Positions 1 through 64,000 of a stretch of DNA of 64,000 bases are shown here, piece after piece (the first letter of the stretch is position 1; each line of letters starts with the position of its first letter). The position numbers were made by a program, and so were the translations under genes. Source of the stretch: Amedibacillus dolichus DSM 3991 (lineage in GTDB: Bacteria > Bacillota_I > Bacilli_A > Erysipelotrichales > Erysipelotrichaceae); assembly GCF_000154285.1 (NCBI RefSeq), contig NZ_DS483475.1, positions 124,001 through 188,000 on the forward strand, given 5' to 3'. The notes beneath the pieces were generated by a model that was not told where the DNA came from, did not search any database, and saw only the letters and a list, made by a program, of their open reading frames with translations.

Positions 1-104
1 ATGTCAAAACGTTTAGCAATAGAAAGTTTAGATTCATCAGGATGATCAAGTACATACTGAACAACTCCTTGTTTAAATTCATCTGTAAATGTAGGTTTAG
101 CCAT
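1..104 (-). CDS. IS3-family transposase OrfA, N-terminal part only
   Basis: The first 34 codons of a leftward gene that continues beyond base 1. The start MAKPTFTDEFKQGVVQYVLD matches the N-terminus of the helix-turn-helix OrfA proteins of IS3/IS911-type elements, which bind the element ends and are joined to OrfB by programmed frameshifting. The ATG at 104-102 is preceded by AGAAGAGGA at a normal distance. Family assignment rests on a short stretch, so it is good for the superfamily but not for the IS group. Its position just downstream of a truncated response regulator implies that the insertion broke the two-component operon. Confidence 0.65.
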   Translation of the reverse strand, partial: MAKPTFTDEFKQGVVQYVLDHPDESKLSIAKRFD

Positions 105-194
105 AATTAAATTCCTCTTCTTTCTGTGTTAATAATTTATGACAGTATACCATAAGATGCTTTAACTCTCACATTTAACTGATACGGTTTTTAT
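1..194 (-). mobile_element. Left end of an IS3-type insertion sequence (partial)
   Basis: The element runs off the window start. It contains the beginning of an orfA-type transposase gene read leftward from 104, with an AGAGGA ribosome binding site. The right boundary is inferred: on the minus strand the response-regulator frame stays recognisable down to about base 195 and then stops making sense. The exact terminal inverted repeat cannot be fixed because the other end is outside the window. Confidence 0.6.
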
Positions 195-708
195 TCTAGC
201 ATCAATAATTTTATCTTCATTCATAAAGAAGTAATACAAAATACGAAATTCATTTCTTGTCAGTTCAATGCTTTGCTCCTGATATTTCAAAACAGATAAA
301 TGTAAATCAAGAGTGCAGCCCTTTTTTCACAAGCTTACGGAAATTGTTCAGGTTTGATAGTTTCAATGCACGCTTGATCTTTTCAAGCAGAATAAGCGTG
401 TCGTACGGCTTAGTGATAAAGTCAATTCCACCGGCTTGAATACTTTTTAATTCATCGGCATTTGTATCTCTGCTAGTTACAAAGATAATCGGTACTGACA
501 TGACTTGTTTTATTTTCCTACATACTTCATAACCATTTTCATACGGCAGATTAATATCAAGCAAGACTAAGTCTACGCTATATTTTCTTAATTCCTCTAT
601 CAGCTTTTCAAAATCAGTTAATAAAAGCGTTTCGTAGCCTTGTGTGCGCAATAGCTTAGAAAGCTCCAAACGAGTGATTTCATCATCTTCGATAATCGCT
701 ATTTTCAT
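195..708 (-). pseudogene. Truncated, frameshifted response regulator of a Bce-type system
   Basis: The first reading frame (708-307) is a receiver domain: acidic pair EDD near residues 7-9, phosphoacceptor Asp in LVLLDINLP (about residue 51), and KP near residue 99. It stops soon after the receiver. Removing one G from the GGG at about 326-328 restores an OmpR/PhoB-type continuation (GCTLDLHLSVLKYQEQSIEL, then TRNEFRILYYFF) down to about base 195, where the insertion sequence begins. So the gene has both a one-base frameshift and loss of the DNA-binding end, and the histidine kinase expected next is absent. It lies 58 bases downstream of the transporter permease, as in BceRS-BceAB loci. Confidence 0.8.
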
Positions 709-766
709 TTTCTCACTTCCTTTACACCTTATTATATAAAATTCATAATAGGAGAGCTAGATAATT

Positions 767-2728
767 CTAACTCTCCTCATTGATATTTCGTTTGAAACCG
801 ATATAGGTTGCTATCCAATAAATTCCGTAAACGAAGAAGAAAATTGCCAAACCACCTATGAAATAGAACAAGTAAATAAATTCATTTGCCAAAAGGACTT
901 TATAAACATTGTTAAGTGAAGCTAACATACAGAAACTTGCAAGAATCGAATAAACAACCGGAACACCAAATAATATCAACAATTGTTTTCTGATTGTTTT
1001 AAATAAAGATTTATCATTTACACCTAATCTTTGCAATGTTTGATAACGATATTTGTACTTTGTAGAATCACTTAATGATTGAATAGCAAGAATTGTTCCA
1101 ACAGCAGAGATTAAAATAAAAGCAATATATAAGCAGATACTTGCCATAATAGCAGTCATAGTATTTTGTTCTTCTATAACAGTACCTCTTATGGATACTC
1201 TATAATATTCATTATGTGTTGTTCCACCTTCATCTTCTACTACCAATAAATGATTTAATTCCGTTGCTAACTTTTCTTCTAATTTTGCAGTCGTTTCCTC
1301 TTTTGTATCAACGATTAAGTGTTCTTCTAATATTTCCAATCCTTCCACATATTCATCAGGAATAACAGCTATAAATCTGCCTCTACTTGTCATGCTAAGC
1401 CAAAAAGATTTTGTGTCAATTCCTTTTAAATGTAAATCTCTATTAGAAATTTTAAGATTTTTTATATCATTGTTATCTTCAACTATATAAAGTGATTGAC
1501 TATCAGTTAAAAGAAAATACTCATTCTCTTTTAACTCTATTGTATCCATTCCTCTTAATTTCAATAAGGTATTGTAATCACTTAACTTCATTACTGGATC
1601 AAATTTATAAAATTGTTCGTCTCCATAAAGACTTTGTAATTGATGATTTGAATCTTTATAAACATTATATTCAAAGGTTTTATTAATTGTATAATCTTCA
1701 TCAATCACAGCTACATATTCATTAAAGTCATCAAATGGTTGTTTTGGGTCAAAGACATGCACATCATACGGTGCAGTCTGCTCTATACTGCTCTTATACA
1801 CACCTTTATTGATACTAGAAAAATTCAGACATAGCATGGAAAGCGTCCCAAACGTAAAATTCATCGTTCTTGCCTTCGACGCAAAAGTTCTTGTAACAAA
1901 GAGATTATCTTTTTGATATTTCATTTTTTTACTTTTTAGCAGAATTGATAATAACATATCAGCACAAGTTGCAGAAATACCATAAATACTGATTATTAAC
2001 ATAATCACACAAATCATTAAATAAGTCATGGTAGACTCATCACTGAAATTTTCAAAACTGCAACGTGAGTTCCAAAGCAGAAGTGAGAAAATCCCCAGTA
2101 TAGCACTAACCATAAAGATAACATTTCTCTTTTTATCATTACGGAACATTTTCTTTTCATTTTGCTTATCAAAATAAAGGAAATCATGTACCGTCATGTT
2201 TCTAATTCTTCTCAAAAGATTAAGCAAAACTAATACATAGATTACCAAAAAATATATTGCAAGCAATCCTATGGAGATAAGATTTAAAGAAATAAATATA
2301 ACCTCTGGAATACCCAACATTTTTACAATGACTAATGATACAAACTGACTGAACAAAAACCCTAAAGGAATAGACAATACAAATGCCAAAAATCCTAGTA
2401 AAATATTTTCCAGAACTAACAAACGGGCAATTTCTTTTTTCTTTATTCCAAGAAGCATGTAAGTCCCCAATTCTTTGCTTCGTTTTTCAAACATAAATCT
2501 TGTCGTATAGTTAATCAAGAAACATACAACAAATACAATAACAATATTCACAAAAGTTAAAACATTTTTAAATGAGTCCATACCAGATGATAGCTTTACA
2601 ACTTCCTCAGAACTTACTATCAGATTAAATGCCAGTATGAGTGAAAATGAAATTGTAATGGTTATCAGATAAATCAAATAATCTTTTAAATTTCTTTTGG
2701 TATTTCTAAGAGCTAATTTACCTAACAT
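767..2728 (-). CDS. BceB-type ABC transporter permease (FtsX family)
   Basis: About 653 residues, the size of BceB/VraG permeases, which work with a BceA-type ATPase to sense and remove peptide antibiotics such as bacitracin from lipid II cycle targets. Hydrophobic segments: one at about 15-35, a group between 50 and 250, a soluble extracellular stretch at about 290-520, and three at the C-terminus, which is the BceB pattern. I prefer ATG at 2728 over GTG at 2740, because GGAGGTG lies nine bases before the ATG and overlaps the GTG. It overlaps the ATPase gene by 11 bases. Substrate is inferred from family only. Confidence 0.88.
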   Translation of the reverse strand: MLGKLALRNTKRNLKDYLIYLITITISFSLILAFNLIVSSEEVVKLSSGMDSFKNVLTFVNIVIVFVVCFLINYTTRFMFEKRSKELGTYMLLGIKKKEIARLLVLENILLGFLAFVLSIPLGFLFSQFVSLVIVKMLGIPEVIFISLNLISIGLLAIYFLVIYVLVLLNLLRRIRNMTVHDFLYFDKQNEKKMFRNDKKRNVIFMVSAILGIFSLLLWNSRCSFENFSDESTMTYLMICVIMLIISIYGISATCADMLLSILLKSKKMKYQKDNLFVTRTFASKARTMNFTFGTLSMLCLNFSSINKGVYKSSIEQTAPYDVHVFDPKQPFDDFNEYVAVIDEDYTINKTFEYNVYKDSNHQLQSLYGDEQFYKFDPVMKLSDYNTLLKLRGMDTIELKENEYFLLTDSQSLYIVEDNNDIKNLKISNRDLHLKGIDTKSFWLSMTSRGRFIAVIPDEYVEGLEILEEHLIVDTKEETTAKLEEKLATELNHLLVVEDEGGTTHNEYYRVSIRGTVIEEQNTMTAIMASICLYIAFILISAVGTILAIQSLSDSTKYKYRYQTLQRLGVNDKSLFKTIRKQLLILFGVPVVYSILASFCMLASLNNVYKVLLANEFIYLFYFIGGLAIFFFVYGIYWIATYIGFKRNINEES

Positions 2729-3488
2729 TTCCCACTTCACCTCCGAGCAAGGTTAATATATCCAATATTTCATTGAAGAAATCTTTTCGACTTTTTTCTC
2801 CTCTGAAAATTTCATTGAATAGTTTACCGTCTTTTAAGAACAGAATACGTTCACAGAAAGACGCACTAAACGGGTCATGTGTTACCATTAAAATAGTAGC
2901 CTGCATTTTCTTGTTGATGTCAGACATAGTTTCCAATAATAATCTTGATGATTTTGAGTCCAAAGCCCCCGTTGGTTCATCTGCTAAGATCAGTTTCGGC
3001 TCGTTGATCAATGCCCTAGCGCAAGCACAACGCTGTTTTTGTCCGCCCGAAACCTCATAAGGAAATTTTGATAAAATATCTTGAATACCAAGCTTATCCG
3101 CAATAGCATGAACCCTTTTCTCAATATCGGCAGGGTTCGCTTTGTTGATAACCAAGGACAGCGAAATATTTTCTTCCATTGTCAAGGTATCCAAAAGATT
3201 AAAGTCCTGAAAAATAAAACCTAAATTTTCACGTCTGAAATCCGCAAAATCTTTATCCTTGATTTTGGTAATATCTTGATTGTTGACTGTAATATGTCCA
3301 CTCGTTACGGTATCAATCGTGGAGATGCAATTTAATAGTGTTGTCTTTCCCGAGCCACTAGCACCCATAATAGCAACAAATTCACCTTTGTCTACATACA
3401 TGGAAATACCATCTACCGCTTTGGTGATATTTCCGCTATTACTTCCATAATACTTTTTTACTTGCTCTAAATTTAAAATATGTTCCAT
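2718..3488 (-). CDS. BceA-type ABC transporter ATP-binding protein
   Basis: 256-residue ATPase of the MacB/BceA group that powers the FtsX-type permease encoded next. Walker A GASGSGKTT, Q-loop FIFQDFNLLD, signature VSGGQKQR, Walker B LILADEP and switch His in VTHD are all intact. Start at 3488 is set by GGAAGGGAG nine bases upstream; an in-frame ATG at 3512 lacks such a site. It is the first gene of the operon ATPase-permease-response regulator. The transporter looks functional although its regulatory genes are damaged. Confidence 0.92.
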   Translation of the reverse strand: MEHILNLEQVKKYYGSNSGNITKAVDGISMYVDKGEFVAIMGASGSGKTTLLNCISTIDTVTSGHITVNNQDITKIKDKDFADFRRENLGFIFQDFNLLDTLTMEENISLSLVINKANPADIEKRVHAIADKLGIQDILSKFPYEVSGGQKQRCACARALINEPKLILADEPTGALDSKSSRLLLETMSDINKKMQATILMVTHDPFSASFCERILFLKDGKLFNEIFRGEKSRKDFFNEILDILTLLGGEVGNVR

Positions 3489-3536
3489 TAAAATCGCTCC
3501 CTTCCACCGCATTGATTAACTTTGGAATACACATAA

Positions 3537-3560
3537 ATTATAACAAGGCTGCTAAGCAGC
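3537..3560 (-). promoter_or_regulatory. Promoter of the ABC transporter operon with an embedded dyad
   Basis: Extended -10 TGTTATAAT (3545-3537). Immediately upstream, where the spacer and -35 would lie, is the dyad GCTGC-TTA-GCAGC (3548-3560). No good -35 is visible. The dyad could be an operator, but the protein binding it is unknown. Confidence 0.45.
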
Positions 3561-3735
3561 TACACTTACAGTTTTGAAAGTAGATAAAATAAAAATGTCA
3601 TGACAATGCTCATCATGATTCAAGGAAGCATTCTCACAACATCTTTTTAAACCGTATGCAGATTCTAACAAAGCATCAATAAACAGAAAATCTGTTTGGA
3701 TTCTCCTATAATCTAAACAAAATGTCTTTTATAGC

Positions 3736-4311
3736 TTATTTCTTTCCCTCTAAGAAATAGGTTGCTTCCATATCCGCTGTACTTAAAGCAAAAGCCAATG
3801 GATACATTTCAAAAGCAGCACCGACATTTCTTGTTTCCTCACTACCGCTAAAACCCATGTGATAGCGGATTGCAAAGGCTTCTTCACGTGTTAAACGCAA
3901 AAAGCCATTTATAATATAAACACTTTTCTCACCATGCCCGTATGGCATTTTATCATCAAACTCATAATAAGGAACTTGCTGCCAAGTACCATTGATTTTC
4001 TGATTGCGCATAGATTCCTTATAGCAATCAATCTTACAAACATCATGTAGCAGGGCAACAATCGCAACGGTTTCCATATCGCAGGATAACTGATACACCT
4101 CTTTGACACGTTCCCGTTGTAAGTAATCACTTAGACAATCAAATACATTTAAACTATGCTCTACCAAGCCTCCGGCATAGGCACCATGAAATCGTGTGCT
4201 GGCAGGTGCAGTAAAGAAATCACTCTTAAGCAAGTAATCAAGTAACCGTTCGCTTCCTTCCCGTTTAATGTATTGTTTATATAAACTAACAAAGCGTTCT
4301 TTAGCGTCCAT
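3736..4311 (-). CDS. HD-domain metal-dependent phosphohydrolase
   Basis: 191 residues. The HD-domain metal ligands are visible: His in GLVEHSLNVFD (about residue 50), HD in LLHDVCKID (about 88), and later His/Asp positions (YGHGEKS, FALSTADME). HD proteins of this size hydrolyse phosphomonoesters or nucleotides; the substrate here is unknown. The start at 4311 is chosen from GGAGGA seven bases upstream; the longer in-frame extension to 4473 runs through the terminator and the 6S RNA and is not coding. It is a monocistronic gene downstream of the 6S RNA. Confidence 0.85.
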   Translation of the reverse strand: MDAKERFVSLYKQYIKREGSERLLDYLLKSDFFTAPASTRFHGAYAGGLVEHSLNVFDCLSDYLQRERVKEVYQLSCDMETVAIVALLHDVCKIDCYKESMRNQKINGTWQQVPYYEFDDKMPYGHGEKSVYIINGFLRLTREEAFAIRYHMGFSGSEETRNVGAAFEMYPLAFALSTADMEATYFLEGKK

Positions 4312-4344
4312 TTCCCAATCCTCCGTTTTTCTCATTATATCATG

Positions 4345-4366
4345 AAAAAAGCGGAAAAAACCGCTT
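4345..4366 (-). terminator. Second intrinsic terminator after the 6S RNA
   Basis: Stem AAGCGG-TTTTTT-CCGCTT followed by T residues on the minus strand, placed between the 6S RNA and the HD-domain gene. It would catch read-through from the 6S transcript. Confidence 0.6.
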
Positions 4367-4372
4367 ATAAAT

Positions 4373-4526
4373 AAAAAAATCCAGAGGAAGAGATCTTTCC
4401 CTGTATGAACAGGTGGGTGATCTGTGTGCATTTTTAGGATCCCTGCGCGTAGCAAGTTTTCACACCAAAGCACAACGTCCGATCTCCCGTATCTCTAAGT
4501 GTAGGAAAAATTTATATCCTCTGGAC
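4373..4526 (-). ncRNA. ssrS: 6S RNA (RNA polymerase regulator)
   Basis: A rod-shaped RNA of about 154 nt. The closing stem CCAGAGGA/TCCTCTGG (4524-4517 with 4388-4381) is followed by T7 and doubles as terminator. Inside it is a large bubble containing a small 3' hairpin CCTGT-TCAT-ACAGG, then GGGAGATC/GATCACCC and TGTGC/GCACA stems. This open-promoter mimic is the hallmark of 6S RNA, which binds the housekeeping RNA polymerase. It has its own promoter: extended -10 TGTTATACT (TATACT at 4538-4533). The neighbourhood supports the call: Bacillus subtilis also has a 6S gene next to aspS. It is shorter than the usual 180-200 nt, so identity should be confirmed with a covariance model. Confidence 0.75.
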
Positions 4527-4721
4527 AGTTATAGTATAACACGTAGAAACTAAAATAATACTCTTGACTTTATAAAATTTTTTGCTTCATCTCGCTATCC
4601 GTTAGCTGCACCTGGCAACCAAGCGGTATTCTTAAAAGTTTCCCTTCATAAAGCATGGAAATTCTTACCTATATGAATCAATATTTTGTATTTTCTCTAC
4701 CTTTTAAAGCGCCGCAAGTAT
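4527..4721. other. Spacer between 6S RNA and aspS
   Basis: Apart from the 6S promoter, I see no supported gene. A 28-codon minus-strand frame (4656-4570) is present but has only a weak ribosome binding site. Confidence 0.5.
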
Positions 4722-4758
4722 GATAAAAGACGATACTTTTGAAATACCGCCTTTTATC
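4722..4758 (-). terminator. Hairpin just after aspS
   Basis: Eleven-pair stem (GATAAAAGGCG with CGTCTTTTATC, one G-T pair) six bases beyond the aspS stop. It lacks a strong T-run, so it may act as a weak terminator or as a 3' mRNA stabiliser. Confidence 0.45.
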
Positions 4759-4763
4759 ACCTA

Positions 4764-6506
4764 TTATTCATTGTCAATTTTAATATGTAACTCCTCCAAC
4801 TGTTGAGGATCTACCGGCGTAGGTGCATCACTCATCGGACATTTTGCATTTGCATTTTTCGGGAAGGCGATAACATCACGAATGGAATCACTTTCACTTA
4901 AAATCATCGCAATACGATCCAAACCAAAAGCCAAGCCACCATGAGGTGGTGTACCATATTGGAAAGCATCTACAAAGAAGCCGAAGCGTTCATGAATTTG
5001 TTCCTCTGTAAAGCCCATGACTTCAAACATTTTTTCCTGCATCTTGGAATCATAGATACGTAAAGAGCCTCCACCTAGCTCATAGCCATTTAACACAACA
5101 TCATAAGCAATCGCATGAACCTTTGACGGATCTTCATCAATATATTTCATATCCTCCTGCTTAGGGCGAGTGAATGGATGGTGTTTAGCATAATAGCGTC
5201 CGTCCTCTTCACTATATTCAAACATTGGAAAATCGGTAACCCATAGGAAAGAAAATTCATCTTTTTTCTTCAATCCTAATACTGTTCCGAAATGATTACG
5301 CAATGCTCCTAATACATTACATGTCGTTTCCCAAGCATCAGACACAATTAAGATCAAATCGTTTTCTTTTAAAGCCAATGTTTCCTTTAACGCATTCAAT
5401 TCTTTTTCCGTTAGGAATTTTACAATCGAACCACTGATTTCCTCATGCATATATTTCAAAGTAACAAGTCCCTTTGCACCGTTTTTCTTTGCTAATTCGG
5501 TAATTTTATCAATTTCCTTGCGTGTCATATCTGCTTTATCAGGAACAACAACCGCCTTGATTGAACCACCCTTTGCGATACAATCCTTGAATACCTGAAA
5601 TCCGCAATCTGTAAAGATATCCGTAATTTCCTGCAATTCCATACCAAAGCGATTATCCGGCTTATCGCTTCCATAGCGATTCATCGCTTCCTCATAGCTT
5701 AAACGTAAAAACGGAGTCGGAATATCCAAGCCTTTGACATCTTTCATAAGCTTCGCCAGCATTTCTTCCATCATCGTCTGAATTTCCACATCACTTAAAA
5801 AGCTCATTTCCATATCCAACTGGGTGAAATCGGTTTGACGATCTGCTCGTAAATCTTCATCACGGAAGCAACGAGCAAACTGATAATAACGCTCAAAGCC
5901 GGAAATCATCAACAACTGTTTAAACAGCTGAGGAGATTGTGGCAATGCATAAAAGCAGCCCGGGTGAACACGTGAAGGAACCAAATAATCACGAGCTCCC
6001 TCCGGTGTTGATTTTCCAAGGACCGGTGTTTCGATTTCCACAAAACCATGGTCATCTAAATAGCCACGTAAGCTCTTGGTAATCGCATGACGCATCAAAA
6101 GCTTCTTTTGCATGATCGGACGACGCAAATCCAAATAACGATATTTTAAACGGGTGTCCTCCAAAGCATCGGTTTCATCGGCGATAATCAAAGGTGTCGT
6201 TTTCGCACTGTTGATAATCTCTACCTTATCTACCACTACTTCAATCTCTCCGGTTTCCAAATTCGGATTTTTATCCTTGCGCTCGTGTACCGTTCCTTCT
6301 ACCTCGAGGATATACTCATTGCGTACCTCTTTGATTGCTTCACTGCTTGTTTCATCAAAAACAAGCTGGGTAATACCACTGCGATCACGCAAATCAATAA
6401 AAACCAAAGAACCGAAATTTCTACGCTTTGCTACCCATCCCAAAAGGGTTACTTTTTTATTTACGTCGCTTAGACGCAATTCTCCATTTGTATGTGTTCT
6501 ATTCAT
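4764..6506 (-). CDS. aspS: Aspartyl-tRNA synthetase
   Basis: Charges tRNA-Asp with aspartate in the cytoplasm. The 580-residue length is that of bacterial AspRS with the internal GAD domain. It has an N-terminal OB-fold ([20 protein letters not shown]), class II motif 2 around [11 protein letters not shown] (about residue 220) and motif 3 in [12 protein letters not shown] near the C-terminus. The ATG at 6506 has GGAAGGAAG just upstream and overlaps the end of hisS by 8 bases, so both are translated from one mRNA under the hisS T-box. The hisS-aspS pair is a standard Firmicutes arrangement. Confidence 0.97.
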
Positions 6507-7815
6507 GCTTACTTCCTTCCTCATGACAGCTACATGCTTCCTCCTGAAACAATGTATCCATGCCTTCTACAATATCCTCTAGCTTAACCTCTAGCTTTTT
6601 TTGATCCGCAACACGTTTGATTGTTACACTGCCCTTCTCTATATCGTCCTCTCCTACAACAATTGCCGCCTTGGCTCTTGTACGTGCAACGGTTTTAAAC
6701 TGTGCCTTAAAGGAGCGATCCAAATAATCCGTATCCGTGCTGTATCCTGCTGCACGAAGCTGTGTAACAAGCTGTAAAACCTGCTTACGCACGCTTGATG
6801 AAAGACATACGACATAAGCATCTAAGCTTTCTTCATCTGCCAGCTCGATACCTTCCGCTTCACAAGCAAGAATCAAACGTTCTAAGCCCATCGCCCAACC
6901 GATTCCGCTCATGCTTGTTGGTCCACCGAAATATTCCACAAGACCGTCATAGCGACCACCGGCAAAAACTGTCGATTGTGCTCCCATTTCTTTATTGACC
7001 GAAACCACTTCAAACACTGTGTGAGTATAATAATCAAGACCACGCACCAAACGATCATCGACCTCATAAGGAATACCTAACGCATCTAAGCCTGCCAATA
7101 CTTCATCAAAGTAGGCTTTGGATTCTTCATTAAGATAATCTGCCATACGTGGTACATTTTTCATGATGTCCTTATCCTTATCTACCTTGCAATCCAAAAT
7201 ACGCAATGGATTTTGCTCATAACGGCGCTTGCAATCCGCACACATCGTATCAATATCCGCTTTAAAATGTTCCTTTAAAGCCTTGCGATAGGCTGCTCTT
7301 GATGCATCATCTCCTAAGGTATTGATAAGAACCTTCATATCCTGTAAGCCTAATGCAGAAACAAAGCTCCAACCTAGTGCAATCGCTTCTACATCTAACA
7401 TGGCACTTTTTGCTCCGATTACTTCAACCCCAAACTGATTAAAGATTCGCATTCTTCCCTTTTGCGGACGCTCATGGCGAAATTGTGGTCCGACATAATA
7501 CATTTTCATTGGTAAATCCGCATTTCCATACAGTTTATGCTCTACAAAAGCTCTGGCAACCCCTGCAGTTCCTTCCGGTCGTAAGGTTAATGAGGTTGCA
7601 CTGTTTTCCAACTGAAAGGTATACATTTCCTTATTGACCATATCACTGGAATCATTGCCTCGTTTAAAAACATTCGTATGTTCGAAAATCGGTGTACGAA
7701 TTTCCTTGTAGTTATATACATAACAAAATTGTCGTATCAATTCCTCCAAGCGATGCCATTTGCCGATTTCACTTGGAAGAATATCCTGTGTTCCCTTTGG
7801 TACCTGATAGCTCAT
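6499..7815 (-). CDS. hisS: Histidyl-tRNA synthetase
   Basis: 438-residue class II synthetase charging tRNA-His. The start MSYQVPKGTQDILP, motif 2 (QFRHERPQKGRMRIFNQFG) and the histidine-specific block LVRGLDYYTHTVFE (about residue 260) are intact, with an anticodon-binding domain at the C-terminus. The ATG at 7815 has AAGGAGGG upstream; longer in-frame extensions run into the T-box leader and are not coding. It is first in the hisS-aspS operon and is controlled by the upstream T-box, so low charged tRNA-His raises both synthetases. Confidence 0.97.
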   Translation of the reverse strand: MSYQVPKGTQDILPSEIGKWHRLEELIRQFCYVYNYKEIRTPIFEHTNVFKRGNDSSDMVNKEMYTFQLENSATSLTLRPEGTAGVARAFVEHKLYGNADLPMKMYYVGPQFRHERPQKGRMRIFNQFGVEVIGAKSAMLDVEAIALGWSFVSALGLQDMKVLINTLGDDASRAAYRKALKEHFKADIDTMCADCKRRYEQNPLRILDCKVDKDKDIMKNVPRMADYLNEESKAYFDEVLAGLDALGIPYEVDDRLVRGLDYYTHTVFEVVSVNKEMGAQSTVFAGGRYDGLVEYFGGPTSMSGIGWAMGLERLILACEAEGIELADEESLDAYVVCLSSSVRKQVLQLVTQLRAAGYSTDTDYLDRSFKAQFKTVARTRAKAAIVVGEDDIEKGSVTIKRVADQKKLEVKLEDIVEGMDTLFQEEACSCHEEGSKHE

Positions 7816-7828
7816 AAAATCCCTCCTT

Positions 7829-8040
7829 ATATAAAAAAACGCCCTCACGATAAGGACGTTAAAAACGCGGTGCCACCTTACTTCACTTATTAAGTGCTCT
7901 TTTTTCGTTAACGCCGAGATACGATTATCCATTTCCTGATAATTCCTCATAAGTGTCAATTTCTTATCTTACATAAGAGCTTTCACCACACGCCCTCTCT
8001 CTACGATGCTTGCATAAGAAACTTTCTTAATCTTAGGACT
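7829..8040 (-). promoter_or_regulatory. T-box riboswitch leader, histidine-type, for hisS-aspS
   Basis: The conserved T-box AAGGTGGCACCGCG (7879-7866) sits directly before a terminator stem (ACGTCC with GGGCGT, then T7). Further upstream are the usual stem I elements, including AGAGAGAGG and GTGGTGAAAG. In the expected specifier loop (TTGACACTTATGAG) the triplet CAC (7955-7953) is a His codon. Uncharged tRNA-His would stabilise the antiterminator and switch on hisS and aspS. Specifier placement is inferred from the sequence alone. Confidence 0.9.
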
Positions 8041-8046
8041 ATGTAT

Positions 8047-8075
8047 AGTTTACTAAGCTTATTTTCCAATGTCAA
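8047..8075 (-). promoter_or_regulatory. Promoter of the hisS-aspS operon
   Basis: TTGACA (8075-8070), 17-base spacer, TAAACT (8052-8047). It starts directly after the terminator of the upstream YebC-family gene. Confidence 0.8.
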
Positions 8076-8104
8076 CAAAAAAGAAGCCGATTGACTTCTT
8101 TTTC
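8076..8104 (-). terminator. Terminator of the YebC-family gene
   Basis: Stem AAAGAAG-C/G-CTTCTTT followed by T6 on the minus strand, just below the stop at 8112. Confidence 0.8.
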
Positions 8105-8111
8105 GTAAACT

Positions 8112-8849
8112 TTATTCTACCGGATCATTGATATTTTGTACGTTGTGATACACCTGCTGCACATCGTCTACATCATCTAACAAAGTAACTAAGCGTTGGA
8201 ACAGCTTCAAATCTTCACCTTCTAACGTGATATATTCATTTGGCAACATGGTTGTTTCCAATACATCAAATTCAACATCAGGTATAAGCTCTTCGATTGC
8301 ATCTTTGGCTTTGTTTAAATCGGTTGGTTCTACGGTAATCGTCATCATATCCTCATCAACTTCAATATCCTTCAAATCAACTTCACCCATAATCAAAGCG
8401 TCCATCATCGCTTCTTCATCATTATATTTAATAACGATCAAGCCAACATGCTCATAGTTAAAGGAAACACTTCCCGCAACCCCTAATTTCGCATGAGATT
8501 TATTAAAGCATGCACGCAAGTCCGCAATGGTACGATTGGCATTATCTGTCAAACAATCAATGATGACCGTTGCTCCACCGCCGGAACCAAAGCCCTCATA
8601 GGTTGCACTGGAATAATTTTCCGTACTTCCTCCTTTTGCCTTTTCGATTGCACGCTTAATAACATCTGCCGGCACTTGATTGGCCTTAGCACGTTCAATA
8701 ACCTTTTTCAAAGGCATGTTCATTTCCGGATCCGGAACTCCTGCCTTTGCGGCTACCAAAATTTCTTTTCCAAAACGTGAATATAGTTTTGCTTTTGCAT
8801 TTGCCGTTTTCTGCATAGATGCAGCACGAACCTCAAAATGTCTACCCAT
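8112..8849 (-). CDS. YebC/PmpR family protein (TACO1-like)
   Basis: 245 residues with the conserved start MGRHFE, the KTANAKAKLYSRFGKEI helix region (about 13-29) and the central YEGFGSGGGATVIIDCLTDN block (about 85-104). The family includes transcriptional regulators such as PmpR and factors that help ribosomes through difficult nascent sequences; which activity applies here cannot be told from sequence. The gene appears monocistronic, between leuS and the hisS promoter. Confidence 0.93.
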   Translation of the reverse strand: MGRHFEVRAASMQKTANAKAKLYSRFGKEILVAAKAGVPDPEMNMPLKKVIERAKANQVPADVIKRAIEKAKGGSTENYSSATYEGFGSGGGATVIIDCLTDNANRTIADLRACFNKSHAKLGVAGSVSFNYEHVGLIVIKYNDEEAMMDALIMGEVDLKDIEVDEDMMTITVEPTDLNKAKDAIEELIPDVEFDVLETTMLPNEYITLEGEDLKLFQRLVTLLDDVDDVQQVYHNVQNINDPVE

Positions 8850-8923
8850 TTGTAATCACCTTCCAAATTTTCTACATAAGTATATCATAATCAGTTAAAT
8901 ACATGCAATTAGAAATACTGCGC

Positions 8924-11320
8924 TTAATTCGCAACAATATTTACCAGCTTGCCTTTAACAACAATCACCTTGCGTACGGTTTTTCCTTCCAACTGAGAAA
9001 CTACTGCCGGAATCTTCATTGCTTCTTCCTTCAATACATCATCATCGCTACCGGTTGGTACGCTGAATTTCCCACGTAACTTACCATTCACCTGTACAAT
9101 GACTTCAACCTCATTTTTAACAAGCTTGCTTTCATCATAAGTTGGCCAGCTTTCATGCACAAGACATGTTTTTCCGGTTATGATCTGATACATTTCCTCA
9201 CATACATGAGGGGCAACACAGGAAAGCATCTTAATGAAATCAATCGCATATGGACGATATACCTTTCCTGCTTTATAAGCATCGTTAATAAAAATCATCA
9301 TTTGTGAAATTGCGGTATTCATGTTTAGACTTTCAAAATCATCTGTAACCTTCTTCACAGTGAAATGAAAGCTATAATCCAATGCACCGTCATTTTCATC
9401 ACTTAATACATCCATCTCTATAAATAAGCGATATACACGATCCAACCATTTTCGTGCTCCCTCTACACCGGATTCACTCCAAGGCTTTGCGGATTCAAGT
9501 GGTCCCATAAACATTTCATACAGGCGCAAGGTATCTGCACCATAAGCATGAACGATATCATCGGGATTTACGACATTTCCACGTGATTTTGACATTTTTT
9601 CATTATTCTCACCGAGGATCATACCTTGATGGAACAGCTTTTTGAATGGTTCCTTTACCGGTACTAACCCTTTATCATACAAGTAATTGTTCCACATACG
9701 AGAATATAATAAATGACCTACCGCATGCTCACTGCCGCCAATATACAAATCCACCGGCATCCAATGCTCCAACAATTTCTTATCAGCAAACACCTGATCA
9801 TTTTGCGGATCAATATAGCGTAAGAAATACCAACTGGAACCTGCACTTCCTGGCATAGTGCTAGTTTCACGCTTTCCATGCATGCCATTGCGCTCCACAT
9901 TTACCCAAGCACTTGCTTTTTCTAATGGACTGGCACCGCTCTTGCTTGGTGAATAATCATCTAGCTTCGGCAATACAAGCGGTAATTCATCATCTTCCAA
10001 CACCTGAGTCGTACCATCTTCCATGTGTACGATCGGAATCGGCTCTCCCCAATAACGCTGACGAGCAAAAATCCATTCACGTAAGCGATAATTCACCTGC
10101 TGACGTCCACACTTATGAGTTTCCAAGAAAGCAATCATTGCCGCAATCGCATCTTCCTTATTCAAACCATTCAAAAAATCGGAATTGATATGTACGCCAT
10201 CTTCTGTCCAAGCTTCCTTACTGATATCGCCGCCTTCAAGCACCGGAATAATTTCCAAGCCAAAGGCCTTCGCAAATGCATAATCACGCGTATCGTGTGC
10301 CGGAACGGCCATAATCGCACCGGTTCCATAGCTTGCTAAAACATAATCCGAAATCCAAATCGGTATTTTCTTCTGATTAACCGGATTGATAGCATAGGCG
10401 CCAGTAAAGCAGCCGGTCTTTTCTTTATTCAATTCGGTACGCTCTAATTCGGATTTTGTAGCACATAGCTTCACATAAGCATCTACTGCTGCTTTTTGCT
10501 GCGGTGTGGTAATTTTTTCTACCAAGTCATGTTCTGGAGCCAACACACAATAGGTAGCTCCAAATAAAGTATCACAGCGTGTGGTAAAAACCGTAAAACC
10601 TTCCTCAAAGCCATCTACCTTAAAATCAACATGTGCACCGATAGATTTACCAATCCAATTGCGCTGCATTTCCTTGGTAGAGTTCGGCCAGTCGATTTCC
10701 TCTAAGCCCTCCAACAAACGATCTGCATATTTAGGAATATCAATCACCCACTGAAGCATATTTTTACGAATGACCGGATATCCCCCACGCTCGCTTTTGC
10801 CATCAATAATTTCATCATTGGCAAGTACCGTTCCCAATTCCTCACACCAATTAACAGGAATATTTACCAAACGTGCCAAACCATCATTATATAACTGCTT
10901 GAAAATCCATTGCGTCCATTTGTAATAGCTTGGATCACAGGTTGACACCTGACGCTCCCAATCTAAACCAAAGCCTAGCATTTTCAGCTGACGAGTAAAC
11001 GTCGCAATGTTTTCCAATGTAAAGCCTTCCGGGTGATTTCCGGTCTGAATCGCATATTGCTCCGCCGGTAATCCAAAGGAATCAAACCCCATTGGGTGAA
11101 GGACATTATAGCCCTGCATCATTTTCATACGACAAACAATATCGCTTGCTGTATAACCTTCCGGGTGTCCGACATGCAAACCATGACCGCTTGGATACGG
11201 AAACATATCCACAGCATAAAACTTCGGCTTTGAAAAATCCCAAACATCACATACAAAGGTTTTGTTTTCTTCCCAATATGCTTGCCATTTTTTCTCAATA
11301 CTCTTGTGATCAAATCCCAT
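8924..11320 (-). CDS. leuS: Leucyl-tRNA synthetase
   Basis: 798-residue class I synthetase charging tRNA-Leu. The HIGH-type motif is in [16 protein letters not shown] (about residue 45), the CP1 editing domain is present ([14 protein letters not shown] and [13 protein letters not shown], with the key Asp), and the KMSKS motif is in [11 protein letters not shown] (about residue 570). The ATG at 11320 follows AAAGGAG. It is expressed from its own promoter through a T-box leader. Confidence 0.97.
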
Positions 11321-11336
11321 ATTTATTCTCCTTTAC

Positions 11337-11555
11337 AAATAAAAAACGCCCTCAGCTACTCTAAGGACGTAAATTCACGCGGTACCACCTTAGTTCATCG
11401 TAAACGATGCACTCAAATCTCTTAACGCGAGAAAACGAATCCACGATCAGCTCCTTAACAAGTTCGATTCCTTCCTTTGTTCGATTTTCACCAACCATCG
11501 ACTCTCTTTTTCAAATTTCAGAATTTACTACTTTAATTCATCGCTTTTCTATCGA
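11337..11555 (-). promoter_or_regulatory. T-box riboswitch leader, leucine-type, for leuS
   Basis: Conserved T-box AAGGTGGTACCGCG (11391-11378), followed by the terminator ACGTCC...GGGCGTTTTTT (11370-11341) just before the leuS ribosome binding site. Upstream are AAAGAGAGTCG and GGTTGGTGAAAA, which fit stem I. The candidate specifier, in ATCGAACTTGTTAAGG, is CTT (11462-11460), a Leu codon. Uncharged tRNA-Leu would permit read-through. Confidence 0.9.
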
Positions 11556-11560
11556 GCTTT

Positions 11561-11589
11561 AGTATATCAAACAACCTACAGATTGTCAA
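11561..11589 (-). promoter_or_regulatory. Promoter of leuS
   Basis: TTGACA (11589-11584), 17-base spacer, TATACT (11566-11561). The -35 hexamer contains the TGA stop codon of the upstream small membrane-protein gene. Confidence 0.85.
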
Positions 11590-11825
11590 AAGAAAAGTAG
11601 ATAGGCAAGAAATCCAATCACACATATATAAAATATAACGTATGCTGTAATATCCTTGCCCTCCCTTTGTTCCTTGTGCAAAGGTGCAAAGCAAGCAATC
11701 GCAAAAATCACAATAGATATAAGTTTGGCAATCTGCTGCGTTGCAGGCCATACGATTGACATAAGAAACATTGCAAGAATTGCAAGAGATGCGCCAATAA
11801 CTAATTTATTCTTCTTCTTTTTCAT
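11586..11825 (-). CDS. Small two-helix membrane protein, unknown function
   Basis: 79 residues: a lysine-rich start (MKKKKNK), a hydrophobic segment at about 9-28, a second at about 33-48, a charged stretch (HKEQREGKD) and a third hydrophobic segment at the C-terminus. The start at 11825 is set by AGGTGA five bases upstream; an upstream in-frame GTG extends into untranslated sequence. I do not recognise a family. It precedes leuS but leuS has its own promoter inside this gene's stop, so no functional link is implied. Confidence 0.7.
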   Translation of the reverse strand: MKKKKNKLVIGASLAILAMFLMSIVWPATQQIAKLISIVIFAIACFAPLHKEQREGKDITAYVIFYICVIGFLAYLLFF

Positions 11826-11903
11826 AGTATCACCTGCCAATAGGATAGCATAGTATCCGAAAAAAACCAAGCGGCGCTAATTTTTAATCTTTCGTTGTAA
11901 GGG

Positions 11904-11932
11904 TTTACAACAATGGTGTGGTATAGTATAAT
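11904..11932 (+). promoter_or_regulatory. Promoter of a small RNA gene
   Basis: TTTACA (11904-11909), 17-base spacer, perfect TATAAT (11927-11932). No protein-coding gene follows on this strand until the aromatic leader at 15257. Confidence 0.75.
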
Positions 11933-11937
11933 AGTAA

Positions 11938-12108
11938 TGCAGAAATAAGAAATTATTTCTATTCATGGTAGTATGCTTATCATGAGTGCGAAATATGTGT
12001 CATCTAACATTCCTTCCTTTCATTGGTAAAAGCACATATTTCTAGTATTTATTCCTATCGATTTCCTTTCGATAACCTACCAAAAAAGATGTCGGTGACA
12101 TCTTTTTT
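11938..12108 (+). ncRNA. Unassigned structured small RNA
   Basis: About 170 nt between a strong promoter and a strong terminator, with no open frame of note. It has five stems: AGAAATAA-GAAA-TTATTTCT (11941-11960, perfect), TCATG/CATGA (11963-11985), an 11-pair stem GAAATATGTGT/GCACATATTTC (11990-12000 with 12032-12042), TATCGA/TCGATA (12056-12074), and the terminator. The loops of stems three and four are pyrimidine-rich (TTCCTTCCTTTC at 12010-12021; TTTCCTT at 12062-12068) and complementary to Shine-Dalgarno sequences. That would suit an antisense-type regulator, but the targets are unknown. It resembles none of tmRNA, SRP RNA, RNase P or 6S that I can recognise. Confidence 0.7.
12082..12108. 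terminator. Bidirectional terminator between the small RNA and nfnB
   Basis: AAAAAAGATGTC-GGT-GACATCTTTTTT is a near-perfect 12-pair stem with A and T tracts on both sides. It ends the small RNA on the plus strand and the aroD-nfnAB transcript on the minus strand. Confidence 0.9.
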
Positions 12109-12119
12109 GATATTCATCA

Positions 12120-13508
12120 TTACTTTTTGTTTTGAATATAGCCATCTATTGCCGCAGCTGCCTTTTTACCTGCCCCCATGGCAAGAATGACCGTTGCAGC
12201 TCCGGTTACCGCATCTCCACCAGCAAACACTCCTTCTCTGGTTGTTTGTCCTTGCTCATCGCTGATAATGCACCCTTTGCGATTAGTTTCTAAATTGGCA
12301 GTTGTTGAGCGAATTAACGGATTAGGTGAAGTTCCGATTGCCATGATCATACAATCGGCTGAAAGTACAAAATTGCTATCTTTTATCTCGACAGGGCGGC
12401 GACGTCCGCTTTCATCTGGCTCTCCTAGTTCCATTTCAACGCATTCAACACCGCAAACCCAACCTTGTTCATCACCAAGTACACGTACCGGATTGGTTAG
12501 AAGATGAAATTGAATTCCCTCCTCCATCGCATGCTCCACTTCCTCTTTACGTGCGGGAAGCTCCTCCATACTGCGCCGATATACAATCATAACCTCTTCA
12601 ACACCCAAACGCTTTGCACAACGTGCTGCGTCCATCGCCACATTGCCACCTCCGACAATCACAGCTTTTTTAGGACGTTGAATCGGTGTATCCGAATCTT
12701 CCTTATAAGCCTTCATTAAATTGCAGCGGGTCAAAAACTCATTTGCGCTATATACCCCATTTAGATTTTCTCCTGGCATATTCATAAAGTTAGGCAAACC
12801 GGCTCCACTGCCGATAAATACTGCTTCATATCCAGCTTCAAAAAGATCATCGACACTTTCGCTGCGCCCGATTACTACATTGGTTTGAATATCAACTCCC
12901 ATTTGCTTCAAACCCTCGATTTCGTTTTGTACGATATCTTTAGGCAAGCGAAATTCCGGTATTCCATACATCAAAACACCACCGGCTACATGCAATGCTT
13001 CAAATACCGATACTTGATAGCCTTCTTTCGCTAAATCACCGGCACATGTCAACCCGGCAGGACCGGATCCGACAATCGCGACCTTATGTCCATTGCTTTG
13101 GGGCTTTTGGATAGCTGTATCAATATGCTCACGATACCAATCAGCAACAAAGCGTTCCAAACGACCGATCGCAACACTTTCTCCCTTTAAACCTCGAACA
13201 CATTTTTGTTCACACTGTGTTTCCTGTGGGCATACACGACCACATACCGCAGGCAAAGCGCTTGTTTCATGAATGATATGATAAGCCTCCTCAAATTTCC
13301 CCTGTGCCACCTTTTCAATAAATTGGGGGATTTTTACAGAAACCGGACACCCGCTCACACAAGGCTTAGTCGGGCAATGCAAACAACGCCCTGCTTCCTC
13401 CATTGCCATTTCTTCACTGTATCCCAAAGCAACCTCTTCAAAATTCGTACTTCTTTGTTTAGGATCTAATAGTGGCATCTCTACCTTTTTAAGCGACATA
13501 TTTGCCAT
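12120..13508 (-). CDS. nfnB: NfnB-type large subunit (NADPH-dependent, glutamate synthase small-subunit family)
   Basis: 462 residues. Two N-terminal iron-sulfur cysteine sets (CLHCPTKPCVSGCP and CGRVCPQETQCEQKC), an FAD-binding GSGPAGL (about residue 147) and a second nucleotide-binding GGGNVAMDAA (about 287) define the GltD/NfnB family. Alone it would be ambiguous with a glutamate synthase subunit. The partner gene 2 bases upstream encodes an NfnA-type subunit, so I read it as the electron-bifurcating NADH-dependent ferredoxin:NADP+ oxidoreductase. This complex balances NADH, NADPH and ferredoxin in anaerobes. AAGGAGGT precedes the ATG at 13508. Confidence 0.88.
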   Translation of the reverse strand: MANMSLKKVEMPLLDPKQRSTNFEEVALGYSEEMAMEEAGRCLHCPTKPCVSGCPVSVKIPQFIEKVAQGKFEEAYHIIHETSALPAVCGRVCPQETQCEQKCVRGLKGESVAIGRLERFVADWYREHIDTAIQKPQSNGHKVAIVGSGPAGLTCAGDLAKEGYQVSVFEALHVAGGVLMYGIPEFRLPKDIVQNEIEGLKQMGVDIQTNVVIGRSESVDDLFEAGYEAVFIGSGAGLPNFMNMPGENLNGVYSANEFLTRCNLMKAYKEDSDTPIQRPKKAVIVGGGNVAMDAARCAKRLGVEEVMIVYRRSMEELPARKEEVEHAMEEGIQFHLLTNPVRVLGDEQGWVCGVECVEMELGEPDESGRRRPVEIKDSNFVLSADCMIMAIGTSPNPLIRSTTANLETNRKGCIISDEQGQTTREGVFAGGDAVTGAATVILAMGAGKKAAAAIDGYIQNKK

Positions 13509-13510
13509 GA

Positions 13511-14350
13511 TTATACCTCCTTATGAAATAGATTGCACGCAGCCTCGCGCTGGTGCATTTCAAAATCCCGATATGTTGCACTTCGTTTTATTGCCTCATC
13601 AAAGTCAATTAAATGTCCGTCAAAGTCCGGACCATCAACGCAAGCAAACTTCACTTCTCCGCCAACGCTTAAACGACACCCTCCGCACATACCGGTGCCA
13701 TCGATCATAATCGGATTCATACTGACAATCGTTTTTATATGGTGCTTTTTAGTTAATTCACAAACAAATTTCATCATGATCAGCGGTCCGATCGCAATTA
13801 CCTCATCAAAGCATTCGCCCTGTTGAATCAATTGTTCCAATATATCGGTTACCAAGCCCTTGGTACCGGTACTTCCATCATCGCTAACCAAATAAAAACG
13901 CTCGCTGACAGCCGCAAATTCTTTTTCCAAAATAACCAAATCTTTATTGCGAAAACCGGCTATGACACTTACCTCGCTGCCCTGCTCATGCAGCGCCTTA
14001 GCAACCGGATAAGCAATGGCACTGCCAACACCTCCACCGATCACACAAACCTTTTTCAAGCCTTCGATATGACTCGGTTTTCCCAATGGCCCGACAAAAT
14101 CATGAATCAAATCGTTTTCTTCCAACTGATTTAACAGCATCGTCGTCTTTCCGACAACTTGAAAAATAATCGTAATCGTTCCCTCTTTTCGATCATAATC
14201 GGCAATCGTCAGCGGAATCCGTTCTCCGGATTCATGAACACGCAAGATAATAAATTGTCCAGCTTTCGCTTTTTTCGCAACCAGCGGTGCCTCTACAATC
14301 ATTTTCGTAACCGTCGGATTTAAGACTTCCTTTTTAATAATTTTATACAT
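13511..14350 (-). CDS. nfnA: NfnA-type small subunit (ferredoxin-NADP reductase-like)
   Basis: 279 residues: an FAD domain (GERIPLTIADYD, about 48-60), an NAD-binding domain starting GGGVGSAIAYPVAKAL (about 105), and a C-terminal [2Fe-2S] site in DGTGMCGGCRLSVGGEVKFA plus a later CVDGP. That is the arrangement of NfnA and of the sulfide dehydrogenase beta subunit. The start at 14350 overlaps the end of aroD by 8 bases, and nfnB follows after 2 bases, so the three are co-translated. SudAB-type sulfide dehydrogenase is the main alternative name for the pair. Confidence 0.88.
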   Translation of the reverse strand: MYKIIKKEVLNPTVTKMIVEAPLVAKKAKAGQFIILRVHESGERIPLTIADYDRKEGTITIIFQVVGKTTMLLNQLEENDLIHDFVGPLGKPSHIEGLKKVCVIGGGVGSAIAYPVAKALHEQGSEVSVIAGFRNKDLVILEKEFAAVSERFYLVSDDGSTGTKGLVTDILEQLIQQGECFDEVIAIGPLIMMKFVCELTKKHHIKTIVSMNPIMIDGTGMCGGCRLSVGGEVKFACVDGPDFDGHLIDFDEAIKRSATYRDFEMHQREAACNLFHKEV

Positions 14351-15125
14351 ATTCGTCCACACCTTTCTTCTCGTTTTCTTGTAAGCTTTTCCATATCGAG
14401 CGCATCTCTTGCACCGAAAGTTGTCCAGGAGCACTGCTTCCACTCACCCCCGCAAAGCTTAAAACACTGGAAAACAACGTCGGAAACACCCGAGCAGGCA
14501 TTCCCAAAGTTCCCATAGAAATCATAATCAATGCACAATCAAGTTCTTTTCTTGCCCATTGACCTACCTGTGCCAATGTCAGCACATCTTCATGACTTTG
14601 CGGCATACATGCCAACTTAACGATATCTCCGCCACGCTTTGACATAACCAACAGTTTTTCACACAATTCCTCACGCTTCGGTGTTTGCAGGAAATCGTGA
14701 TGAGAAACAATCACTTTCATTTGCTGCTTATGAGCCTTTTGAAGCAATGCAGTATTTCCTGTCTGAAGGAAAGCATCTTCCAAATCAATAAGATCCGCAT
14801 GATGATAGGAAATCAGTTCTTTAAGAAGTTCTGCTTTTTCTTGTGCAGACAGCCCACACTCGCCTCCCTCAGCTTGCGAGCGAAGCGTATAAAGCAAGAT
14901 CCTATCAGAAAGTTCTTGATACAGATAGCTGCTCATTTCCAAAAGCTTGTAAGCCGGTTCATGTGTAAGAAATAAATCTATACGCCATTCAACGACCTCT
15001 ACATCACTTTCCTCAATGCGTTTTATTTCCGCTTTTACTTCCTCAACGCTTGTACCGATAATTGGTGCACATAACAAGGGCTGTGTACAATCTATGCGGT
15101 ATCCCTTTATATTGTATTGCTTCAT
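14343..15125 (-). CDS. aroD: Type I 3-dehydroquinate dehydratase
   Basis: 260 residues; the third step of the shikimate pathway, dehydroquinate to dehydroshikimate, through a Schiff base. The catalytic His lies in VIVSHHDFLQT (about residue 144), the Schiff-base Lys in DIVKLACMP (about 171), and the acidic pair in VEWRIDLF (about 48-55). The ATG at 15125 follows GAGGTGAG. It is first in an operon with nfnA and nfnB and is divergent from aroE-aroK, with which it shares the pathway. Confidence 0.95.
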   Translation of the reverse strand: MKQYNIKGYRIDCTQPLLCAPIIGTSVEEVKAEIKRIEESDVEVVEWRIDLFLTHEPAYKLLEMSSYLYQELSDRILLYTLRSQAEGGECGLSAQEKAELLKELISYHHADLIDLEDAFLQTGNTALLQKAHKQQMKVIVSHHDFLQTPKREELCEKLLVMSKRGGDIVKLACMPQSHEDVLTLAQVGQWARKELDCALIMISMGTLGMPARVFPTLFSSVLSFAGVSGSSAPGQLSVQEMRSIWKSLQENEKKGVDEYV

Positions 15126-15142
15126 AAGCTCACCTCGCAATC

Positions 15143-15151
15143 ATTATATCA
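15143..15151 (-). promoter_or_regulatory. Extended -10 promoter of aroD-nfnAB
   Basis: TGATATAAT (15151-15143), 18 bases before the aroD start codon. No convincing -35 is seen, as is common for extended -10 promoters. Confidence 0.55.
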
Positions 15152-15207
15152 TAATCCTTCAAGAAATCATCATAACTTGCAAATATTTACATTTTTATGA
15201 AAAAATA

Positions 15208-15236
15208 TTGCAAATCACAGAAAAATGATGTATCCT
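15208..15236 (+). promoter_or_regulatory. Promoter of the aromatic leader and aroEK-aroF
   Basis: TTGCAA (15208-15213), 17-base spacer, TATCCT (15231-15236). Transcription would begin near 15243, leaving the leader-peptide ribosome binding site very close to the 5' end. Confidence 0.65.
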
Positions 15237-15256
15237 ATGAGCATAGGAGTGATAGA

Positions 15257-15298
15257 ATGTTTTTGATTCCAAATCATTTTTACTTTTACTTTCAATAG
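15257..15298 (+). CDS. Aromatic-rich leader peptide (attenuator peptide)
   Basis: A 13-residue peptide, MFLIPNHFYFYFQ, with four Phe and two Tyr, five of them clustered at residues 8-12 (F-Y-F-Y-F). AGGAG lies seven bases before the ATG. The stop codon's last base is the first base of a strong hairpin (15298-15344), and an intrinsic terminator follows at 15353-15388, before aroE-aroK. This is the arrangement of pheA/trp-type attenuation leaders: scarcity of charged tRNA-Phe or tRNA-Tyr would stall the ribosome and prevent termination. The composition, site and order are seen; the mechanism is inferred. Confidence 0.8.
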   Translation: MFLIPNHFYFYFQ

Positions 15299-15344
15299 CC
15301 CGGAAAACACCATTGTAAAATACCTTGGTTTTTGTTTTCTGGGC
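15298..15344 (+). promoter_or_regulatory. Leader hairpin 1:2 of the aromatic attenuator
   Basis: GCCCGGAAAACA (15298-15309) pairs with TGTTTTCTGGGC (15333-15344), 12 pairs with one G-T, plus an inner CCA/TGG. A ribosome stalled on the Phe/Tyr codons would cover its left arm. The freed GGGCAT (15341-15346) could then compete for the terminator's right arm ATGCTT. Confidence 0.65.
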
Positions 15345-15352
15345 ATTTTCTT

Positions 15353-15388
15353 AAAGGCATGAACATTCGTTGATGCTTTTTCTTTTTT
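15353..15388 (+). terminator. Attenuator terminator upstream of aroE-aroK
   Basis: AAAGGCAT (15353-15360) pairs with ATGCTTTT (15373-15380), followed by a T-rich run to 15388. It lies 17 bases before the aroE-aroK start, so its only sensible role is premature termination. Its loop contains AACATTC (15362-15368), complementary to GAATGTT at the leader-peptide start codon. Confidence 0.75.
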
Positions 15389-15404
15389 ACGAAGGGAGAA
15401 TTTT

Positions 15405-16673
15405 ATGAATTACGGACTTATAGGAGAAAAGCTCGGACATAGTTTTTCAAAAGAAATACACGAAGCCTTAGCCGATTACAGCTATGAGCTTTGTCCTTTG
15501 AATCCAAAAGAATTTCATGCATTCATGCAGGCACGACAATTCAAAGCTATCAATGTAACCATTCCATATAAAAAAGAGGTACTTCCTTATTTGGACGAGA
15601 TTGATACAGCCGCCAAAACGATTGGTGCAGTGAATACCATCGTCCATAAAAACGGAAAGCTAAAAGGCTATAACACCGACTATGACGGCTTTCGTTATAT
15701 GCTCATAAAGCACCATATTAAGGTTTCTGATAAAAAGGTTCTCATCTTAGGCAACGGCGGAGCAAGTGCTGCTGTTCAGGCTGTCATAAAAGATGCAGAT
15801 GCAAAAGAGCTCATTGTAGTTTCCCCTAGTGCTAAAAACGGAGCTATCAGCTTTGCGGAAGTTTATGCTAAACATCGAGATGTGCAAATTATTATCAACA
15901 CCTCTCCGAAAGGAATGTATCCGCATGTCGATGAAGCTCCTATTGGTTTACAGGATTTTCCAAGTTGTGAGGCAGTTCTTGATATCATTTACAATCCGCT
16001 TGTAACAAGGCTTGGTCTGCAAGCAAAAAAATACGGTATTCCGTTTGTCGGCGGTTTAGAAATGTTAGTAGCTCAAGCTGTTTATGCAGTCAATTATTTC
16101 CTTGATGCCAGCTTCACAAATGCGGATATCGATCGTTTGTATCAGAAGATTTTGTGGGAGAAAATAAACATTGTTCTCATCGGTATGCCAAGTGCCGGGA
16201 AAAGTTCTATTGCCAAAGAGCTATCCAAGGCAATGCAGATGACCTATCTTGACAGTGATGAAGAAATCGTGAAAACCTATCGACAAAGCATTCCTGAAAT
16301 TTTTACACAGGAAGGCGAAGCAGGCTTTCGTCAAAAGGAACAAGCTATAATTGCTTCTATCGCCTTGCGAAATCATTGTGTTCTTGCGACCGGTGGTGGT
16401 GCAATACTTAACGAAGCTAATATGAATGCCTTAGCTCAAAACGGCATTATCGTATTTCTTGATCGCAATATCGAAAAGCTTACCTGCGATGCTACACGCC
16501 CATTATCCAAGGATCCGCAAACACTTAAACAAATGTATCGACAGCGGCTTCCTCTCTATCAGCGCTATGCAATGATAACAATCAAAAATAACGAGGATCT
16601 TGCGACCTGCGTAAAAGCAATTCGCACACAGCTAAAACAATGGATAACAAGCAGAAAGGACGAAAATATATGA
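15405..16673 (+). CDS. aroE: Shikimate dehydrogenase-shikimate kinase fusion (AroE-AroK)
   Basis: A 422-residue bifunctional enzyme. Residues 1 to about 255 are AroE: shikimate-binding GHSFSK near the start, catalytic Lys in NVTIPYKKEV, then GAVNTI, NTDYDGF, and NADP-binding GNGGASAAV. From about 258 on it is shikimate kinase: Walker A GMPSAGKSS, the acidic D-S-D in YLDSDEEIV, FRQKEQ, and GGGA. It would carry out two steps, dehydroshikimate to shikimate to shikimate-3-phosphate. GAAGGGAG precedes the ATG. The stop overlaps the DAHP synthase start (ATGA), so the two are translationally coupled. Confidence 0.95.
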   Translation: MNYGLIGEKLGHSFSKEIHEALADYSYELCPLNPKEFHAFMQARQFKAINVTIPYKKEVLPYLDEIDTAAKTIGAVNTIVHKNGKLKGYNTDYDGFRYMLIKHHIKVSDKKVLILGNGGASAAVQAVIKDADAKELIVVSPSAKNGAISFAEVYAKHRDVQIIINTSPKGMYPHVDEAPIGLQDFPSCEAVLDIIYNPLVTRLGLQAKKYGIPFVGGLEMLVAQAVYAVNYFLDASFTNADIDRLYQKILWEKINIVLIGMPSAGKSSIAKELSKAMQMTYLDSDEEIVKTYRQSIPEIFTQEGEAGFRQKEQAIIASIALRNHCVLATGGGAILNEANMNALAQNGIIVFLDRNIEKLTCDATRPLSKDPQTLKQMYRQRLPLYQRYAMITIKNNEDLATCVKAIRTQLKQWITSRKDENI

Positions 16674-17686
16674 TTATTACATTAAAAAAAGATGCTCCAA
16701 AGCAAGAGGTTGATAAGCTTATTCACAGTTTTGAAGAAAAAGGATTATCGGTAACTATGATCAACGGAGATAATTACAATGTCTTTGGTTTGGTCGGTGA
16801 TACCAGTAAGCTTGATGAAAAGCTAATACGTGCGAATCATTTTGTTCAAAATGTAACTCGTATTGCAGCTCCCTATAAAAAAGCCAATCGTTTATTCCAC
16901 CCAGAAGATAGTATCATTGATGTTCAAGGCATTAAGATTGGCGGTCATGAAAAAATCGTAGTTATCGGAGGTCCTTGCTCCGTAGAGGGAGAAGAACAGG
17001 TCATGGAAATTGCTAAGGAAGTAAAACAAGCCGGTGGTGATATGCTTCGCGGAGGTGCGTATAAACCAAGAACAAGCCCTTATGCTTTCCAAGGATTAGG
17101 CAGTAAGGGCATTGCATATCTTGAGCATGCAAAGGAACGCTATCATTTGCCGATCGTTTCAGAACTGATGAGCAGCGATAAGCTAGAAGAATTTGTTGAG
17201 CATGTCGATGTCATTCAAATCGGTGCCCGAAATATGCAAAACTTCGATTTATTAAAAGCCGTGGGTAAAACAAACAAACCGATTTTATTAAAACGAGGCT
17301 TATCCAATACGATTGAGGAATGGATCATGGCAGCCGAATACATTATGTCCGAAGGAAATGAAAATGTTATATTTTGTGAACGTGGCATTCGTACCTTTGA
17401 GCCATACACAAGAAATACATTAGATTTAAGCGTCATTCCGATTATCAAAGAAAAAACACATCTTCCGATTATTATTGACCCAAGTCATGCAACAGGCGAT
17501 TGGCGTTTAGTAGAGTCCGCTTCTTTGGCCGCTATTGCTGCCGGTGCCGATGGATTGATTATCGAAGTACATAACGATCCGGAAAATGCATGGAGCGATG
17601 GAGCGCAATCCCTAAAGCCGCAGCGTTTCCAAGAGGTCATTGAGAAAGGTCGTAAAATCGCCCATGTGATCGGACGAGAAATGTAA
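16670..17686 (+). CDS. aroF: 3-deoxy-7-phosphoheptulonate synthase (DAHP synthase)
   Basis: 338 residues; the entry step of the shikimate pathway, joining PEP and erythrose-4-phosphate. An N-terminal ferredoxin-like regulatory domain (about 1-68) precedes the barrel, as in the Thermotoga-type enzyme, where it confers Tyr/Phe feedback inhibition. Active-site blocks: GGPCSVEG, GGAYKPRTSPYAFQGLG, IGARNMQNF, LLKRG and DPSHATG. The start at 16670 overlaps the preceding stop by 4 bases. The gene should be under both the transcriptional leader and allosteric control by the same amino acids. Confidence 0.95.
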   Translation: MIITLKKDAPKQEVDKLIHSFEEKGLSVTMINGDNYNVFGLVGDTSKLDEKLIRANHFVQNVTRIAAPYKKANRLFHPEDSIIDVQGIKIGGHEKIVVIGGPCSVEGEEQVMEIAKEVKQAGGDMLRGGAYKPRTSPYAFQGLGSKGIAYLEHAKERYHLPIVSELMSSDKLEEFVEHVDVIQIGARNMQNFDLLKAVGKTNKPILLKRGLSNTIEEWIMAAEYIMSEGNENVIFCERGIRTFEPYTRNTLDLSVIPIIKEKTHLPIIIDPSHATGDWRLVESASLAAIAAGADGLIIEVHNDPENAWSDGAQSLKPQRFQEVIEKGRKIAHVIGREM

Positions 17687-17708
17687 TCTATACGATTGAT
17701 AAGCATAT

Positions 17709-17739
17709 AAAAATGAACCTTCATTTCAGGTTCATTTTT
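17709..17739. terminator. Bidirectional terminator between aroF and the MATE gene
   Basis: AAAAATGAACC (17709-17719) pairs perfectly with GGTTCATTTTT (17729-17739), between two convergent genes. Confidence 0.9.
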
Positions 17740-17740
17740 A

Positions 17741-19099
17741 TTATGCCCGACCACCGAATCCATGCAGCCAATCGGCTTTTTGATAATAAATGAAAAATAC
17801 AATCGAGCTTAATGTCCAAGTAAGCGGATATACCCAATATACAATATCAATATGCGGATAGAACGCACCTACGATTTCTAAGAAGGAAACACGAATCAAA
17901 CACCAGCAGACCAACATAACAAGCATTGGAACCATAGACTTTCCTGCCCCACGCAAAATAGCAGATACACAGTGAGAATAGGATAGCAGACAGAAAAATA
18001 AGGCTGCATACCTTGCACGCTGCGTACCATAAAGCACTACCTGTGGTTCATTGTTGAAAGCCGCAATCAATACCGGGGCAAAGATAAAAATCAATATGCC
18101 GATGATTTCCGCTAAGATCATTGAACAAAGAATTCCGAATTTTGCACCCTTGCGTGTACGCTCATATTGTGATGCTCCTAAATTTTGACCTACAAAAGTC
18201 GTAAGTGCCATGGTAAAGCTAGTTACCGGTAAAAAAGCAAAACCTTCAATTTTCGAAAAAGCACCGCAACCGGCCATAGCCATTTCACCAAATGCATTGA
18301 TATTCGACTGCACTACAACATTGGCAATCGCAATGATTGAATTTTGTAAACCGCTTGGAAGCCCATAGCGTATAATCAGTTTCATGGCATCTTTATGAAA
18401 ACGAATCTTTGCTAATTCCATACGATACACGCTTTTGCTACGCAGCAGCTGAACCATACATAGAAAAGCACTGACAAATTGCGATAGAATGGTTGCTAAT
18501 GCAGCAGCTCCAACACCCCAATGGAAAACCGCAACAAACAAAATATCCAAGATAATATTTACAATACTTGAAATTACCAAGTAATACAAAGGGTGCTTAC
18601 TATCTCCAACCGCTTGTAAAATACCGACAAAAATATTATACATGACCATACCAAGACTTCCCATGAAATAGACTCGAAAATAGCTTACAGACTCCGGCAT
18701 GACATTGAGCGGCGTATCCATTAGCTCCAAAAGCCATGGAGCACTCCAAACACCAAGAATTGTCAATACCACACTGGTAACCAAGCCAAACGCAACGGTT
18801 GTATGCATTGCGTCCTGTAGCTTATCGTATTGGCGAGCACCAAAATAGCGTGCAATCACAACTCCCGCACCTAACGCAATCCCATTAAAAAATCCGATCA
18901 TTAAAAAAATCAAATTTCCTGATGAACTTACAGCAGCAAGAGCATTGCTGCCTAAGAAATTACCAACAATCAAGGAATCCGCTGTATTATACAACTGTTG
19001 AAATAAATTTCCCAAAAACAACGGCATTGCAAAATAAACGATATGCTTCCAAATAACACCACTGGTCATATCGTTCTGTTTTTTCTCAACTGCTTCCAT
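17741..19099 (-). CDS. MATE-family multidrug/toxin efflux protein
   Basis: 452 residues with twelve predicted membrane helices and the two-fold MatE repeat: PLFLGNLFQQLYNTADSLIV at the N-terminus and YGLPSGLQNSIIAI at the start of the second half. MATE proteins export drugs or metabolites against sodium or proton gradients; the substrate cannot be inferred. The start at 19099 is chosen from GAAAGGGGA upstream; the extension to 19141 has no such site. The neighbouring metallopeptidase gene is 43 bases upstream and may be co-transcribed. Confidence 0.92.
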   Translation of the reverse strand: MEAVEKKQNDMTSGVIWKHIVYFAMPLFLGNLFQQLYNTADSLIVGNFLGSNALAAVSSSGNLIFLMIGFFNGIALGAGVVIARYFGARQYDKLQDAMHTTVAFGLVTSVVLTILGVWSAPWLLELMDTPLNVMPESVSYFRVYFMGSLGMVMYNIFVGILQAVGDSKHPLYYLVISSIVNIILDILFVAVFHWGVGAAALATILSQFVSAFLCMVQLLRSKSVYRMELAKIRFHKDAMKLIIRYGLPSGLQNSIIAIANVVVQSNINAFGEMAMAGCGAFSKIEGFAFLPVTSFTMALTTFVGQNLGASQYERTRKGAKFGILCSMILAEIIGILIFIFAPVLIAAFNNEPQVVLYGTQRARYAALFFCLLSYSHCVSAILRGAGKSMVPMLVMLVCWCLIRVSFLEIVGAFYPHIDIVYWVYPLTWTLSSIVFFIYYQKADWLHGFGGRA

Positions 19100-19142
19100 A
19101 TAAAATCCCCTTTCAACAAAAAAAGAGTGAAGACCCTCCACT

Positions 19143-19829
19143 CTAATGATTGATTAATTCCATTCGCTGTTTATAATCCGGCATGTAATTCTCAATCACA
19201 TGATAGAACGCCTTTGAATGATTTGGCTGAATAAAATGTACAAATTCATGCAGCACTACATATTCGATAAATTCAAAAGGATAATGAATCAAACGCTTAT
19301 TCAGCGTAATTTGATTTTTCGCCGGCGTGCATGTTCCCCAGCGACTTTTCATATCCCGCAGCTTAATCTGCGGAAATTCCAACTGATACTCCTTTAAAGT
19401 GCGGTGCGTGAGCTGTGCAACGTCCAAAAATACATCTTTGCATAATTTATCCAAAAAACGACGAATGACACGCTCTACATCAGCACCCTCCTTATGCTGC
19501 ACATATAAGGTTGTTTTATCATAACTTACATGGTTATATTGGGCAACGCTTGTTTTAATACGCAAGGAATTACCGAACAGCATCAGCTGATGCTCATTCA
19601 TTTCACAATAGCCTTGCCGCTGCTCCATCTGTTTTTGATGCGCTAGAATCCATGCCGCTTTTTGCGAAACAAATTCATCGATCTTTTCCATTGGTACAAA
19701 CGGGTTTGCACTTACGATAACCTCCCCATTATGAGCAATTCGCATATTTATATTTTTCACCTGTTTGATCACAAGAGTATATGTAAGAGGATACTTTTTA
19801 CATTGTTTAATTGTTCTCTCAGCAATCAT
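19143..19829 (-). CDS. YgjP-type zinc metallopeptidase (M48/DUF45)
   Basis: 228 residues. The C-terminal half has the metal-binding VVLHEFVHFIQPNHSKAFY (HExxH plus the third ligand region, about residues 190-208) and the family block RDMKSRWGTC (about 157-166), which mark the YgjP/SprT-like DUF45 family. No signal peptide, so it is cytoplasmic. Its substrate is unknown. AAAGG lies upstream of the ATG at 19829. Confidence 0.88.
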   Translation of the reverse strand: MIAERTIKQCKKYPLTYTLVIKQVKNINMRIAHNGEVIVSANPFVPMEKIDEFVSQKAAWILAHQKQMEQRQGYCEMNEHQLMLFGNSLRIKTSVAQYNHVSYDKTTLYVQHKEGADVERVIRRFLDKLCKDVFLDVAQLTHRTLKEYQLEFPQIKLRDMKSRWGTCTPAKNQITLNKRLIHYPFEFIEYVVLHEFVHFIQPNHSKAFYHVIENYMPDYKQRMELINH

Positions 19830-19935
19830 AAAATCCCTAACCTTTCGAGTAATGATTATCTCATAATGTTGTAAAAAAATAAATAGCTACTCGAAATAAA
19901 TATAAGAAAATGCTAAAATAGCAACGGTGATACTT

Positions 19936-20883
19936 ATGACATATCAAAATCCATTTCCATACAGCGATGATAACAAGCGTTATCACACCTGGAATTATTA
20001 TTTAAAGCATCGCTTTCACAGCAAAGTTTTTAAGGTTGCATTAAATGCCAATTTTTCCTGTCCCAATCGAGATGGAACCTGCGGTGTTGGTGGGTGCAGC
20101 TTTTGTGGAGCACTGGGCAGCGGAGAATATGCCGGTAACATTCATGATGATTTAGCTATCCAATTCACAAAGGGACAGGAAATGATGCTGAAAAAATGGC
20201 CGAATGGAAAATCCATTGCCTACTTTCAGGCGTATTCCAATACCTATGCTCCTTGCGATGTTTTAAAGGCTACTTTCGATCCCTTTGCGGCTCGAAAGGA
20301 TATTTGTGCAATCAGCATTGCCACACGTGCCGATTGCTTAGATGAGGAAAAAATCACCTATCTCCAAAGCCTGACAAAAGAGAAGGAAATTTGGATCGAA
20401 TTAGGGTTACAAAGCATTCACGATAGCACTGCTAAGCGTATCAATCGAGGACATACCTACCAACAGTTCTTAGATGCTATTGCATTATTAAAGGACACCG
20501 ATCTTAAAATCTGTGTTCACCTCATCAATTCATTACCCAATGAAAGTGAAAAAATGATGCTGGAAACGGCTAGTGCAGTCGGTCTGCTTCCTATTCATGC
20601 CGTAAAAATCCACATGCTTCATATCATGGAAAACACCAAATTGGCTGAAGAATACCTTACCTCTCCCTTTCCTGTTCTAACAAGAGAAGAATATGTTGAT
20701 ATCGTAATTAAGCAGTTGGAAAGAATACCTGCTCATATCGTAATTCAGCGTTTAACCGGAGATGGCGTAAAGGAAGCTTTGATCACTCCAGATTGGACAC
20801 TTAAAAAAGTCGTTGTCCTTAATGAAATCGACAAAGAAATGAAGCGTAGAAATACTTGGCAAGGAAAGCTATTAAAAAAGTAG
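19936..20883 (+). CDS. ytqA: YtqA-type radical SAM protein (TIGR01212 family)
   Basis: 315 residues. The radical SAM cluster site is CPNRDGTCGVGGCSFC (about residues 33-48); blocks such as YFQAYSNTYAP and ELGLQSIHDSTAKRINRGH match the TIGR01212 family. In B. subtilis, YtqA has been linked to the 5-position modification of wobble uridine in tRNA; that role is carried over by family. I take ATG at 19936 (GGTGA upstream) over GTG at 19927. No YtqB methyltransferase gene is adjacent. Confidence 0.88.
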   Translation: MTYQNPFPYSDDNKRYHTWNYYLKHRFHSKVFKVALNANFSCPNRDGTCGVGGCSFCGALGSGEYAGNIHDDLAIQFTKGQEMMLKKWPNGKSIAYFQAYSNTYAPCDVLKATFDPFAARKDICAISIATRADCLDEEKITYLQSLTKEKEIWIELGLQSIHDSTAKRINRGHTYQQFLDAIALLKDTDLKICVHLINSLPNESEKMMLETASAVGLLPIHAVKIHMLHIMENTKLAEEYLTSPFPVLTREEYVDIVIKQLERIPAHIVIQRLTGDGVKEALITPDWTLKKVVVLNEIDKEMKRRNTWQGKLLKK

Positions 20884-20893
20884 CTTTTTTTCT
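20865..20893 (+). terminator. Terminator overlapping the end of the radical SAM gene
   Basis: AAAGCTA/TAGCTTT stem that includes the TAG stop, followed by T-rich sequence. The downstream gene starts 41 bases later. Confidence 0.65.
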
Positions 20894-20924
20894 TTTTAAG
20901 CATAGCATACACTAGGGTGAAACT

Positions 20925-21587
20925 ATGAAAATAATTGGTATTATCATGCGTAAGGAAAGCTTTGAACAATGTGAAAAATGGTTTGTAAATGAAGCCTATA
21001 TAACCGCACTGCAAAAGCTTAATGCCATAATCTTTCCGATTTGTGATTATGCCTCTCTTTCCTACGCACAAGAAATATGTCATGGACTTATTGTTCCCGG
21101 TGGCTATGATATTTCCTCTGGCTATTGGCAAGAGGAACAATCCAGCACCGCTAAGCTTTATCCTTATCCGATGGATCACTTTGATTTTTGCTGCATTGAT
21201 GCATTCATGAAACAGAAAAAGCCGATCTTGGGGATCTGTCGGGGAATGCAGTTATTAAACGTTTATTTTCACGGCACGCTCCATCAGGATATCGACAAAG
21301 CTACGCATGCTTCAAACGATACCCACTCATTACAAATTTCTAAAAACGGCTTTTTATCAAAATTATATGCAACCAATATTACGGTAAATAGTTTCCATCA
21401 TCAAGCCGTCCATTCGCTTGGCAAACAACTCATCTGTTGTGGAACAAGTGAAGATGGCATCATGGAAGCCATTTATCATACAACCTATCCGATCATCGCT
21501 GTTCAATGGCACCCGGAAAAGCTTTCAAACGATCGTATTCTTCCTTATTTTATCCACCTTTTGAATGACTATCACGTTTCTGTTTAA
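20925..21587 (+). CDS. Class I glutamine amidotransferase-like hydrolase (PuuD family)
   Basis: 220 residues with the triad of the gamma-glutamyl-GABA hydrolase family: nucleophile Cys in GICRGMQLLN (about residue 104), and His/Glu in VQWHPEKL (about 190-195). Oxyanion-strand residues appear in VPGGYDISSGYW. The family cleaves gamma-glutamyl bonds of polyamine or ethanolamine catabolism intermediates; no pathway genes are nearby, so the substrate is open. AGGGTGA precedes the ATG. Its 3' end overlaps the convergent DedA-like gene by 38 bases. Confidence 0.9.
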   Translation: MKIIGIIMRKESFEQCEKWFVNEAYITALQKLNAIIFPICDYASLSYAQEICHGLIVPGGYDISSGYWQEEQSSTAKLYPYPMDHFDFCCIDAFMKQKKPILGICRGMQLLNVYFHGTLHQDIDKATHASNDTHSLQISKNGFLSKLYATNITVNSFHHQAVHSLGKQLICCGTSEDGIMEAIYHTTYPIIAVQWHPEKLSNDRILPYFIHLLNDYHVSV

Positions 21588-22107
21588 AATACCGTAGCAA
21601 AAGCCATACTACAACCAAGACAGAAAGCCATATTCCGATTTGATCGAAATCCAGCAATATACCTAAACGATTGAACATGTAACATACAAGCAAACTTCGC
21701 AAAAGTCTTGCCAATCCATCACAAAGTGAAAATCTCCACAAATTCATACGAGATAAGCCTGCTAAATAAGCTAACAAAAAATCCGGTATCGGTGTAATTC
21801 CTCCGATAAATACCGCCCATAAACCATAACGTTGCATTAACTCTTCCCCTTTGTTCATTTCCTTTTCATTTGCCAAATGACGCAATGCCCGTCGGCCGTA
21901 ACGATAGCTGATAGCATATCCGATCATACCGCCTACGCATGTTCCAAGTGCTCCCTCTAAGGAATAAAGAATCCAATGTGATGGCTGACTTAAGCAAAGT
22001 GGTACAAGCATGACTTCTAAAGAAGGTAATGGCAAAAAAGCCTTTAATGTGGCATACAGCAGTAAACCGATATCTTGCCATAAAAGAAAAGCATCTGCAA
22101 GCTCCAT
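21550..22107 (-). CDS. DedA/VTT-domain membrane protein (YqaA-like)
   Basis: 185 residues, with hydrophobic segments near residues 10-30, 45-68, 100-125 and 155-172. The core pattern FLPLPSLEVMLVPL, GGMIGYAISYRYGRR and FIGGITPIPDFLLAYLAG fits the small DedA-type VTT proteins, which include lipid scramblases and flippases for undecaprenyl phosphate. Function here is by family only. AGGTGA precedes the ATG. Confidence 0.82.
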   Translation of the reverse strand: MELADAFLLWQDIGLLLYATLKAFLPLPSLEVMLVPLCLSQPSHWILYSLEGALGTCVGGMIGYAISYRYGRRALRHLANEKEMNKGEELMQRYGLWAVFIGGITPIPDFLLAYLAGLSRMNLWRFSLCDGLARLLRSLLVCYMFNRLGILLDFDQIGIWLSVLVVVWLLLRYFKQKRDSHSKGG

Positions 22108-22156
22108 GAAATCACCTGTTTCAGTATAGCCTGTAAGATGCTTTTTTATACCTATT

Positions 22157-22666
22157 TTATTCCTTTATCGTACGCAGTTTTTCCATAAAAGCTGTTTGAG
22201 ATAACCCCTCATACAAACGAAATTCTTTACATAAGACAGCGAGTGCAGCAAACAAGGCACCCATACTTGAATTATAAAACTCTACCGTAACCTCATCGTC
22301 GAAAAGCATTTTCGCACAAAGCCGATTACGTTCGTAACAAAGCATTTCATAAGAAGATCCATGAACTCCACCATAGAAACGATACGTAACACCTTGATAT
22401 TCCATAAGTCGAATACCTTTAGAGGCATTTTGAAGCTCCCCTAATTTATTTTCCTGCTCATAAATCGTATAGGCTTGAGAAAGCTTCGGAAAAATTCCGG
22501 TATACCATTTTTTTACCTGATACAAGCCAATCGCTTCATCACTGTAAATATTGCGCAAATACAAAGAAATCAGTTTTTCCTCGATTTCATAATCCCCGTA
22601 AAATACAATTCTTCCATCTTCCTTAATGAGATATTTCTGTTCTTGCTTTTGAATATGAAATTCCAT
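22157..22666 (-). CDS. Conserved hypothetical protein, possible Tubby/LURP-like fold
   Basis: 169 residues, no signal peptide or membrane segments. Alternating short beta-type stretches (KYLIKEDGRIVFYGDYEIEE, QGVTYRFYGGVHGSSYEM) recall bacterial LURP-one/Tubby-like proteins, but the resemblance is weak and I give no function. GAGGG precedes the ATG. It stands alone between the DedA-like gene and hemW. Confidence 0.65.
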   Translation of the reverse strand: MEFHIQKQEQKYLIKEDGRIVFYGDYEIEEKLISLYLRNIYSDEAIGLYQVKKWYTGIFPKLSQAYTIYEQENKLGELQNASKGIRLMEYQGVTYRFYGGVHGSSYEMLCYERNRLCAKMLFDDEVTVEFYNSSMGALFAALAVLCKEFRLYEGLSQTAFMEKLRTIKE

Positions 22667-22773
22667 ATAGTTTTTCCCTCTACTTCAATTGTTTTATCCT
22701 CAATCATTATAAAGAAATTTATACATGATTGCAAGTAAGCAAAAAGCTGCCTTCTTTTTCTTATCGCAAACGC

Positions 22774-23865
22774 TTAGCCTTCCATAAAATCCAAAAGTAC
22801 GCTATTTAATACATGCAAGCCTTTATCGGTTGCTTTTATAAAACCATTTTCCATACGCAATAAGTCTAGTTTTATATTTTTTTGAACGGCATTTTCATAA
22901 CAGGAAAGTAGTTCACAGCCAAAACGTTTAGAAAATTTTGAAAGTGAAATTCCTTGCGTCAAGCGCAATCCCATCATAATCATCTCAAAACGTTCGTCTT
23001 TACTTGTTAAGGCAATATAGGAAGGCGATGGACCTTGTCGAAGATAGGTTTCTAAATTACGTGTATTATCATAGCGTGCATGCTTTTGTTTACCACTGGC
23101 ACCACAGCCAATCCCGATAAAATCCTCGTAGTGCCAGTACGCTTGATTATGCTTTGAATAGTGCTTATGACGTGCAAAATTACTAATTTCATATTGTTCA
23201 AAACCCTGCGATTGCAAATACGTAATAGCTGCTTCATAAAAATCTGCTTCCTCATCTTCTTCCATCGCCGCTACTTTTTCTCTACCAAAGGCACTATGTT
23301 CTTCGATCGTTAAAGCATAAAGCGAAATATGCTGAATATCCTGTTCGCAAAGCACTCGCAAATCCTCTTGCCACAGCGCAGGTGTTTGGGCAGGCAGACC
23401 ATAAATCAAATCACAGGAAATGTTATGAATACCATGATGATGAATTCGTTGAATCGTATCAATCACCATTTGCTTATCATGATGGCGATTCATACGTTTG
23501 ATAAGTGTAGCATCAATCGATTGCACACCTAGTGAAATGCGATTCACTCCATATCCGGCAAGCAGCTCCAACATGGAATCATCTAATGATTCTACATTGG
23601 CTTCTACTGTATATTCCTCAACATCAGCGCTATACTCCCCTAAACACTCCAATAAGACTTCCATTTGTGCGATTGTCAAACTAGTCGGTGTTCCTCCCCC
23701 TAAATACAAGGTTGTGATCTTTTCATTTCTTAGCTTTTCTTTGATTTCTTTTTGTATTGCTTGCAGCCATTTATCCGCTAAGCCTTGATGATAGCCACAG
23801 CGTACAAAATCACAATAGCTGCAAATCGTTTTACAAAACGGAACATGGACATAAACAAAGCTCAT
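22774..23865 (-). CDS. hemW: HemW-type radical SAM protein
   Basis: 363 residues. The N-terminal VPFCKTICSYCDFVRCGYH carries the CxxxCxxC cluster site; the C following after F-V-R is typical of HemW. GGGTPTSL, SLGVQSIDATLIKRMNRHH and the C-terminal HemN-like wing domain (about 290-363) agree. HemW is a heme-binding chaperone rather than a true coproporphyrinogen oxidase. It follows the Spo0A-like gene by 10 bases. In B. subtilis this gene sits just after lepA; here two genes are interposed. Confidence 0.92.
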   Translation of the reverse strand: MSFVYVHVPFCKTICSYCDFVRCGYHQGLADKWLQAIQKEIKEKLRNEKITTLYLGGGTPTSLTIAQMEVLLECLGEYSADVEEYTVEANVESLDDSMLELLAGYGVNRISLGVQSIDATLIKRMNRHHDKQMVIDTIQRIHHHGIHNISCDLIYGLPAQTPALWQEDLRVLCEQDIQHISLYALTIEEHSAFGREKVAAMEEDEEADFYEAAITYLQSQGFEQYEISNFARHKHYSKHNQAYWHYEDFIGIGCGASGKQKHARYDNTRNLETYLRQGPSPSYIALTSKDERFEMIMMGLRLTQGISLSKFSKRFGCELLSCYENAVQKNIKLDLLRMENGFIKATDKGLHVLNSVLLDFMEG

Positions 23866-23875
23866 AACATCTTAC

Positions 23876-24604
23876 CTACCTTCTATGATACAAACGCAAC
23901 CGCTCACTTACAAACAAAATAATCTGTGAACTTGTCGGCTTATCATTATAAATACAAATTTTCTCCGGTTGTCTTCGATATACGTAATTGATCGCTGTAC
24001 GAATACATTTTTCTACACTCGAAGAAGTTGTTTCATATTTTCTCGCACAGGCCTCATAAACCTCCTGCATTTGTGTATGCAACCGATCCGCTTCCTCTAA
24101 TAATAGCTCAGCACAGCTTTTGATATATGCAAAGCCATACAAATGCATCGGTAATCCAAGTTCCAACAATACATTGGTTGCGAAAATATCCGGACTCCAA
24201 CATACCTTATCTTCAAAAGCTTGTACCCTGCTCTCTTTGCGAAGCGCAGATACAATCATTTCACTTGTAATCGGCTCTACCAAAAAGCCACTTAATTCAT
24301 ATTGTAACAGCAACCTAATCGCCTCATTGCTTAATTCTTGAAACAATGGCAAAATTTGCATTCTATGTACCCTTATAAATGCTTCATAGTTTTTCAAAAG
24401 CTGTTGAAATTCATGCAGACAATGATCGACTTCAATTACCAAAACATCAACCTGTTTCGCTTGCAGGCATTGAAAATCCAATGTGCCATCACTCGATATA
24501 CCGATAATATGTAGATCGTTATATTGTTCAAGACAATCCATCAATTCCTTCATACGTATAAAATTATGCATGCGTAAATATACATTGCTCATACCCTTTG
24601 ACAC
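23876..24604 (-). CDS. Spo0A-like transcription factor with a degenerate receiver domain
   Basis: 242 residues. The C-terminal part (about 138-240) follows the Spo0A DNA-binding domain closely: LLELGLPMHLYGFAYIKSC, ARKYETTSSSVEKCIRTAI and KPTSSQIILFVSERLRL align with the Spo0A blocks around GVPAHIKGYLYL, FNTTASRVERAIRHAI and KPTNSEFIAMVADKLRL. The contact residues are mostly kept (Glu, Lys for Arg, Arg). The N-terminal domain has the receiver length but has lost the acidic pair (MHN for DDN), the phosphoacceptor Asp (Glu in VLVIEVD), the Thr and the Lys. It probably binds DNA without phosphorylation control. GTG start with GGAAGGGA upstream. Confidence 0.8.
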   Translation of the reverse strand: MSKGMSNVYLRMHNFIRMKELMDCLEQYNDLHIIGISSDGTLDFQCLQAKQVDVLVIEVDHCLHEFQQLLKNYEAFIRVHRMQILPLFQELSNEAIRLLLQYELSGFLVEPITSEMIVSALRKESRVQAFEDKVCWSPDIFATNVLLELGLPMHLYGFAYIKSCAELLLEEADRLHTQMQEVYEACARKYETTSSSVEKCIRTAINYVYRRQPEKICIYNDKPTSSQIILFVSERLRLYHRR

Positions 24605-24624
24605 CTATGTGTCCCTTCCCCCTT

Positions 24625-25488
24625 TTATTGCTTACGAATATAATAAACGAATTTCTTTCCCATTTTTCGTTTATTATACCATTGCATTGCGACAAAACGC
24701 TCCATGCTCTTACGTGCTGTTTCATAGCAGACATCACATACCTCCATATATTGTGCAATGGTATAATAGTGATTCGTCTTACGATGTGCTACAAAAAATT
24801 GCAAAGCCTGTTGGCTGATATCCGGATAGCGCTGTCCCAATGCCGCTGCTGATAGCTCACAATAGCAGCTATCGCTATGGTTACATGATACCATGGCTTG
24901 CTTTATTTGCAAGTCAAAATCTGCAAGAAATGTCAAATAATCCCTTGTTTTATCCTTTTTTGATGTCATTGGAAGCGATAAGGTAAGCAAAATAGGAAGG
25001 ATTGAAAGGTTATGCTGCTTGTTACAGGCTAGAAACAACAGCTGCTCCTTATATTGAAAATCCGATTGAAGGATCAAAAACACGCGTAATAAAAAAGGTA
25101 TCTCCATCGACAAAAGAGTAAGGCATTCCAACACATGATCCATTCCCAATAAATTACAAGCATAGCGTAGTTCTTCCACATTTTCATAATCTAAATGTAA
25201 CTCATAAAGCAGTTGTTCGCTTTTGGACAAAGCAACATCATCTGCTGCTGTTAATAAAAAACGCATGAAGCTTTCCTCAGCTAAAATGGTTTTCATCATA
25301 ACCTGCTTGCATAATACGATAAACACAGATGTCGAGAAAAAAGAAAAACACATTTGAAAACCCTTGCGATATGCTGTGATTTCCTTCCACATCGCATTGG
25401 CAATCGTAGCATTGTATTCCTTATATAGCTCCTGTAAGCTATAATACTTTTCTTCCGTAAATCGTTCGATTAGCTCCACACATAACAC
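24625..25488 (-). CDS. Unknown protein with a C-terminal winged-helix-like domain
   Basis: 287 residues, not recognised. Most of it is alpha-helical and leucine-rich; the last 45 residues (YYTIAQYMEVCDVCYETARK, then FVAMQWYNKRKMGKKFVYYI) look like a winged helix ending in a beta hairpin, similar to the C-terminal wings of some Fic proteins, but no Fic active-site motif is present. A cysteine cluster occurs at about 206-212 (CNHSDSCYC). It lies 20 bases upstream of the Spo0A-like gene and is probably co-transcribed, so a regulatory role together with it is plausible but unproven. Confidence 0.6.
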   Translation of the reverse strand: MLCVELIERFTEEKYYSLQELYKEYNATIANAMWKEITAYRKGFQMCFSFFSTSVFIVLCKQVMMKTILAEESFMRFLLTAADDVALSKSEQLLYELHLDYENVEELRYACNLLGMDHVLECLTLLSMEIPFLLRVFLILQSDFQYKEQLLFLACNKQHNLSILPILLTLSLPMTSKKDKTRDYLTFLADFDLQIKQAMVSCNHSDSCYCELSAAALGQRYPDISQQALQFFVAHRKTNHYYTIAQYMEVCDVCYETARKSMERFVAMQWYNKRKMGKKFVYYIRKQ

Positions 25489-25553
25489 CTCTTGATGAGT
25501 ATAGCACGAAAAAAAGACAATTCCCGTTCATTCGCTAAACAATGTCAAAAACC

Positions 25554-25583
25554 GACAAAAAAAGTAGAGGCACACTCTACTTT
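25554..25583 (-). terminator. Terminator of lepA
   Basis: AAAGTAGAG/CTCTACTTT stem containing the lepA TAG stop, followed by T7 on the minus strand. Confidence 0.8.
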
Positions 25584-27385
25584 TCATCATCGTCCATAGA
25601 TAAAACAGCCATAAACGCTTCTTGTGGGACTTCCACGCTACCAACTGCCTTCATACGCTTCTTTCCTTCCTTTTGCTTTTCCAACAGTTTCTTTTTACGT
25701 GAAATATCTCCGCCATAGCACTTGGCAAGAACATTTTTACGCAAGGATTTAATATCTGCACGTGCTATGATCTTACCATTGATAGCCGCTTGAATCGGGA
25801 TTTCAAACTGCTGCTTTGGAATCAGCTTCTTCAGCTTTTCGCAAATCGCACGTCCGCGCGGATAGGCAAAATCGCGATGTACGATCGCACTTAAGGCATC
25901 GACAATTTCTCCATTTAATAAAATATCCATCTTTGACAATTTATTCGTTTGATATCCGATCAATTCATAATCAAATGACGCATATCCCTTCGTACAAGAT
26001 TTCAATTTATCAAAAAAATCAAAAACGATTTCTCCCAACGGAAGCTCATATACTACATTCATACGATTGGCATCAATATAGATCATATCCTTATAATTCC
26101 CACGCTTACGCTGACAAAGATCCATGATTGCTCCAACATATTCATTCGGTGTCATAATGCTTGCACGCACAAACGGTTCTTCAATATGATCGATTTTCTG
26201 AACCTCCGGCATCATGGAAGGATTTTCAATATGCTGCATATTTCCATCGGTTGTATAAACATGATATACAACACTTGGGGCAGTCGCAATCAAATCAATA
26301 TGATATTCACGCTCGATTCTCTCTTGTACAACGTCCATGTGCAAAAGTCCTAAAAAGCCACAGCGAAAACCAAAGCCTAAGGCTTGAGAGGTTTCTGCCT
26401 CAAACTGTAAAGACGCATCGTTTAACTGAAGCTTTTCCAAGGCATCACGCAAATCATTATATTTGGCAGAATCAATTGGATATAGTCCACAATAGACCAT
26501 TGGGTTCATTTCACGATAGCCTACAAGTGGATTTTGTGCCGGACGTGCAGCAGAAGTAATCGTATCACCGACACGTACATCGCGAATTGATTTAATAGAC
26601 GCACAAAGCCAGCCGACCTCTCCGCATTCCAACATATCTTTTTTTACTTCCTTTGGATTTCGAATCCCTACCTCTAGTACCTCGTATTCGGCACCGGTTG
26701 CCATAAAACGAATCTTATCCCCTACACGAATATTGCCTTCCTTTACTCGCACAAAGGCAACAACACCACGATATGCATCGTACAAAGAATCAAATACCAA
26801 AGCCTGCAATGGAGCATTGATATCTCCATTTGGTGCCGGTACACGTTCTACTACTGCCTCCAACACATCACGGATATTCAAACCGTTTTTGGCGGAAATC
26901 AGCGGACAATCCTCTGCCTCCAAGCCAATCACATCTTCAATTTCCTGACGTACGACATCTGGCTGTGCACTAGGTAAATCAATCTTATTGATAACCGGCA
27001 CGATTTCCAACTCATTGTCGAGTGCTAAATACACATTTGCTAAGGTCTGCGCCTCAATTCCCTGTGCCGCATCAACGACCAACACAGCTCCCTCACAAGC
27101 TGCAAGCGAACGGGAAACCTCATAAGTAAAATCGACATGTCCCGGTGTATCAATTAAATGAAAAATATAATCCTCCCCATTCAATGCCGTATATTTTAAC
27201 TGCACTGCATTTAACTTAATCGTAATTCCACGTTCGCGCTCAAGATCCATACTATCCAATAGCTGTTCCTTCATCTCTCGTTGTTCTACGGTTTCCGTAA
27301 TTTCAAGAATACGGTCAGCCAAGGTAGATTTTCCATGGTCGATATGGGCGATAATCGAAAAATTACGTATATGTTTTTGATCCAT
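25577..27385 (-). CDS. lepA: Elongation factor 4 (LepA)
   Basis: 602 residues; a ribosome-binding GTPase acting in elongation and 30S biogenesis. G1 [10 protein letters not shown]2 region RERGITI, G3 DTPGHVDF, G4 NKIDLP and the LepA-specific C-terminal domain (about 490-600) are all present. I chose ATG at 27385, ten bases after AGGAG; GTG at 27394 overlaps the ribosome binding site. An extended -10 (TGTTATAAT, -10 at 27418-27413) lies 28 bases upstream. The gpr-spoIIP-lepA-hemW order is a conserved Firmicutes neighbourhood. Confidence 0.97.
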
Positions 27386-27582
27386 TTGCTTCACGCTCCT
27401 AATAACCTACATATTATAACAAAGAAATTCTAAAAAACATATAAATATTAAAAATTATACAAAAACAGCTTGAAATACGGCATTTTCGAATCGTAGAAAA
27501 CAGACAAATGCAAGAATGTTTCTTGACTTCAAGCAAGCACAGTGATAAAGTTATTTTGGAAAGAATGAGAGAGCTTTCCGAT

Positions 27583-27615
27583 AATAAAAAAAGCAGGAAT
27601 CTTTTCTGCTTTTTT
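27583..27615 (-). terminator. Terminator of fmt
   Basis: AAAAAAGCAG (27587-27596) pairs with CTGCTTTTTT (27606-27615) and is followed by Ts on the minus strand. The remaining 27420-27582 stretch holds only the lepA promoter region; no gene seen. Confidence 0.85.
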
Positions 27616-28559
27616 TATTGTTCACTATTTATAATATAGCCGATTAAATTTTTTCCAATACCGTTATAAAAACTCTTTGCATCTGTTTTAGCCTTTCCCT
27701 CCATTTGCAGCTCATCAATGAGAACATAACCGTTCATTGCTCCAATCGCAATTCCCTGATCTATCAATCCTTCGATTTGTCCGCAAACATGAGGCTGATT
27801 ATCACGTATCATACGAGCCTTATGAAACTTTAATTTCTTTTGATGCACATACGCATATGCGCAGGGCTGTGGAATCAAAGCACGAATATGGTTATAAACC
27901 GTTTGAACATCACATTCAAAATCAACAAGCTCCTCTTCCTTTGTAATATTGTAAGCAAAGGTTGCCTCCTCTTCCCTTTGTTCTACAAAGCAAGCTTCGT
28001 TGTTTATAATTTTCGGAAGTGTTTTTGCTAATAAATCCGCTCCGACCTGTGCCAATTTATCATATAAGGTACCCATAGTGTCCTCTTGTGTAATCTCCAC
28101 TTTTTGTTGCGCACATACTGCACCGGCGTCCATTTTCGCTACCATACGCTGAATCGAAACACCACTGAAAGATTCTCCTGTCATAATTGCTCTATGAATC
28201 GGAGCACCTCCACGAAGCTTTGGCAAAAGACTGGTATGCACATTAAAGCTTCCGAATTTCGGATACTCTAAAAGTGCTTTGGGAATGAATTGTCCATACG
28301 CACAGGTAATCAATACATCAATATCCAGTTCCATCAGCTGTTCATATTCCTCCTTGATGGAACCGGGCTGATATACCGGTATATCATGTGCCAATGCCAA
28401 TTCTTTCACCGGCGGCATTGTCAAAAGCTGCTTTCTTCCGATTTTTTTATCCGGCTGTGTTACCACACCTACAATACGATATTTATCCTCCAACAGACGC
28501 GAAAGCATTGCCACCGCAATCTCTGGAGTACCCATAAACAATATATTTACTTTCTTCAT
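27615..28559 (-). CDS. fmt: Methionyl-tRNA formyltransferase
   Basis: 314 residues; formylates initiator Met-tRNA with 10-formyl-THF. Substrate-binding FMGTPEIAVAML at the N-terminus, the catalytic block FNVHTSLLPKLRGGAPIHRA (about residues 107-126) and a C-terminal OB-like domain are visible. GAGGTGA precedes the ATG. It is usually next to def and priA; here it lies between the YqxA-position gene and lepA. Confidence 0.96.
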   Translation of the reverse strand: MKKVNILFMGTPEIAVAMLSRLLEDKYRIVGVVTQPDKKIGRKQLLTMPPVKELALAHDIPVYQPGSIKEEYEQLMELDIDVLITCAYGQFIPKALLEYPKFGSFNVHTSLLPKLRGGAPIHRAIMTGESFSGVSIQRMVAKMDAGAVCAQQKVEITQEDTMGTLYDKLAQVGADLLAKTLPKIINNEACFVEQREEEATFAYNITKEEELVDFECDVQTVYNHIRALIPQPCAYAYVHQKKLKFHKARMIRDNQPHVCGQIEGLIDQGIAIGAMNGYVLIDELQMEGKAKTDAKSFYNGIGKNLIGYIINSEQ

Positions 28560-28607
28560 GGTACTTCACCTCGCTGAAATTATAGCATACTCCCTATAAA
28601 AATACAT

Positions 28608-28904
28608 CTATTTTGTAATGCTGCCAAAGATAGCCGAAAACAGCTTTACCCCTCCCTCCATTACGTCAATAACTAGCTCACTGCTTGTTTTAGCGAATTG
28701 CCCCGCCTTATTTTCTTCAATATCATTCAAGACGACCTTTCGCTGATGGATAGGTAAATTCTTTTCTTTAGCGATACTTTCTTCAAAGCGATCCTTTTCT
28801 AATTCTAATTGATTATATCCGCTACGTTCATCTTTCTCCAACATATACGAACCGATAGAAATTAAGATGAAAACTAGTACCGCATCTGCTAAAAACCGCT
28901 TCAT
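28608..28904 (-). CDS. Small membrane-anchored protein in the YqxA position
   Basis: 98 residues: one N-terminal hydrophobic segment (about 5-21), a charged middle, then an amphipathic C-terminus (LVIDVMEGGVKLFSAIFGSI). It overlaps spoIIP by 4 bases (ATGA). In B. subtilis, the gene directly after spoIIP is yqxA, a DUF3679 protein of similar size and topology. The match is by position and layout, with no convincing residue-level identity that I can see. Confidence 0.65.
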   Translation of the reverse strand: MKRFLADAVLVFILISIGSYMLEKDERSGYNQLELEKDRFEESIAKEKNLPIHQRKVVLNDIEENKAGQFAKTSSELVIDVMEGGVKLFSAIFGSITK

Positions 28905-29767
28905 CGATCTTCTCCTTTCAACAACTCATCAATCCCTTCCGCCAAAACATCAATACTGTTTTGAACTTCCGAAAAGGTATTGGCATCTGAGCCGACCTCC
29001 ATTAGCACAATATTCTCATGTACCTCTTGGTTATAATATGCCTCTCGTATCATTACAGACTTCATCATACCATTCACCTTAGTGTTGATTATGTCGGTTA
29101 GTGTCGTAGAAACAGCCGTTGCACTTTGTGCATTTTTCCCCAATCCGCCAACCACCATCATGGTCTTTGCATAATTCTTATTGTTGTAGGTTAAAACGCT
29201 TGCTGAACGTGGTACACTATCACGATGAAAATCAATCACTAAATCAAAGCCTCCGTAATTTACCAAAGCATCGTTTAAATATTTATAAGAAACCTTATAG
29301 GAGCTATTATAATCCCAGCCTTGACTTCGCATATAAGCAATAAAGTCATTGGTTTCCACCACTACCTTATATCCTTTTTCTTCTAGCTTTTTACCGAGAA
29401 TGAGAGCAGCGTCCAATACCGTTTTTCCATCTTGATAAGCTTCTGATTGATGGGTATTGTAAATATATATTTTTTTCTGCTGTTTAGTTGATGGTACTGC
29501 TGTATTGGGGACAACACTTGGGTGCTCTTTTGTGGTTTCTACGGAAATTTCTTCCTTAGGTAAGGTTATATTCGTATTATATGAAAGAATGTTTAAGCTT
29601 TCCTTTAAATGCATATTTTGTGTATATGTTCTTTGTCTGTAAACAAGAGATTGCAGCCAATCACTTGAGGCTTCTAAGCTTTGCTTCAGACCATGAACAA
29701 ATGGAGTAAACAACAAGAAAAGACAAAGCAACAGCAGCTTAGCAGTAATTTTTATTGATGTTTTCAT
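28901..29767 (-). CDS. spoIIP: Stage II sporulation protein P
   Basis: 288 residues: N-terminal membrane anchor (about 7-25), variable linker, then the amidase/endopeptidase domain with the zinc-binding pattern IYNTHQSEAY (about 102) and LVIDFHRDSVPR (about 180), and a distal Glu in VLMEVGSD. SpoIIP degrades septal peptidoglycan with SpoIID during engulfment of the forespore, in the mother cell. AAGGAGGTG precedes the ATG. It lies downstream of gpr and has a mother-cell-type promoter candidate. Confidence 0.93.
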   Translation of the reverse strand: MKTSIKITAKLLLLCLFLLFTPFVHGLKQSLEASSDWLQSLVYRQRTYTQNMHLKESLNILSYNTNITLPKEEISVETTKEHPSVVPNTAVPSTKQQKKIYIYNTHQSEAYQDGKTVLDAALILGKKLEEKGYKVVVETNDFIAYMRSQGWDYNSSYKVSYKYLNDALVNYGGFDLVIDFHRDSVPRSASVLTYNNKNYAKTMMVVGGLGKNAQSATAVSTTLTDIINTKVNGMMKSVMIREAYYNQEVHENIVLMEVGSDANTFSEVQNSIDVLAEGIDELLKGEDR

Positions 29768-29788
29768 AAAAAAAGCACCTCCTTATAC

Positions 29789-29796
29789 AGTGTATG
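29789..29796 (-). promoter_or_regulatory. Candidate sigma-E -10 element for spoIIP
   Basis: CATACACT (29796-29789) matches the sigma-E -10 consensus CATACANT, 21 bases before the spoIIP start. A matching -35 is not clear at the ideal spacing. Confidence 0.4.
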
Positions 29797-29841
29797 AAGG
29801 TGATGCAAATAGCATGTATAAAGCATTTGACAAAAAACGAC

Positions 29842-30717
29842 TTATAAATTTACAAAATCGGGGTGTAGAAATCGGTTTAGTCCTTGTGAAACAACATACA
29901 CCAAATGCTTCAATTCATCGTCCATGGATTTCGGAGTAACGACAAGCTCTAGTCTTGTAGTTTCTTGGAAATGCTCAAAAAGCTCCTTACTATCTATACC
30001 GCTATTCTCCAAAGCCTCTGTCAAAATAGCTCCGATGCTTGTTACCGTGGCGACGCCAATGGCGATCAAGGGTACTTTTAAGGTTTCATAACTCAAAGCA
30101 TGCCGATGATTTCCAACTCCACTTCCCGGCTGAATACCGGTGTTATTGATCTGAACCACACGATTGATACGTGCAATATTTCTAGTTGCCAATGCGTCGA
30201 TTGCTACAATGAGATCAGGCTCAAAAGCTTCCGCAACACTTTTGATAATCGTAAAGGTTTCCAATCCTGTCTGTCCCATCACTCCCGGTTGTAAAACCGC
30301 TACATTTTTTGTTCCCTTCCATTTTTTAGTGCTCTGCAAGCGATACAAATGGGAGGTTACCAAAACATTCGATGCCACTCTAGGTCCGAGTGCATCAGAG
30401 GTAATAAAGCGATTTCCTAGTCCGACAACCAAAATTTTATGCGGCTCTAAATTCATCTTCATTTGCATATCTATAAGACTTTCATACAAAGCTTCAATCA
30501 TATACTCTCGGGCAATTCGATCATTGATGCTTTGACTTTCAATAGAAACATAATCCCCCTTCGCTTTTCCTAATTCATTTTCATCACTTAAAACATGAAT
30601 TGTATTCATTTGAATATAGTCATTTACTTTTTCAACATGTTCATACGTTTTCGAATGAATATCCTTAGTTATAAATTCATCTGCAAAATCCGAACGTACG
30701 GTATATCCTTTTTTCAT
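29842..30717 (-). CDS. gpr: Germination protease GPR
   Basis: 291-residue aspartic-type protease that degrades small acid-soluble spore proteins at germination. N-terminal YTVRSDFADEF is the conserved propeptide and start region; the core has VGLGNRFITSDALGPRV (about 97-113), VAIDALATRNIARIN and PGSGVGNHR. The ATG at 30717 follows GAGGTG. Its presence, with spoIIP, shows that the organism is, or recently was, a spore former. It is divergent from rpsT, as in B. subtilis. Confidence 0.95.
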   Translation of the reverse strand: MKKGYTVRSDFADEFITKDIHSKTYEHVEKVNDYIQMNTIHVLSDENELGKAKGDYVSIESQSINDRIAREYMIEALYESLIDMQMKMNLEPHKILVVGLGNRFITSDALGPRVASNVLVTSHLYRLQSTKKWKGTKNVAVLQPGVMGQTGLETFTIIKSVAEAFEPDLIVAIDALATRNIARINRVVQINNTGIQPGSGVGNHRHALSYETLKVPLIAIGVATVTSIGAILTEALENSGIDSKELFEHFQETTRLELVVTPKSMDDELKHLVYVVSQGLNRFLHPDFVNL

Positions 30718-30733
30718 ATTCACACCTCAGGTT

Positions 30734-30762
30734 TAGTATGGATTTTTATATAGTTATTATTG
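30734..30762 (-). promoter_or_regulatory. Candidate sigma-G/sigma-F promoter of gpr
   Basis: CATACTA (30740-30734) is a perfect forespore-type -10; CAATA (30762-30758), 17 bases upstream, is a near match to the -35. It overlaps the -35 of the divergent rpsT promoter. Confidence 0.45.
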
Positions 30763-30788
30763 CTTTTTATAATTGTTTTTGCTATAAT
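30760..30788 (+). promoter_or_regulatory. Promoter of rpsT
   Basis: TTGCTT (30760-30765), 17-base spacer, TATAAT (30783-30788). Confidence 0.75.
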
Positions 30789-30819
30789 TTAATGGCAATT
30801 AAAGACTAGGAGGTGCAAT

Positions 30820-31089
30820 ATGCCACAGATCCAATCACAGAAAAAACGTGTAAAAACAAATAACAAGAGACATATGATGGTAAGCGCTCAGAAATCTGCA
30901 CTGAAAACTTCTATCAAGGCTGTATTAGCTGCTGTTGAAGCAAACGATGCTACTGCTGCTGTTGCTGCACTTAACAATGCAAACTCTAAATTAGATAAAG
31001 CAGTTGCTAAAGGGATTCATCACAAAAACTATGCAATCCGTCAAAAATCACGTTTAGCTAAGGCTGTTCATTCTATTTCAGCTAACTAA
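30820..31089 (+). CDS. rpsT: Ribosomal protein S20
   Basis: 89 residues, strongly basic and helical. The start MPQIQSQKKRVKTNNKRHMM and the block KAVAKGIHHKNYAIRQKSRL (about 65-84) are characteristic of S20, a 30S primary binding protein. CTAGGAGGTG precedes the ATG. Monocistronic, with its own promoter and terminator. Confidence 0.97.
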   Translation: MPQIQSQKKRVKTNNKRHMMVSAQKSALKTSIKAVLAAVEANDATAAVAALNNANSKLDKAVAKGIHHKNYAIRQKSRLAKAVHSISAN

Positions 31090-31100
31090 TTATGAAAAGG

Positions 31101-31126
31101 ACAGAACTACGGTTCTGTTTTTTTTT
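31101..31126 (+). terminator. Terminator of rpsT
   Basis: ACAGAAC-TACG-GTTCTGT, a stem capped by a stable UACG tetraloop, followed by T8. Confidence 0.92.
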
Positions 31127-31130
31127 ATGC

Positions 31131-31260
31131 AGAAAAGTTACAACAAATGAAAGAGTCTTATATGATGACTTATAGAAAACATATCAATTCCATAAAATAT
31201 TCCGATAAAAATGACTACCTGATTTTTAACCAAGATAGTGATAAAGTGAAAGTTGCGTAG
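31131..31260 (+). pseudogene. C-terminal remnant of an unidentified protein, possibly a toxin
   Basis: An open frame without its own proper start reads AEKLQQMKESYMMTYRKHIN and then SIKYSDKNDYLIFNQDSDKV up to a TAG at 31258. It begins right after the rpsT terminator. It looks like a protein tail, and it lies 33 bases before an Imm70-type immunity relic. That is where the toxin of such a pair would end. No family can be named. Confidence 0.4.
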
Positions 31261-31293
31261 TTAAAATGGCGTAAAGTATAGGGAGAAAGCGCT

Positions 31294-31670
31294 ATGGTTG
31301 GTTTTAAAGTAAAGTATTATTGCTTTCAAATAGGAAGTGCAGATTTTTTATTTTCTTTTTTTCAACAGTTGCTTATAATTTGAAAAACGAAAAATGGGGA
31401 ACTAAATTCTCAATCATTATGAACGAATTGTATTTAAGTGAGTTAAACAGTTCTCATATTCCTGTAGCAATCAATAAATTGAGGCAGATAAAACAAGGAT
31501 TAACAAAATACTCTTTCGATAAAGTAGTAAGGGATATTCAAAATTCATCTGCCCAACCACCGTGGGAAACAACTATCAGCGATACTATAACCGATTTATC
31601 AAATTATTTTATTACAATTTTCAATCATGCCTTGTTAAAAGCAGAAAAACTTAAAATAACAAGTATTTGA
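31294..31670 (+). pseudogene. Broken Imm70-family immunity protein gene
   Basis: ATG at 31294 follows AGGGAG. The first frame gives MVGFKVKYYCFQIGSADFLF and then FSFF before going wrong; shifting by one base at the T7 run near 31360 joins FFSTVAYNLKNEKWGTKFSI, then IMNELYLSEL, PPWETTISDTITDLSNYF. This order matches Imm70 proteins, immunity partners of polymorphic toxins. Near the end about ten residues expected after NYF[IV]T seem deleted. So there are two lesions. The family call is from memory of its conserved motifs. Confidence 0.65.
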
Positions 31671-31717
31671 TATTTACACATATACAATTCCAATTTGTAG
31701 ATAACCTTCCTTACGTC

Positions 31718-31760
31718 AAAAAAGCTCTGTATGGAAATATACATTCCTCATACAAAGCTT
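31718..31760 (-). terminator. Terminator of the rpsB-to-rseP gene string
   Basis: AAGCTTTGTATG pairs with CATACAGAGCTT (one mismatch) and is followed by T6 on the minus strand, just beyond the rseP stop at 31773. Confidence 0.85.
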
Positions 31761-31772
31761 CTTTTTATACTC

Positions 31773-32843
31773 TTACATAAAAAGACGAACAAGATCATTC
31801 CATGTTGCAAATACCATCAAGCCAATCAGCATAAACAAGCCAACCATCATTATGGCAGTTTGTGTTTTTTCACTGAACTTGCGACGCGTGATAGTTTCAA
31901 GAACAAGAATAAGGATACGTCCACCGTCCAAAATCGGAATTGGAAGCAAATTGAAGATCCCCACATTCACAGATAGCAATGCCGTAAAGGCAATGGTTGA
32001 AATCCACCCCTGCTGTGTTATTTCCGCAGTTGCCTTATAAATGCCAACCGGTCCACTTAAGTTATTCAAGCCGATTCCTTGAAGCAGTTTACCAAGAGAT
32101 TCAAAGATTGTCGTCATACCATCAAACATTTCCAGTGTTCCGTATTTAACAGCCTCTAAAAAAGATATATCCTTTACCTCATAGCTACCCGCCCCTTGTG
32201 TAACACCAAGCAAATAACCACCGGTTTCTTTATCTTGATAAGGTGTAAGCGCAACCTGCATTCGATTACCATCACGCTCAATCGTCAAAGTAACCTCTCC
32301 TTGATTATATAACAAAAAGCTGGAAACGTCCGTCCAAGAGTTAATCGTTTCGTGTGTATCCCTTTGACTGATTTCTACGATTACATCACCTTTTTGAATA
32401 CCCGCTTTCTCTGCCGGTTGTCCGACAGCCGTATCTCCTACAACTGCCCCCTTATCAATAACAACTTGTCCTTGATAAGCACTAACGCCGATAAAAAGCA
32501 CCCATGCAAGCAAGACATTCATGATTGCCCCTGCTGCCATGACAACAATTTGTTTCCATTTTTTTATTCCCGGAATCGTTCGTTCAAAAGGGATCTCTAA
32601 CTTTTCTTCTTCGCCTTCTTCATCTTCACCAGCCATAGCAACAAATCCGCCAATAGGAAGTGCACGAATAGACCATTGTGTTTCACCCTTTTGTCGCTTC
32701 CAAATGACCGGCCCCATTCCTATCGAAAATTCTTTGCAATACACCCCGAATTTTTTAGCAGCTATAAGATGACCGAACTCATGAACGATAACAATGACAC
32801 TCAAAATTAAAATAAAATAAATCAAACTAACAATTACACTCAT
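31773..32843 (-). CDS. rseP: RseP-type site-2 intramembrane zinc protease
   Basis: 356 residues; M50 protease of the RasP/RseP group that cuts membrane-bound anti-sigma factors and leftover signal peptides. Zinc motif IVHEFGHLIAAK in the first membrane helix (about residues 19-30), one PDZ domain (about 120-210), and the LLPIPILDGGRIL motif in a later helix (about 290). The start at 32843 overlaps dxr by 4 bases. Last gene of the pyrH-frr-uppS-cdsA-dxr-rseP string. Confidence 0.95.
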   Translation of the reverse strand: MSVIVSLIYFILILSVIVIVHEFGHLIAAKKFGVYCKEFSIGMGPVIWKRQKGETQWSIRALPIGGFVAMAGEDEEGEEEKLEIPFERTIPGIKKWKQIVVMAAGAIMNVLLAWVLFIGVSAYQGQVVIDKGAVVGDTAVGQPAEKAGIQKGDVIVEISQRDTHETINSWTDVSSFLLYNQGEVTLTIERDGNRMQVALTPYQDKETGGYLLGVTQGAGSYEVKDISFLEAVKYGTLEMFDGMTTIFESLGKLLQGIGLNNLSGPVGIYKATAEITQQGWISTIAFTALLSVNVGIFNLLPIPILDGGRILILVLETITRRKFSEKTQTAIMMVGLFMLIGLMVFATWNDLVRLFM

Positions 32844-34006
32844 GCAGAAACAGGACCTCCTTTTGCCATTTCTCTGACAAATTCTCTTGCATAGCGATCT
32901 GCCTCGATTACATCATCAAGTGTAGGATCACTAATATAATCGGCATGCTCGACAGCTGCCTTAACTAAGCGTTCAATATCTAAAAATGCAATTTCTTCCT
33001 TCAAGAATAAAGCAACTGCTTCTTCATCAGCCCCATTTAAAACAGCACCCAAATTGCCTCCCTTGCGTCCTACTTCGTAAGCAAGCTTTAACAATGGATA
33101 AAAATGTTCATCGGGTTTCGCAAAATGCAGCTGCGGATAATCCCAAAAACAAAAAGGCTTTGCATCAAGCATTGCTAAACGCTTTGGATAAGACAAGGCA
33201 TACTGAATCGGCAGACGCATATCCGCAGTTCCCAACTGTGCTAAAATGGCATGATCGCAAAATTGAATCATAGAGTGAATCACGCTTTCCTTATGCAGAA
33301 CTACATCAATATCATCGTATGCAATATCGAAAAGATAATGTGCTTCAATGACCTCAAAACCTTTGTTCATCATTGTTGCACTATCAATCGTAATACGTCC
33401 TCCCATATTCCAATTAGGGTGCTTCAGTGCTTCCTGAACACTGACATTTGCTAAATCCTCACGCTTCTTATCACGAAAGGAGCCACCGCTTGCGGTAATG
33501 ATAAGCTTGTCGATTTCTTCATGCTTACTGCCTTGTAAGCATTGAAAAATAGCACTATGTTCGGAATCAATCGGATACAGTGTTCTCTGATGCTCTTTTA
33601 ATGCTTTTTTTACCAAATCACCACCGGCTACCAAGCTTTCCTTATTCGCCAAGGCAACATCATGATCATGCTCTATTGCCGTCAATGTCGGTATCAAGCC
33701 ACGAAATCCTACAACTGCATTTACAAACAAATCATAATCTTGTAATGCAGCGAGCTGCTTTAACCCATCATCTCCGACATAAAAACAAATATCGGGATAC
33801 TGCATTTCAAATTTTGAAAGATGCTTCGCTTCTGCAAAAGCGATATGACGAATACTTGGAAATTTTTTAATCATTGCATGCAATTTATCAACTTGTCTGC
33901 CAACACCAACCGCAACCAGTTCAAAATCCTCACGATGATGTTCCATCACATTTAAGCTTTGTTCACCAATCGAACCGCTAGCGCCTATCAATACAATACG
34001 TTTCAT
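32840..34006 (-). CDS. dxr: 1-deoxy-D-xylulose 5-phosphate reductoisomerase
   Basis: 388 residues; makes methylerythritol phosphate in isoprenoid synthesis. NADPH-binding GASGSIGEQSLNVM at the N-terminus, NKESLVAGG (about 125), and metal/substrate region PIDSEHSAIFQCL (about 147). The start at 34006 shares ATGA with the cdsA stop and has GGTGGTG upstream; the in-frame extension to 34039 lies inside cdsA. It feeds the substrate chain for the uppS product. Confidence 0.96.
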   Translation of the reverse strand: MKRIVLIGASGSIGEQSLNVMEHHREDFELVAVGVGRQVDKLHAMIKKFPSIRHIAFAEAKHLSKFEMQYPDICFYVGDDGLKQLAALQDYDLFVNAVVGFRGLIPTLTAIEHDHDVALANKESLVAGGDLVKKALKEHQRTLYPIDSEHSAIFQCLQGSKHEEIDKLIITASGGSFRDKKREDLANVSVQEALKHPNWNMGGRITIDSATMMNKGFEVIEAHYLFDIAYDDIDVVLHKESVIHSMIQFCDHAILAQLGTADMRLPIQYALSYPKRLAMLDAKPFCFWDYPQLHFAKPDEHFYPLLKLAYEVGRKGGNLGAVLNGADEEAVALFLKEEIAFLDIERLVKAAVEHADYISDPTLDDVIEADRYAREFVREMAKGGPVSA

Positions 34007-34776
34007 AACATAAACACCACCATAACCATATAAAAACAAACAAAATTAAATAATAAAGAATCTACGCGATCTAAGACACCGCCATGTCCCGGCAACAAAT
34101 CGGAAAAATCTTTGATTTTAAAATTACGTTTGATTGCGCTAAATGCCAAATCACCAATTTGTCCCGTAATACTCATAACAATACTTCCGATTAGCATAGC
34201 AGTGGTAGAAAGCTTTGGTAGCATGAAATAAGCAAATGCAAAAGATAACACGATTCCCATTATGCACCCACCAATCGAACCCTCGATTGTTTTTTTTGGC
34301 GATATTCGCTCATTCAGCTTATGCTTTCCAAAAAAGCGGCCGCAAAAATAAGCACCTGTATCCGTACCATAAGTTGCAATTATAATATACCAAACCAATA
34401 AAGCATCGCTTGTATAGATATGGATAACCGCTCGCGCAACGGTATAAAAGAACACAACATAGGTAATGCATAAGAAGCTATCTGTTGCAGCAAATTCGTC
34501 CGTAAATACCGGAATTGATAAAAACAACAAGCAAATAACCGCTAAAACACTGGAAATATAGCTATCCTCTAAAAACAACAATCCGACTACACAAGCAATC
34601 GCAAGCAACTTGGGAAAAATCGGCAGTGGTGTATTCGAATGCTTTAAGGACAGCCATTCTACTGCGCCTGCACAAATAATAAAACCAATCAATAATGCCA
34701 TTAGCCACCCACCGAATACAAGTGGAGGAATTACACATAAAATAATACCGAGTGCTGTCAAAATTCGGGTTTTCAT
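34003..34776 (-). CDS. cdsA: Phosphatidate cytidylyltransferase
   Basis: 257 residues, about seven membrane helices; converts phosphatidate and CTP to CDP-diacylglycerol for phospholipid synthesis. The family signature is near the C-terminus: SPKKTIEGSIGG, then GQIGDLAFSAIKRNFKIKDF and LPGHGGVLDRVDSLLF. It overlaps uppS (34773) and dxr by 4 bases each, indicating translational coupling. Confidence 0.95.
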   Translation of the reverse strand: MKTRILTALGIILCVIPPLVFGGWLMALLIGFIICAGAVEWLSLKHSNTPLPIFPKLLAIACVVGLLFLEDSYISSVLAVICLLFLSIPVFTDEFAATDSFLCITYVVFFYTVARAVIHIYTSDALLVWYIIIATYGTDTGAYFCGRFFGKHKLNERISPKKTIEGSIGGCIMGIVLSFAFAYFMLPKLSTTAMLIGSIVMSITGQIGDLAFSAIKRNFKIKDFSDLLPGHGGVLDRVDSLLFNFVCFYMVMVVFML

Positions 34777-35483
34777 GATGCCAAGCCTCCAAATCTCCGA
34801 TTGCGATGCTGATAAATCTCGATTGCTTTTTCCAAAGCATCACGATCAAAATCCGGCCAAGCAGTTTCCGTAAAAACCAATTCCGAGTAAGCAAGCTGAT
34901 ATAGTAAAAAATTACTGATTCTTTCTTCTCCACTCGTACGAATCATCAAATCAACCTCAGGCATGCCTTTCGTCATCAAATAAGAAGAAAACTCTTCCTC
35001 TGTTACATCATTCTTGCGCTTTCCATCTATAACCTCTCGCGTATATTTTCTCACAGCCAGAACAATTTCACGTTGTCCTCCGTAATTAACAGCTAAGCAT
35101 AAATTCAAACCGGTATTCATTTTGGTTTTTTCAACTGCTGTTTCAATCACATTTCTTGTTTCCTGTGGGAACCGCTCGATTTCTCCTAAAAAAGTAACAC
35201 GAATATTATTTTTTATTAACTCAGCGAGGTAGCGATGAAAAAATAATTTTGGCAGTTTGCACAAATAGTCTACTTCTTCTTCCGGTCGTTTCCAGTTTTC
35301 CGTTGAAAAAGCATAACAAGTCAATGCTTCTATTCCTAAATCATTGCAGGCAATCGCAATTTTGCGTATATTCTCTGCTCCCTGCTTATGTCCGGCAGTA
35401 CGCGGCAATCCTCTTTTCTTTGCCCATCGCCCATTGCCGTCCATAATGATCGCAATATGACGTGGCATTATTTTATCTGTCAT
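34773..35483 (-). CDS. uppS: Isoprenyl transferase (undecaprenyl diphosphate synthase)
   Basis: 236 residues. IIMDGNGRWAKKRGLPRTAG (about 12-31, catalytic Asp in MDGNGRW), CYAFSTENWKRP and DLMIRTSGEERISNF are the cis-prenyltransferase blocks. Makes the C55 lipid carrier for cell-wall synthesis. The ATG at 35483 follows AGGAGA; the longer frame to 35549 has no supporting site. Confidence 0.96.
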   Translation of the reverse strand: MTDKIMPRHIAIIMDGNGRWAKKRGLPRTAGHKQGAENIRKIAIACNDLGIEALTCYAFSTENWKRPEEEVDYLCKLPKLFFHRYLAELIKNNIRVTFLGEIERFPQETRNVIETAVEKTKMNTGLNLCLAVNYGGQREIVLAVRKYTREVIDGKRKNDVTEEEFSSYLMTKGMPEVDLMIRTSGEERISNFLLYQLAYSELVFTETAWPDFDRDALEKAIEIYQHRNRRFGGLAS

Positions 35484-35549
35484 AGTACATTCTCCTATTT
35501 TTGTTTTAACGCTACTATTATAGCATACTTTACACCTGCACACATACAA

Positions 35550-35575
35550 ATAAGGCTCACCTAGATGAGCCTTAT
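35550..35575 (-). terminator. Hairpin between frr and uppS
   Basis: Perfect ten-pair stem ATAAGGCTCA/TGAGCCTTAT right after the frr stop, with only a weak T-run. Likely a partial terminator or mRNA-end structure. Confidence 0.55.
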
Positions 35576-35577
35576 CA

Positions 35578-36120
35578 TTAAACCTTCAAAATTTCTTTAG
35601 ACTTGGCATCTACTGCCTGTTCGACAAGCTTTACAAACTTATCGGTCAGCTTTTGAATCTTATCCTGTAAATCCTTGCTTTCGTCCTCTGTTAATTCTTT
35701 ATCTTTCTTAATTGTATCATTTGCATCACGACGTACATTACGAATTGCAATCTTCGCATTTTCACCCATCTTACTTGCGTCCTTTACAAATTCTTTACGA
35801 CGTTCTTCGGTAAGAGCCGGCACATTTAAACGAATGCAATCTCCGTCATTTTGCGGTACTAAACCGATATCAGACATTGCAATAGCACGTTCAATGTCCT
35901 TTAACGTTCCTTTATCATAAGGTGTGATCATCAGCTGACGCCCTTCAACTACCTTAATACCTGCCATTTGATTAATTGGCATCGGACTACCGTAATATTC
36001 AAATGTTACATGCTCTAGAATAGCCGCGTTCGCCATTCCCGTACGAATGGTTTTTAGTTCTTGTTCCAACACTTCAACTGCGCTTTGCATTTTATGTTCC
36101 GCTGTTTGCATTACTGTCAT
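35578..36120 (-). CDS. frr: Ribosome recycling factor
   Basis: 180 residues; splits post-termination ribosomes with EF-G. VLEQELKTIRTGMANAAILE (about 18-37), INQMAGIKVVEGRQLMITPY and the C-terminal helix with RRDANDTIKK match the family. It begins 1 base after the pyrH stop, the usual arrangement. Confidence 0.97.
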   Translation of the reverse strand: MTVMQTAEHKMQSAVEVLEQELKTIRTGMANAAILEHVTFEYYGSPMPINQMAGIKVVEGRQLMITPYDKGTLKDIERAIAMSDIGLVPQNDGDCIRLNVPALTEERRKEFVKDASKMGENAKIAIRNVRRDANDTIKKDKELTEDESKDLQDKIQKLTDKFVKLVEQAVDAKSKEILKV

Positions 36121-36121
36121 A

Positions 36122-36835
36122 TCATTTACCGTCCTTTGAAATTACCGTACCGGTGATCTCACCGCGTACTGCTTTTATAATATTACCCTTTTCATTCATA
36201 TTAAATACAACCAAATCAATGTCATTATCCATACACATACTAGTGGCCGTAGTGTCCATTACCTGCAAGCCCTCCTGAATAAGATCCATATAGGTCAGAT
36301 TATCATATTTTGTGGCTTCCGGGTGTGTTTTCGGATCGGCATTATAAACGCCGTCAACACCGTTTTTTGCCATTAAAATAACATCTGCATTGATTTCACT
36401 TGCACGCAATGCTGCAGTTGTATCGGTAGAGAAATATGGATTTCCGGTTCCTGCACCGAAAATAACAACACGTCCCTTTTCTAAATGACGAATCGCCTTG
36501 CGAACAATAAAGGGCTCTGCAACCTTTTGCATTTCGATTGCCGTCTGTACACGTGTAGGAACACCGATCTTCTCAAGTGCATTTTGTACTGCCAATGCAT
36601 TGATTACCGTACCCAGCATTCCCATATAGTCGCCTTGCACTCGATCTACGCCCATTTGTTCAATCATTTTTCCACGAATGAAGTTTCCTCCCCCGACAAC
36701 AATAGCCAAATCAATACCTAAGTCATGAATCTCTTTTAATTCCTGCGCTAAGGAACGCAAAATTGCAGGATCAAAGGAATTTCCCGGTGAAGATAAAGCT
36801 TCACCACTTAATTTTAACAATACTCTTTTATACAT
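36122..36835 (-). CDS. pyrH: Uridylate kinase
   Basis: 237 residues; phosphorylates UMP to UDP. KLSGEAL at the N-terminus, [10 protein letters not shown] (about 50-60), [19 protein letters not shown] (about 132-150) and [12 protein letters not shown] are diagnostic. The start at 36835 is fixed by AAAGGTGG upstream. It follows tsf after a terminator. Confidence 0.97.
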
Positions 36836-36960
36836 ACTTTTATCCACCTTTATTCTATACATTGAGGGAAATAATACCACCTCTTCTATTATAATGGGAA
36901 TGATGAAAAAAAGAAAGTAAAAATCCAAATAGATATCATAAAATTACCTTCCCATTACAA

Positions 36961-36990
36961 AGAAAAAGAAATCTGACAATGCAGATTTCT
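36961..36990 (-). terminator. Terminator of rpsB-tsf
   Basis: GAAATCTG/CAGATTTC stem followed by TTTTTCTTT on the minus strand. Confidence 0.85.
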
Positions 36991-37001
36991 CATTCGGCAA
37001 A

Positions 37002-37892
37002 TTAACCACCAAATGCTTGGCTCATTACCTCTTCAGCAAAGTTATCTTCACGTTTTTCGATACCTTCACCAACAGCATAACGTACAAAGCTTACAACCTC
37101 TGCACCATTTTCCTTTAGGTACTGACCAACTTTTTGGTCTGGATTTAGGAAAAATTCCTGTTCAACTAGGCAAAGATCCTTCAAATTCTTAGAAACCTTC
37201 CCTTCAATGATACCAGCCAAAACCTTTTCAGGCTTATTAGCCAATTTTTCGTCATTTGCAACGATTTCGGTTTGAACCTTACGTTCATGCTCAACAACAT
37301 CGGCAGGCATATCATCACGAGTGATGTATTTAGGATTCATACTTGCAATCTGCATAACTACATCTTTTGCAACCTTTGCATCTTCCTTACCTTTTAATAC
37401 CGCAAGAGCAGAAATCTTTCCACCCATGTGGATATAGCTTCCGAAGAATTCATCATCAGCTTTCTCGACAACAGCAATACGACGAAGAGAAATTTTTTCT
37501 CCGATAGTAGCCGTAGCGTTTGTAATCAAATCAGCCACACTAGCACCATCAACTGTACATGCCAAAGCAGCATCTAAATCCGCTGGCTTCTGTGTTAATA
37601 ACACATTTTGAATAGTATCTAATAAACCCAAGAATTGTTCGTTTTTAGCAACGAAATCCGTTTCAGAGTTTACTTCAAACACAACTGCAACATTACCTTC
37701 GACTGCAGCACGTGATAAACCTTCAGCAGCGATACGATCACTTTTTTTAGCAGCCTTAGCGATACCCTTTTCACGCAGCCAATCAACTGCTTTTGTCATA
37801 TCGCCATCACATTCTGTTAAAGCTTTTTTACAATCCATCATACCTGCGCCTGTCATTTCGCGCAATTCTTTTACTTGACTAGCAGTAATCAT
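37002..37892 (-). CDS. tsf: Elongation factor Ts
   Basis: 296 residues; nucleotide exchange factor for EF-Tu. N-terminal UBA-like region MITASQVKELREMTGAGMMD and the key TDFVAKNEQF motif (about 78-87) are present. Located 20 bases after rpsB, the conserved operon pairing. Confidence 0.97.
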   Translation of the reverse strand: MITASQVKELREMTGAGMMDCKKALTECDGDMTKAVDWLREKGIAKAAKKSDRIAAEGLSRAAVEGNVAVVFEVNSETDFVAKNEQFLGLLDTIQNVLLTQKPADLDAALACTVDGASVADLITNATATIGEKISLRRIAVVEKADDEFFGSYIHMGGKISALAVLKGKEDAKVAKDVVMQIASMNPKYITRDDMPADVVEHERKVQTEIVANDEKLANKPEKVLAGIIEGKVSKNLKDLCLVEQEFFLNPDQKVGQYLKENGAEVVSFVRYAVGEGIEKREDNFAEEVMSQAFGG

Positions 37893-37912
37893 ATTCTTTC
37901 TCCTTTGTTTAT

Positions 37913-38845
37913 TTATTCAGCACTAGCTGTTCCTTCTGTCTTAGCTTCTGCCTTTTCCTCAGCAGGCTTGTTTTCACGCTTTACAAATGGAGCTCTTCCG
38001 TTTCCTCTGCCGCCACGGTTCATCGGACGACGATTACGACGTTCTTCATTTCTTTGACGACGACGTCTTTCGTTTTCTGCAATCTGCTCTTCAACATTTA
38101 CGATAACATCAGCCATTGTTACATCAGCTTCATTTTCATCGACATTATGTGCAACGCTTAACAATCCACCCTTAGCTTCTACGATTGCATCAGCCATAAG
38201 TGTTGTAATCAATTTAACAGAACGTACAGCATCATCGTTTGAAGCAATTGGATAATCTACCATTTCTGGATCACAGTTAGTATCTACCATAGCAAATACA
38301 GGAATTCCAAGCTTTTTAGCTTCCGCAACTGCATTGTGTTCTTCCTTTGGATCAATAACGAAGATTGCATTTGGAAGCTTCTTCATTTCTTTGATACCGC
38401 CTAAGAAGTTTTCCAAACGTGCTTTTTGCTTTTTAACCTGTGCGATTTCTTTCTTAGGATATAAATCTAATGTACCGTTTGCTTCCATCTCTTCGATTTC
38501 AACCAAACGTTTTACACGTTTCTGAATTGTACGATAGTTTGTTAATAAACCTCCAAGCCATCTCTGATTTACAAAGAAACTTCCTGAGCGAAGCGCTTCT
38601 TCTACAACAGTAGCCTGTGCCTGTTTTTTCGTACCTACGAACAATACCTTACCGCCGTTTTCAGCAATTTCCTTCATTGCTGCATAAGCAGTTTCGATTT
38701 GTTCCAAAGTTTTTTCAAGATTGATGATATAAACACCATTTCTTGATGCGTAGATGTTTGGTTTCATTTTAGGGTTCCATCTACGTGTCTGATGACCAAA
38801 GTGAACACCAGATTCCAATAGTTTTCTCATTGTTACTACTGACAT
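37913..38845 (-). CDS. rpsB: Ribosomal protein S2
   Basis: 310 residues, longer than the usual 230-260 because of a charged C-terminal tail ([20 protein letters not shown] and an acidic end). The core has the S2 start [20 protein letters not shown] and [15 protein letters not shown]. Binds the 30S platform. Preceded by a structured leader of about 130 nt and a strong promoter. Confidence 0.97.
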
Positions 38846-38977
38846 TGATAAAGTCCTCTCTTTCCGTTACGCCTCCACCATTTCGAAAATCAGCAACTTA
38901 TCATTGACGCATTATCTTGCATCTAAAGCACGGGCCGATGAATCCATGGTGTGTGTATTTGTGCTGTCTTGCGCACG
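38846..38977 (-). promoter_or_regulatory. Structured 5' leader of rpsB-tsf
   Basis: A leader of about 130 nt between promoter and rpsB. CACCAT and ATGGTG can close a long-range stem enclosing several smaller ones. Autogenous control by S2 is expected for this operon, but I cannot match this leader to a named RNA family. Confidence 0.5.
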
Positions 38978-38983
38978 TTTTTT

Positions 38984-39011
38984 ATTATAGCATATTTTTT
39001 TATGATTTCAA
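38984..39011 (-). promoter_or_regulatory. Promoter of rpsB-tsf
   Basis: TTGAAA (39011-39006), 16-base spacer, TATAAT (38989-38984). Confidence 0.85.
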
Positions 39012-39078
39012 AGCTTTTTTCTTTTTTACACTTGAAAGCTTTTTCGCCCATACATAAATATTATGCACTTATTAAGCT

Positions 39079-39987
39079 CTACTCTTTTGCCCTTGGGTGT
39101 GCATGCTCATAAGCCGCTTTTAATCTTTCCTTGCTGACGTGCACATAAATTTGCGTTGTTGATAAACTGGAATGCCCCAGCAATTCTTGGACATAACGTA
39201 AATCCGCACCGTTATCCAACAAATGCGTCGCAAAGCTATGACGAAACATGTGTGGGTGAACATGCACATGCAAATCGCATTTCTCCACCGCTTTATTCAT
39301 AAGATATTGCACTCCTCGTGTAGTCAGCTTTTTCCCTCGTTGATTCACAAACAATGCTGTTTCATCACTAGTTGCCCATACATCACGAACATCTTTGATA
39401 TAGCTTACCAAAAGTTCCTTGGCCAAATCGTAAAAAGGAACCAAACGCTCTTTATCACCTTTGCCATGAATATGTAAAATATTATCGGCAAAATCAACAT
39501 CTCTTGTCCGTAGCGATACTGCCTCACTTACACGCAAACCGCATGCATACATCAATTCGAACATCGTTCGATCCCTTAACCCTTGCATGCTGTTTAAATC
39601 AAAGCTTTCTAAAAAAATTTCAATTTCATCGTAAAACAGAAACTCCGGAATACGTTTAGCTATCTTTGGCGTTTTAAAATATACAAAAGGATTATTTGCA
39701 ATACCGATATATTCATTTAAATAGTGATAAAAAGAACGCAAGGAGGATAGCTTGCGAGCAATTGTAGTATTTTTCATACCGGAATATCCCTTGCCACCTT
39801 TATCACGTAAGAAAGCAATATAATTCATAACAACAATGCGATCGACATCTTCAAAACTGTCAATCGCCTGTTCTCTTATATACATTATAAATTCTTGAAT
39901 ATCGCGCTGATATGCCGCTTTGGTATGCTCACTTCCGCTATTTACTTGCATAATATATTGCAAAAACCGCTCCAATAAATCCTCCAT
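39079..39987 (-). CDS. xerC: Tyrosine recombinase XerC-type
   Basis: 302 residues; site-specific recombinase resolving chromosome dimers at dif. SAM-like N-terminal domain, then the catalytic residues: Arg in ACGLRVSEAVSL (about 150), Lys in GKGDKERLVP (about 177), H-x-x-R in HMFRHSFATHL (about 248), His in LLGHSSLSTTQ (about 271) and Tyr in TQIYVHV. It lies directly after trmFO, as codV/xerC does in Bacillus, which favours the housekeeping role over a phage integrase. Confidence 0.93.
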   Translation of the reverse strand: MEDLLERFLQYIMQVNSGSEHTKAAYQRDIQEFIMYIREQAIDSFEDVDRIVVMNYIAFLRDKGGKGYSGMKNTTIARKLSSLRSFYHYLNEYIGIANNPFVYFKTPKIAKRIPEFLFYDEIEIFLESFDLNSMQGLRDRTMFELMYACGLRVSEAVSLRTRDVDFADNILHIHGKGDKERLVPFYDLAKELLVSYIKDVRDVWATSDETALFVNQRGKKLTTRGVQYLMNKAVEKCDLHVHVHPHMFRHSFATHLLDNGADLRYVQELLGHSSLSTTQIYVHVSKERLKAAYEHAHPRAKE

Positions 39988-41282
39988 TATGCAAATTCCT
40001 CAAGCGATTCCTCAATTACCTTCAATGCTTGTCTTGCGAAAGCCTCTTTACGATCCTTTTTCTTGACCTTCTCCATGAGCTGCATAATTCCGAAATTCGC
40101 ATTCATAGGCTGAAAATAATTTGGATTAGCATGTGTAATATAATTTACCATAGAACCCATAACGCAGGTACTCGGTAATTCCACACAGGCTTTTCCACGT
40201 ATAAGGTTCGCCATATTCAAGCCTGCCAAAAGACCACTGGCTGCACTTTCCACATATCCCTCAACCCCACATAATTGCCCTGCGAAAAATAAATCATCAC
40301 GGGTGCAGTGCTGATACGTCGGGCGCAACACTTTCGGTGCACACAAATAGGAATTTCGATGCATTACCCCATAGCGAACGATAGAAACATTTTCCAAGCC
40401 GGGAATCATTGACAAAATACGCTTTTGTTCTCCCCATTTCAAATGCGTTTGAAATCCGACTATATTATAAAGTGATGCCACCGCATCATCTTGTCGCAGC
40501 TGAACAACTGCATAAGGAAGCGTTCCATCGTTTTTTTCTAAGCCTACCGGCTTCATCGGTCCAAACAGTAAAGTCTTTTCTCCTCGCCTTGCCATTTCCT
40601 CAAAGGGCATACACCCTTCAAAATAGGTTTCTTCAAAATCATGCAATTCAGCTGTTTCGGCATGGATCAAAGCTTCATAAAAAGCATCAAATTCTTCCTT
40701 GCTCATCGGACAGTTGATATATGCTGCCTCCCCTTTATCATAGCGTGATTTGATATACGCCTTATCAAAATCGATACTATCCTTTTCAACAATCGGAGCT
40801 GCTGCATCATAGAAATGAAAATAATCTGCATGTGTATAGTCCTTTATCGCCTGTGAAAGTGCATCGCTTGTTAAAGGACCACTGGCTATGATTACCGGCC
40901 CATCGGGAATATACTTCATTTCCTCATGCACAACCTCCACCAATGGGTGGCTTTTCAAAGTATCTGTAATCATCTTAGAAAAGCTATGGCGGTCCACCGC
41001 AAGAGCACTTCCTGCCGGAACACGTGTAGCATCTGCACATTTCATGATCAACGAATCAAACTTACGCATTTCTTCCTTTAAGATTCCTACTGCATTCAGC
41101 AATGAATCACTACGCAAAGAATTAGAACAAACCAATTCCCCAAATAACTCACTATGATGTGCCAAAGATGATTTCTGCGGCCGCATTTCTACTAAGCGTA
41201 CCGGAATCCCTCGCTTTACAAGCTGCCAACAAGCCTCACTACCGGCAAGTCCCGCACCAACAATTGTTACCTTATTCTTCAT
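39987..41282 (-). CDS. trmFO: TrmFO, folate/FAD tRNA uridine-54 methyltransferase
   Basis: 431 residues; makes m5U54 in the T-loop of tRNAs using methylene-THF. FAD-binding [17 protein letters not shown] at the N-terminus, [20 protein letters not shown] (about 50-69) with the catalytic Cys region, and [15 protein letters not shown] near the C-terminus. ATG at 41282 follows AGGTGA; it overlaps topA and precedes xerC. Confidence 0.95.
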
Positions 41283-43428
41283 TTTTCTCACCTACTGCTT
41301 CTTTATCGGATTTTTTCTCCTTTGCTTTTTTCGGTTCCTTCTTTATATAGCGACATTTAGGATAATTGCTGCAGCCTACAAAAGTTGTACCAAAACGTGA
41401 TTTTCGTTTAACAAGCGGGTGTCCGCATTCCGGACAATTCTCTCCGGTTGGCACCGGTTCTTCCTTTGGCTTATTATTTTTGATATACTTGCAGGTCGGA
41501 TAATTACTGCAAGCTAAAAAAGACCCATAGCGACCTTTTTTCATCACCATTTTGCTGCCGCAATGCGGACAAACCTCATCGCTTGCATTTTCTTCTTCCT
41601 CTTCACTTTTGGTATAACGACAGCTTGGGAAATTGATACAAGAAATAAACTTGCCATAACGTCCCACACGATACACCAACTCACTTCCACATTCCGGACA
41701 AAGCTCACCGGTTCGTTCAAGCTCTTTTTTCTCCATGTGTTCATAAGCATTTTCCAAAAGCGGTTCGAATTTTGCATAAAACCGTTTCAGCTCCTCGATA
41801 TTATCTAACGTGTTGGCAGCAATTTCATCAAGCTTTGCCTCCATTTCGGCAGTATAAGTAACATTGATCAGATTACTGAAAAACTCTTTAAGTTTTGCAT
41901 CGGTAAGTTCTCCCTGCTCACTTGGAAAAAACACCTTGGTTTTACTTCCTTCGCTGCTCTTTTCTAAGGAAACATAGCCTCTTGCTTGCAAAGTGTCAAT
42001 AATAATAGCATACGTTGAAGGTCGTCCAATCCCTTTTTCCTCAAGATCCTTAATCAAACGTGCCTCACTATAACGCAGTGGCGGTTCGGTAAAATGCTGT
42101 TTTCCCTCCAGCCTTACCTTTTCCAGCTTTTCTCCTTCTTCAAGCACCGGAAGCATCTCGTCTTTCACCGTTTCATAATCATGATAAATCTTTAAGTATC
42201 CATCAAACGCCAAAATAGAGCCGTTTGCACTAAACTCGCAATCCTCGCTCACGATTATGGCATTCACAACATTGCTTTTGCTTGGAGCCATAAGCGATGC
42301 CAGCGTTCTTGCGTAAATAAGCTTATAAAGCTTATATTGATCATTTGTTAAATAGTTTTTTATACTTTCCGGTGTATGCTGAATATTCGTCGGACGGATA
42401 GCCTCATGCGCATCTTGCGCATTTTCACTATTTTTCTGACGCGCACGTCCACAATACGCTTTGCCATAAGTATCTTCAATGTACTGCTCGGCATCACGCA
42501 CAAACTGCTCGCTCAAGCGCGTAGAGTCTGTACGCATATAAGAAATCAAACCCTCGGCATTACCGCCCTGCAAAGCAATTCCTTCATATAGCTTTTGGGC
42601 AATCTGCATTGTTTTTTTCGCCCCGAAGCCAAGCTTTGTGCTGGCCTCCTGCTGAAGTGTCGATGTAATAAATGGCATGCGCGGTTCCTTTTTGCGTACC
42701 TTTTTTTCAATGCTGGAAACTTTAAATTCATGACAACGGGAAATAATCGCATCGACTTCTTGCTGCGTTTTTAACTCCGCTTTCTTCCCACCGATACGAA
42801 TCAAATTGGCATTAAACTTCTTGCTATCCTTATCTACAAGTGCTGCCAGTGTCCAATATTCCTCACTTTTGAAAGCCCGAATTTCCTGTTCACGCTCCAC
42901 AATCAAGCGCAAAGCGACCGATTGTACGCGTCCGGCAGATTTTGACTTAATTTTACTCTGCAATAGCTTGGACAGCTTAAAACCGATGATACGATCCAAC
43001 ATACGACGTGTTTCCTGTGATTTTACCATCGGAATGTCAATCGTACGTGGGTGCTTCAATGCTTCCGTAACTGCCCCTTTCGTAATCTCATTAAAAACGA
43101 TGCGATTTTCATCATTCACATCAAGACCCAGCACCTGTGCCAAATGCCAAGCAATCGCCTCTCCTTCACGGTCAGGATCGCTTGCCAAATAAATATGATC
43201 GCTTTTTTTTGCTAAATCCTTTAATTCCTTTACTACACTTCGCTTATCTGCACTGATTTTATAGGTTGGCTCGAAATCATGCTCTACATCAATACCCAAG
43301 CCACCTTTGCCTGTTGTTGCTAAATCGCGTATATGTCCCTTGGAGGAAACAACCATATAGTCATTTCCCAAGTATTTTTCAATTGTTTTCGATTTGGAAG
43401 GTGATTCCACGATAACCAAGTTTTTCAT
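41272..43428 (-). CDS. topA: DNA topoisomerase I
   Basis: 718 residues; relaxes negative supercoils. TOPRIM domain with [15 protein letters not shown] and [17 protein letters not shown], active-site Tyr in [13 protein letters not shown] (about 305), and three four-cysteine zinc ribbons at the C-terminus (around 583-613, 626-654 and 668-696). It sits between dprA and trmFO in the canonical order. Confidence 0.97.
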
Positions 43429-43499
43429 CTATATCCTCCTGCCTACGTAAATACGTATCCTATTTTTGCATAATTTTTAAATTTGTCAAACATTTTCGC

Positions 43500-44228
43500 T
43501 CAAATCAACGCAATGTCTGTTTCATCAACAAGTATATTCGCACCTTGTGAAATCAGCAAATTGCACCCATATCCGGCAGGATCTGCGAATGCATGCGGAA
43601 TGCAATAAATCGGTTTTGATAAATTCAACGCTTCATTAACCGTAAGCAGTGTCCCACTGCGTTTTTTTGCCTCTATCACAACGATACTATCCGACAAAGC
43701 AGCAATCAAACGATTTCGCCATGGGAAATGATAAGCAAGAGGCTTTGTGCCTTTGGGATATTCACTGAGAATCAATTGTGATTGCTTCATGTATGCATAC
43801 AGCCTTGCATTTTCCTTTGGATAAACGACATCAAGTCCACAACCAATAACACCAATCGTATGTTTATTGCATGCTGCAGTATGTGCGCCGGCATCAATTC
43901 CCTTCGCCAGTCCGGAAACGATTACATAGCGATCGGCTAACTGTTTAACAACTTGCTGTGTAATATGAATACTTCGTTGTGTAGGCATACGACTTCCGAT
44001 TACCGCACAACTCGGAAGTGAACAAAGCTCCAGCCTTCCTGCATAAAATAAAATCCATGGAGGATACTCCAACTGCAAAAAGCATTGCGGATATTCCTTA
44101 TCATAAATCGTTACATAGTACCCATCATAATCGCAGCGTTCCCATTCCTCATTGCGTAAAATAGCCTGCTTGATTGCATGCCATTCTCCATGATAACGAA
44201 TAGCATAGCATAATATTTGCTCTCTCAT
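43500..44228 (-). CDS. dprA: DNA processing protein A (DprA/Smf)
   Basis: 242 residues; loads RecA on incoming single-stranded DNA during transformation. The Rossmann-type core is complete: GSRMPTQRS, SGLAKGIDAGAH, IGCGLDVVYPKEN, FPWRNRLIAALSD and EAKKRSGTLLTVNEAL. It is short compared with the 280-370 residues common in the family and lacks the C-terminal winged helix. AGGAGGTG lies just before the ATG at 44228. Confidence 0.93.
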   Translation of the reverse strand: MREQILCYAIRYHGEWHAIKQAILRNEEWERCDYDGYYVTIYDKEYPQCFLQLEYPPWILFYAGRLELCSLPSCAVIGSRMPTQRSIHITQQVVKQLADRYVIVSGLAKGIDAGAHTAACNKHTIGVIGCGLDVVYPKENARLYAYMKQSQLILSEYPKGTKPLAYHFPWRNRLIAALSDSIVVIEAKKRSGTLLTVNEALNLSKPIYCIPHAFADPAGYGCNLLISQGANILVDETDIALI

Positions 44229-44357
44229 AAAGCACCTCCTCATAATATATATACGAAAAAATCACTTTCCTCCTAAATACTATGTACTTATAATTGAGTT
44301 TTCATTTTTAAATCGCTTATTTTCCTTTATGATTACAGAAAACCCTCTACATAGATA

Positions 44358-44382
44358 TAAAAAAAAAGCGGTCATAACCGCT
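44358..44382 (-). terminator. Terminator of rnhB
   Basis: AGCGGT-TAT-GACCGCT stem followed by T9 on the minus strand, overlapping the rnhB stop. The rest of 44229-44357 holds nothing I can support. Confidence 0.88.
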
Positions 44383-45007
44383 AATCTAAAGAAAGCTGTA
44401 ATTGATCCATTTTCGCAACCGGACCATAGGAATGACGATAAAGACCGTCTATCACACCATAACGATGTAAGGCTTCCAAATGTACTTTCGTTGGGTATCC
44501 CTTATGCTTTGCAAATCCATATTGCGGATATTGAAGATCATAAGCCATCATAATATGATCTCTTGTTACTTTTGCCAAAATACTCGCTGCCGCAATACTA
44601 ACACTCTTTTGATCCCCTTTCACTAAGGATATACAATCCTGCTTGCAGAAAGGAAGTGGCATCGCATCGGTCAAAACCCCATCGATCATTTGAAATTCAT
44701 CGCATAGTCTTTGCATCGCATTTTGTGTCGCTCGATAAATATTTTCAGTATCAATTGTTTTGGTATCAACGATAAGAATATGATATTCACGTGCCTCTTT
44801 AATGATTTTACGAAACAGTAGCTCCCGTTTTTTCTCACTTAGCTTTTTAGAGTCATAAATTTCATCATCGTCATAGTCATCGGGAAAGCTTACCGCCGCT
44901 ACCACCAACGGACCGGCAATCGGCCCACGTCCTGCCTCATCAATGCCGACAATCGCTTGTTTCCCCTCCTTATACCAAGCCTTTTCATATTCATTTGCTG
45001 TTTTCAT
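44381..45007 (-). CDS. rnhB: Ribonuclease HII
   Basis: 208 residues; removes ribonucleotides from RNA-DNA hybrids. GIDEAGRGPIAGPLV (about 21-35) with the first D-E metal ligands, YDSKKLS, and SIAAASILAKVTRD (about 133-146) with further ligands are all present. Overlaps rbgA by 17 bases. Confidence 0.96.
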   Translation of the reverse strand: MKTANEYEKAWYKEGKQAIVGIDEAGRGPIAGPLVVAAVSFPDDYDDDEIYDSKKLSEKKRELLFRKIIKEAREYHILIVDTKTIDTENIYRATQNAMQRLCDEFQMIDGVLTDAMPLPFCKQDCISLVKGDQKSVSIAAASILAKVTRDHIMMAYDLQYPQYGFAKHKGYPTKVHLEALHRYGVIDGLYRHSYGPVAKMDQLQLSLD

Positions 45008-45869
45008 CAGGTATCTCCCATGTAATACTGCCTAAACGATCATCACGGATTTCCCGCAAGAAGGTTTCAATGGTACGTTTCCAATCAACCTCTTGTCCGT
45101 TTTTTAGAAATCCCCGCTTCCACGCAATAGCTTCCAACATTGTATACGGATCCGACTTTAAAGGGATATCGTATCGCTTTGTTAATGCTTCCGAATGATT
45201 TTCTAAAAGCCAACGCATTGCCCACAGCGCAATTTCGTCAATCGGTAAAACCTCATCGCGAATAGCCCCAGTAACAGCAAGCAATAAGCCGACCTGTTCA
45301 TCTTCGAACTTCGGCCACAATACGCCCGGCGTATCCAAAAGCTCCAAATCTTTATTTACTCTTGACCACTGAAGCGCCTTCGTTACTCCCGGACGATCGC
45401 CGGTTGTCGCAATTTTCTTTTTAGAAATACGATTGATAAATGTTGATTTTCCAACATTGGGAACACCGACAACCATAGCTCGCATCGCACGTGGACGAAT
45501 TCCACGGCGAATCATTCGCTCAATTTTTGCTTTCATTAGCTGTTGAGATGCATCAACAACCATTTGCGTAACCGAATCCTTCAGGATATCAAGTGCCAAT
45601 ACCTTTGTCGTTTCATTTGACAAATGGGCAATCCATTGCTTTGTATAAGACGCTTGCGCTTTATCTCGTTTCGATAAAATAATCAAGCGCGGTTTTTGTT
45701 TACAAAGTTCATCTAACATCGGATTGCGGCTGGCATTGGGAATCCTAGCATCGCGTAATTCAATGACAAAATCAACCATTTTCAGTTTTTCCTGCATCTC
45801 ACGCTTTGCTTTTGTCATATGCCCCGGAAACCATTGGATATTGATTTTTGAGCCATTTTGTTCTTCCAT
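44991..45869 (-). CDS. rbgA: Ribosome biogenesis GTPase A
   Basis: 292 residues; needed for late 50S assembly. The GTPase motifs are circularly permuted (G4 LSKRDKA before G1 GVPNVGKSTF and G3 DTPGVL), the family hallmark. N-terminal IQWFPGHMTKA and the C-terminal helical domain match YlqF/RbgA. Located between lepB and rnhB as in Bacillus. Confidence 0.96.
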   Translation of the reverse strand: MEEQNGSKINIQWFPGHMTKAKREMQEKLKMVDFVIELRDARIPNASRNPMLDELCKQKPRLIILSKRDKAQASYTKQWIAHLSNETTKVLALDILKDSVTQMVVDASQQLMKAKIERMIRRGIRPRAMRAMVVGVPNVGKSTFINRISKKKIATTGDRPGVTKALQWSRVNKDLELLDTPGVLWPKFEDEQVGLLLAVTGAIRDEVLPIDEIALWAMRWLLENHSEALTKRYDIPLKSDPYTMLEAIAWKRGFLKNGQEVDWKRTIETFLREIRDDRLGSITWEIPDENSK

Positions 45870-45902
45870 ACGATCACTTCCTTTTTTATTCTTATACCTA
45901 CA

Positions 45903-46490
45903 CTACTTACCTACCCAACGGATATCTTCAAATGGGGAAACCACCAGCATTCCATTGGCAATAATTTGTTCTCTTTTAAAGGCGCCGACACTTTCAAAAC
46001 GCGAATCCAAAGAATCCATACGATTATCACCTACCAACAAGTATTCATCATCGCCTAGCTTCTTAGCTTCCATATCCTCGGTAAAAAGCCGACTGTTTCC
46101 TGTTTTTTTTCGCTGTTCAACATAGTCCATATCTAAAAATGATTCTTCAACCTTTTTCCCATCAATGTATAAACAATCATTCTTATAGGCCACTGTTTCA
46201 TTCGGTAGTGCAATAACACGCTTTACCCACAAGGAATCCGTTTCATAGTTTTTCGCCACAACAACATCAAAACGCTCGATTTCCTGTGTATATGATGCCA
46301 AAACATTGATAAACACCGATTGTCCATCATGTAAGGTAGGTTCCATTGATCCGCCCTTTACAACCTCTCGTCGCACAACAAATGTCAACAACAAGCAAGC
46401 TATTACAAAACAAATTAAAAATGTTCGCAAAAAGGACAAAGTCGAATACACTTTTCCTAATTCAAATGCTGTATCACGCTTTTTTTTCAT
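45903..46490 (-). CDS. lepB: Signal peptidase I, second copy
   Basis: 195 residues: cytoplasmic N-terminus, one membrane helix (about 20-40), then the catalytic domain with Ser in GGSMEPTL (about residue 48) and Lys in LWVKRVIALPNE (about 90), and VGDNRMDSLDSR. Cleaves signal peptides of exported proteins on the outer membrane face. The start overlaps the first copy (ATGA), so the two enzymes are co-expressed. Confidence 0.94.
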   Translation of the reverse strand: MKKKRDTAFELGKVYSTLSFLRTFLICFVIACLLLTFVVRREVVKGGSMEPTLHDGQSVFINVLASYTQEIERFDVVVAKNYETDSLWVKRVIALPNETVAYKNDCLYIDGKKVEESFLDMDYVEQRKKTGNSRLFTEDMEAKKLGDDEYLLVGDNRMDSLDSRFESVGAFKREQIIANGMLVVSPFEDIRWVGK

Positions 46491-47089
46491 TTCACAACCC
46501 TCATTCTGGAAAACGGAATTAAAACAAAAGCACCTCGTGCCTTGATATCCTCGCGTTCAACCGGACCAAAATCAATAGAATCTTTAGATATCCAACGATT
46601 ATCACCCAATAACCAATATTCATCTTCGTCAAGCGTTACCGGACCGAAATCACGTGTAAAGGTGGTATTCGAGCTAAGCACATCGTTCGCAAATTCATTA
46701 TCAAGATAAGGTTCAAACAATACCTCTCCGTTTACATATACCGTTTCATTTTCCGCATGCACGGTATCTCCCGGTAATCCGATTACCCTTTTTATAATGT
46801 TTCGATGCAGCGCCTCCTCATAGGCTACAACGATATCACCACGTTCAATATCGAGAAATTTACCCGCAAAGGCATTGGTTAAAACAAAGCGATCACGTTC
46901 ATCATCTAATGTCGGATACATACTGGCACCATCTACACGAACCGGTCGAACTCCGTATCCGTAGACAAAAAAGACAAGCACAAAGCATAACAAAATAATC
47001 TTAAACAAAGACAAAACATTGCTCACAATAACCTTTCCTAAGGTTTCCTTAGAATCCTGCCGATGTTTTCTTCTTGCAGCTTCGTTCAT
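46487..47089 (-). CDS. lepB: Signal peptidase I, first copy
   Basis: 200 residues with the same layout as the following paralogue: membrane helix about 26-46, Ser in DGASMYPTL (about 56), Lys in NIIKRVIGLPGD (about 103), and LLGDNRWISKDSID. The two differ clearly in sequence, so it is an old duplication. It lies between rplS, which ends with a terminator, and rbgA. Confidence 0.94.
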   Translation of the reverse strand: MNEAARRKHRQDSKETLGKVIVSNVLSLFKIILLCFVLVFFVYGYGVRPVRVDGASMYPTLDDERDRFVLTNAFAGKFLDIERGDIVVAYEEALHRNIIKRVIGLPGDTVHAENETVYVNGEVLFEPYLDNEFANDVLSSNTTFTRDFGPVTLDEDEYWLLGDNRWISKDSIDFGPVEREDIKARGAFVLIPFSRMRVVK

Positions 47090-47120
47090 GTCATACGTGC
47101 CTCCTTCCTATCCTATAATA

Positions 47121-47150
47121 AATAAAAAGACGGGTATTTCACCCGACTTT
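47121..47150 (-). terminator. Terminator of rplS
   Basis: AAGTCGGGT-GAAAT-ACCCGTCTT (one mismatch) then TTTATTT on the minus strand. Confidence 0.75.
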
Positions 47151-47152
47151 TC

Positions 47153-47503
47153 TTACTTACGAATTTCTTTGATACGTGAAGCTTTTCCAGAACGACCACG
47201 TAGGTAGAACAATTTATTTCTTCTAACCTTACCATGACGGATAACTTCAATCTTATCAATAATTGGAGAATGGATTGGGAATGTTCTTTCTACACCAATC
47301 TGGTTAGAAATCTTACGCACTGTAAATGCTTCAGAAATTCCTCCACCATGTTTTTCGATTACCAAACCTTCAAATACCTGAATACGTGATTTGTCGCCTT
47401 CCTTAATTTTTACGTGAACGCGTACAGTGCACCCTGGCTTGAAGAATGGTACATCTTTCTTCAACTGTGATTTCGTAACTTCATTAACCAACTGCATGTT
47501 CAT
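47153..47503 (-). CDS. rplS: Ribosomal protein L19
   Basis: 116 residues, basic; at the 50S/30S interface. [40 protein letters not shown] and the C-terminal [16 protein letters not shown] identify L19. AAAGGAGTG precedes the ATG. Has its own promoter and leader. Confidence 0.97.
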
Positions 47504-47582
47504 AATTAGGCACTCCTTTCGTCATCTATAAACGTTGAGGCTCTTGAATCCTAAGTTCAGCGGAACCGCGTTGCCGTTAAGC
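47504..47582 (-). promoter_or_regulatory. L19-type ribosomal protein leader of rplS
   Basis: A compact three-way junction: closing pairs AACG/CGTT and GGC/GCC enclose GCG-GTTC-CGC and TGAA-CTTAGGA-TTCA. Position, size and shape fit the known Firmicutes L19 leader, by which L19 is thought to repress its own mRNA. Identity rests on structure by eye. Confidence 0.6.
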
Positions 47583-47588
47583 TAATTT

Positions 47589-47617
47589 ATAATAGCATAA
47601 CCGAAGGATAATGTAAA
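47589..47617 (-). promoter_or_regulatory. Promoter of rplS
   Basis: TTTACA (47617-47612), 17-base spacer, TATTAT (47594-47589). Confidence 0.75.
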
Positions 47618-47786
47618 GCTTTTTCTTATAAACAAAACAGATTTTATACTTCTTTCGAGTTTAAGAAAGCTCGGGTACTTTCCTTTTCTTATCATACCAT
47701 TTTTTTGATATTTAGGAAATCCTAATCCACAGAAAATTCTTAATATTTCAATAAAATGACAAGTATTTACAGAAAATGAAAATCAG

Positions 47787-48509
47787 TTACATTTCTCCCT
47801 CGATTTCAGCCATAAGCTTTCGTTCCTCTTTGGTAAACGTACGTTTAGCTAGCAAGTCCGGACGCTTCAGTTTCGTCTTACGCAAGGATTCCTTTAAACG
47901 CCATTTACGGATATTTTCATGATGCCCACTCAACAACACATCAGGAACTCTTTGGCCATCAAATTCAACAGGACGCGTGTATTGCGGATACTCCAACAAT
48001 CCATTTTCAAAAGAATCATCTAAGTGGCTATCCTCCTGAATAACTCCGTCAACCAAGCGTATCAAGGCATCACTTATTACCAATGCAGCCGCCTCTCCGC
48101 CTGTTAAAACAAAATCACCGAGCGAAAGCTCCATATCAACATAGCTGCGGATTCGCTCATCAAAACCTTCATAATGTCCACACAACAAAATGATGTGCTC
48201 ATAGCTTCCAACCAATTCACGAGCAAGTCCTTGATGAAAAACCTTTCCCTGCGGTGTCATCATGACCACAAGAGAATCCTTTTCTCGAATCGCCTTTAAG
48301 CAATCTGCAACCGGCTGTACCGAAAGCAGCATTCCCGCTCCGCCCCCACATGGAGTATCATCTACATTATGATGCTTATCTAATGTATAATCACGGAAAT
48401 TAACAAGCTCTAGTTCTACTCTTTGATGCTCTAAAGCACGCTTGATAATCGAAGTTGTCTGAAAACTATCAAAATATTCCGGAAATAACGTTACAATTGT
48501 GATTTTCAC
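47787..48509 (-). CDS. trmD: tRNA (guanine-37-N1)-methyltransferase
   Basis: 240 residues; methylates G37 next to the anticodon to prevent frameshifting. The trefoil-knot blocks GGGAGMLLSVQPV (about 58-70), LLCGHYEGFDERI (about 111-123) and LSLGDFVLTGGEAAAL (about 132-147) are complete. Shares one base with the rimM stop region, so the two are coupled. Confidence 0.97.
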   Translation of the reverse strand: MKITIVTLFPEYFDSFQTTSIIKRALEHQRVELELVNFRDYTLDKHHNVDDTPCGGGAGMLLSVQPVADCLKAIREKDSLVVMMTPQGKVFHQGLARELVGSYEHIILLCGHYEGFDERIRSYVDMELSLGDFVLTGGEAAALVISDALIRLVDGVIQEDSHLDDSFENGLLEYPQYTRPVEFDGQRVPDVLLSGHHENIRKWRLKESLRKTKLKRPDLLAKRTFTKEERKLMAEIEGEM

Positions 48510-49009
48510 TACAATCCCTCCATCATAGTAACCTGCATAATCTTCTTTTCTTTATCGAACATCGTTACAAATGCTTTCACAAACGGAATGAGGAATTCGC
48601 GTTTTTCACCTCGAACACGCAAAACAAGATTCGCACCGGTTTCAATCAATTCAACCACTGTACCGATTTCATTCCCATCAATGTCCTGTACCCGAGCATT
48701 CATCATTTCATGGTAATATGCTTCATCTTCATTTAGTTCATGTAATTGCTCCTTGAAAATGTAAAGCGCATTTCCTTTCCAATGCTCCACTTGATTGATA
48801 TCATCATAATCTTTAAATTTCACAATCAGCATACCCTTATGAAGCCGTGCATTCACAACACAAAGTTCTTTTGTATGCCCATCGACATCTATATACAGCA
48901 CAGCGTTTTTAGCAAAGCGTTCTTCCCAAAAATCGCTCGTAATTTTTACTTTTACTTCTCCTCGCAAACCATGCGTGTTGGTTAAAATACCTATCTTGAT
49001 TTTCTCCAT
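48509..49009 (-). CDS. rimM: Ribosome maturation factor RimM
   Basis: 166 residues; assists 30S head assembly with S19. N-terminal ILTNTHGLRGEVKV and a C-terminal PRC-barrel (ending LIPFVKAFVTMFDKEKKIMQ) match the family. The ATG at 49009 follows AAAGGAGGG; the longer frame to 49045 has no such signal. Confidence 0.95.
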   Translation of the reverse strand: MEKIKIGILTNTHGLRGEVKVKITSDFWEERFAKNAVLYIDVDGHTKELCVVNARLHKGMLIVKFKDYDDINQVEHWKGNALYIFKEQLHELNEDEAYYHEMMNARVQDIDGNEIGTVVELIETGANLVLRVRGEKREFLIPFVKAFVTMFDKEKKIMQVTMMEGL

Positions 49010-49082
49010 ATACCCTCCTTTTATTATTCGTATTATATCATACAAATCTACGGATATTACGCTTTCTTAAGCAACTTTAAAA

Positions 49083-49119
49083 AAAAGACAAGGCGCATTC
49101 ATATTACGCATTGTCTATG
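49083..49119 (-). terminator. Terminator between khpA and rimM
   Basis: AGACAA-TGCG.../...CTTGTCT stem followed by T8 on the minus strand. rimM-trmD then start from an extended -10 (TGATATAAT) just before rimM. Confidence 0.75.
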
Positions 49120-49141
49120 CTTGTGCATCTGTATAGCTTGG

Positions 49142-49396
49142 TTAATACGCTTCAAATTTGATCATAACGCGTTTATCCTCTTTACGAGAGGCAACAGACA
49201 TCATTTGGCGAATGCTTGTAGCCATCATTCCACGACGCCCAATCAAACGAGCTACGTCCTCACTATTTGCATATACATACAGCAATACCTCATTTTCTTC
49301 TAATGTAGGCATTAGTTTAACAGATACATTGGTCTTATCCTCGACCATCGGTGTTACTAAATCCAGCAACGCTTTTTCATAATCGATCATGTTCAA
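49142..49396 (-). CDS. khpA: KhpA, single KH-domain RNA-binding protein
   Basis: 84 residues; the GxxG loop is GRRG in RLIGRRGMMATSIRQM (about 53-68). Pairs with the Jag/KhpB protein in Gram-positives to bind RNA and influence cell elongation. Begins directly after rpsP. Confidence 0.94.
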   Translation of the reverse strand: MNMIDYEKALLDLVTPMVEDKTNVSVKLMPTLEENEVLLYVYANSEDVARLIGRRGMMATSIRQMMSVASRKEDKRVMIKFEAY

Positions 49397-49669
49397 TTAC
49401 TTTGCGTTTTTTTCATCGTGTAGGCGTTTCATAACTCCCTGTTTAGACAATAGATTACGAACAGTATCGCTTGGCTGAGCACCGTTCTTCAACCATTTCA
49501 TTGCCAATTCCTCATCAACGCTTACACTTGCAGGGTTAGTTGTTGGATTGTATGTTCCGATAGTTTCAATAAAACGACCATCTCTTGGGAAACGTGAATC
49601 TGCCGCTACGATACGGTAGAAAGGTTTTCCCTTAGATCCCATTCTTTTAAGTCTTAATTTTACAGCCAT
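49397..49669 (-). CDS. rpsP: Ribosomal protein S16
   Basis: 90 residues with [32 protein letters not shown] and the [11 protein letters not shown] region typical of S16, an early 30S assembly protein. TAGGAGGAA precedes the ATG. Confidence 0.97.
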
Positions 49670-49699
49670 GTGTATTCCTCCTAATGTTTTTACTTGATA

Positions 49700-49746
49700 A
49701 GTATAGCATAAAGAAATCAGGTGTCAAGTATTTTTCCTTGACACCT
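49700..49746 (-). promoter_or_regulatory. rpsP promoter embedded in the post-ffh hairpin
   Basis: TTGACA (49727-49722), 16-base spacer, TATACT (49705-49700). The -35 lies in one arm of a perfect ten-pair inverted repeat, AGGTGTCAAG/CTTGACACCT (49746-49737 with 49728-49719), which follows the ffh stop. Confidence 0.75.
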
Positions 49747-49754
49747 TTGTTTTT

Positions 49755-51167
49755 TTAAAATCTTCGTCCACCCTTTTTCGATTGACGCATCATCTTATTC
49801 ATATTACGCATTTGCTTCATAGCACCTAGCTTTGACATATTTCCCATTGCCGGCATACCGCCTTTGCTAAGATTTCCCATTTGCTTCATCATAGTTTTCA
49901 TTTTATTATAGTCATTTAACAAGCGATTAACATCAGCAACCGTTGTTCCGCTTCCATTCGCAACACGATTTTTACGGGAAGCTCGCATAATATCAGGATT
50001 TTCACGCTCTTCCGGTGTCATACTTAAAATAATCGCTTCGTTCTTTTTCATCTTATCATCAGCCTTTGCCTCATCGATCTGTCCGGCAAACTGGTTCATA
50101 CCCGGGATCATTTTCATTAAGTTTCCCAAAGAACCCATTTTTTTCATCTGTTGGAACTGCATAAGCATATCATTCAATGTAAACGTACCGCTCATCATTC
50201 GGTTTGCCGTTTTATTTGCAGCTTCGATATCCATCTTTTCCTGTGCTTGCTCTACCAATGACATGATATCTCCCATGCCAAGAATGCGATCAGCCATACG
50301 ACTAGGGTGGAAAACATCTAAATCCTCGATTTTTTCACCAAGTCCGACAAATTTCACCGGAACACCGGTAATACTTCTTACCGACAACACACCACCGCCG
50401 CGAGAATCACCGTCAAGCTTCGTTACAACAAGTCCGCTAACCTGTAGCTGTTCATGAAAGCTGCTAGCAACATTCACAATATCTTGCCCCGTCATTGCAT
50501 CAACCGTTAATAAAATATCATCTGGTTGAACAAAAGACTTTATATCCGCAAGCTCCTGCATTAGCGCATCATCAATATGCAAACGACCGGCAGTATCCAA
50601 CAATACCGTATCATAGCCATGCTCCCGTGCATACTCCATCGCCGCTTTCGCTGTATCAAGTGCTTTTGTTTCAATTCCAAGTGAGAATACCTCAACACCA
50701 ATACTTTTCCCCAAAGTCTTTAGCTGCTCAATAGCTGCCGGACGAACAACATCACATGCAACAAGCAAAGGCTTACGTGCCTGTTTTTTTTGCATTACAT
50801 TAGCAATCTTCGCCGATGCAGTTGTTTTACCAGTTCCTTGCAAACCGACCATCATAATCGTTGTAATGCCATTTGCTTTATAATTGATTGGAGCATCTTC
50901 ACTTCCAAGTAAATCTACAATCTCATCATGAACGATTTTCACAACCATTTGTCCGGGATTTAAAGACCCCAGTACTTCTTCGCCTAAAGCTTTTTCCTTA
51001 ATGCGTGCAATAAAATCCTTTACAACACCATAATTTACATCTGCTTCCAAAAGAGACATACGTACCTCTCGAAGCATATCATTCATGTTTTTTTCAGTCA
51101 GCTTTCCTTTGCCGGTGATATTTTTAAACGCTTTTGTCAAGCGATCACTTAACGATTCAAATGCCAT
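49755..51167 (-). CDS. ffh: Signal recognition particle protein Ffh
   Basis: 470-residue SRP GTPase. N domain, G domain with GLQGTGKTT (about 107-115), DTAGRLHID and TKLDGDSRGG, and a methionine-rich M domain (from about 330) that binds the SRP RNA and signal sequences; the tail KMMRQSKKGGRRF is basic. No ylxM is found upstream; an RlmA-like gene is there instead. Confidence 0.97.
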   Translation of the reverse strand: MAFESLSDRLTKAFKNITGKGKLTEKNMNDMLREVRMSLLEADVNYGVVKDFIARIKEKALGEEVLGSLNPGQMVVKIVHDEIVDLLGSEDAPINYKANGITTIMMVGLQGTGKTTASAKIANVMQKKQARKPLLVACDVVRPAAIEQLKTLGKSIGVEVFSLGIETKALDTAKAAMEYAREHGYDTVLLDTAGRLHIDDALMQELADIKSFVQPDDILLTVDAMTGQDIVNVASSFHEQLQVSGLVVTKLDGDSRGGGVLSVRSITGVPVKFVGLGEKIEDLDVFHPSRMADRILGMGDIMSLVEQAQEKMDIEAANKTANRMMSGTFTLNDMLMQFQQMKKMGSLGNLMKMIPGMNQFAGQIDEAKADDKMKKNEAIILSMTPEERENPDIMRASRKNRVANGSGTTVADVNRLLNDYNKMKTMMKQMGNLSKGGMPAMGNMSKLGAMKQMRNMNKMMRQSKKGGRRF

Positions 51168-51235
51168 TATATTTTCCGCCTTTCTAAAAATCTCTATCGC
51201 AATTATAGCATAGCTGCATAGGTTTTGAAAACGGG

Positions 51236-52024
51236 TTATTTCCGTTTATAAATTTGAATAACAAATGCAATCTCACTATCAAGTACTTCTACCTGTCGCA
51301 AACGCTCACTTCCCTCTTTCGGTGATTTCCAATAATACGGAGTCATTTGAAAAAGGGCATGAATTGCTTTTTGTCCAACCACATGAATTTCATCGGTTAA
51401 GCAAATCTCTTTCCATAATTCAAAATCTTCACAATCTAATGTATCCTCAACATTTTCATATACCTCTTTATATAAAATTTCTTTTAACTGGTACAAGTGC
51501 CTTGCTCCCGGTCCCACCTTAATAAAATAACCGTCTTTATGAACAATGCGCTTTACCTCTGAAATCTCATAAGGAGCAAATACGGATAGTAAGACATCGG
51601 CAAAATCATTTACCAAAGGCAGATGTACAACATTAGCAACGGCATAATGCACCTTGGTTTTTGCACGACACGCATAATCAATTCCAACCTTAGATAAATC
51701 AAAACCATAGATTTCTGCATCTGGAATTTGCTTTGCCAAATAATTCGTATAGTATCCTTCTCCACAGCCTGCATCAACAACAGTCGAAGGCTGTAACTCA
51801 ACAAGCAGTTGTGCAAGCTTATTTCTTAATATAGCATAATGATCAAGCGTCAAAAATTCTGTTCTTGAACGAATCATTTCTTTGTCATCACCGTGCTGCC
51901 GTGAAGAGCCGACAACAAAATTTACATACCCTCGTCTTGCAATATCAAAGGTATGACGATTTTCGCATTGGTAGCTGTTATTTCTTTGTAACAGCTTTTT
52001 GTTACATTTGGGACATCGATACAT
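51236..52024 (-). CDS. rlmA: RlmA-type 23S rRNA guanine-N1 methyltransferase
   Basis: 262 residues. An N-terminal zinc site (CPKCNKKLLQRNNSYQCENR with following His) precedes a SAM-dependent methyltransferase fold with VVDAGCGEGYYTNYL (about 86-100). Homologues methylate G745 or G748 of 23S rRNA; the latter version affects macrolide (tylosin) resistance, and which base is modified here is not clear. Start at 52024 chosen by context; the ribosome binding site (AAAGTGAG) is modest. Confidence 0.85.
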   Translation of the reverse strand: MYRCPKCNKKLLQRNNSYQCENRHTFDIARRGYVNFVVGSSRQHGDDKEMIRSRTEFLTLDHYAILRNKLAQLLVELQPSTVVDAGCGEGYYTNYLAKQIPDAEIYGFDLSKVGIDYACRAKTKVHYAVANVVHLPLVNDFADVLLSVFAPYEISEVKRIVHKDGYFIKVGPGARHLYQLKEILYKEVYENVEDTLDCEDFELWKEICLTDEIHVVGQKAIHALFQMTPYYWKSPKEGSERLRQVEVLDSEIAFVIQIYKRK

Positions 52025-52058
52025 AATCAAAACTCACTTTCGTCAAGCATTATACCAT

Positions 52059-52086
52059 AAAAAAAGATATCGCGAGGATATCTTTT
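52059..52086 (-). terminator. Terminator after the 63-residue gene
   Basis: AAAGATATC/GATATCTTT stem followed by T-run on the minus strand. It overlaps the region just upstream of the RlmA-like gene. Confidence 0.8.
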
Positions 52087-52102
52087 CACACAAATATAAG
52101 AA

Positions 52103-52294
52103 TTATTTGCGATTTCTTTGGTTGATTGAATTGTTGCGTTGTTCTTTAAAATCACCGGAAGCACGTTCACGATCAAATTCCTTTTGATGCTTACGTTTTT
52201 CCTGTTCAATTTCCGCACCTAATTCAATACCCATCTCGTATTGAAATAAATCCTGTTCAATCTGATTTCGGTTATGTTGATTCTTACGTTCCAT
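52103..52294 (-). CDS. Small hydrophilic protein, possibly spore-related
   Basis: 63 residues, rich in Gln, Asn, Arg and Glu, without hydrophobic segments. GAGGTG precedes the ATG at 52294, and a terminator follows, so it is a real monocistronic gene. The stretch DLFQYEMGIELGAEI resembles the N-terminal GPR-cleavage region of alpha/beta small acid-soluble spore proteins (FKYEIASELGV-like), but the second conserved SASP block is missing. Function is not established. Confidence 0.6.
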   Translation of the reverse strand: MERKNQHNRNQIEQDLFQYEMGIELGAEIEQEKRKHQKEFDRERASGDFKEQRNNSINQRNRK

Positions 52295-52339
52295 TTTTAT
52301 CACCTCACAAATATTTTGTGTTGGTGATAAAAAATTATA

Positions 52340-53557
52340 CTAGAAAATATCTTCGATATCTTCTGCCATTTTTTGGTTTGGATAGACATCAACAAATTCG
52401 CATTTTTCAACACACTCATCAATCAATGCTTCAAAATCAAAGCGTGCCTCCAAGGCTTGTGAACGGCGCTTCGTTGGTTTTGTAACCGGATTTTTGGGAG
52501 TGAAAATCGTACAACAATCTTCAAAAGGCAAAATACTTGTTTCATAGGTTCCGATATGCTTTGCCAAATCTATAATTTCCAATTTATCCATACATGCCAC
52601 CGGACGAATCACAGGAAGCTGCGTTACACAATTAATTGTTTGCATGCTTTCCAAAGTCTGACTTGCTACCTGACCGATGCTTTCACCATTTACAATAGCG
52701 AGTGCATTTTGCTTTTCGCAAATTTTTTCCGCAATACGATACATCATACGACGCATGATGGTAATCGCATAGCTTTCATCGCAATTTTTATAAATAGCTA
52801 ACTGCAAATCAGTAAAGGGCACAATATGTACACGAATATGCCCTTGATATGGTGCAATCAAACGAGCTAGCTCCAGCACCTTATCCTGAGCGGCTTTGGA
52901 GGTATAAGGCGGTGAAGCATAATGAATGCACTCAATGGCAATACCGCGTTTCATTGTTAAATACCCCGCTACCGGTGAATCGATTCCACCGGATAGCATA
53001 ACAAGTGCCTTTCCGCCTACCCCTACCGGATATCCTCCGGCACCATGAATTTTATTCGTCATGATATATGTATGTGTTTCATGTAATTCAATCTGTATGC
53101 GCAAATCCGGTGTTTTAACATTTACCTTTAAATCGGTATGACGTAAAATCTCAGTAGCTACCGTACGATTAATTTCATCAGAAATCATCGGGAACTGCTT
53201 AAAGCTTCTACGTGCTTCGATTTTAAATGTTTTTGCATCACTGAATTTTGCAACATGAAGTGCACATTCCTTAATGACCTCTATATCACTGTCTACACGT
53301 AAAGCAAAAGAAAAAGAAGAAATTCCAAACACCTTGGAGAGTGGCTTGGCGACCGCTTGTGGATCTTCGCCATGTAGCATGATATATAAACGATCATGTG
53401 TTCTTTCATAGCTCAGCTTTTCAAAGCTACGAAGTGCATTCTTTACATTGATCTGCAGCTTTTTAATAAAATCCTTCTTATTCTTTCCTTTTGTCGAAAG
53501 TTCTCCGAAACGGACAAGAATATGATCATAAACCAATTTATTTTGTTCGATAGACAT
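52340..53557 (-). CDS. thiI: tRNA 4-thiouridine synthase ThiI
   Basis: 405 residues: ferredoxin-like and THUMP domains (about 1-165), then a PP-loop ATPase with SGGIDSPVAGYL (about 183). It is the short Firmicutes form without the rhodanese domain, which relies on a dedicated cysteine desulfurase. That partner is encoded directly upstream with a 20-base overlap. AAGGAGG precedes the ATG at 53557. Confidence 0.95.
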   Translation of the reverse strand: MSIEQNKLVYDHILVRFGELSTKGKNKKDFIKKLQINVKNALRSFEKLSYERTHDRLYIMLHGEDPQAVAKPLSKVFGISSFSFALRVDSDIEVIKECALHVAKFSDAKTFKIEARRSFKQFPMISDEINRTVATEILRHTDLKVNVKTPDLRIQIELHETHTYIMTNKIHGAGGYPVGVGGKALVMLSGGIDSPVAGYLTMKRGIAIECIHYASPPYTSKAAQDKVLELARLIAPYQGHIRVHIVPFTDLQLAIYKNCDESYAITIMRRMMYRIAEKICEKQNALAIVNGESIGQVASQTLESMQTINCVTQLPVIRPVACMDKLEIIDLAKHIGTYETSILPFEDCCTIFTPKNPVTKPTKRRSQALEARFDFEALIDECVEKCEFVDVYPNQKMAEDIEDIF

Positions 53558-54668
53558 GACAAACCTCCTTGAGTGCAGACGCAAAGCTATCAACCTCTGC
53601 ATCTGTTGTTAAATGCGATAATGATATACGAATGGAATGTGTCGCTCGTTGCTCTCCCAATCCCATCGCCATGAGTACATGTGAAATTGCTTTACTTTTT
53701 GATGCACAAGTACTTTTCGCAGATACCGCAAATCCACGTTCATTTAAGGCATTGAGTAAAATCTCGCTGCCAACATACCTCGCAGAAACATTTAAAATAT
53801 ACGGGGAGCCCTGTATATCGCTGTTAATCAAAATATCGTTTTCTTCCTTCAATGACTTGCGTAATCGCTTATTCAGCCTAGATACATAGTCAAAATGCGC
53901 TTGTTGTTCCTCTAAGATTAAGCGCAGTGTCTTCGCGAACACAATATTCGTACATACATTGCTCGTTCCGCCACGCAAGTTAAATTCTTGCTGTCCTGCG
54001 CTAATTAAAGGTAATAATTCAATCATTTTTTTCTTGTATAAAATCGCACTGCCTTTCAAACCGTAAATTTTATGCGCTGAAAATGTTGCCATATCTATAT
54101 AAGACAAATCAACCGGAATCTTACCTAACGCTTGCACAGCATCTACATGAAAAGCCGCTCGAGAATTCGCATGTACATAATCTGCGCACTCTTTAATAGG
54201 ATTAATAGCACCAGTTTCATTATTCACCATCATAATACTTACTAAAATCGTATCCTTGCGCAGCGCTTTTTTTAAGGCTTTTACGTCAACACAGCCATTT
54301 TCAAGTACCGGTAAATAAGTAACCTCAAAACCGAAATGTTCCGCAAGCTGCTTACAAGCGCTATGAACACTAGAATGTTCAACACAAGTTGTAATCAAAT
54401 GTTTTCCTCTATGCATATACTTCCAAGCATATCCTTTAATCGCATAGTTGTTTGACTCACTTGCGCAAGATGTAAATATAATTTCTTCTTCTAGAACATG
54501 GAAAAGCTGCGCAATATTTGCACGGCTTTGTTCCATAAGCTTTGCACTTTCGCGTCCTAAATCGTGAAGCGAATCGCTGTTGGCATAATACCTTTCCAAC
54601 AGCTTTTCATAGGTATTCAACACCTCTTTACGAATAGGCGTAGTAGAAGCATAATCTAAATAAATCAT
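53538..54668 (-). CDS. Cysteine desulfurase partner of ThiI (NifS/IscS family)
   Basis: 376 residues, PLP-dependent. CVEHSSVHSAC (about 98), PLP Lys in ATFSAHKIYGLKG (about 200) and catalytic Cys in AKSTCASKSKAI (about 322) are present. The overlap with thiI points to sulfur delivery for s4U in tRNA, as NifZ does in B. subtilis. Start is 1 base after the ezrA stop. Confidence 0.93.
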   Translation of the reverse strand: MIYLDYASTTPIRKEVLNTYEKLLERYYANSDSLHDLGRESAKLMEQSRANIAQLFHVLEEEIIFTSCASESNNYAIKGYAWKYMHRGKHLITTCVEHSSVHSACKQLAEHFGFEVTYLPVLENGCVDVKALKKALRKDTILVSIMMVNNETGAINPIKECADYVHANSRAAFHVDAVQALGKIPVDLSYIDMATFSAHKIYGLKGSAILYKKKMIELLPLISAGQQEFNLRGGTSNVCTNIVFAKTLRLILEEQQAHFDYVSRLNKRLRKSLKEENDILINSDIQGSPYILNVSARYVGSEILLNALNERGFAVSAKSTCASKSKAISHVLMAMGLGEQRATHSIRISLSHLTTDAEVDSFASALKEVCHVYRTK

Positions 54669-54669
54669 A

Positions 54670-56424
54670 TTACCCTTCCATATTCATAATGCTTGGATCT
54701 TTACGATTAACCAGTTTCTCATAAGCTCCCGGGTGCATCTTTTCAATACATTGGATACCAATTTTCAAAGCCTTAGTATATTGACCATCACGGAAGCAAA
54801 GCTCACATCTTGTAAGCTCGGAATCAATTTCCGGGCAGCTTGATCGATAGCGATTGCCAAACACGATCGTATTTTCGACCATGATTGCCATTCCCACCAA
54901 ATTATTAACATTGTTATACAAGGTATAGATAAAATCAATTGCTTCCCGCAACTTTGCATTCAACTGAGTAACATCTAGCGGAGAATGTTCCAAGATATCG
55001 CGTACATCATGCATCATATCTTCCCCTTTGCATAAATCCTTCTCATATTGTGCAGAAACATTCGGCAATCGATGTTTTAGCATTTTTACCCGAATCTCGT
55101 TAATAATCAGCTGTAGCTTAATAAGCTGTTTTTTAGCACGTTCTTCATCACTGCAGGCATTGTTAAGCTTTTCCTTCATCAACTCAACTTCCTTCGAAAA
55201 GCCCGCATTGCTTTGTGCTAACTCTTTATACGCAATCAAAATAGTTGTATAAGGCACCTGCTTATCAAGAACGATTTTATCTAACCGCCTTTGCATATCA
55301 TTCAAAACATCAAGCCGTGTTTGAGTATCCTGCAAGCGTTGTGTCCAGTTTTCAAAGCCAAAGCGCTCATACACTCTTGCATACAGCGATTTAATATCAT
55401 CAAATTCACAATTCACTTCACGAATAGAATCAAATAAAGCTGTTAAGCCATCATTTACTTCGTCAAAGGCTTCCTCCTCTAAACGAATTTGCTCGGCAAG
55501 CTGTGCAATTCGAACCTCTAAATCATCTAAATCCTCTTTCACATTTTCCGGAGTGCCACTATGCAAACGATTCAAGTCGTTTTTTAACATATCACTGATT
55601 ACATCTAGATTTTTAGAAACCTCCAAATGTTCCAGCAAAACACCCTTATTTTTAGCCCTTGCATAATTGTATCCTACCTCATCAATTGCTCTTGGCAGAA
55701 TTCCTTTTGCTCGCTCATAAAGACTAGGCAATGCTTCAACAATCTCATTTAAACGCGTAATGCTCTCTTTGATTTCCTTTTGCTGATCTGCCGCTTTATT
55801 AAATTCCGAAGCAAACATCCATTCCTCAAATTTGGAAAACATTTTTTCAATTGCAATAATTTCCGTTTCTAAATATTCATAGCTTTGTGAGTATGCTGTG
55901 CGATTTTCATGAATCGTCTTTTTAACCTTACGGAAAGTTTCCTTTAAAGCATTGATATGAACACGCTGTTCATTTTCCTGTTCTAAAATATCATCTAAAA
56001 CAGTATGAATTTTATTTACATCTGTCTCACATAAAGCTAAGTCATCAGACAGTTCGTTAAGTCTGCGCCGAGCCGCTTTAACCTTATGGCCGTAAATCAA
56101 ATCATCACACTCAGCTAAATCAACACTGCAGGTTTTCAATTTTTCCTGCACTTCATCAAAGTCCGTCTTACACTCTTCAACAACCGTTGACATCGCTTCA
56201 TTTACACGTGATAAAGCAACTGCTTTATTCAACTTAAAAGCCAATGGAATCCCCTTTAAGGTATTGTAGCGCTGTTCCAATTGTTCCAACTGCTTGATCG
56301 TTTGCTTTTTGCGCATTACCATCATCACAATACTTAAAATCAAAATAGCAACAAGTGCTATTCCCATATAAAGCAAAATCCGTGGCGTTATAATATTCTT
56401 CATGTTACTTACAAGCTTATCCAT
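54670..56424 (-). CDS. ezrA: EzrA-type septation ring regulator
   Basis: 584 residues: an N-terminal membrane helix (about 15-38, IALVAILILSIVMMVM), then a long, mostly coiled-coil cytoplasmic region built of spectrin-like repeats. This is the EzrA architecture, a modulator of FtsZ-ring position and of cell-wall synthesis. The ATG at 56424 follows AGAGGTG. ezrA next to the cysteine desulfurase and thiI and divergent from rpsD is the order seen in Bacillus. Confidence 0.9.
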   Translation of the reverse strand: MDKLVSNMKNIITPRILLYMGIALVAILILSIVMMVMRKKQTIKQLEQLEQRYNTLKGIPLAFKLNKAVALSRVNEAMSTVVEECKTDFDEVQEKLKTCSVDLAECDDLIYGHKVKAARRRLNELSDDLALCETDVNKIHTVLDDILEQENEQRVHINALKETFRKVKKTIHENRTAYSQSYEYLETEIIAIEKMFSKFEEWMFASEFNKAADQQKEIKESITRLNEIVEALPSLYERAKGILPRAIDEVGYNYARAKNKGVLLEHLEVSKNLDVISDMLKNDLNRLHSGTPENVKEDLDDLEVRIAQLAEQIRLEEEAFDEVNDGLTALFDSIREVNCEFDDIKSLYARVYERFGFENWTQRLQDTQTRLDVLNDMQRRLDKIVLDKQVPYTTILIAYKELAQSNAGFSKEVELMKEKLNNACSDEERAKKQLIKLQLIINEIRVKMLKHRLPNVSAQYEKDLCKGEDMMHDVRDILEHSPLDVTQLNAKLREAIDFIYTLYNNVNNLVGMAIMVENTIVFGNRYRSSCPEIDSELTRCELCFRDGQYTKALKIGIQCIEKMHPGAYEKLVNRKDPSIMNMEG

Positions 56425-56540
56425 AGAGCACCTCTTCAATTCAAAATCGTTGTCTATATTGTATCATAAATATGCTGTTTTCGTAATTATATTTTGATAA
56501 CTTTTCATCACTCGATACAGTTGATTTCAGGCATTTTTAT

Positions 56541-56569
56541 TTGACATTCGAAATAATGTTTGTTATAGT
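56541..56569 (+). promoter_or_regulatory. Promoter of rpsD
   Basis: TTGACA (56541-56546), 17-base spacer, TATAGT (56564-56569). Confidence 0.85.
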
Positions 56570-56575
56570 AGAGTG

Positions 56576-56749
56576 GCAATAAAATGGATAGCGGATTGTA
56601 AAGCCTTATTTAGAAGCGTTTCCAACGTGTAATTACGTGGTGAAAAGTAACCCACTGCTAGGGTGAAATACCGTTAGTGGAAACACCTTATAGGGAGTTT
56701 ACAGCTTCGTTATTGTTTTATAGCTATAAAACAATAAGGAGGACATAAG
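56576..56749 (+). promoter_or_regulatory. Firmicutes S4-type leader of rpsD
   Basis: About 170 nt of structured leader, expected to bind S4 for autoregulation as in B. subtilis rpsD. The last part is a perfect 28-base palindrome (56710-56737, two 14-base arms starting TTATTGTTTTATAG) directly abutting the ribosome binding site AAGGAGG. Family membership is inferred from position and size. Confidence 0.6.
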
Positions 56750-57352
56750 ATGTCAAGAATTAATGGACCAGTTTGGAAAACCTCTCGTCGTTTAGGATTC
56801 TCAATTCTGGAAACTGGAGAAGAACTTCAGCGTCGTGCTTATGCACCTGGTCAGCACGGACCTACAAAACGTGTAAAGCTAACTCAGTACGGTTTACAGC
56901 TTCGTGAAAAACAGAAAATCCGTTTCATGTATGGATTAAATGAACGTCAGTTCTACAATCTGTTCACAAAAGCAAGTAAAATGAAAGGTGTTAAGGGTGA
57001 TAACTTCCTTGCATTATTGGAATCTCGCTTGGATAACCTTGTGTATCGTATGGGATTTGCCCGCACTCGTCGTGCTGCTCGTCAGCTTGTAAACCACGGA
57101 CATATTCTTGTAAATGGCAAGAAAGTTGATATCCCTAGCTATATTGCAAAACCGGGAGCAGTAATCGAAGTTAAAGAAAAATCTAAAAACCTTCAGGTAA
57201 TCAATGAAGCCTTAGAAGCATCTCTAAATACAGTAGCATTTGTAGATGTAAACAAAGATGCTAAAAAAGGTACTTACCTTCGTTTACCAGAACGCAATGA
57301 GTTGAACTCTGAAATTAATGAATTATTGGTAGTAGAATTCTACAACCGTTAA
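56750..57352 (+). CDS. rpsD: Ribosomal protein S4
   Basis: 200 residues; primary 16S-binding protein and repressor of its own mRNA. N-terminal [40 protein letters not shown], and the S4 domain ([20 protein letters not shown], about 92-111) are complete. It has no N-terminal CxxC zinc site. It is the last host gene before the prophage. Confidence 0.97.
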
Positions 57353-57361
57353 TAGTTGAAG

Positions 57362-57388
57362 AAAAAGCCTTATTTAAGGGCTTTTTTC
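57362..57388 (+). terminator. Terminator of rpsD
   Basis: AAAAAGCC-TTATTTAAGG-GCTTTTTT type stem with T6, right after the rpsD stop. Confidence 0.88.
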
Positions 57389-57403
57389 TTTTTATACTTT
57401 TAC

Positions 57404-57484
57404 ATTTGTGAGAGTTTTGTGAGTGATAGGACCTTATTTTGTATGTTTTAAGCCCATTTTTAGCAAAAATAAACTCTCACAAAT
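57404..57484. repeat. Perfect 14-bp inverted repeat downstream of rpsD
   Basis: ATTTGTGAGAGTTT (57404-57417) and AAACTCTCACAAAT (57471-57484) with a 53-base interior. It lies at the host/prophage boundary and could be an integrase-binding site, but the attachment core is not identifiable without the other prophage end. Confidence 0.6.
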
Positions 57485-57817
57485 ATTTTTTATATGAAAT
57501 TATAAAGGCCTTTTCGCTTAAATTTAATACTCAAAAAATAAATTTACACCAAAATTACACCAAAAAAAGATCCTTAAGATATTTACTAATGCTTAAGGAT
57601 CTCAATCATATTATCTAATTTCAAAGCCTTTGAATTTCAGTTGATGAACCTAGGTGTAATTAAGAGAATGAGATATGAATAATATCTATATTATTAAAAC
57701 GTCAAAATAAAAAAACTATTCTCTGTCAAAAGAATAGCAAATTTGAAAAAACATGTCATATATCATACAACTTCTTTTGCATAAAATCAACAAATTATGT
57801 GATTTTACACAAAATTG
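57485..57817. other. AT-rich prophage junction spacer
   Basis: No protein gene is seen here. It contains a minus-strand terminator (57562-57601) and a plus-strand hairpin with Ts (arms AATCAACAA near 57785 and TTGTTGATT near 57815). Confidence 0.6.
57562..57601 (-). terminator. Terminator of the prophage cargo transcript
   Basis: GATCCTTAAG/CTTAAGGATC ten-pair stem followed by T7 on the minus strand. Its right flank TACACCAAAAAAAGATCC is duplicated at 58907-58925 next to the endolysin terminator. Confidence 0.85.
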
Positions 57818-57845
57818 TTGATTTTTTTAAGAAATTACATATAAT
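57818..57845 (+). promoter_or_regulatory. Promoter of the prophage-edge small RNA
   Basis: TTGATT (57818-57823), 16-base spacer, TATAAT (57840-57845). Confidence 0.65.
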
Positions 57846-57851
57846 ATGAGT

Positions 57852-57924
57852 AGAAAGGATAATGCTATCCTTATTGGGCTCGTAACTGCGCGGGCGGAAA
57901 AGCTGTTGTTTAACAGCTTTTTTT
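57852..57924 (+). ncRNA. Small three-hairpin RNA convergent with the cargo gene
   Basis: About 73 nt: perfect hairpin AAGGATA-ATGC-TATCCTT (57855-57872), stem GCTCG/CGGGC with loop TAACTGCG (57878-57895), then terminator AAAGCTGTT-GTTT-AACAGCTTT with T7 (57899-57924). It is a GC-rich island inside very AT-rich sequence, which is typical of functional RNA. It ends exactly at the stop of the DUF3800 gene on the other strand. No known family is recognised and no open frame is present. Confidence 0.6.
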
Positions 57925-58762
57925 ATGGGAATCGTTTTATTCCATAATTTAAATGTTCTGGATACCCATAAATCTTCGACTTTATTATTTCAAATGCTTT
58001 ATCCTCTTTATGATTTCTACAATATTTAAAAATCGGATACGCACACAAATCAGCGATCTCTAATCCAAAGTAACTTTTTTTACAATCACTTTGGCATCTT
58101 TTTGGATTAAAATATACTCCTATAATTTTTTTAAACTGTTTCTCACTAACATATCGAGTCCCATACTTAATCAAGCGCACTATAGTATCTAAAATAATTG
58201 CATCTTCTTTCCTGCCTCGAGATTCCAAAATTATTATTACTTTGTCTGTATCTTTTAATTGCCTTTCGACTAATCTTTCTAAGATAAATGTAACTGAAAT
58301 ATTATATGGTGATTGAGCATAGCTACCATATCTTTGTTCTAATCTCTCCTTATCAATAAAACTAGAAGTAATTGACATTGGTAGCGAACCCATTAAACTA
58401 TTTAAATCTTCCATGAAATTTGTAGCACCTATAATATTTTTACTAAATGGACCTGTTTGTTTCCTTATTTCCCTAGAATGTAAACATACTTTTTGATACT
58501 TACCATTAAAATCATAACACCCATTGTCAGGCCAATATTTTTCTTTAAATGCATTAATACTGAACATTATATCAATAAAATTATTTTGTTCAAGTAAAAC
58601 AGAAGTTAATCCAAAGTATTTTGAAAATTCATCAATTTTTTTCCCTTTCAATTTACATTTAGTTATATAACTCATATCAGCATCACCATTTTCATCAAAA
58701 AAGGCTACATGGGTCGCTCCTTCTATCCACTCTTCTATAACAGTGGGCCTATCTCTCCACAT
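57923..58762 (-). CDS. DUF3800-family protein, prophage cargo
   Basis: 279 residues. The DUF3800 landmarks are present: acidic DENGDADMS near the N-terminus (about 23-31), FIDKERLEQRYG in the middle, LESRGRKEDAIILD (about 181-194), and SYFGLEIADLCAYPIFKY near the end. The fold is thought to be RNase H-like, suggesting a nuclease, but the activity is unproven. It lies between the lysis genes and the host junction, where prophages carry non-essential cargo such as anti-phage genes. ATG at 58762; ribosome binding site (GGGG) is weak to moderate. Low GC compared with the host genes. Confidence 0.8.
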   Translation of the reverse strand: MWRDRPTVIEEWIEGATHVAFFDENGDADMSYITKCKLKGKKIDEFSKYFGLTSVLLEQNNFIDIMFSINAFKEKYWPDNGCYDFNGKYQKVCLHSREIRKQTGPFSKNIIGATNFMEDLNSLMGSLPMSITSSFIDKERLEQRYGSYAQSPYNISVTFILERLVERQLKDTDKVIIILESRGRKEDAIILDTIVRLIKYGTRYVSEKQFKKIIGVYFNPKRCQSDCKKSYFGLEIADLCAYPIFKYCRNHKEDKAFEIIKSKIYGYPEHLNYGIKRFP

Positions 58763-58906
58763 TATTATTCCCCCGAAGTTTATTTAAAAAAATATACATT
58801 GATATCTATACCTCCAATATTTTTTATAAATATAATTATAAAGTAATTTGTTTATTTTTGGTATTGTAAATATATTTTTTATTTACATGAAAAAAACTGT
58901 GAAATC

Positions 58907-58925
58907 TACACCAAAAAAAAGATCC
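58907..58925. repeat. Direct repeat flanking the cargo gene (second copy)
   Basis: TACACCAAAAAAAAGATCC here and TACACCAAAAAAAGATCC at 57556-57573 differ only in the A-run length. Each copy forms the foot of a terminator, on either side of the DUF3800 gene and the small RNA. Confidence 0.7.
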
Positions 58926-58950
58926 CTACCCTCGCAATGAGAGTAGGGAT
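58913..58950 (-). terminator. Terminator of the phage lysis operon
   Basis: ATCCCTAC/GTAGGGAT stem followed by T8 on the minus strand, just after the endolysin stop. Confidence 0.88.
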
Positions 58951-58956
58951 AAATTT

Positions 58957-59712
58957 TTATTTAAATGTTCCGTAAGGTTTGGTATTATAGCCGTTCTTGT
59001 TAAGCTCGCCAACTGCCATCCAATGACGATTCTTAGTTTTGGAGCTAACCCAACTGATCCATACATATCCTTCACGTTTAACATAGCCATCATATTTAAC
59101 TGTCATTCCATTCTCGTACCAATCTCCTGTCAGCTGTCCTTTCAAGCTTGGTGCAAGTCTGATATTGATTTTATCGACATTACAATAGAATGTTGCACTT
59201 TCTTTGATGAAGTCATTAGGAATTTTATTTAATACTGTTTCGGAAGAATTTGCGAACATTTTAGGTCTAAATGCTGTTGCAAACGTAGCACTATATGGGA
59301 ATTTAACTTCATTAAAATTGCCATTAGCTCCTCCTTGGTTCTGCCCTAAGAATAAACCATAACCATTTCCTAAATCTTTCACGAAAATTGCGATATGGCT
59401 AAGCGGTGTCCAACCTTTTACTTCTTTGAACACAGCAATATCTCCCGGCTGCATAATTTCTACCTCTACAAAGTTTTTCAGCATGCCATTTGTTTTTCTG
59501 TTGTTCCAAATATCTTTAACATATCCGGAAGTGGTACAGTTTGCGTATGGATATCCAAGATACTGACAATATTTTGCATATCCGTCCCAACACTGATTTC
59601 CGTATGCTCCATCAATATTATACCCTTTTCCCAATACTTGATTTCTAAATTCGTTAAATGATTTTGTCACATTATTTTCCTCTCTTTCTTTTTCATCAAA
59701 AAAGGACGCCAT
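58957..59712 (-). CDS. Phage endolysin: CHAP amidase/peptidase with SH3-like domain
   Basis: 251 residues. The N-terminal CHAP domain has catalytic Cys in AYGNQCWDGYAKYC (about residue 41), His in PLSHIAIFVKD (about 106) and Asn in LGQNQGG. The C-terminal region (about 165-240) with KINIRLAPSLKGQL and WISWVSSKTKNRHWM is a bacterial SH3-type wall-binding module. No signal peptide, so release depends on the holin. The start at 59712 has AAAGGATG upstream and overlaps the end of the XhlA-like gene region. Confidence 0.92.
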   Translation of the reverse strand: MASFFDEKEREENNVTKSFNEFRNQVLGKGYNIDGAYGNQCWDGYAKYCQYLGYPYANCTTSGYVKDIWNNRKTNGMLKNFVEVEIMQPGDIAVFKEVKGWTPLSHIAIFVKDLGNGYGLFLGQNQGGANGNFNEVKFPYSATFATAFRPKMFANSSETVLNKIPNDFIKESATFYCNVDKINIRLAPSLKGQLTGDWYENGMTVKYDGYVKREGYVWISWVSSKTKNRHWMAVGELNKNGYNTKPYGTFK

Positions 59713-59713
59713 T

Positions 59714-59980
59714 TCAGCATCCTTTTTTATCCATTCTTTTTTCAATACTTATCAATCTTGTTTCGTGATTCGATTGAATATGCTTTACTTCATATAGCTC
59801 ATTATTCAATTTTTCAATACTATTACCTTGCTTTTCGATTGTCTTTAGGGCTTGCTCCAATATCGTATTTAGCCTTGTAATGTTCCCATTTAATTTTAAA
59901 ACGGGAGCAGCTACCGCAATGAGCGGAACAAGCCACGTTATCAACCCGCCTAACACTTCTAAATCCTGCACATTACTCAC
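59714..59980 (-). CDS. XhlA-like lysis-cassette protein
   Basis: 88 residues: one hydrophobic helix near the N-terminus (about 10-28) followed by a heptad-like coiled coil (NITRLNTILEQALKTIEKQG and on). Such small proteins accompany holins in Gram-positive phages (haemolysin XhlA type). Overlaps the holin gene by 8 bases. Confidence 0.75.
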   Translation of the reverse strand: MSNVQDLEVLGGLITWLVPLIAVAAPVLKLNGNITRLNTILEQALKTIEKQGNSIEKLNNELYEVKHIQSNHETRLISIEKRMDKKGC

Positions 59981-60254
59981 CTACATGATTGCAGTTTTTA
60001 GCTGGCACTCTATATTGCAGAGCTCTTTCACTATCTGCAATGCCTTCGGTATTGGGGTCAACAACGATGCCGAGAATAGATAACACCGCAAACAAAGCAT
60101 TTACCACAGCCAGTAGCTTATTTCCTAAATCTCCTAAATCAAGTGTAAAACCAAATACAGCAGCGATCACTTGAATAAGTAATAGTACAGCTGGAATCAA
60201 CGTAATCCAAAATTGCTTATTTTTAATGCGTACCTCCCAGTTAATGTTATTCAT
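59973..60254 (-). CDS. Phi-LC3-type phage holin
   Basis: 93 residues. INWEVRIKNKQFWITLIPAV, a second hydrophobic segment (about 43-65) and VVDPNTEGIADSERALQY are the phi-LC3 holin family pattern. Two membrane helices; forms the pores that release the endolysin. Two hairpins (60281-60331) separate it from the upstream tail genes. Confidence 0.92.
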   Translation of the reverse strand: MNNINWEVRIKNKQFWITLIPAVLLLIQVIAAVFGFTLDLGDLGNKLLAVVNALFAVLSILGIVVDPNTEGIADSERALQYRVPAKNCNHVGE

Positions 60255-60280
60255 TTCCTTTTCCTCTTTTCTAGCTAAGT

Positions 60281-60331
60281 TTAATGTCGTTCTAGGACAT
60301 TAAATAAGACACCCTATTCGAGTGTCTTATT
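60281..60331 (-). terminator. Tandem hairpins between tail and lysis modules
   Basis: AATAAGACAC/GTGTCTTATT (60303-60331) and TTAATGTC/GACATTAA (60281-60303), both perfect, directly following the stop of the 54-residue gene. No long T-run, so partial termination or RNA processing is possible. Confidence 0.55.
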
Positions 60332-60491
60332 TAAGCATTGCTACAAGTTCGTTGTATTGATCTTGTGTGATACGATCATTCATCAAGAACACGTCCATCT
60401 TCATTTCTGTATCTTCAATGTATTCTTGTGTAAGCTGTCCTCTTTTTTTCTTTGCTTCGATACTTCTACATAGCATTTCAAATGTTGTCAT
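60327..60491 (-). CDS. Small phage protein, XkdX-like position
   Basis: 54 residues, MTTFEMLCRSIEAKKKRGQL followed by a helical C-terminus with RITQDQYNELVAML. AGAGAGGAAA precedes the ATG. In size, tail-lysis position and the C-terminal I-T-x-D-x-Y-x-E pattern it resembles the XkdX proteins found between fibre genes and holin in Gram-positive phages. Function unknown. Confidence 0.75.
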   Translation of the reverse strand: MTTFEMLCRSIEAKKKRGQLTQEYIEDTEMKMDVFLMNDRITQDQYNELVAMLK

Positions 60492-60511
60492 TTCATTTTC
60501 CTCTCTTTCTG

Positions 60512-60871
60512 TTAAATTCCTAGCTCCAACATTGACAATCTGTAATCAATGTCAATATTAATATCGTTCTGTGTTTCCTCAAAGGTAGCCGCCGGAACAG
60601 GTGTCGGATAGTGCTGCTTTTTTTCTTCCACGCTCCATTCTACAAAATCATCATGGAAATTTGGCTTGCCCTGTTCATCATACAGAGGCTTTCCATGCTT
60701 CTGCATTACATAATCGCCGTTGCCAGCATGACTATAAAGGTATCTATCGCCATCTTTCCAACGGTCTATCTCTTTCCACTCTTTCAAATCATCAAGAAAT
60801 ATATTTGAATCAATGGCAATAACAGAACCCTGTTCATCGTATTTCGCATATACAATCAATTCAATATCCAT
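60512..60871 (-). CDS. Phage tail-associated protein, unknown
   Basis: 119 residues, acidic, no membrane segments. MDIELIVYAKYDEQGSVIAI, then KEWKEIDRWKDGDRYLYSHA, resembles small proteins found after fibre genes in Firmicutes phages, possibly fibre chaperones. AGGAGGGTG precedes the ATG at 60871. Confidence 0.7.
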   Translation of the reverse strand: MDIELIVYAKYDEQGSVIAIDSNIFLDDLKEWKEIDRWKDGDRYLYSHAGNGDYVMQKHGKPLYDEQGKPNFHDDFVEWSVEEKKQHYPTPVPAATFEETQNDINIDIDYRLSMLELGI

Positions 60872-60881
60872 ATCCACCCTC

Positions 60882-61736
60882 CTAAATCGGCTCACACGTT
60901 AAAAAATTGATTCCTCTAACCGCATAATTCATCTTGGGATCTACACTTAAACCGCTTGAAGTGATTTCTATTCTCACATAACCACCGATATACATTGACG
61001 AAATAATAGTGGTGTTTTTAAATTTTCCTGTATTGTCCATAACTTGAATATTCGATGAGATCAGTTTAGGGTTTCTAATCATGTTCGGAGCATATACGTA
61101 AGCATACAATCCGCCTCCTATCATTTTTTGGCATGGTATAAAATTTTCTCCGCTGCAAATCGGCAATAGAGTAGTCTGACATCTTAATAATTCGATATCA
61201 TAGAGTTCTTTCACATGATGAAAGGCAGCATCTCCCTCAAATAGATCGATGTACTCAATTTCAACACTTGAACCGGTGTTTATATATATAGCTATATTTT
61301 TCATATTAGCGGCTGTAAAAGTAAATGTATTACGGCCATTTTTAAGGTTTCCGATTTTGATTACAGAACCTCCTTCTTGTTCATAATGCAAACTTACACT
61401 CCCCTTAATATTTCTGACATTTAAGGCAACCGCATATTTTCCTTTTCTCAAAAACCCGAACTTTTGTTGAAAGTAATGACCGGCAGTATGTAAATTTTCT
61501 ACTTTCACCCAGCCATCACTCAAGACACTAACTTTCAATATACTTGCCAACCACATATCAACGGTATGTCCCGATTTGTTAGTGTAGTCATAAATGTTCT
61601 GCCCTCGTTGGTTTACTTGAAAATCATTATTTAATAATAATTGTTTAGTGTTTATCCCTTCCACCATATCTGCCGATGTTCTAGGGAACAACACATCTCC
61701 TTTATCCGTTTCCAACTGTCCTTTTAAAATGCTCAT
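60882..61736 (-). CDS. Phage tail-fibre or receptor-binding protein
   Basis: 284 residues. A short N-terminal attachment region (SILKGQLETDKGDVLFPRTS, typical of baseplate/fibre subunits) precedes NNDFQVNQRGQNIYDYTNKS and a beta-rich domain that looks like a carbohydrate-binding module (about 40-170). No enzymatic motif. The layout suggests host-surface binding. Confidence 0.72.
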   Translation of the reverse strand: MSILKGQLETDKGDVLFPRTSADMVEGINTKQLLLNNDFQVNQRGQNIYDYTNKSGHTVDMWLASILKVSVLSDGWVKVENLHTAGHYFQQKFGFLRKGKYAVALNVRNIKGSVSLHYEQEGGSVIKIGNLKNGRNTFTFTAANMKNIAIYINTGSSVEIEYIDLFEGDAAFHHVKELYDIELLRCQTTLLPICSGENFIPCQKMIGGGLYAYVYAPNMIRNPKLISSNIQVMDNTGKFKNTTIISSMYIGGYVRIEITSSGLSVDPKMNYAVRGINFLTCEPI

Positions 61737-61747
61737 GACGCACCACC

Positions 61748-62467
61748 TTAATTTATAACCTTAAAAAACAATTTTCTTGATGTTGCGCTTTCAGGTGTAG
61801 TTCCTACTTTGATAGAACCCCCCGGATCTCCCTTATCTCCCTTTGCTCCTGTTGCCCCTCGAGGACCCGCTGGTCCCGTTGCTCCTTGAGCGCCTGTCGC
61901 GCCTTTAGGACCTGCCGGTCCTTGAATGCCTTGCTCTCCTTTAGGACCAGCCGCACCCGGATCTCCTTTTACTCCTTGTAAACCACGAGGTCCTTGAGGA
62001 CCTGTTAAACCAGTTGCACCGGATAAGTCTGTGATATACGTATATGAAGAAGCACCTTTAACATATAATTTAGCGTTATCCGCATCATTCACATTGCCTG
62101 TGTCAATCATTACAAATTGCCCTTGCTTTACTCCATCGCTTGCAAAACCTGCGTTCATTGCACTTACAGAGGCATACGTCTTTGCGATTTTAAACGCTTC
62201 TCCTGCCGGTCCCTGCGGTCCTTGTACTCCTTGTGGTCCTCGTTCGCCAGTACTTCCTTTAGCGCCTTGAGGACCTTGCGGACCGGTTTCCCCTTTATCT
62301 CCCTTTGCTCCTGTTGCTCCTCTTAATTCTCCTGCGTCATATTTTTGCTGAAACGTCTTTCCGTCTGAAAAGCTTACGCAATCCGCACTTGTTAATGGAT
62401 CTACATCTCCAATAACTTCTCCGCTCGATTCATTCAATAGCTGAATTTGTACTTTTTGTTTTGCCAT
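61748..62467 (-). CDS. Collagen-like phage tail-fibre protein
   Basis: 239 residues. Two runs of Gly-X-Y repeats (about 49-90, GATGAKGDKGETGPQGPQGA and on, and about 149-220) flank a central non-collagen domain (about 91-148). Such repeats form trimeric rods in phage fibres. The N-terminus (KQKVQIQLLNESSGEVIGDV) resembles the fibre-attachment segment of Firmicutes phages. Confidence 0.9.
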   Translation of the reverse strand: MAKQKVQIQLLNESSGEVIGDVDPLTSADCVSFSDGKTFQQKYDAGELRGATGAKGDKGETGPQGPQGAKGSTGERGPQGVQGPQGPAGEAFKIAKTYASVSAMNAGFASDGVKQGQFVMIDTGNVNDADNAKLYVKGASSYTYITDLSGATGLTGPQGPRGLQGVKGDPGAAGPKGEQGIQGPAGPKGATGAQGATGPAGPRGATGAKGDKGDPGGSIKVGTTPESATSRKLFFKVIN

Positions 62468-62477
62468 TTTCTAATCC

Positions 62478-63293
62478 TCACACTTTCTTAAGTCCCATAT
62501 TCGGACTCACTCTTATTTCATTATTAAAACCACTTTCGACTCTATCTGTGGTATTGAAATATAATCTACCTATTTTTCTTTCTTCCGGTGGTATATAACT
62601 ATCTTCTTCCATTACGACAAATATGTCTTTCAAATCATTTACCTTATTATTCAGGCTATTTATTTGATTTTGTAAATTACCTGCTGCATCTTCTGTTAAT
62701 TGATTTTTTATATCATCAAACCATTTTTTAAAATCTGCTTGTGAATTACTAATCCAAGACTTCATTTGATCGTCATACTGTTTTGTTGGAATTTTCGCTA
62801 AAGTATCAACAGCAATTCCGCATAATTCTTCATTAAGAATTGCATCTTTGATATCTGAATTTGTAATAGTTCCTACACCTGCCACAATATACACGTATTT
62901 AATAACTAATTCATACTCTGTCTCTGATCGTTTAGGTATATATTTTGTCGGTTCACTAGAAGGTGTCCCTTTTATAAGCTTCAACGCACAAGCGTTTGTC
63001 TCTTTATCATAACGAATAATAATTGCATCATACCGATTAAACAACGCATCTGCAACATCATGATTAAAAACCACATTATCTGTGTTCGCATAGACAACAC
63101 CACCTAGTCCGTCAATCTGCGTTAATAAATATGCTACCCCTTTGCCGACAATCGTTTGCATTCCTGCTCCGGCAACCGTATGAAAATCATTACCAGTAAC
63201 TTGCATGACGCCAACTGTTCGCCCTGCATGGAATAATCTCAAATCTTCCGCTAGATAATCTACATCATTAAGTGGAAAGCATTTTTGTGCCAT
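62478..63293 (-). CDS. Phage baseplate/structural protein
   Basis: 271 residues: a beta-rich N-terminal domain (MAQKCFPLNDVDYLAEDLRL, about 1-130), then a helical coiled region (SWISNSQADFKKWFDDIKNQ and LQNQINSLNNKVNDLKDIF). The pattern is that of Siphovirus baseplate or upper-fibre proteins. AAGGAGG precedes the ATG at 63293. Confidence 0.7.
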   Translation of the reverse strand: MAQKCFPLNDVDYLAEDLRLFHAGRTVGVMQVTGNDFHTVAGAGMQTIVGKGVAYLLTQIDGLGGVVYANTDNVVFNHDVADALFNRYDAIIIRYDKETNACALKLIKGTPSSEPTKYIPKRSETEYELVIKYVYIVAGVGTITNSDIKDAILNEELCGIAVDTLAKIPTKQYDDQMKSWISNSQADFKKWFDDIKNQLTEDAAGNLQNQINSLNNKVNDLKDIFVVMEEDSYIPPEERKIGRLYFNTTDRVESGFNNEIRVSPNMGLKKV

Positions 63294-63297
63294 TTTT

Positions 63298-64000
63298 TTA
63301 ACCTCCTTCATACTCTGTAAAAGTCGCAACGATAGAATGCCCACTCTCGTCAATATCATTTATTTCAGAAATTCTAAACCATTTCGAGACATTATATTTA
63401 AGTGATCGTATTTTAACAATATCTCCTAAAAAATAATCTTTACCAAAAATAAATGATTCATTACTCAAATCAACATCACAAGAAAATTCTATAATACGTT
63501 CTTGCTCATCAAGTTTTAAATTCCCTCGTTGCTCCAATATTTTTTTATATTCTTCATCTGAGTATGTATGTGAAGAGCCGCTACTATCCACCCAAGTACG
63601 TTGTATATCTTTTGCATCTACATATATTTCATAGCGTTTTCCCTTTCCACTGCGGTCAACCTCAACTACTATCCGTTCTTTCCCTTCTCCTTCACCAGCT
63701 ACATACGCATAATTTTTATATTTACTTATATCTTGTAAATATGAATTTATAACAACATTTCCAATATCTTCAGAAAATGAAACATCGTAATTCTTATCTC
63801 TTTTATAAATTTCCACCATATTAGAGTTTTGCTCTGTCATTATCATTTGATATCCACAGCCGCTAAGTTGGCAGACCTCATGAAAAGTTGCAGATAATTC
63901 TTGCCAAGTCGTCTCGATATCAACTTCTTCCACTATTCCTTTCGGCTTCATAGTAACTATATTTAAGCCACGCTTATTTTTGTTTACGAGAGCATATAAA
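63298..64000 (-). CDS. Phage tail protein, Gp37-like family (5' part outside window)
   Basis: At least 233 residues, open to the window edge; the codons upstream of the in-window ATG at 63951 remain open (LYALVNKNKRGLNIVTMKPK). VEIYKRDKNYDVSFSEDIGN, YAYVAGEGEGKERIVVEVDR and the C-terminal KDYFLGDIVKIRSLKYNVSK match the siphovirus ReqiPepy6 Gp37-like tail proteins, which are tail-tip/baseplate components. Confidence 0.8.
   Translation of the reverse strand, partial: LYALVNKNKRGLNIVTMKPKGIVEEVDIETTWQELSATFHEVCQLSGCGYQMIMTEQNSNMVEIYKRDKNYDVSFSEDIGNVVINSYLQDISKYKNYAYVAGEGEGKERIVVEVDRSGKGKRYEIYVDAKDIQRTWVDSSGSSHTYSDEEYKKILEQRGNLKLDEQERIIEFSCDVDLSNESFIFGKDYFLGDIVKIRSLKYNVSKWFRISEINDIDESGHSIVATFTEYEGG

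Follow-up and report, generated by a model that had tools for sequence, protein, structure and literature searches.

A probable Phe/Tyr leader-peptide attenuator in front of the aroE-aroK and DAHP synthase genes

The DNA analysed (a stretch of 64 kb, referred to as the window, with its own numbering) carries on the forward (+) strand a gene for a fused shikimate dehydrogenase-shikimate kinase (aroE-aroK, 15405-16673; Pfam PF08501 and PF01202) and a DAHP synthase gene of the aroF type (16670-17686; PF00793 and PF18152), with a type I dehydroquinase gene as their divergent neighbour. Upstream of aroE-aroK, on the same strand, lies a sigma-70-type promoter (15208-15236) with the -35 box TTGCAA (15208-15213), a 17-nt spacer and the -10 box TATCCT (15231-15236). 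A Shine-Dalgarno sequence (AGGAGTGAT, 15245-15253) and a short ORF (15257-15298) follow, the latter coding for the 13-residue peptide MFLIPNHFYFYFQ. From the ATG at 15257 the codons read ATG TTT TTG ATT CCA AAT CAT TTT TAC TTT TAC TTT CAA TAG; six of them are aromatic, and the putative regulatory codons are the run TTT TAC TTT TAC TTT (Phe Tyr Phe Tyr Phe, 15278-15292). The leader thus holds a translatable short ORF with its own Shine-Dalgarno sequence, rich in codons for the end products of the pathway.

Two hairpins are predicted from folding and covariation downstream of these codons. The first, H2 (15298-15344, + strand), starts at the stop codon, the G of TAG being its first paired base, and has an apical stem and a U-rich bulge on its 3' side (15330-15333); its folding energy is -22.4 kcal/mol (z -5.2). 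After a spacer of 8 nt (15345-15352) comes an intrinsic terminator, H3 (15353-15388, + strand), with a stem-loop at 15353-15380 and the U-tract TTTTTCTTTTTT reaching to 15388 (-10.8 kcal/mol, z -4.1). The U-tract is followed by GAAGGGAG and then by the aroE start codon at 15405. The entire leader folds with z -4.9. A consensus scanner passed over the promoter, which gave 8/12 matches, and also H3, whose loop is too long for it, yet both recur in relatives. In the whole window, on both strands, the MFLIPNHFYFYFQ ORF is the only one that starts with ATG, codes for 8-25 residues and has at least five Phe or Tyr among the final seven, and the chance expectation for such ORFs, from 20 windows simulated under a first-order Markov model, is 0.2 on average. 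An earlier note on this DNA had named the promoter, the ribosome binding site, the 13-residue peptide with six aromatic codons, the hairpin at the stop codon and the terminator; all were found in place, which confirms the leader as a real element.

The same layout was found upstream of aroE-aroK in many genera of the family, with the peptides MHTTTYETFYFYFR, MHLATSSVFYFYFQ, MHVAVSFYFIFS, MMKQTSSKFYFYFR, MKLHHSFFYCFTFR, MNNSRQYYYYFK, MKNLISVSYFMFTFK and others. The N-terminal halves of the homologous peptides are unrelated, whereas their aromatic C-termini are conserved, as are the stop, H2 and H3; in virtually all of the peptides the aromatic cluster is C-terminal and normally ends one codon before the stop. 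Promoters of the form TTGC(A/T)(A/T)...TATnnT with equal distance between the boxes recur in many relatives, and the Shine-Dalgarno variant (A)GGAGTGAT recurs in leaders L002, L004, L005, L008 and L038. In eight other leaders (L010, L015, L022, L023, L028, L047, L049 and L109) the ATG lies only about 6-9 nt past the -10 box and there is no Shine-Dalgarno sequence; leaderless transcripts seem to be the templates for several of these peptides. One close aroE-aroK relative (L003, genome G014) has neither leader peptide nor terminator upstream.

A covariance model of the leader matched 59 of 273 genomes of the family (E<=0.1), the weakest of these matches being chance. Among a class sample of 395 genomes no true match fell outside the family, and two outside candidates (L229 and L230) were rejected as terminators that have no aro gene. 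A genome-wide search for runs of Phe/Tyr codons was uninformative (892 matches versus 1488 for the reversed control). In all, 53 leaders from about 24 genera were tabulated, plus about 20 more in a sister clade, and the tabulated leaders always lie upstream of aroE-aroK, aroB or aroF.

In most genomes of the main clade the covariance model also revealed a second leader. In the genome studied here it precedes aroB-aroC (G000:C5:132031-132142, L142) and is Tyr-rich, with a TTG start and the peptide MANKKMYYFS. In genus g22 the second leader precedes a separate DAHP synthase gene, and where aroE lies within a longer aro operon the leader is found in front of aroB, the first gene. The leaders differ in codon content, those of aroB having Tyr runs (YFYYYE, YYYYR) and those of aroE having FYFYF. 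The target genes (aroE-aroK and DAHP synthase; aroB-aroC) serve the biosynthesis of the very amino acids that are encoded, and the pair of leaders suggests that the two halves of the pathway may be under separate, Phe-weighted and Tyr-weighted, control.

Both hairpins are preserved by compensatory change. Of the cells in H2 and H3, 95% hold standard pairs in an alignment of 14 aroE leaders, and two-sided changes numbered 32 as against 8.9 in shuffles, phylogeny being ignored; within H2 such changes affect 6 of 9 pairs. When cognate duplexes were compared with swapped ones in 27 genus-by-type representatives of the main clade, the arms of H2 covaried with z -13 and those of H3 with z -9.9 (permutation statistics that ignore phylogeny). 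An intrinsic terminator between the ORF and the first gene is therefore conserved along with H2. Alignment across related genomes had been proposed in the earlier note as a check on its idea of a Phe/Tyr attenuator in front of aroE-aroK and aroF; with the aromatic codons kept and the hairpins covarying, it came out strongly in favour of that idea.

The position of H2 is tied to the aromatic codons. The first base pair of H2 follows the end of the final aromatic codon at a median distance of 5.5 nt (4-8 nt in 42 of 46 leaders). Where the stop is shifted (two codons later in L004, one earlier in L005) this distance is kept and the distance from stop to H2 is not, which fits stalling on hungry codons and not arrest at the stop. 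Given the known footprint of the ribosome, H2 is just free when the last aromatic codon is in the A site, and its 5' arm is covered when the ribosome is at the stop. The spacer between H2 and H3 is also short, 0-8 nt in 44 of 46 leaders (median 4.5 nt), compared with 35-50 nt in the sister clade.

Taken together, the conserved leaders, their aromatic codons, the spacing from codons to H2, the compensatory changes in H2 and H3 and the second leader make Phe/Tyr attenuation very probable, and we put at roughly 85% the reading that the element is a ribosome-stalling leader-peptide transcription attenuator sensing charged tRNA-Phe and tRNA-Tyr. The leader RNA would be transcribed and a ribosome would translate MFLIPNHFYFYFQ. 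With enough Phe and Tyr, the ribosome at the stop would cover the 5' arm of H2, H3 would form and transcription would end near 15388. If either amino acid is short, the ribosome would stall on the FYFYF codons just before H2, which could then close, favouring read-through into aroE-aroK-aroF. If there is no translation, both hairpins would form, again giving termination. The ORF, its codons, H2, H3, the spacing, the target genes and the covariation are drawn from sequence and its comparison; the stalling itself we infer, and that closing of H2 means antitermination is an analogy drawn from the sister clade, in which the alternative pairings covary.

In this sister clade (around genus g32) the leader precedes aroB, and its ORF often codes for FYFYFR and closes with AGATAG. 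Just past the stop lies a hairpin 1:2, followed by segment 3 (GGCATTATCT) and a terminator with a loop complementary to segment 3. All four pairings covary among 25 leaders (1:2, z -6.9; 2:3, z -5.4; segment 3 with the terminator loop, z -4.7; terminator stem, z -9.0), which supports a classical four-segment switch with a mutually exclusive antiterminator. With the ribosome at the stop, segment 1 would be masked, 2 and 3 would pair and the terminator would form; with a stalled ribosome 1:2 would form, and the freed segment 3 would open the terminator. By this logic the closing of the hairpin after the stop would mean antitermination there. Judged by eye, the stop context AGATAG (for instance in L171, L206 and L219) resembles segment 2 and is able to pair with segment 3, a pairing that would give termination in the absence of a ribosome.

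No such antiterminator was detected among the 27 main-clade representatives, in which no third covarying pairing accompanies H2 and H3. The segments tested were the upstream region, the N-terminal half, the codon region, the arms and loop of H2, the spacer, the arms and loop of H3 and the downstream region, in a covariation test that is blind to pairing between two invariant segments. The best p-values for the upstream, coding, H2-arm, H2-loop and post-terminator regions against H3 were about 0.04-0.06 in 27 tests per group, which is not convincing. Two pairings suggested in the earlier note are not conserved, namely GAATGTT with AACATTC in the H3 loop (N-terminal region versus 5' arm and loop of H3, z +1.1) and GGGCAT with ATGCTT (d versus f, z +2.0, the wrong direction); its suspicion that a clean 2:3 antiterminator is missing was correct for the main clade. 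H2 and H3 are mutually compatible and share no strand, and in constrained folds H3 usually forms whether the ribosome is placed on the first aromatic codon or on the stop. As judged from the sequences, the main clade thus appears not to use the classical form with a mutually exclusive antiterminator. Readthrough or frameshifting beyond the stop codon was considered and rejected, as by eye it is not conserved and L002 and L010 have an in-frame TGA directly after the stop.

How H2 would disable H3, with no exclusive pairing detectable, is consequently the least certain step of the proposed mechanism. Tentatively, we favour occlusion: the closed H2, which lies just 0-8 nt from the A-tract of the terminator and has the stalled ribosome at its base, may block H3 by proximity, with no need for an exclusive antiterminator. 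Zipping of H3 in the RNA exit channel would be hindered, possibly aided in aroE-type leaders by CUUU before H2 capturing AAAG of H3, a closure that is missing in the aroB leaders and in L159 and L162.

A base-paired antiterminator within the same attenuator appears rather doubtful to us. Here CUUU, made up of the last Phe codon and the wobble C in front of it, would lengthen H2 by pairing with the AAAG of the H3 base, which would deprive the terminator of its A-tract. A C does precede the last TTT in 16 of 24 aroE-, aroF- and operon-type leaders, as against 6.2 expected (P 1e-5), and it is kept although the amino acid that it belongs to varies (Tyr, Ile, Thr, Val). Moreover, among the FYFYF and FYFxF leaders of these types the two with T instead (L159 and L162) also do not have AAAG or a close equivalent, and the extension is present in some predicted folds (L002, L040). 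On the other hand, it amounts to 4 pairs only and is missing in aroB leaders despite the same H2 and H3. Leaders of the sister clade, in which the terminator carries no AAAG, often have this C as well, and the codon region covaries with the spacer plus 5' arm of H3 at just z -1.7 (p 0.06).

Unlikely, in our judgement, is a scheme in which the apical hairpin of H2 and the following UNUUUU are a regulated pause site or the terminator itself, H3 being a back-up. Most leaders of the main clade do have an apical stem with a U-run behind it, but the stems are weak (4-9 pairs; 4 in the leader of the window), the two ribosome positions leave them unchanged, and stem and U-run are missing in genera g2 and g30. 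We give still less weight to a TnaC-like arrest peptide whose C-terminal aromatic motif would respond to free Phe/Tyr by stalling the ribosome at the stop, in place of stalling on hungry codons. Such a peptide would account for aromatics that always adjoin the stop and for the aromatic residue that most leaders have at position -2, frequently with R, K, Q or E after it; yet position -3 is free to vary (Y, I, T, V), the spacing to H2 follows the aromatic codons when the stop moves, and Tyr runs in aroB leaders next to FYFYF in aroE leaders are what would be expected for codon sensing. That chance should have placed a short Phe/Tyr-rich ORF in T-rich DNA between genes, ahead of an ordinary terminator, deserves next to no credence, for although the region is AT-rich and FYFYF is encoded by the simple sequence TTTTAC, chance is contradicted by the family-wide conservation, the paralogue before aroB and the covariation of the hairpins.

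Phe/Tyr attenuation by a stalled ribosome has its textbook counterparts in the E. coli pheA and pheST (pheL, pheM) and trp leaders, in which a 2:3 antiterminator shares a strand with the 3:4 terminator. These are alike in the short Phe-rich ORF with a Shine-Dalgarno sequence, the intrinsic terminator before biosynthetic genes and the switch by ribosome position, but here H2 lies past the stop and shares no strand with H3, and a stalled ribosome would permit, not mask, the first helix. Closest by description is uORFC-13-1 (PMC8632094), whose reported occurrence is confined to Acholeplasma and environmental sequences and in which a uORF with one or more Phe codons stands upstream of aroF. It likewise has a promoter, an RBS, Phe codons, an extra hairpin, an adjacent intrinsic terminator and a DAHP synthase target, whereas the present leaders, compared with that description, have FYFYF clusters, occur at several loci (aroE-K, aroB-aroC, aroF) and keep H2 in a fixed position.

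Leader-peptide attenuators of his genes are on record for Erysipelotrichales, Peptostreptococcaceae and the Bacillus cereus group (PMC9413887) and for bacilli (PMC2965389). They share with the present leader a low-GC Gram-positive host and a short peptide that directly precedes the attenuator structure, but differ in their His codons, their his genes and the terminator/antiterminator alternatives reported (PMC9413887, PMC2965389). For the ilv-leu leader peptide of S. aureus, also in a Firmicute, a freed GAAUGG was proposed to pair with the poly-U of the terminator, whose stem-loop is not broken up in the antiterminated fold put forward there; its codons are for Ile/Leu, however, and no element like the freed GAAUGG was seen in the present leader (PMC5794164). 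With the his, ilv and Acholeplasma aroF precedents, leader-peptide attenuation in Firmicutes is not new, and the novelty implied in the earlier note was too strong. A literature search covering few subscription journals found no paper on the present aro leader regulon.

The comparison points to a Phe/Tyr leader-peptide regulon of shikimate genes that spans a family of Gram-positives, and the genome studied here uses T-boxes for tRNA synthetases (leuS, hisS). For the same operon there appear to be two designs, a classical four-segment switch and one with two compatible hairpins only, and pairing them makes control of a terminator by a ribosome, without an exclusive antiterminator, directly testable. 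If occlusion is true, that design would have arisen beside, or from, the classical version that the sister clade still uses.

At 15208-15404 there was no match to the T-box model (RF00230), in agreement with the earlier note, and Rfam gave chance-level matches only, none of which was to an amino-acid leader family. Elsewhere in the window two T-box leaders were found, at 11360-11550 (-) and 7849-8043 (-), before leuS and before hisS-aspS, and a 6S RNA was matched at 4374-4530 (-) with 50 bits.
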